From positions 1-19,999 of the forward strand of contig JACGUK010000023.1 of assembly GCA_024256265.1 (NCBI GenBank): a DNA stretch of 19,999 bases, in the 5' to 3' direction. The stretch is from an archaeon (lineage in GTDB: Archaea > Thermoproteota > Nitrososphaeria > Nitrososphaerales > JACAEJ01). The notes beneath the pieces are model-generated. The model worked only from the letters and a program-made list of their open reading frames with translations. It searched no databases and had not been told where the DNA came from. Made by a program: the position numbers and the translations under genes. This document shows, piece after piece, positions 1 to 19,999 of this stretch; position 1 is the first letter of the stretch; every line of letters starts with the position of its first letter.

Positions 1-1248
1 TAACTCTTCCTCTTTAACTATTCTCTGCGGATTATGTTTTCCCTCCCTTAACTTCTTTAACTCATTCTCAAACAGCTCTATAGTCTCATCTGTGCTTAGC
101 TCTTTTCCCAATTCCTTTTCCTTAGCCACCTTCACTTCAAGCAACTCTATTCCAAGTAAGCTTTTTGCTATGCTCTTTAAAGCCTCTATCTTGGCCTCTT
201 TAATAACACTTGACTGCTCCAAAGGTTGAGCTGTTGTGCTTAGGAAAGGCTCGCATTCCTTGTAGCACTTACGCATATCCTCAATCATATCTGGAGGTAA
301 AACACCTTTATTCGTTGAGTATCTTGCTTCTATGTCTCCTTTATGACCAGCTATAAACTGCAAATATGGATGTGATATCTTCCCTTTTGATTCAGCTATT
401 ATCAACTGAGTCTCAGCATAAGCCCTTAGAACGTAAGGACGCTTGTAAACTCCAGCTTTGCGCATATACTGCCTTATGAAATGGGTTATCTTCTTTGTCA
501 TCAAGTAGGGTTTTACAGAAGCTTCTTTTCTCTCATGAGCTATCAGAGGACTCTCCGGCCTTAATTCTTCACCGAACCTTATCCTTCCTTCAAGATATTC
601 TCTCAGATAGGTGCAACCTTCGCTTGATAGAAATGTAAAGTATTTGTGCCTAGCTTTGCTAAGCGTTGATCTCACTATTATCATTGTAGGAACTTTCTCA
701 AAAACTACTTGACCGTTTTCTATTTTTAGTTCTGGTAAATCCTTAAGCCTAAGCCCGTCTGAACCATCATAGTTTCCTATGCTTTCAGGTCTCAAGTCTG
801 CAAAAGCCATCAAGGCTTCAGCAGCCCTTACTCTTGGTGGAGAAACCCTAAAGATTCTTCCCAACTCTTCTTGCGACGGAACCTGCTCGTTTTCTATAGT
901 AGGCGTAGCTGTTGAGTTGCTTATCTTTATCTTTCTCGTTAAAGTTATATCATTATATTTAAGCCATGATTTAACCACTTTTAAAATTCCTTGGATGTAA
1001 CCTGGGGATTTTTTCTCAGATTCAAGCCTTGCAACCATATCCTCCAAAGAGTCTTGAAATTCCCTTAAGTTGCTCTTAGCCTCATCGACCATTTCTTTAG
1101 GATTTTTTGATAAAAGCTCACAAGCCCTAGAAATCCTTCTAACGGCAACTTCAGCGGTTACAGGACTGCCTCTAGCGAGGTTCTTGAGCCAGCGCCCAAC
1201 ATCAGGATCTCTCATTATGGGCTCGTATTTGCTTTCAGCCTTGGGCAT
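1..1248 (-). CDS. Archaeal tyrosine recombinase (integrase), 3' end beyond window
   Basis: An open frame of 416 codons reads from ATG at 1248 to the left edge without a stop, so the C-terminus is missing. The C-terminal catalytic domain carries the tyrosine-recombinase pattern: R153 in the box-I-like LMAFADLRPES stretch, R275 in RPYVLRAY (the usual box-II His is Tyr, as I recall from other archaeal integrases), H302 in FIAGHKGDIEARY, and the nucleophile candidate Y310. About 130 N-terminal residues form a helical DNA-binding region, and a charged helical tail follows Y310. An in-frame TGA lies 7-9 nt upstream, so this ATG is the first possible start; a GAGGG precedes it. The gene begins about 60 bp beyond the 3' end of tRNA-Lys and is read in the same direction. 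That suggests an element integrated at the tRNA and extending left out of the window. Confidence 0.85.
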   Translation of the reverse strand, partial: MPKAESKYEPIMRDPDVGRWLKNLARGSPVTAEVAVRRISRACELLSKNPKEMVDEAKSNLREFQDSLEDMVARLESEKKSPGYIQGILKVVKSWLKYNDITLTRKIKISNSTATPTIENEQVPSQEELGRIFRVSPPRVRAAEALMAFADLRPESIGNYDGSDGLRLKDLPELKIENGQVVFEKVPTMIIVRSTLSKARHKYFTFLSSEGCTYLREYLEGRIRFGEELRPESPLIAHERKEASVKPYLMTKKITHFIRQYMRKAGVYKRPYVLRAYAETQLIIAESKGKISHPYLQFIAGHKGDIEARYSTNKGVLPPDMIEDMRKCYKECEPFLSTTAQPLEQSSVIKEAKIEALKSIAKSLLGIELLEVKVAKEKELGKELSTDETIELFENELKKLREGKHNPQRIVKEEEL

Positions 1249-1277
1249 AGTCCCTCAGAAGTAGAAGCCTATCGCTA

Positions 1278-1287
1278 TTATATAAAG
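1278..1287 (-). promoter_or_regulatory. Probable TATA box of the integrase gene
   Basis: On the minus strand the sequence CTTTATATAA lies 30-39 bp upstream of the integrase ATG, between that gene and tRNA-Lys. Spacing fits an archaeal TATA box with a very short leader. This is a composition and spacing call only. Confidence 0.45.
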
Positions 1288-1343
1288 GATTCGCACTTAG
1301 TTAGGTGCGGGCCCGCCGGGATTCGGACCCGGGACCCCCGGGT

Positions 1344-1357
1344 TTCTTTCACCAGGA
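1344..1357 (-). other. tRNA-Lys intron 2, canonical position 37/38 (14 nt)
   Basis: A 14-nt micro-intron follows A37. Exon CTTT (32-35) pairs perfectly with intron AAAG; the bulges are TA|T and AA|A; the terminal loop is 7 nt. The outer helix is the anticodon stem CTGGG/CCCGG, which exists only after intron 1 has been removed, implying ordered splicing. Confidence 0.78.
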
Positions 1358-1364
1358 TAAAAGC

Positions 1365-1418
1365 TTCACCAAGAGGCAATTTTGATCTTTATCCTATTAA
1401 CCTCATCGATTACCCCTT
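1365..1418 (-). other. tRNA-Lys intron 1, non-canonical position 30/31 (54 nt)
   Basis: The intron interrupts the 5' strand of the anticodon stem between nucleotides 30 and 31. BHB evidence: the central helix is exon CACT (25-28) with intron GGTG, including one T-G wobble; the bulges are GG|A and AA|G; the inner helix AGGGG/CCTCTT forms five pairs with wobbles; the outer helix is AGAG with CTTT. Removal restores the anticodon stem. The intron also holds AGGATAAAG, which can pair with exon 2 and the start of intron 2. Confidence 0.8.
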
Positions 1419-1449
1419 CCAGTGCTCTACCTGGCTGAGCTACGGGCCC

Positions 1450-1774
1450 TCTAACCCATTATCAATTTTAATTAGATCGTTTATAATAGCTTTTGTCCTT
1501 TAGTTTGATCATAAGCTTGAATTGTAATATCTTTAACCTTGATAAGAGTCAATGCAGTTATTATCATCAATATAGATGTGAATTGAAGGGGGAAAGGTTG
1601 TATTATAGAGGTCTTAGATATGTCTGTAATATATCCTAATAATCACCTTTCTGCTAAGTGATTTAGCCAATCATATGAGTAATTTATATAAAGTTTCAGA
1701 TAAATTATTTGTAGATTTAAAGAGAGTGAATGCAAGGAAAAATTTTTAAAACAAGTGAAAATAATGTTTGCATA
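1450..1774. other. 325-bp gap between two divergent tRNA genes
   Basis: This AT-rich stretch separates tRNA-Lys (-) from tRNA-Asp (+). It contains the TATA-like elements assigned to both genes. I see no convincing open reading frame, repeat or structured RNA in it. Confidence 0.6.
1743..1750 (+). promoter_or_regulatory. TATA box of tRNA-Asp
   Basis: The sequence TTTTTAAA lies about 25-32 bp before the first base of the tRNA, the expected position of an archaeal TATA box. No other gene uses this position. Confidence 0.5.
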
Positions 1775-1852
1775 GCCTCGGTGGTGTAGTCCGGTCTAGC
1801 ATAGGACGCTGTCACCGTTCTGACCCGGGTTCAAATCCCGGCCGAGGCGCCA
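1775..1852 (+). tRNA. tRNA-Asp(GUC), intronless, CCA encoded
   Basis: The acceptor stem is GCCTCGG/CCGAGGC. The D-stem is GTGT/GCAT with wobbles, the anticodon arm is GGACG-CTGTCAC-CGTTC with anticodon GTC, the variable loop is TGAC, and the T-arm is CCGGG-TTCAAAT-CCCGG. The body is 75 nt (1775-1849), the discriminator is G, and CCA is encoded at 1850-1852. Neither of the other two tRNAs here encodes CCA or lacks introns. A T-rich stretch with TTTATTTTT follows and may terminate transcription. Confidence 0.95.
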
Positions 1853-2077
1853 CTACTTTATTTTTGCACTTCTTTAGCACTGAACATGGATTCCAAGGAA
1901 AACCCTAGAATAGAAATCAGCATAGGTAGTGATCACCTTTTTGAAAATTGTTCATATTTAGCTACTCCTTCATCCCATATATCAAGATGCCAAGCCAAGA
2001 ATCTAAAGAGTTTTACCATTATACCGATACTTTTTCACTTCATAGGTGAAGTGTATAAGAGCTTAAACATAGTTGAA

Positions 2078-2326
2078 ATGGAGTCAATTCAATCTTTAGC
2101 TGATAAGAAAAAAGAGTTAGAGGCAAAAATACAAGCCTTAGAAGCTGAAAAAGCTATGTTGCTAGAGGAGATACCACGCCTAAGTGAGAAACTTGATGTG
2201 CTAAAGTTAGAGCATCATGCTCAAGCATTGGGAAATGAAATTTCAAGCCTAAAGGCAGAAAGAAGCAACCTAGAGCAAGAAATTGCAAACTACACTAACC
2301 CACAACAAGCAAGCATTACATCCTAA
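2078..2326 (+). CDS. Small coiled-coil protein of unknown function
   Basis: I do not recognise a family. The 82 residues from ATG at 2078 are almost entirely a charged heptad-type helix rich in Glu, Lys, Leu and Ala, from MESIQSLADKKKELEAK onward, ending in a short polar tail. The frame stays open upstream to an ATG at 1886, but the extra 64 residues have mixed composition with scattered Cys, His and Pro and do not resemble coding sequence here, so I choose 2078. No strong Shine-Dalgarno is visible. The next gene starts 17 bp later in the same direction and also encodes a long coiled coil, so the two products may assemble together. That partnership is inference. Confidence 0.6.
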   Translation: MESIQSLADKKKELEAKIQALEAEKAMLLEEIPRLSEKLDVLKLEHHAQALGNEISSLKAERSNLEQEIANYTNPQQASITS

Positions 2327-2343
2327 ACCAAGATTGGTCGGGC

Positions 2344-2778
2344 ATGCCTATCTGCCCAAACTGTCACTCGGAAGTATCGGAGCCTCTTAAAACATGGCTT
2401 ACGGTAGAGCCTAAAAATGGCTGGGAGATCGTGGAGAGTACTGTAGGGATTTATTGGTGTGCCAAATGCAAAACAAAGTTTCCTTTTATGGTAGGCAAAC
2501 AAGATCTAAAGCTTATTGAAACCAACAAGTTAGAAGAGCTTCATGATAAGATAAAGATGATGGACAAGGCTGAGAAGGAGTTAGCGAAAAAAGTCGATCA
2601 GTTAGAGCAAGAGAAGATGGTAGTTGAGGAAAACCTCATGTTAACTAGACTTGAAGATAAGGCTGAGAACCTAAAGGTTGAAGTATCTTTACTCAAAGAA
2701 GTAAAAAGAGAGATTGAGGGTATGATTAAATATCTTGAGCATACTCCTTCTCTTAAAACCTCAGAGCAAAAGCCCTAG
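2344..2778 (+). CDS. Zinc-ribbon plus coiled-coil protein
   Basis: The 144-residue product has an N-terminal four-cysteine zinc ribbon (C4, C7, C39, C42; CPNC and CAKC) of about 50 residues. A long charged coiled coil follows, roughly residues 58-130, with regular Leu/Ile/Val spacing. No catalytic motif is visible. It may bind nucleic acid or protein through the ribbon and oligomerise through the helix. It lies 17 bp downstream of another small coiled-coil gene and is probably cotranscribed with it. The function is unknown; the domain reading is confident. Confidence 0.75.
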   Translation: MPICPNCHSEVSEPLKTWLTVEPKNGWEIVESTVGIYWCAKCKTKFPFMVGKQDLKLIETNKLEELHDKIKMMDKAEKELAKKVDQLEQEKMVVEENLMLTRLEDKAENLKVEVSLLKEVKREIEGMIKYLEHTPSLKTSEQKP

Positions 2779-2906
2779 GTGCTCAATAGCTCTAACATAG
2801 GTTCTTATCCCTTCTGAACGCTATCCTTTCCATAAGCCTTTTGTTCTATTAAGTCCTCTTCTTTAACTGCTTAACCGATATGAGTTATCTTTTTAAGATC
2901 AATCCT

Positions 2907-4403
2907 TTACAAGCTCGCTTCCTTCCATCTTCGATAGGTATTGTAGTCCACATACTCTTTATGGGGGTTTTCTATCTGGTATTTCACAGGGATGGACTTT
3001 TCCCTTTTCTTTTCAATTTCTTTCGTAACTGTGAATATGTAGGATTCGCTACCAGCACCAGAACCATAACTAGTCATGAGTATACGGTCACTTGGTTCAG
3101 CTATATCAAGAACAGTAGCTAAGGCAGTAGGACTGGAACCTGAATAGAGGTTTCCTATGTATTTGACTACCAATCCAGGTTCGATCTGCTCTTTCTCGAA
3201 ACCTGCTTCTAGAGCAGCAAGGTAGGGATACCTAGCATTTGGTGAGTGACAGACCACGAAACGTATATCCTTCGGGGATAGCCCACTTACCTTTAGGGCT
3301 GTCTTCATGGCTGTTACAACATGTTTAAAGTAAGCAGGTTCTCCTGTGAACCTCCCACCATGTCTTGGATATTTTTGCCCTTCTCTTCGGTAAAAATCTG
3401 GTGTATCTGAGGTATAAGGTACGTAATGGTCTAGAGTTGCTATAACACCTCTCTTTCCGAAGAGAAAAGCGGCAGCACCTGCACCCACTGTAAAATCTAA
3501 CGGATCGTTTCTTTCAGCTTGAGAATTGTCAGAGCCTATTACCATTACATACTCCCCTCCGAAAATAGAGTAATTTGCTAAAGCAGCAGCATCAATAAAG
3601 AGGTCTGTAGCTGCTTTACATGCAAACTGTGAGTCTATGCCTCCACTAAAGAAACCACCTTCGTATTCTTCGCCAAGTTGTAGCGCTTGACAAACAGTGG
3701 ACATAGAAGGTTTAACAGCATAGGGTGTAGATTCAGAGCCTACAAAACATTTTTTCACATGTTTGCAATCAACACCTGCATGTATCAACGCCCTCTTTCC
3801 AGCTTCTACAGCAAAAGTGGTTGTGTCCTCATCTACAAAAGGTACAGTTCTTTCTCCGACTCCTAAGCCTGATTCGTCTTCATTCTTTATCCTAAACTTT
3901 GGTAGATAAACTCCATAACCAACGATTCCAGGACTTTCACTTACATTTTGGGGAATCTTTACATATTCTTGGTAGGGATAATAATCGTCTTCGAAACTAA
4001 AATTGAGGCTTGAGTAGTAAATTAAACCTTGGGGGCCATCTGTGTAAAGACGTCTAAACCTAGGTATAACACCTTTCCCTACGAAACGAGCAACGTCTAA
4101 CTCTTCTTCAGGCGGAGTATAGTCAGTGATTCTTCCTGGAACCTTTGTCTCATCATCAAAAGAAATTATGCCTGATATGAAAGAACCTATATGAAGGAAT
4201 TCATTTGTGGGTTTGCGAATAACACTCACACTACCTAGTTTTCCTCTAGTATAGAAATAGTCCACAAGAATCATATGGCTCCTTCTGCCCTCTGTATTAC
4301 AGAAGAATTTTGGTGGGAAGTAGGTTTTACCACAGTCTGCACATTTTGAAGCTTGAATCCTGTAATCGATGAGAATCTTTCTTCTTGTAACAGGTTCACT
4401 CAT
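2907..4403 (-). CDS. DUF35 zinc-ribbon/OB-fold fused to archaeal HMG-CoA synthase
   Basis: The 498-residue protein has two parts. Residues 1-150 resemble DUF35: a zinc-ribbon start (C21, C24, C35, but E38 where the fourth Cys is expected), then an OB-like region with KVPGRITDY. Residues 158-460 match archaeal 3-hydroxy-3-methylglutaryl-CoA synthase: VGYGVYLPKF, VGSESTPYAVKP, nucleophile C262 in SQFACKAAT, H386 in VVCHSPN, YIGNLYSGSSPTALA and SYGSGAGSES. The reaction is condensation of acetyl-CoA with acetoacetyl-CoA for the mevalonate pathway. Its start overlaps the thiolase stop by ATGA. In many archaea thiolase, HMG-CoA synthase and a separate DUF35 protein form one complex; here DUF35 is fused at the N-terminus. 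A paralogous condensing role cannot be excluded. Confidence 0.88.
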   Translation of the reverse strand: MSEPVTRRKILIDYRIQASKCADCGKTYFPPKFFCNTEGRRSHMILVDYFYTRGKLGSVSVIRKPTNEFLHIGSFISGIISFDDETKVPGRITDYTPPEEELDVARFVGKGVIPRFRRLYTDGPQGLIYYSSLNFSFEDDYYPYQEYVKIPQNVSESPGIVGYGVYLPKFRIKNEDESGLGVGERTVPFVDEDTTTFAVEAGKRALIHAGVDCKHVKKCFVGSESTPYAVKPSMSTVCQALQLGEEYEGGFFSGGIDSQFACKAATDLFIDAAALANYSIFGGEYVMVIGSDNSQAERNDPLDFTVGAGAAAFLFGKRGVIATLDHYVPYTSDTPDFYRREGQKYPRHGGRFTGEPAYFKHVVTAMKTALKVSGLSPKDIRFVVCHSPNARYPYLAALEAGFEKEQIEPGLVVKYIGNLYSGSSPTALATVLDIAEPSDRILMTSYGSGAGSESYIFTVTKEIEKKREKSIPVKYQIENPHKEYVDYNTYRRWKEASL

Positions 4404-5644
4404 GGAATATCCCTCGCTAAAATGTGAACAGTAGCTATCCCGCCTGTTCCTCCAACGTTATGACAAAGAGCTAGGTTTAAGTCTCCATCTATTTCCACTT
4501 GGTGTTTACCAGCTTCTTTTCTCAACTGTTTAAAACATTCATAGATCTGCCTTACTCCTGTAGCACCTACAGGATGACCATCAGCCTTAAGCCCCCCGCC
4601 TGAGTTTACGATAAGTTCTCCGCCATCTTTAATGTAAGGTATGTGTTTTGAGTTCTTAAAACTCTCATAACTTTCATATATACCCTTCCAAGCCTTACCT
4701 CTTTCATAGAAGCCTGAATCCTCTAAAAAAATAGCCTCTTCAATGGTAAAGCAGTCATGAACCTCTGCGATTTGAATATTTTCTATGGATAAGTCAGCTT
4801 CTATCAAAGCCTTACTCACAGCAAGCCTTGTAGCCTTTATCCCTGTTAAGCTTTCTCTGGTAAAAAGGGAAACATCGTCCGTAGTCTGCTGACTCCCAAT
4901 TACGTAAATTGGGGTATCTGTGTAATTCTTCGCCAACTCAGGTTTGGTTAAGATGACAGCGGCAGCACCATCAGAAATAGGTGAACAATGAAGAAGCCTT
5001 ATAGGATCTGCTACAAGTGGTGATTTAAGAACATCCTCTACTTTGAACTCTCGCCTAAACTGGGCATACTCATTGTTGACAGCATGATGATGATTTTTAC
5101 ATGCGATCTGTGCTAAAGCTTCTATACATCGCCGATCTTCATAACCATAATCATGAATATATCTCGTCATCATAGCTGCATATAAGCCTGGAAAGGTGAA
5201 ACCTGCATCAAATTCATGTGGATCGGCAGCAAGCATAAGGTCATCCAAAATCTTGCTAGAATGATCTGTCATCTTTTCAAAACCGCCTACTAGAACCACA
5301 TCATACATGCCAGACTTGATGGCTATACAAGCGTTAAAAAAGGCTGAGCCACCAGAAGCACAAGCAGCTTCTGTAGTATTCATAGGGATGTTTATACCTA
5401 ACTCCCTGGACATGTAACCAGGAACCAAGGCAAGTTTGTTAGTTGCTTGATAGATGAAGCTACCGAAGTAACAGGCTTGAATGTCCTTTCTTTTTAGTCC
5501 ATGATCCACAGACTCTACGGCACCAATTCCCGCTTCCATCAATAGCTTTTCTGGATCTTTATACCACTGCTCTCCAAACTTTGTTCTACCAGCACCGATG
5601 ATGGCGGCATGAGGCTTAGCTTTCCAACCGGTTGGAATATTCAT
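4400..5644 (-). CDS. Acetyl-CoA C-acetyltransferase (archaeal thiolase)
   Basis: This 414-residue thiolase carries the full active site: acyl-accepting C95 in TEAACASGG, H357 in GLKADGHPVGATG, and C394 in CHNVGGTGG, with HDCF near residue 296. It should join two acetyl-CoA into acetoacetyl-CoA, the substrate of the downstream HMG-CoA synthase. The ATGA overlap with that gene indicates translational coupling and fits the known archaeal thiolase/HMG-CoA synthase complex, in which a DUF35 protein bridges the two enzymes. TATA-like sequences lie on the minus strand at 5685-5692 and 5657-5664. An SCP2-thiolase-like role on another substrate is possible, but the neighbour makes the mevalonate role likelier. 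Confidence 0.9.
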   Translation of the reverse strand: MNIPTGWKAKPHAAIIGAGRTKFGEQWYKDPEKLLMEAGIGAVESVDHGLKRKDIQACYFGSFIYQATNKLALVPGYMSRELGINIPMNTTEAACASGGSAFFNACIAIKSGMYDVVLVGGFEKMTDHSSKILDDLMLAADPHEFDAGFTFPGLYAAMMTRYIHDYGYEDRRCIEALAQIACKNHHHAVNNEYAQFRREFKVEDVLKSPLVADPIRLLHCSPISDGAAAVILTKPELAKNYTDTPIYVIGSQQTTDDVSLFTRESLTGIKATRLAVSKALIEADLSIENIQIAEVHDCFTIEEAIFLEDSGFYERGKAWKGIYESYESFKNSKHIPYIKDGGELIVNSGGGLKADGHPVGATGVRQIYECFKQLRKEAGKHQVEIDGDLNLALCHNVGGTGGIATVHILARDIP

Positions 5645-5739
5645 ACCTCTGCTTACTATAAATTAGACAAATTAACCATTTCGCTATTTAAGATTAATTA
5701 ATCGACATTAGTCGAAAATTTATAGATAGTGTGTTTAAA

Positions 5740-6033
5740 TCATCCTCCACTTATAGGAGGAAGAATTACAAGAATATCTCCATCTTTTAGCTTTCTATTC
5801 AAATTTTCACTTTTAATGACTTGACCATTTATTAAGAAGGTTAAATTTTCTCTTATCTCTCTTTTTTCATCAAATATAAATTGAAATATTTTCTCACCAT
5901 AGATTTCAGTTAATTTGATCAATAAATCCATGATGCCATAGCCTTTTTTTAATGATAACGATTCTTCCTTCTTGCCAGTAATATCTCTAATCATAGCAAA
6001 ATACTTTAAGTTTATAGAAATATCTTCGCTCAT
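5740..6033 (-). CDS. moaD: MoaD/ThiS-like ubiquitin-fold sulfur carrier
   Basis: The 97-residue protein has the beta-grasp pattern of MoaD: KYFAMIRDITGKKEE near the start, FLINGQ in the middle, LKDGDILVILPPISGG at the end. The C-terminal Gly-Gly is the residue pair that is adenylated and thiocarboxylated. It could donate sulfur for molybdopterin synthesis, or act as a small archaeal modifier (SAMP) or in tRNA thiolation. The same window holds mobB, which favours molybdenum or tungsten cofactor work. It lies about 95 bp upstream of the thiolase and has its own AT-rich upstream region. Confidence 0.85.
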   Translation of the reverse strand: MSEDISINLKYFAMIRDITGKKEESLSLKKGYGIMDLLIKLTEIYGEKIFQFIFDEKREIRENLTFLINGQVIKSENLNRKLKDGDILVILPPISGG

Positions 6034-6237
6034 ATTAATTATATTATAAATGGTGAAAATTAAGGATTGTGCTGATAATTATCATAGGAATGGAGGTAAA
6101 AGATCAAACATAATTTAGTGCAACATAAGGAAGCTTTATCAAAACAAGGAGAATTGTTTCGACCAAAACTATTCAGAGAAAGGAAAGATAGTTTGAAATT
6201 GGAATAAATTTAATCTAACATAAAGTCGGAAAATTAT

Positions 6238-6654
6238 TCAAAATTGGTACTTCTTCAGAAACTCTTCTGGAGTCATTAATTCTATCTCATCTTTTACGGC
6301 TCTAAAATGCTTCTTGTTCCTTGTTATGAGTATCTTGGCTTTATCCTTTGCAGAATGAAATTGTATAGCATCTTCAAAACTCTCAATCTTCTCTTCTTTC
6401 AAAGATGCATTTATTATTGGTTCATTGAGCTCAACAATCTTGAAACCTTCAATAGAATCTATGACATCCTTTCTAGCTTGCTCCTCAGGCAGAATTCTTT
6501 TTCTAAAGAAGTATATAATAGCAGGTGTTAATGCTGAAATATAGCCTTCATTCTTACCTTCTATTATATTCCTAATGATATCAAAGCTCTTTTCCCAATC
6601 CGCACGCTTCGTTAAGACATCTATGAAGACGTTAACATCTAAGAAAAGTCTCAT
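6238..6654 (-). CDS. PIN-domain ribonuclease, VapC-like toxin
   Basis: The 138-residue protein begins MRLFLDVNVFIDVL with the first acidic PIN residue D6. It continues with the conserved ESFEDAIQFHSA segment (E91, E94, D95) and the ILITRNKKHF strand typical of this PIN subfamily, ending in TPEEFLKKY. PIN proteins of VapBC pairs cleave RNA, often tRNA or rRNA, and are held inactive by the partner. It starts 4 bp after the stop of the 93-residue gene upstream, the usual antitoxin-toxin order. The target RNA cannot be read from the sequence. Confidence 0.85.
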   Translation of the reverse strand: MRLFLDVNVFIDVLTKRADWEKSFDIIRNIIEGKNEGYISALTPAIIYFFRKRILPEEQARKDVIDSIEGFKIVELNEPIINASLKEEKIESFEDAIQFHSAKDKAKILITRNKKHFRAVKDEIELMTPEEFLKKYQF

Positions 6655-6658
6655 TCAA

Positions 6659-6940
6659 TCACTCATAATGCTCTGCTATTACTTCTGCTATTACTTCCTT
6701 CTCTCTATTAAGGGGTATGTAGGGCTGCGTTCCAACTAACCTGAGGAGCCTTAACGTTCTTGGAGTGAATTCTATATTTGGGCAAGATTTCTTCAACTCT
6801 TCTTTCAGCTTGTTTATTCGCTCTTCCTCAGTTTCTTTTTTCATCTTCATCTCAAGACGATAAGCTCTACGTTGCAATGCTCTGAAGCGAGCTAGTCCTT
6901 TCTCTATCTCTCTCTTTATGTATCTTAATTCCTCAGCCAT
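6659..6940 (-). CDS. Probable antitoxin partner of the PIN toxin
   Basis: The 93-residue, highly charged helical protein lies directly upstream of the PIN gene with a 4-bp gap. Residues 1-55 are rich in Lys, Arg and Glu (RYIKREIEKGLARFRALQRR). The C-terminal part contains TLRLLRLVGTQPYIPLNRE, a segment I associate with archaeal antitoxins, followed by a helix ending AEHYE. No recognisable ribbon-helix-helix or AbrB motif is obvious, so the antitoxin call rests mainly on gene order and size. It would neutralise the nuclease and may regulate the operon. Confidence 0.7.
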   Translation of the reverse strand: MAEELRYIKREIEKGLARFRALQRRAYRLEMKMKKETEEERINKLKEELKKSCPNIEFTPRTLRLLRLVGTQPYIPLNREKEVIAEVIAEHYE

Positions 6941-7059
6941 TTTTTATCACTACATGCTATTTATCATAATCTCTTAAATAGATATTCATGGTCTTTTGAT
7001 AACAGCTTCTTACAATATTCTTTCAAATATCTGCTAACTTATGACATCTCATATTTTGC

Positions 7060-7377
7060 CTATCCTCTTCTCTCAACAGATATGGTGCACTTTGTAGCCA
7101 GTGCCGCTATGACCCCTACTGCTGCCAGCCAAGGTGCCAAGATAACTCCTACAACTCCTGCTGTAACAGGCATTTCAAGTAGAGTCTTGCCTTCTTCGTT
7201 CTTAACTATGATCTTTGTGACGTTTCCTTCTTTAATTAAATCTTTGACCTTCTTGACTAGGTCTTCTGATGAAACCTTGAACTCCTCCTTCACTATCTTG
7301 CCCACAGAGGCTCCACAACTAGGACAGAATCTTGCCCCTTCAGGAAGCTCAACTCCACACTTCTCACATTTTGCCAA
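7060..7377 (-). CDS. Zinc-ribbon protein with DUF4342 domain
   Basis: The 105-residue protein opens with a zinc ribbon (CEKCG near residue 4, CPSCG near residue 18). A DUF4342-like region follows: a helix with EDLVKKVKDLIKEGNV, a beta pair IIVKNEEGKTLLEMPVTAG, and a hydrophobic hairpin of about 25 residues (VVGVILAPWLAAVGVIAALA) that may insert in the membrane or pack as a core, ending in a charged strand. The function of DUF4342 is unknown. The gene stands alone between the antitoxin and malic enzyme genes, all on the minus strand. Confidence 0.75.
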   Translation of the reverse strand: MAKCEKCGVELPEGARFCPSCGASVGKIVKEEFKVSSEDLVKKVKDLIKEGNVTKIIVKNEEGKTLLEMPVTAGVVGVILAPWLAAVGVIAALATKCTISVERRG

Positions 7378-7479
7378 ATTCTTACCCCCAGCACTATTGA
7401 TCTATCATAGTTTAAAATTCTTTCTTAAAAGGCTCTAACATTCAATACTAAGCCTGAAAGCATAATTAAAAAGCAATAT

Positions 7480-8808
7480 TCAACTCGGTTGTAAGGGTAT
7501 TACTTGAGCTTCTATCAAAGAGGATAGCAACTTCCTTGATCGCTTTATTATTTCTACAGCTCTCTCATAGATTTCATCTTTAGAAATTCTTCTTCTGGCT
7601 AGACCTAACTCTATTCCCTTCTCACCAACTTTGGCTGCAACCCTTGGATAGACTTCCCACTCTGCCATAGTTGGGATTATATAATCTCTATTCAATCCCT
7701 TCTCTTCTGCATATTTAGCCAATTCTTCTGCAGCTGCTATTACCATATCATCAGCAATCGCCTTTGCTCTAACATCTAATACACCTCTAAACATTGAGGG
7801 GAATATCAGACTATTGTTCACCTGATTTGGGAAGTCTGAGCGACCTGTAGCAACTATATAGGCACCAGCATCTTTAGCCTCCCATGGCCATATCTCAGGG
7901 ACTGGGTTTGCCAGTGTGAATACGATAGCCTTCTTATTCATCCTTGATATCCACTCTTTCTTTATCACATTAGGACCAGGTTTAGATGCAGATATCAGAA
8001 CATCAGCACCATCGAAAGCTTTGACAAAATCACCTGAGATTCTTTCTCTATTGGTCTTTATGGCAAGCTCATACTTCCAACGATTTTTGATCTTTAATTC
8101 ATCTATATCCTCTCGCCCTGAATGAAGAATCCCTTTTGAATCTATCAATATCAAGTCTCCTGGGTCAGCCCCTGCTTTTATTATAAGCTGAGCATTTGCT
8201 ATATTCGCTGCACCAACACCAAAGAGCACGATCTTAGTACCATTTAACTTGCGCCCAGTCAGCTTTATTGAATTTATGAGGCTTGCCAATGTAACGCCAG
8301 CTGTGCCTTGTTGATCGTCGTGCCATATAGGTATCTCCATCTCTTCTCTAAGCTTATCAGCTATGTAGAAGCACTTTGGTGAAGCTATATCCTCAAGGTT
8401 TATGCCTCCAAATGTGGGTTGTAGACTTTTGATCACTTCTATCATCTTATCTGGTTCATAGGCATTTATTGGCAATGGTATGGCGTCTACACCGCCTAGA
8501 TACTTGTATATCAAAGCTTTACCTTCCATGACAGGAATAGATGCCTCTGGACCTATATCTCCTAACCCGAGCACTCTGCTACCATCAGTTATTATTGCTA
8601 TGGTATTCCATCTACATGTGTAATCAAATGAAAGTTCTTTATCATTCTTGATAGCCTCTGAAACTGCAGCCACACCTGGTGTATACCATATTGATAAGTC
8701 GTTCAAGTCTTGAACTGGAACTTTTGGGATTATCTCTACCTTACCTCCATAGAAGAAAGAGTACTTTAATGCTAGCCTTGACGCTTTATCTGATAATTCT
8801 TCACTCAT
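7480..8808 (-). CDS. Malic enzyme (oxaloacetate-decarboxylating malate dehydrogenase)
   Basis: The 442-residue protein is a bacterial/archaeal-type malic enzyme converting malate to pyruvate and CO2 with NAD(P)+. Visible landmarks are the catalytic tyrosine in [12 protein letters not shown] (Y42), the lysine region [15 protein letters not shown], the [10 protein letters not shown] motif, the Rossmann loop [13 protein letters not shown], and [14 protein letters not shown] with the late FTLANPVPE. The length suits the domain without the phosphotransacetylase tail found in some bacterial forms. It is divergent from the orphan gene at 8915. With the citrate-synthase-like gene nearby it points to C4-acid/pyruvate interconversion. 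Cofactor preference cannot be decided by eye. Confidence 0.93.
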
Positions 8809-8914
8809 AAATAACCCTAGCTATGATGCTTATTAAAAACTCTTTAACACAAAATATATATTCAATGGGTCTTAAATTCTGACAATCATTACCTTAGCAA
8901 GGAGGGTGCTAAGC

Positions 8915-9283
8915 TTGGAACTCTTTTGGGAGAAACCTGTCATAGTCTTTTATAAGGAGAGGGCGAAACGTGAAAGTAAAGCTTTGGCGGTAATTAAGGC
9001 TAGGAGGCTTACGATCCGTAAAGATGAAGAAAGCGGCAAATTCAAAGGCACTATACAGGATTTTTTCCCTTTTATGGGAGACATCGATTACATATCATCA
9101 CCTTCCAGAACTTCTGATCGTTATGTTATTTGTTGGATGGACGACCGAGAGGATGATTTCAGCAAAGCTTGGAGGCGATTAAACGGCGTCACTTTCCCAA
9201 AAGGCTTTGTTTCCATAACGGATGATAAAGGCAAACGTACTTACAACGCAAATTTTGAAGCTAAACATGGAAAACTAGAGTGA
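8915..9283 (+). CDS. Orphan protein of unknown function, TTG start
   Basis: I do not recognise this 122-residue protein. It is soluble, mixed alpha/beta in appearance, with no signal peptide, Cys cluster or nucleotide-binding motif; it has several aromatic residues (DFFPFMGDIDY, RYVICWMDD) and a basic N-terminal third. The frame also opens with GTG at 8906, but that codon abuts the Shine-Dalgarno GGAGG (8902-8906); TTG at 8915 has normal spacing, so I prefer it. The gene is monocistronic, divergent from malic enzyme and followed by about 158 bp before rtcB. Confidence 0.7.
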   Translation: MELFWEKPVIVFYKERAKRESKALAVIKARRLTIRKDEESGKFKGTIQDFFPFMGDIDYISSPSRTSDRYVICWMDDREDDFSKAWRRLNGVTFPKGFVSITDDKGKRTYNANFEAKHGKLE

Positions 9284-9441
9284 TATAATTAACTTCTTCT
9301 ATGTAAGGGAAGAAGGAGCTATATAGAGAAGACTATATTTTTGACTCTCAAAACTTCACCAATCTTCCTGCATAGAAACACTTATAATCTCAAAAGGACT
9401 TAAAATAATTGAAATTTCCTTCTTTCAGGTGAATAAAAATC

Positions 9442-10902
9442 ATGACTATTCAATCTCGATACCCAACGAATAAGATAAGTGAAGTAGAGTATAGAATAGA
9501 GACTAATGCAAAAGAAGGGATGAAGGTACCAGTAACCATCTATGCAGATGAAAATTTGCTCAGCAAGATGCTCACAGATAGAACTATAGACCAAGCAGTT
9601 AACGTGAGTTACTTACCGGGAGTCTATAAGCATGTAATAGTGCTTCCAGATGGTCATGAAGGATATGGTTTTCCTATAGGGGGTGTTGCTGCTACAGATT
9701 TTGATACAGGAGTAATATCTCCAGGTGGTGTTGGCTATGACATAAATTGTGGTGTCCGTCTTGTTCGAACTGATCTGACTGAGAAAGAAGTTAGACCAAA
9801 GCTCAGAGAATTGCTAAGAGAACTGTTCAGAGCTATCCCCTCAGGTCTAGGAAGCACAGGTCAGATAAAGTTGAGCATCAATCAATTGGATCAAGTACTT
9901 AGCGATGGTGTGAGATGGGCTATAAAAAATGGCTATGGATGGGAAGAGGATGCTGAGTTTTGTGAAGAGAATGGTACCATGAAGGGGGCTGATCCTAGCA
10001 AAGTTTCATCTACAGCAAAGTCAAGAGGAGCACCACAGCTAGGTAGCTTAGGCTCTGGAAACCATTTCCTTGAAGTACAATTGGTTGATAGGATATTCAA
10101 TAAGGATGCTGCCAATGAGTTTGGCATAACACAAGCTGGTCAAGTTGTAATGCTTATTCATACAGGCTCAAGAGGCTTAGGACATCAAGTATGCAGTGAT
10201 TACCTAAGAGTCATGGAGGTTGCTGTGCATAAGTACAATATCTATCTCCCTGACAGAGAGCTTGCTTGTGCTCCAAACAATTCAAAAGAAGCTGAGGATT
10301 ATAAGAAAGCCATGACTGCAGCTCTAAACTATGCATGGTCAAACCGCCAGATGATAACTCATTGGACTAGAAAGGCTTTCGAAAAAGTATTCAAAGCATC
10401 AGAAAAAGACCTTAACATGAGGCTTGTATACGATGTAGCTCATAACATAGCAAAATTGGAGGAGCATTCTATAAATGGTGTAAAGAAGAAAGTGGTTGTG
10501 CATAGAAAGGGTGCTACTAGAGCTTTTGCTCCTGGAAGTTCAGCTATACCAAATGCTTATAGAGATATAGGCCAGCCAGTGCTCATCCCAGGTTCTATGG
10601 GAACTGCAAGTTGGCTCCTCGTTGGTACTCCTAAAGCTATGGAGTTGAGCTTTGGCTCTACAGCTCATGGCGCTGGAAGGATGATGTCAAGGGCAGCAGC
10701 TATAAAGGCTTACCCTGCAAGTGAGATTAAGAGGAAGCTTGAGAATAGAGGGATTCTTATCGAAGCTGCTAGTTGGAAAGGGGTTGCTGAGGAAGCTCCT
10801 GAAGCATATAAGGATGTAGACTCTGTAGCCGAAGTCTCCCATAAAGTAGGGATAGCAACAAAAGTGGCAAGACTAATACCTATAGGAGTTGTGAAAGGAT
10901 AA
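9442..10902 (+). CDS. rtcB: RtcB, tRNA-splicing RNA ligase
   Basis: The 486-residue protein is a complete RtcB without an intein. It ligates 2',3'-cyclic phosphate and 5'-OH RNA ends using GTP and Mn2+, the second step of archaeal intron splicing. Metal and nucleotide residues are in place by family comparison: D100 and C103 in SPGGVGYDINCGVRL, H208 in GSLGSGNHFLEV, H240 in MLIHTGSRGLGH, H334 in YDVAHNIAKLEEH, and the guanylylated H409 in STAHGAGRMMSR. A GGTGA lies 7 nt before the start. The window contains five BHB introns whose exons this enzyme would join, and the endA gene is 4.5 kb away. Confidence 0.97.
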   Translation: MTIQSRYPTNKISEVEYRIETNAKEGMKVPVTIYADENLLSKMLTDRTIDQAVNVSYLPGVYKHVIVLPDGHEGYGFPIGGVAATDFDTGVISPGGVGYDINCGVRLVRTDLTEKEVRPKLRELLRELFRAIPSGLGSTGQIKLSINQLDQVLSDGVRWAIKNGYGWEEDAEFCEENGTMKGADPSKVSSTAKSRGAPQLGSLGSGNHFLEVQLVDRIFNKDAANEFGITQAGQVVMLIHTGSRGLGHQVCSDYLRVMEVAVHKYNIYLPDRELACAPNNSKEAEDYKKAMTAALNYAWSNRQMITHWTRKAFEKVFKASEKDLNMRLVYDVAHNIAKLEEHSINGVKKKVVVHRKGATRAFAPGSSAIPNAYRDIGQPVLIPGSMGTASWLLVGTPKAMELSFGSTAHGAGRMMSRAAAIKAYPASEIKRKLENRGILIEAASWKGVAEEAPEAYKDVDSVAEVSHKVGIATKVARLIPIGVVKG

Positions 10903-10906
10903 AACA

Positions 10907-10915
10907 TTTTTTTTT
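10907..10915 (+). terminator. T-run terminator after rtcB
   Basis: Nine consecutive T residues begin 5 bp past the rtcB stop. A poly-T tract without a hairpin is the normal archaeal termination signal. Confidence 0.6.
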
Positions 10916-11063
10916 ATCAAAAAGAATATTAGAAAAATAATCTAACAAGAGCAAAATATAAAAAAGAAAGCAAAAGGAATCAAATAGTTTGTAAAGAATA
11001 ATATAATTCAATATGAAAAAATATTTAGGCTAGTTTATTTCTTACCTTTGAGTCGAGAATATA

Positions 11064-12395
11064 ATGTCTGAACCCTCATCGGACTTCAAGATAGAAGATA
11101 AGGTACAGCTATACAAGAATATCTTCCCCTCTGGTGATATACCAAGGACAGTTTGGGACTTCAAAACTGTTCCTATGGACTTGCCTGATGAGATTTATAT
11201 AACTGATACTACTTTCAGAGATGGGCAACAGGCTAGAGAACCCTACACAGTAGATCAGATGGTTACTATTTTCGACCTTTTGAATAGACTTGGCGGTCCA
11301 AAAGGCATCATAAGATGGACCGAATTCTTCCCCTATACAAATAGGGATAGATTAGCCATAAAAGAGATCAGAGAGAAAGGCTACGAATATCCAAAGGTTA
11401 CAGGATGGATGAGGGCTAAGAAGGAAGATTTACAATTGATAAAGGAGATGAAATTAGAGGAGACAGGCATGCTTGCCTCCATTTCAGATTACCATATTCT
11501 CCATAAGTTCGGTCTAAGCAGAAGCCAAGTCATAGAGAAGTATCTTGATGTATGTGAGGAGACCCTTAAATCAGGCATATCCATACGTTGCCACTTGGAA
11601 GATGTAACAAGAGCAGATTTTTATGGTACAGTTATTCCCTTTGTAAAGTGCCTTATACGCCTTGAGGAAAAGTATAATCTCCCTGTTAAGGTGCGTCTCA
11701 GCGATACCTTGGGCGTTGGTCTACCTTACCCTGAAGCAGCATTGCCAAGAAGCATACCAAAGATGGTGCATGGGCTCATTCATGATGCAGGATTGCCCCA
11801 CGATAGGCTAGAATTTCATGGTCATAACGACTTTCATAAAGGAGTGGTTAATGCAACTACTGCCTGGCTTTATGGTTGTACTTACAACAATTGCACCCTA
11901 CTGTCAATAGGTGAAAGGGCTGGAAATACACCTCTTGAAGCTATGGTTATAGAGTACATTCAATTGAAGGGTACAAGTAATGGTATGGATACAAAAGTCA
12001 TAAGTGAGATAGCAGACTTTTATGAGAGCATAGAATACGAAATTCCTTCATACTACCCTCTTATAGGAAAGAACTTTACTGTCACAAGGGCAGGTGTTCA
12101 TGCTGATGGTATACTTAAAGATGCAGAGATATACTTGCCTTTTGATACAGAGAAAATATTGGGCAAGCCTCCTAAGATCGCCATTACACCTTACTCTGGG
12201 GTTGCTGGCATAGTATTCTGGATCAATCAATACTTTCGATTAAATAGAAGCGAAAGAATAGGCAAGGATAATCAAAAAGTGAAGAAAATATATGAATGGG
12301 TTGAGAAGCAGTATTCTAAAGGTAGGATGACAGCTATTTCAGATAAGGAGATGGAGAAGCAAGTTAAGAAGCATTTCCCTGAACTCATAAAATGA
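11064..12395 (+). CDS. Re-citrate synthase-like enzyme (HMGL/isopropylmalate synthase family)
   Basis: The 443-residue protein is a TIM-barrel acyltransferase of the DRE/HMGL family. It shows the N-terminal metal and catalytic motif DTTFRDGQQAREPYT (residues 48-62), the second acidic/arginine strand VKVRLSDTLGVGLPYP, metal-binding H252 and H254 in FHGHNDFHKG, and GERAGNTPLE. The overall pattern, including RLGGPKGIIRWTEFF and WLYGC, resembles what I remember of clostridial Re-citrate synthase rather than LeuA. It lacks the long regulatory domain of isopropylmalate synthase. The likely reaction is acetyl-CoA plus oxaloacetate to citrate; homocitrate or citramalate synthesis are alternatives. 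It is monocistronic. Confidence 0.68.
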   Translation: MSEPSSDFKIEDKVQLYKNIFPSGDIPRTVWDFKTVPMDLPDEIYITDTTFRDGQQAREPYTVDQMVTIFDLLNRLGGPKGIIRWTEFFPYTNRDRLAIKEIREKGYEYPKVTGWMRAKKEDLQLIKEMKLEETGMLASISDYHILHKFGLSRSQVIEKYLDVCEETLKSGISIRCHLEDVTRADFYGTVIPFVKCLIRLEEKYNLPVKVRLSDTLGVGLPYPEAALPRSIPKMVHGLIHDAGLPHDRLEFHGHNDFHKGVVNATTAWLYGCTYNNCTLLSIGERAGNTPLEAMVIEYIQLKGTSNGMDTKVISEIADFYESIEYEIPSYYPLIGKNFTVTRAGVHADGILKDAEIYLPFDTEKILGKPPKIAITPYSGVAGIVFWINQYFRLNRSERIGKDNQKVKKIYEWVEKQYSKGRMTAISDKEMEKQVKKHFPELIK

Positions 12396-12918
12396 GAGGA
12401 TCATTTTATTATTGTGTTGCTGACATTGTCCCATACACCCGAATTTGAAGGGTTAGGCTATGGGAATGGGTGAGTTCGTGATCTTTGAAAATTAGGCCGA
12501 AATCTTTTAGTTTTTTGTATAGGCTAAAAAGTGACGCTACCACTGTTGCTATACTTGCTGCTAGTTGTATTACAGTTCTAATCCATTCTGCTTATTCGAA
12601 CATTTTTGTTCAAGCATGAATCGCACTTTTACTAAATAAGAGATTCTCATACGACTTTTAATCATTGAATAATATACTTGTTTTGAATGAAATAACATCG
12701 TTGAGAGATAACTATTCACTGGAAACATTTCATTTGGTGATTAAATCACAAAAGAAAAGCAAGAAAAAGGTAAGAAGGTTATTATATGGGGGCTATGCCT
12801 CGACGGATAGGAGGATGATCCAAAAACGAAAATAACATTAAGGAGAGAACTAAAACTAAAAAGAGAAAAAGGTCGATTAAACTTGCACTATGCTTTCATA
12901 TGAGGAGGTAATAAAGAG
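12396..12918. other. 523-bp gap with a hairpin and one short ORF
   Basis: The AT-rich gap separates the citrate-synthase-like gene from the surface-protein gene. It contains the inverted repeat CCCATA (12430-12435)/TATGGG (12459-12464) with an inner ACCC/GGGT stem, and a possible 44-codon frame at 12485-12619 (separate entry). Its last 20 bp carry the strong GGAGGT of the next gene. I see nothing else convincing. Confidence 0.6.
12485..12619 (+). CDS. Possible small secreted or membrane peptide (or gene remnant)
   Basis: From TTG at 12485 a 44-residue frame has a basic N-terminus (MKIRPKSFSFLYRLKSD) followed by a hydrophobic run of about 17 residues (TTVAILAASCITVLIHS) and ends in VQA, where a signal peptide would be cut. 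The next real gene also has a signal peptide ending in VQA. It may be a peptide, the start of a decayed secreted-protein gene, or chance. No clear Shine-Dalgarno is present. Confidence 0.25.
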   Translation: MKIRPKSFSFLYRLKSDATTVAILAASCITVLIHSAYSNIFVQA

Positions 12919-14706
12919 ATGAAAGTGAGGAAAATGGCAATGGTGCTGTCACCACTATTGACTGTGGCTCTGGTTCTCTCGCTGGTAGCGGTGATTATGC
13001 CAGTGACCCCCGTACAGGCAAACGAGGATGGCAACCGAGTGAGTCAGGGAAACCTAGAATGGGCTCCGATGTATTTGAATGGCACACTTAACAAAATACT
13101 GCTCACAAATTGCCCTGAGACTGTTTCCTTTGCATGGGAAGGAGGAAATCCGGAACTAACCAGGTATGCCTATGAGGGCGATGATAATGTTTGCTTCACA
13201 GTGACATTCCAGAATTTGGACGCCGCTGACCATGACTTGGACTTCACCTGGTCAGAAGGTGACATTGCCGATGCGGATTGGACGATAACCCCTAACCCAG
13301 TAACCATTCCGGCAGGCGAGACCGTCAATGTAACCTTTTGCTGCGACTTGTCAGACACCACAACCTATCCCACTTTCCCGCATGGTGATTGGTATGGCGC
13401 ATACCGAGCAATGTTCGATATTGGCTACGACAGTCTCTATGCCACACTTATGAACTTTTGGGTCACTGTTTTGCCCACAGATGGCAGCGTGCCGGTGATG
13501 CCAACGGTTGCAGTGGGGTTTGTCGACTTCATCGACGAAATATTTATGGTTAATAATATGAGGATCGCCCCATGGATAGAAGGGATGCACAGGTGGAATG
13601 CTCTCTTCGATGCGTATTCCCATGATCGTTTCTTCGACAATTATGGGTGCGGCTTATTGAGGATCTATGATGAGACCACGTGGACTTCTGAGGCGTTCGT
13701 CTGGATTGAGTCAGAGATGAACATATTAAATGATGGCAGCGTGGAGATCATCTGCCACGCCACCCTCACAGGTGGCTTGAGCGATGTCACTTGGGACCGC
13801 ACCTGGTATTTCACTCATGACGACCCCTATGTCAAGGTGACGGATGTCTATACAAACACTGGCATCGACCCTGTGAGCTTCTCTATATCCACTTATCTCA
13901 TTAACTATGCTGAGCATGAGGCTGCGATAAAGGTCCCCGGTGTCCACGATGAGTGGACGATGTTTTACACTTACGACAGCTCGGAGGATGCATACTATCC
14001 CACAATACCTCCAATAATGGCGGATGATATGGCGGCACCTGTGATCTTTGAGTGCGATGGGGCAGGCTACTACTCAGCGGAGGCACCCGGTGCCTTTGGT
14101 GCCGTTGTATTCCCCGCCGAGGTGCCATATTATAACAGCACCGGGGTATATCCTGACCAGGCTTGCCAAGTTCGCCGGGGAACTACACTCTTCTTTGCCT
14201 ACCCTGATCATAATGGACAAGTCTTCAGCTACAGGTACGACTTAGCTGCTGGCGAGTCGAAGACAATTAAGATTTACTATGTATTCACCGGCGGCTATCC
14301 CAGCTCCAGCTACGGTCCTGAGGAAGAGCTCTACGATGTGGTCTACTCCCTTCTCTCCTGGCCAGCACCTGCCATAAGCTTGAGTCCAGATGAAGGAGTT
14401 GGCGCCTTTGCCATTGGGGGTCAAGGATTCACGTGGAATTCAAAGATAACCATCACCTGGGATGGCACGCCGATGTCTAGCGCCACAACCACCGATTGGG
14501 CTGGTAAGTTCAGCGCTGTGGTCTCTGTGCCGGAGCAAACCGAGCCCGGCGACCATACTGTGACAGCCAGCGATGGCATTAACTCGGCATCTGCTACCTT
14601 CACCGTGCCCGATATGATCGTGCCTTCAGGACTAAGCATCGCTGCCATAGTATTAGCAACGATTGCCATTGTTGCTTCCATATACACTCTGGCGAGGAAG
14701 AAATAG
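12919..14706 (+). CDS. Secreted, C-terminally anchored beta-sandwich surface protein
   Basis: The 595-residue protein has a signal peptide (basic MKVRKM, hydrophobic core, cleavage after PVQA near residue 34) and a C-terminal membrane helix (about 569-591) ending in ARKK, so it should face outward. Early residues (about 60-150) look like an Ig-type fold (ITPNPVTIPAGETVNVTF). Residues about 485-565 form an IPT/TIG-like Ig domain with ISLSPDEGVGAFAIGGQGF and EPGDHTVTASDG. The middle is aromatic- and acid-rich, a possible ligand or S-layer contact region. A strong GGAGGT precedes the ATG by 9 nt. Codons are visibly richer in G and C than the neighbouring genes (one sampled 60-bp line is 37/60 GC), suggesting horizontal transfer. 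No enzymatic motif is seen. Confidence 0.88.
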   Translation: MKVRKMAMVLSPLLTVALVLSLVAVIMPVTPVQANEDGNRVSQGNLEWAPMYLNGTLNKILLTNCPETVSFAWEGGNPELTRYAYEGDDNVCFTVTFQNLDAADHDLDFTWSEGDIADADWTITPNPVTIPAGETVNVTFCCDLSDTTTYPTFPHGDWYGAYRAMFDIGYDSLYATLMNFWVTVLPTDGSVPVMPTVAVGFVDFIDEIFMVNNMRIAPWIEGMHRWNALFDAYSHDRFFDNYGCGLLRIYDETTWTSEAFVWIESEMNILNDGSVEIICHATLTGGLSDVTWDRTWYFTHDDPYVKVTDVYTNTGIDPVSFSISTYLINYAEHEAAIKVPGVHDEWTMFYTYDSSEDAYYPTIPPIMADDMAAPVIFECDGAGYYSAEAPGAFGAVVFPAEVPYYNSTGVYPDQACQVRRGTTLFFAYPDHNGQVFSYRYDLAAGESKTIKIYYVFTGGYPSSSYGPEEELYDVVYSLLSWPAPAISLSPDEGVGAFAIGGQGFTWNSKITITWDGTPMSSATTTDWAGKFSAVVSVPEQTEPGDHTVTASDGINSASATFTVPDMIVPSGLSIAAIVLATIAIVASIYTLARKK

Positions 14707-14848
14707 CGGTAAAAGGTTAGACAAGGCGGCATATTTCCCGGTGGGGTGCCCCGCAAAGCCATTTGGACGAACGAAGTGAGCCTCAAAGGCCTGCCCCTGC
14801 CTAAAGATACCGATACTTTTTCTATGATGTTATTATCTATCAGGCTTC
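14707..14848. terminator. GC-rich 3' flank with nested hairpin
   Basis: The region between the convergent surface-protein and mobB genes keeps the GC-rich composition of the former. Around 14726-14753, GCGGCA pairs with TGCC..GC and an inner CCC/GGG stem forms, a plausible transcription-stopping or RNA-stabilising hairpin. A second small stem GCCT-CAA-AGGC follows. A minus-strand frame that crosses it is discussed under rejected items. Confidence 0.35.
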
Positions 14849-15418
14849 TTACAACTCTTGCATATTTCTCTTTTCCCAATCAAGCCTCCCTCTTATGTGA
14901 TCCTTAACCAATTGTATGAGCCTTCTTCCTTCGCTATACATATCTATTATAGGAGCTTCTGGATTGAAAATCTTTGACTTAAGCTTTGCAACCTTGCCAG
15001 TAATGGCTATTATTGGATGGACTGTGCCATTCAAAGTCCTTTCTAAATCTTCCTCGTTCTCAGCTGTTATTATCTTAAAAACATCACTTCTCTTAGCGAT
15101 GAGGGAATGAAAGCCTTCTAAGAATATTATATCCAATTCTTCTAAATCTTTAATTGTTTCTTCTAAATCTATTTGCTGATCTTCCTTCTTCTTTATTGTG
15201 GCAACTTCTGTTGGAGCCATGATCGCAATTATCTTCGCTCCTGCCTGAGCATACCTCCATGTATCCTTGCCCTTTGTATCGATAGTAAAATCTTGTTCAT
15301 GAACGTGCTTGATGGAACCTATGCTGAAGCCTTCTCTGCTTAGATTAGATATTAAATACTCTATGGTGGAAGTCTTTCCAGAGCCACTTCTCCCTATAAC
15401 AGCCACTATCTTTGCCAT
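14849..15418 (-). CDS. mobB: MobB, molybdopterin-guanine dinucleotide synthesis GTPase
   Basis: The 189-residue protein has a P-loop GRSGSGKT at residues 9-16, the family segments STIEYLISNLSREGFSIGSIKHVHEQDF, the KGKDTWRYAQAGAK stretch and DIIFLEGFHSL (Walker-B-like). MobB binds GTP and assists attachment of the nucleotide to molybdopterin for molybdenum or tungsten enzymes. It converges with the surface-protein gene and is followed by nothing on its own strand. MoaD at 5740 may serve the same pathway. It starts about 47 bp downstream of endA and could be cotranscribed with it. Confidence 0.93.
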   Translation of the reverse strand: MAKIVAVIGRSGSGKTSTIEYLISNLSREGFSIGSIKHVHEQDFTIDTKGKDTWRYAQAGAKIIAIMAPTEVATIKKKEDQQIDLEETIKDLEELDIIFLEGFHSLIAKRSDVFKIITAENEEDLERTLNGTVHPIIAITGKVAKLKSKIFNPEAPIIDMYSEGRRLIQLVKDHIRGRLDWEKRNMQEL

Positions 15419-15465
15419 GATAAATCATTAACTAAGAGTATTTTAGCAACCAAGTTGGATTAAAA

Positions 15466-16005
15466 CTAATCCTTATAGGGCTTCCAACCTTGAACCTTGT
15501 AGTATATGACTTCTCCCCGTCTTTCTATGACTGCTAAGACTGCCTCCTTTCCCATCCTTCCTATCTGGCTCACGATTTCACTCATCTCTTTAATAGACTT
15601 CTTTGTGCCTTCATTTAAGCCATAAACAACGTACTTTGCCGATTTAGAGCCGTACTCGCCTCTATCATATACCCTAAAATCAACACCAAATCCAAATCCT
15701 TCACGAACTACGTATCCACGACTTCTTAAATCTCTATAAATTAAAAATCTAGTCCATGCATTAGCATCTCTTAATAAAGCGAAGTCTAAAAGCTCGTTAA
15801 CAGAAATTTCTTTCTCTTCTTTCAACACTCTTAACTTGTTACTGTATAGCAAGAAAATAGCCTCATAGTCCTTTAACAAGAGCTTGCCATTCAGCTCTTC
15901 TCCATAACCTCTTGTCCTTAACTCCTCTTGGGCTTTTTTATCATCGATAATGACGCCTTTATCTGTCAAATACCCTGTCAATACATAGGGGATTTCCTCG
16001 ACCAT
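15466..16005 (-). CDS. endA: tRNA-splicing endonuclease subunit EndA, catalytic His replaced
   Basis: The 179-residue protein matches archaeal EndA in length and in the C-terminal nuclease fold: RDLRSRGYVVREGFGFGVDFRVYDRG, KYVVYGL, and GKEAVLAVIERRGEVIYYKV. Against my recollection of the Methanocaldococcus enzyme, the catalytic Tyr (Y113) and Lys (K153) are present, but the catalytic His of the HSxYLV motif aligns with S122 (SAKYVV). The likely reading is the structural subunit of a heterotetrameric (alpha2 beta2) endonuclease, with the active subunit encoded elsewhere. Such enzymes accept non-canonical BHB introns, which this window has. It is divergent from mtnA across 115 bp. An active single-subunit enzyme with another acid/base residue cannot be excluded. 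Confidence 0.88.
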   Translation of the reverse strand: MVEEIPYVLTGYLTDKGVIIDDKKAQEELRTRGYGEELNGKLLLKDYEAIFLLYSNKLRVLKEEKEISVNELLDFALLRDANAWTRFLIYRDLRSRGYVVREGFGFGVDFRVYDRGEYGSKSAKYVVYGLNEGTKKSIKEMSEIVSQIGRMGKEAVLAVIERRGEVIYYKVQGWKPYKD

Positions 16006-16120
16006 AATAGATCATATGTGCAAACACTTATTAAAGTAAAAACTTTCGTATTTTGTACAATTTTTCGTCTGAAAGATGCATTTAAATGTATCAGAACAGA
16101 GAACAGAAGGTTAGATAAAT

Positions 16121-17205
16121 ATGGTTTGGGACGGTTTTGCTCAAAGGACTGTAAGATGGGAAGAAGAAGCGATTATGTTGATAGACCAAAGGAAGTTGCC
16201 AAACAAGCTAATCTTCATAAAATGTAACAATCATCATCAAGTAGTAGATGCCATTAAGAACATGAGCATAAGAGGAGCTCCCGCCATTGGAGCAATAGCA
16301 GGCATGTCCCTTGCATTGATAGCCCGTAAATCTAAGGCTAAGACGAAAAAAGACCTGATCAAAGAGCTTGAATTTGCAGCAAAGGATCTAAAGGCTACAC
16401 GCCCAACAGGCATGAACTTGTTTTGGGCTATTCAAAGAGTCATGAATAAAGCATACTCTAGTGAAGGGAGGATAGAAGATATCGTTGAAGCAATTAAGAA
16501 GGAGGCTATTCTCATTACAGAAGAGGATGTAGAAATAAACCATGCTATAGGAAAGAATGGTGCTAAAATTCTTGAAGATGGAGATGTAGTGCTAACCCAC
16601 TGTAAATGGTCTAGTTTTCACTAGGTCAGCAGAATGCGGGAGCACTGGCAACAGTCGGCTATGGCACAGCTCTAGGGGTAGTAAGGGCAGCAATAGAGCA
16701 GGGAAAATGCATAAGAGTAATAGCCACAGAGACTAGACCTGCACTTCAAGGGGCAAGGCTGACATGCTTTGAACTCAAAAATGATGATATTCCTGTTACT
16801 TTGATAGTAGATTCTATGGTGGGTTATGTAATGCAAAAAGGATTGGTGAATAAAGTCATAGTAGGCGCTGATAGGGTAACAAAGCTTGGTCATACGTTCA
16901 ACAAGATAGGAACTTATCAGATGGCAGTTCTAGCTCAAAGGCATAATGTACCATTTTATGTTGCTGCACCTAAATCAACTTTCGATGTTAATACTAGATA
17001 CGAGGATGTAATAATTGAGGAGAGGAGCTTAGATGAAATGGTTATGATAAATAGGAAAAGAATAGCACCTAAAGGAATAAATGTATTGAATCCTGCCTTT
17101 GACATGACTCCACCAGAGCTGATAACTGGAATAATAACAGAAAAAGGATTATTATTACATCCGTTTGAAGAATCGATCAAGAAACTTCTCATAAATCATG
17201 GTTAA
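16121..17205 (+). CDS. mtnA: MtnA, methylthioribose-1-phosphate isomerase, interrupted by a BHB intron
   Basis: Two frames, 16121-16605 and 16635-17205, join into one 351-residue protein when the 29-nt insertion 16606-16634 is removed. The product is an MtnA/eIF2B-like isomerase acting in methionine salvage: RTVRWEEEAIMLIDQRKLP at the start, MSIRGAPAIGAIAG, RPTGMNLFWAI, catalytic C161 in THCNAGALAT and catalytic D241 in VGADRV, then NKIGTYQMA. The junction falls inside the codon for N162, right after the catalytic Cys. Unspliced mRNA would stop at TAG 16622-16624 and give a 167-residue fragment without half the active site. The length equals that of intact relatives. Related ribose-1,5-bisphosphate isomerase activity is an alternative, less supported by the N-terminus. 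Confidence 0.92.
16606..16634 (+). other. Archaeal BHB intron in mtnA mRNA (29 nt)
   Basis: The insert has every part of an endonuclease target. Exon CTGT (16600-16603) pairs with intron GCAG (16629-16632) as the 4-bp central helix, with one wobble. The two 3-nt bulges are AA|A (16604-16606) and AA|T (16633-16635). The inner helix TGGTCTAG (16607-16614)/CTAGGTCA (16621-16628) forms eight pairs including two G-T wobbles, closed by the 6-nt loop TTTTCA. The outer side is weak (CCC 16596-16598 with GGG 16638-16640). The exact cut can slide by two bases without changing the product, but only this register fits the bulges. Confidence 0.9.
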
Positions 17206-17210
17206 GATAG

Positions 17211-17218
17211 TTTAAATT
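17211..17218 (+). promoter_or_regulatory. TATA box of tRNA-Arg
   Basis: TTTAAATT lies 22-29 bp before the tRNA, just after the mtnA stop. This spacing suits an archaeal TATA box. Confidence 0.5.
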
Positions 17219-17270
17219 CGAGAGGTTCAAATTTAGATTGGGCCCGTGGTCTAGCACGGATAAGACGCAG

Positions 17271-17284
17271 AGTTCATCACGTAA
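17271..17284 (+). other. tRNA-Arg intron 1, non-canonical position 29/30 (14 nt)
   Basis: Exon ACGC pairs with intron ACGT over three of four positions (one C-A mismatch next to the 5' bulge). The bulges are AG|A and AA|G, and the terminal loop is 7 nt. Its layout equals that of the 14-nt intron in tRNA-Lys. Removal restores stem CAGGC/GCCTG. Confidence 0.72.
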
Positions 17285-17292
17285 GCCTTCGG

Positions 17293-17304
17293 TGCTCTGA
17301 AGAG
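17293..17304 (+). other. tRNA-Arg intron 2, canonical position 37/38 (12 nt)
   Basis: Exon CTTC (32-35) pairs perfectly with intron GAAG. The bulges are GG|T and AG|A with a 5-nt loop. The outer helix is the anticodon stem, which needs prior removal of intron 1. Confidence 0.76.
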
Positions 17305-17444
17305 AGCCTGAAATCCGGGGTTCAAATCCCTGCGGGCCCGCTACTTTAAGAATCTCATCTGAATTAGTGCTCTTATAGGGTTAATAACTTAAATAATCTC
17401 TAATGATATTGCTTCATAGCGAAATTTCTTTGAGAAAAAATCTG

Positions 17445-17933
17445 ATGGAGACACTATTAGAGGAATTCAGGTCCTTCAAAAGGCTGGTAATACTTGGCAT
17501 AGGGAACGAGTTCAGAGGAGACGATATGGCTGGAGTCTTGGTCGTTAAAAGGCTTAAGAGAGTTCTAAAGGGCATAGGAAATGTTCTCATTATCAACTGT
17601 GGGACAGCCCCAGAAAACTTCCTATCGAAGGTGAAGGCCTTCAACCCTTCACATGTTTTAGTCATAGATGCTGTAGACTTCAAGGGCGAGCCAGGCTCCA
17701 TAGCTTTGTTCGAAGCCGAAGACGATGCACTAAGCTCTATCTCGACGCATAGACTTCCACTATCTCTGATAAAGGCCTATCTGAAGGGCCTTGGTTTGAG
17801 CATAAATTTCTTTGTGATAGGGATTCAGCCTCAGAATGTTCTTTTAGGAACAAAGATTAGTCCTAGAGTTGAGGAGGCAGTTATGATGGTGACCAAGATG
17901 CTCAAGAAGATCATTAAAGGATCCACTCCTTAG
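17445..17933 (+). CDS. hycI: Hydrogenase maturation protease, HycI family
   Basis: The protein has the protease signature LVILGIGNEFRGDDMAGV at its start, a metal-sensing acidic residue in VLVIDAVDF, and STHRLPLSLIKAYLK followed by FFVIGIQPQN. It removes the C-terminal tail of a [NiFe] large subunit after nickel insertion. I choose ATG 17445 (162 residues) because the family begins only a short helix before the GIGN motif; an in-frame ATG at 17403 would add 14 residues. It lies 138 bp upstream of the hydrogenase subunit genes, its probable substrate source. Confidence 0.9.
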   Translation: METLLEEFRSFKRLVILGIGNEFRGDDMAGVLVVKRLKRVLKGIGNVLIINCGTAPENFLSKVKAFNPSHVLVIDAVDFKGEPGSIALFEAEDDALSSISTHRLPLSLIKAYLKGLGLSINFFVIGIQPQNVLLGTKISPRVEEAVMMVTKMLKKIIKGSTP

Positions 17934-18071
17934 AGACCCTTGATATGTTTTTTGAGGGTAAGTTTGAAAAATTATACACCCTGAAAAATTACAAATAGCA
18001 TATAGACAAAATATATTATATTTAAACTCAATTAGTAAAGTTTAAATTTTTTAACAACAAATATTTTGTTA

Positions 18072-18407
18072 ATGTCAACAAGCGTTCTAAGTACGCCAGT
18101 CATTGTTTTTAGCATAGCGTTAATCGTCTCATGGATAATCTACCACATAGGAAGCAGGATCGCCCCTCACCCTCAAGGTATGAAAGAAAAGTATGAACCT
18201 TATGCATGTGGTCAAGAGCTTCCATCTGAGAAGTTTTCGGTTTTGATAGGTCTGTTCAATTATGCAGTGGTCTTTATGGTCATGGATGTAGTAGCCTTCG
18301 TGTTGATACTTTCCATGGGCTTCCCTTTCATAAGCCCTATCAGGGAAATCTTCCTTTTATATTGCGTGATTCTTTTTGCATCCCTGTTGATCCTTTTAAG
18401 GAGATGA
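18072..18407 (+). CDS. NuoA/complex I chain 3-like membrane subunit
   Basis: The 111-residue protein has three predicted membrane helices (about residues 8-28, 58-82 and 88-109) and the chain 3 landmark YEPYACGQELPSEKFSV between helices 1 and 2, followed by FNYAVVFMVMDVVAFVLIL. In complex I relatives this subunit lies at the membrane interface near the quinone or ion path. ATG 18072 is preferred over TTG 18066. AT-rich TATA-like sequences lie at about 18017-18026. It is the first of four tightly spaced genes. NuoA homologues are absent from simple Ech and Mbh hydrogenases, which makes this complex more complex I-like. Confidence 0.85.
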   Translation: MSTSVLSTPVIVFSIALIVSWIIYHIGSRIAPHPQGMKEKYEPYACGQELPSEKFSVLIGLFNYAVVFMVMDVVAFVLILSMGFPFISPIREIFLLYCVILFASLLILLRR

Positions 18408-18413
18408 AAATAG

Positions 18414-18836
18414 ATGAATTTAGTTAAGTGGGCGAGGTTAAGAAGCCCTTGGCTTCTCCATTTCAATACAGGAGCGTGCAACGCCTGTGACATAGAAGTT
18501 CTGGCCGCTTTGACTCCCAGGTATGATCTTGAGAGGTTTGGCGTGTTATTGAAGGGGAGCCCTAGACATGCAGACGTGCTCGTGGTAACAGGTCCTGTCA
18601 CAAGGCAAGTCAAGGATAGGCTTTTGAGGATATACAACCAGATGCCAGATCCAAAGTTCGTCGTGGCTGTGGGGACCTGCTGCATAAGCGGAGGAGTTTT
18701 TAATGGTTGCTACAACGTCTACCAAGGGTTAGATTCTATCATACCTGTAGATGCTTACGTCTTCGGTTGTCCACCAAAGCCAGAAGCCATCATAAACGGC
18801 GTTGTAGCTCTTCTAAAGAAACTGGAGGCATCCTAG
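18414..18836 (+). CDS. Group 4 [NiFe] hydrogenase small subunit (NuoB-like)
   Basis: The 140-residue protein has the proximal [4Fe-4S] ligands C22 and C25 in TGACNACDIEVLA, C89 in VAVGTCCISGG and C119 in VFGCPPKPEAI. The CNACDIE form is typical of energy-converting hydrogenases (MbhJ/EchC type). It passes electrons to or from the NiFe site in the large subunit. It starts 6 bp after the NuoA-like stop, with AAGGAG at the end of that gene as Shine-Dalgarno, and the next gene starts 1 bp after its own stop. Confidence 0.93.
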   Translation: MNLVKWARLRSPWLLHFNTGACNACDIEVLAALTPRYDLERFGVLLKGSPRHADVLVVTGPVTRQVKDRLLRIYNQMPDPKFVVAVGTCCISGGVFNGCYNVYQGLDSIIPVDAYVFGCPPKPEAIINGVVALLKKLEAS

Positions 18837-18837
18837 C

Positions 18838-19362
18838 ATGGACGAGAACAAGGTCGCTGAAGCCTTGAAGAACAAGTTTGGAGAGAAGATACTGAAGATC
18901 ATGATTCCAAAGAAGGGCGAAGAAATAGCGAAAGATCTAGTCATCCCTGAAATAATGGAGATCAAGGTTTCGAAGAGAAGGGTTTTCGTGGCAGTTCCTG
19001 CTGAAGTCTACAAGGAAGTTATTCGCTATTTGGTCGAGGAGCTGGGATTCAATCATGTGCAAGCTATTACAGGGTTAGATACAAGTAAGTTTATAGAGGT
19101 TATGCCCCACCTTGGACGTGGGATAACGGTTACCGTTAAGACGAGGATTGAAAGGGATAAGCCCGTGTTGAGCACGATAACAGATATGGTGCCAGGAGCC
19201 TCTCTCCATGAGAGGGAGATCCATGACCTTTTAGGAGTGGTCTTTGAGGGTCATCCGAACCTTGATAGGATAATCGTACCCGAGGGTTGGCCTGAAAATG
19301 TGTACCCCTTGAGGAAAGAGTATGCTCCAGAGCAACCCAAGCCATTAAGGGAGGTATCATGA
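18838..19362 (+). CDS. NuoC-like 30-kDa hydrogenase subunit
   Basis: The 174-residue protein belongs to the complex I 30-kDa family. The C-terminal signature GASLHEREIHDLLGVVFEGH, then PEGWPENVYPLRKEY, is clear; the N-terminal half is the usual alpha/beta domain with HVQAITGLD. It braces the large subunit in the peripheral arm and has no cofactor of its own. Its stop overlaps the first of two ATG codons of the large subunit gene, showing tight coupling. Confidence 0.92.
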   Translation: MDENKVAEALKNKFGEKILKIMIPKKGEEIAKDLVIPEIMEIKVSKRRVFVAVPAEVYKEVIRYLVEELGFNHVQAITGLDTSKFIEVMPHLGRGITVTVKTRIERDKPVLSTITDMVPGASLHEREIHDLLGVVFEGHPNLDRIIVPEGWPENVYPLRKEYAPEQPKPLREVS

Positions 19363-19999
19363 TGCAAGAAGAGGAGCTTCAGAGGGCAGAGAAGAAATCT
19401 GCCTATGAACTATTCTTCGACATACCCTTAGGACCACAGCACCCTGCTTTGAAGGAGCCCGCCTTCTTCAAGTTCAAAGTAGAGGGTGAGAGGGTTATAG
19501 GCGTCGATGCCGACGTATCTTATAACCATAGGGGTATAGAGAAGGCCTTAGAATACAGGAACTACATACAGAACATATATCTTATAGAAAGAATATGTGG
19601 CATATGTAACGTCGCTCATACCCTCTGTTATGCCCAAGCGATAGAGCAACTTCATGGAAAAGAAATACCCCCTAGGGCGAGCTACATAAGACTCATGATA
19701 GAGGAACTGGCAAGAATTCACAGCCATGCGTTGTGGCTAGGAGTCGCTGCTCATGAAATAGGTTTCGACACACTCTTCATGTATGTATGGAGGGACAGAG
19801 AGGTTGTCATGGACATCATCGAAATGCTAACTGGGAACAGGGTTACTACAGCTATAAACACTATAGGAGGGGTCAGGAGGGACATAAGTGATGAAGCAAA
19901 GGAAAAGGTCAGGAAAGGCATGAATATCCTTGAAGAGAGAGTAAAGTACTACAGGAAGGTTGCCTTGAACGATCCTACTGTAAACGCTAGGTGTAGTGG
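19362..19999 (+). CDS. Group 4 [NiFe] hydrogenase large subunit (NuoD-like), partial
   Basis: The first 212 codons are present; the right edge cuts the rest. The N-terminal L1 motif ERICGICNVAHT retains both cysteines that bind NiFe in hydrogenases and are lost in NuoD, so this is a true hydrogenase, not a complex I quinone subunit. IPLGPQHPALKEP, VSYNHRGIEKALEYRN and RIHSHALWLG are further family landmarks. Two ATG codons lie in tandem; GGAGGT at 19350-19355 favours the second, 19362. The C-terminal L2 motif and cleavage tail, the substrate of the HycI protease, would lie outside the window. Confidence 0.94.
   Translation, partial: MQEEELQRAEKKSAYELFFDIPLGPQHPALKEPAFFKFKVEGERVIGVDADVSYNHRGIEKALEYRNYIQNIYLIERICGICNVAHTLCYAQAIEQLHGKEIPPRASYIRLMIEELARIHSHALWLGVAAHEIGFDTLFMYVWRDREVVMDIIEMLTGNRVTTAINTIGGVRRDISDEAKEKVRKGMNILEERVKYYRKVALNDPTVNARCS

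Follow-up and report, generated by a model that had tools for sequence, protein, structure and literature searches.

A predicted bulge-helix-bulge intron at the codon after a conserved cysteine in mtnA of archaea

The DNA analysed here, called the window, is a stretch of 19,999 nucleotides from an archaeon of the Nitrososphaerales. It carries an mtnA gene (16121 to 17205, plus strand) whose frame is interrupted at the codon following a conserved cysteine. Read without splicing, mtnA gives 167 residues with the C-terminus ...LTHCKWSSFH. Excision of 16606-16634 in silico restored an intact 351-residue MtnA that reads LTHCNAGALAT across the former break, and this product scored 403 bits against the NCBIfam MtnA model TIGR00512, which has a cut-off of 279. 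The best 120 full-length relatives listed were 58-64% identical, and several of these were named Nitrososphaerales or Nitrososphaera. The cysteine at the break, which we take to be the catalytic residue of the active site, was invariant in an alignment of exon 1 with 32 rows. The features of the locus are collected in Table 1.

Table 1. Coordinates of the split mtnA gene, its predicted intron and the genes for splicing enzymes in the window
Feature	Position	Strand	Remarks
rtcB, RNA ligase (likely exon joiner)	9442..10902	+	PF01139, 600 bits
tRNA-splicing endonuclease subunit gene	15466..16005	-	PF01974, 85 bits; PF02778, 40 bits; putatively of structural type
mtnA exon 1	16121..16605	+	161 codons up to Cys, then AA of the following codon
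Central helix, 5' strand CTGT, in exon 1	16600..16603	+	
5' bulge AA^A, predicted cut 16605/16606	16604..16606	+	cut rule from the available text of PMC2738675
Bulge-helix-bulge (BHB) intron, 29 nt	16606..16634	+	predicted
Inner helix, 5' strand TGGTCTAG	16607..16614	+	
Inner helix, 3' strand CTAGGTCA	16621..16628	+	
Central helix, 3' strand GCAG, in intron	16629..16632	+	
3' bulge AA^T, predicted cut 16634/16635	16633..16635	+	cut rule from the available text of PMC2738675
mtnA exon 2 with stop codon	16635..17205	+	

Analysis of base pairing revealed that the insert forms a regular BHB, with a 4-bp central helix, two 3-nt bulges and an inner hairpin with 8 bp or more; RNAfold added a ninth pair to the inner helix. 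The available text of PMC2738675 places the cuts of a BHB between the second and third residues of each bulge. Since the same AA occurs at either end of the insert, excision of 16604-16632 or 16605-16633 would give the identical protein, and 16606-16634 was chosen as the intron because of this cut rule. The predicted spliced junction is ...CCCACTGTAA joined to TGCGGGAGC... The minimum-energy fold contained both the centre and the inner helix for 16580-16660 and 16590-16650, whereas that of 16570-16670 contained the hairpin only and lacked the centre. Among the lowest-energy folds of 99-nt stretches from the window and its relatives, the centre was present in two of six. These results agree with the original prediction, which had placed two mtnA frames at the same coordinates with 29 nt between them, joined them by excision into THCNAGALAT and 351 residues, and described a BHB with 4-bp central and 8-bp inner helices. 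A group I or group II intron was rejected, as the insert is 29 nt long and no catalytic RNA core was found; with gathering cut-offs, the only Rfam match in the window was a tRNA.

Directly behind mtnA there is a tRNA with inserts (17240-17341, plus strand). ARAGORN called it a tRNA-Met with a 15-nt intron; a regular tRNA-Arg(TCG) results when 17271-17284 and 17293-17304 are removed. A similar tRNA sequence is found near mtnA in loci L124-L128. The window also contains a 595-residue frame (12919-14706, plus strand) whose start looks signal-like and whose end looks hydrophobic by eye, and it has no Pfam match.

The same break was observed in relatives. A search with the exon-1 product returned 139 proteins, and among the 120 listed, 77 (the window's own included) end at the site, meaning no more than 10 residues from this Cys codon; structure played no part in the search. 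The tails of these 77 are K, N, KW.. or RW... Of 400 genomes from the class of G007, whose locus is named Nitrosopumilaceae, 313 were matched in a six-frame protein search, and among the matches listed a stop was present at the site in five genomes (G276, G264, G209, G178 and G331). In all five, an insert of 21-30 nt with the same BHB was recognized by eye. A covariance model was built from six rows. In the order of G276, which is of the Nitrososphaeria type, 23 of the 151 genomes searched with it had an mtnA with the intron and 29 had any match; in the class of Candidatus Bathyarchaeum tardum, these numbers were 8 of 256 and 20. The remaining matches were empty sites, two without MtnA and two by chance. 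The 35-nt matches in both groups were set aside as intronless mtnA genes, L148 and L150 (42 nt) were dropped because they have no MtnA match, and L151 and L164 (26-28 bits) were rejected as chance matches inside open frames of other genes. No intron was found in 195 genomes of the phylum of a Lokiarchaeota genome (Asgard) or in 197 genomes of the class of an Acidilobaceae genome; the former gave 2 matches and the latter 14, all of 35 nt and judged by this span alone, which is the size of an empty site. Absence in these large model searches is provisional because the filters were strict. A scan of the genome collection with the exon-1 alignment found none split among at least 80 loci, many of them bacterial. 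The set used below consists of 32 introns, namely that of the window and those of 31 loci (L122-L144 and L152-L159).

Excision regained LT(H/Y)CNAG(A/S)LAT and an open frame in 32 of 32 cases. The introns are 21-43 nt long; 13 have a length that is a multiple of three, and all three frames are represented. The first intron base was A in 24, T in 7 and G in 1. Intact genes have Asn at this codon, so that such variation is what is expected if the base is spliced out. The precise empty site, defined by a strict pattern, was found in 72 of 80 intronless mtnA genes. Four central pairs together with at least four inner pairs were formed by 32/32 real introns and by 44/64,000 letter shuffles. This central pairing is partly built in, because the rows were collected with the structure model and read with a pattern requiring CTGY and GC(A/G)G; this pattern cost no mtnA row and removed just two chance matches. 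For the whole structure, measured on 34 rows that include the chance matches L151 and L164, 92.8% of cells were paired, compared with 84.5% in shuffles and at most 47.4% in slid versions, and the covariation score was 0.364 against 0.208. In the same rows, the central helix was paired in 99.3% of cells, which is again partly a product of row selection, and the outer helix was weak (80.2%). Seven double-change pairs were counted, a number reached by 42 of 500 shuffles; this was one of five measures. The inner helix was also examined in 26 rows outside the model, with the arms anchored on the splice sites only. Here 144 of 156 cells were paired and 39 were double-change cells, whereas 2000 shuffles of the same test gave at most 126 and 23, respectively. 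This indicates that pairing is maintained via compensatory change among relatives. The comparison of related mtnA genes proposed with the original prediction thus yielded the same codon and the same BHB in 31 other genomes. An assembly error is not borne out, since the insert recurs across related genomes, and neither is a loss of BHB pairing in relatives, where the pairing is kept with compensatory changes.

Databases list the two halves as separate proteins, mostly unnamed or hypothetical, as would be expected if the locus were a pseudogene, encoded two separate half-proteins or contained a sequencing error. However, exon 2 had dN/dS values of 0.03-0.14 in 28 pairs formed by the window and seven close relatives, many of the dS values being saturated. 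Exon 2 is under purifying selection. Because of these values, we consider that exon 2, which lies behind a stop codon, is read in the frame given by splicing. Furthermore, the break falls at one codon in 32 loci, where the insert lengths cover all three frames and the pairing shows compensatory changes, and half-proteins would split the active-site region. A pseudogene, two half-proteins or an error is therefore very hard to believe. In translational bypassing, the ribosome would hop over the hairpin and the RNA would stay unspliced. Known bypass sites have a hairpin and an early stop after the break, and so does mtnA. Nevertheless, the take-off codon equals the landing codon in only 3 of 32 introns, its last base varies, and it would mostly encode Lys where intact genes have Asn. 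Bypassing also has no need for a constant GC(A/G)G of the intron paired with CTGY of the exon between 3-nt bulges at both junctions, and we regard it as extremely improbable. We conclude with high confidence that 16606-16634 is a BHB intron, predicted to be excised by the splicing endonuclease and sealed by RtcB, and that its removal restores the 351-residue MtnA.

Genes for both predicted enzymes lie close to mtnA. The endonuclease subunit gene is divergent to mtnA with 115 bp between them. Compared with the endonuclease of M. jannaschii (1a79), in which we take the catalytic residues to be numbers 115/125/156, the subunit of the window keeps Tyr and Lys but has Ser in place of the catalytic His. 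The copies adjacent to mtnA at 16 further loci also lack this His, and that of locus L156 has Arg for Lys. A second endonuclease copy with Tyr/His/Lys was found in the 7 genomes of relatives that were sampled. This suggests that the endonuclease is probably hetero-oligomeric, combining a catalytic subunit with the structural one whose gene adjoins mtnA. The hetero-oligomeric enzyme is the kind tied to cbf5 splicing in the available text of PMC2738675. PF01974 was present in 16 of the 16 intron genomes examined and RtcB in 15 of them, G178 being without a match. In the window and in five close relatives, rtcB, the endonuclease subunit gene and the intron-bearing mtnA form one cluster (9442-16605 in the window). 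In the mechanism that we propose, mtnA mRNA would fold into a BHB at the exon-intron borders, the hetero-oligomeric tRNA-splicing endonuclease would cut it twice, between bulge residues 2 and 3 of each bulge, and RtcB would join Cys-AA to T-GC, allowing MtnA to be made.

It was also considered whether mtnA splicing serves as a regulated switch, or whether it ties the amount of MtnA to the level of endonuclease via the neighbouring gene. The gene order would fit this idea. The endonuclease gene lies within 1.5 kb of 27 of the 32 intron-bearing mtnA genes. Four others (G274, G275, G276 and G215) have it on the mtnA contig at a distance of 1.4-2.1 kb, the copy of G275 being broken by stops, and rtcB is 3-5 kb from mtnA in the window (5 kb), G273, G282, G202, G264 and G274. 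However, the endonuclease gene also adjoins 38 of 80 intronless mtnA genes, a set that is not random, and G281 carries the intron without the endonuclease neighbour. The pairing has therefore not been linked to the intron. Examples of intronless mtnA with this neighbour are L160-L171 and L117, and at a few intronless loci the endonuclease gene is downstream of mtnA on the same strand. An MtnA tree of 112 rows required 8 changes for the intron and 11 for the neighbour; the tree was a quick build in which long branches meet and the outgroup does not fall on one side of a branch, and it does not distinguish gain from loss. The association of intron and neighbour amounted to 3 independent contrasts on supported branches, with a sign test median p of 1. 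With 38/80 intronless loci sharing the neighbour and so few contrasts, the neighbouring gene was downgraded as a cause of the intron. The mtnA/endonuclease gene pair is old. The intron itself looks old: it occurs in two classes of archaea and seems to have been lost or transferred repeatedly, and the tree would agree with either several losses of an old intron or transfers.

Stop codons inside the introns could also favour a switch. An in-frame stop was present in 29 of 32 introns, where shuffles predict 12.9, and in all 13 introns whose length is a multiple of three. Such stops would block an insert-bearing MtnA from unspliced mRNA, and may have been selected or be a by-product of the stem. 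The first bases of the stem are TGA in 19 and TAG in 4 of the 32. We gave the enrichment little weight because the sequences are related by common descent and these bases may force the stops. Altogether, a switch or a coupling to the endonuclease level is unlikely. A more elaborate form of the idea is a self-contained circuit, in which the structural subunit, widening the substrate range of the endonuclease, shares a control region with the mRNA whose splicing it assists, and intron stops make MtnA and methionine recycling report the capacity for tRNA splicing; we consider such a circuit quite unlikely. The interpretation offered with the original prediction thus survives in part: the insert is no assembly artefact by the comparison above and keeps its pairing, whereas the proposed switch on methionine salvage found no support, nothing indicating regulated or partial splicing. 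As to its role, the insert is most simply viewed as a tolerated intron that is constitutively spliced rather than as a switch.

An intron in archaeal pre-mRNA is known from cbf5 of Desulfurococcales and Sulfolobales (PMC2738675; also PMC7714728). As far as the available portions of these papers describe it, the cbf5 intron resembles that of mtnA in being a BHB in a coding region that is expected to be cut between the second and third bulge residues, in its tie to a hetero-oligomeric endonuclease, in being old with lineage-specific losses, and in its variable interior. In contrast, mtnA is another gene and occurs in other archaeal classes. The structures of cbf5 are mostly called unconventional BHBs there, whereas those of mtnA are regular, and partial cDNAs of spliced cbf5 mRNA were reported (PMC2738675), whereas splicing of mtnA is predicted from DNA. 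The Haloferax HVO_1309 mRNA also has a BHB cut by the splicing endonuclease; in the available text of PMC7714728 that BHB is in the 5' UTR and its cut was shown in vitro, whereas the BHB of mtnA is in the coding region and its cut is predicted. Introns of archaeal tRNA and rRNA share the motif and presumably the enzymes, but the host RNA of the mtnA intron is an mRNA, and its exon side is constrained by protein sequence. In eukaryotes, HAC1/XBP1 mRNA is cut by Ire1. Its exons are joined by a tRNA-type ligase, as predicted for mtnA, and it is a proven stress switch according to the available part of PMC4090602, whereas none is indicated for mtnA. Apart from the 5' UTR example that it describes itself, the 2020 paper PMC7714728 gives cbf5, in the text available, as the sole archaeal mRNA for which a BHB intron had been reported by then, and the available parts of PMC4090602 and PMC12397907 contain no further case in coding mRNA. 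An mtnA intron was not found in searches of open-licence papers, including searches for archaeal coding-mRNA introns, in line with the earlier statement that none was known. Our best reading is that mtnA is the second coding-gene family with a BHB intron in its mRNA, after cbf5.

Intron-bearing mtnA genes have been deposited as half-length proteins (e.g., P0122-P0143) that are mostly unnamed; some are called 'hypothetical protein' of Nitrososphaerales or Candidatus Methylarchaceae, and some are named MtnA. MtnA is therefore likely to be missed in metabolic reconstructions. The 32 introns are natural variants of one compact substrate for archaeal splicing endonucleases. A second coding gene with the intron at one codon in two archaeal classes would mean that the tRNA machinery is more widely used to splice mRNA, a process whose age, loss and purpose become testable.
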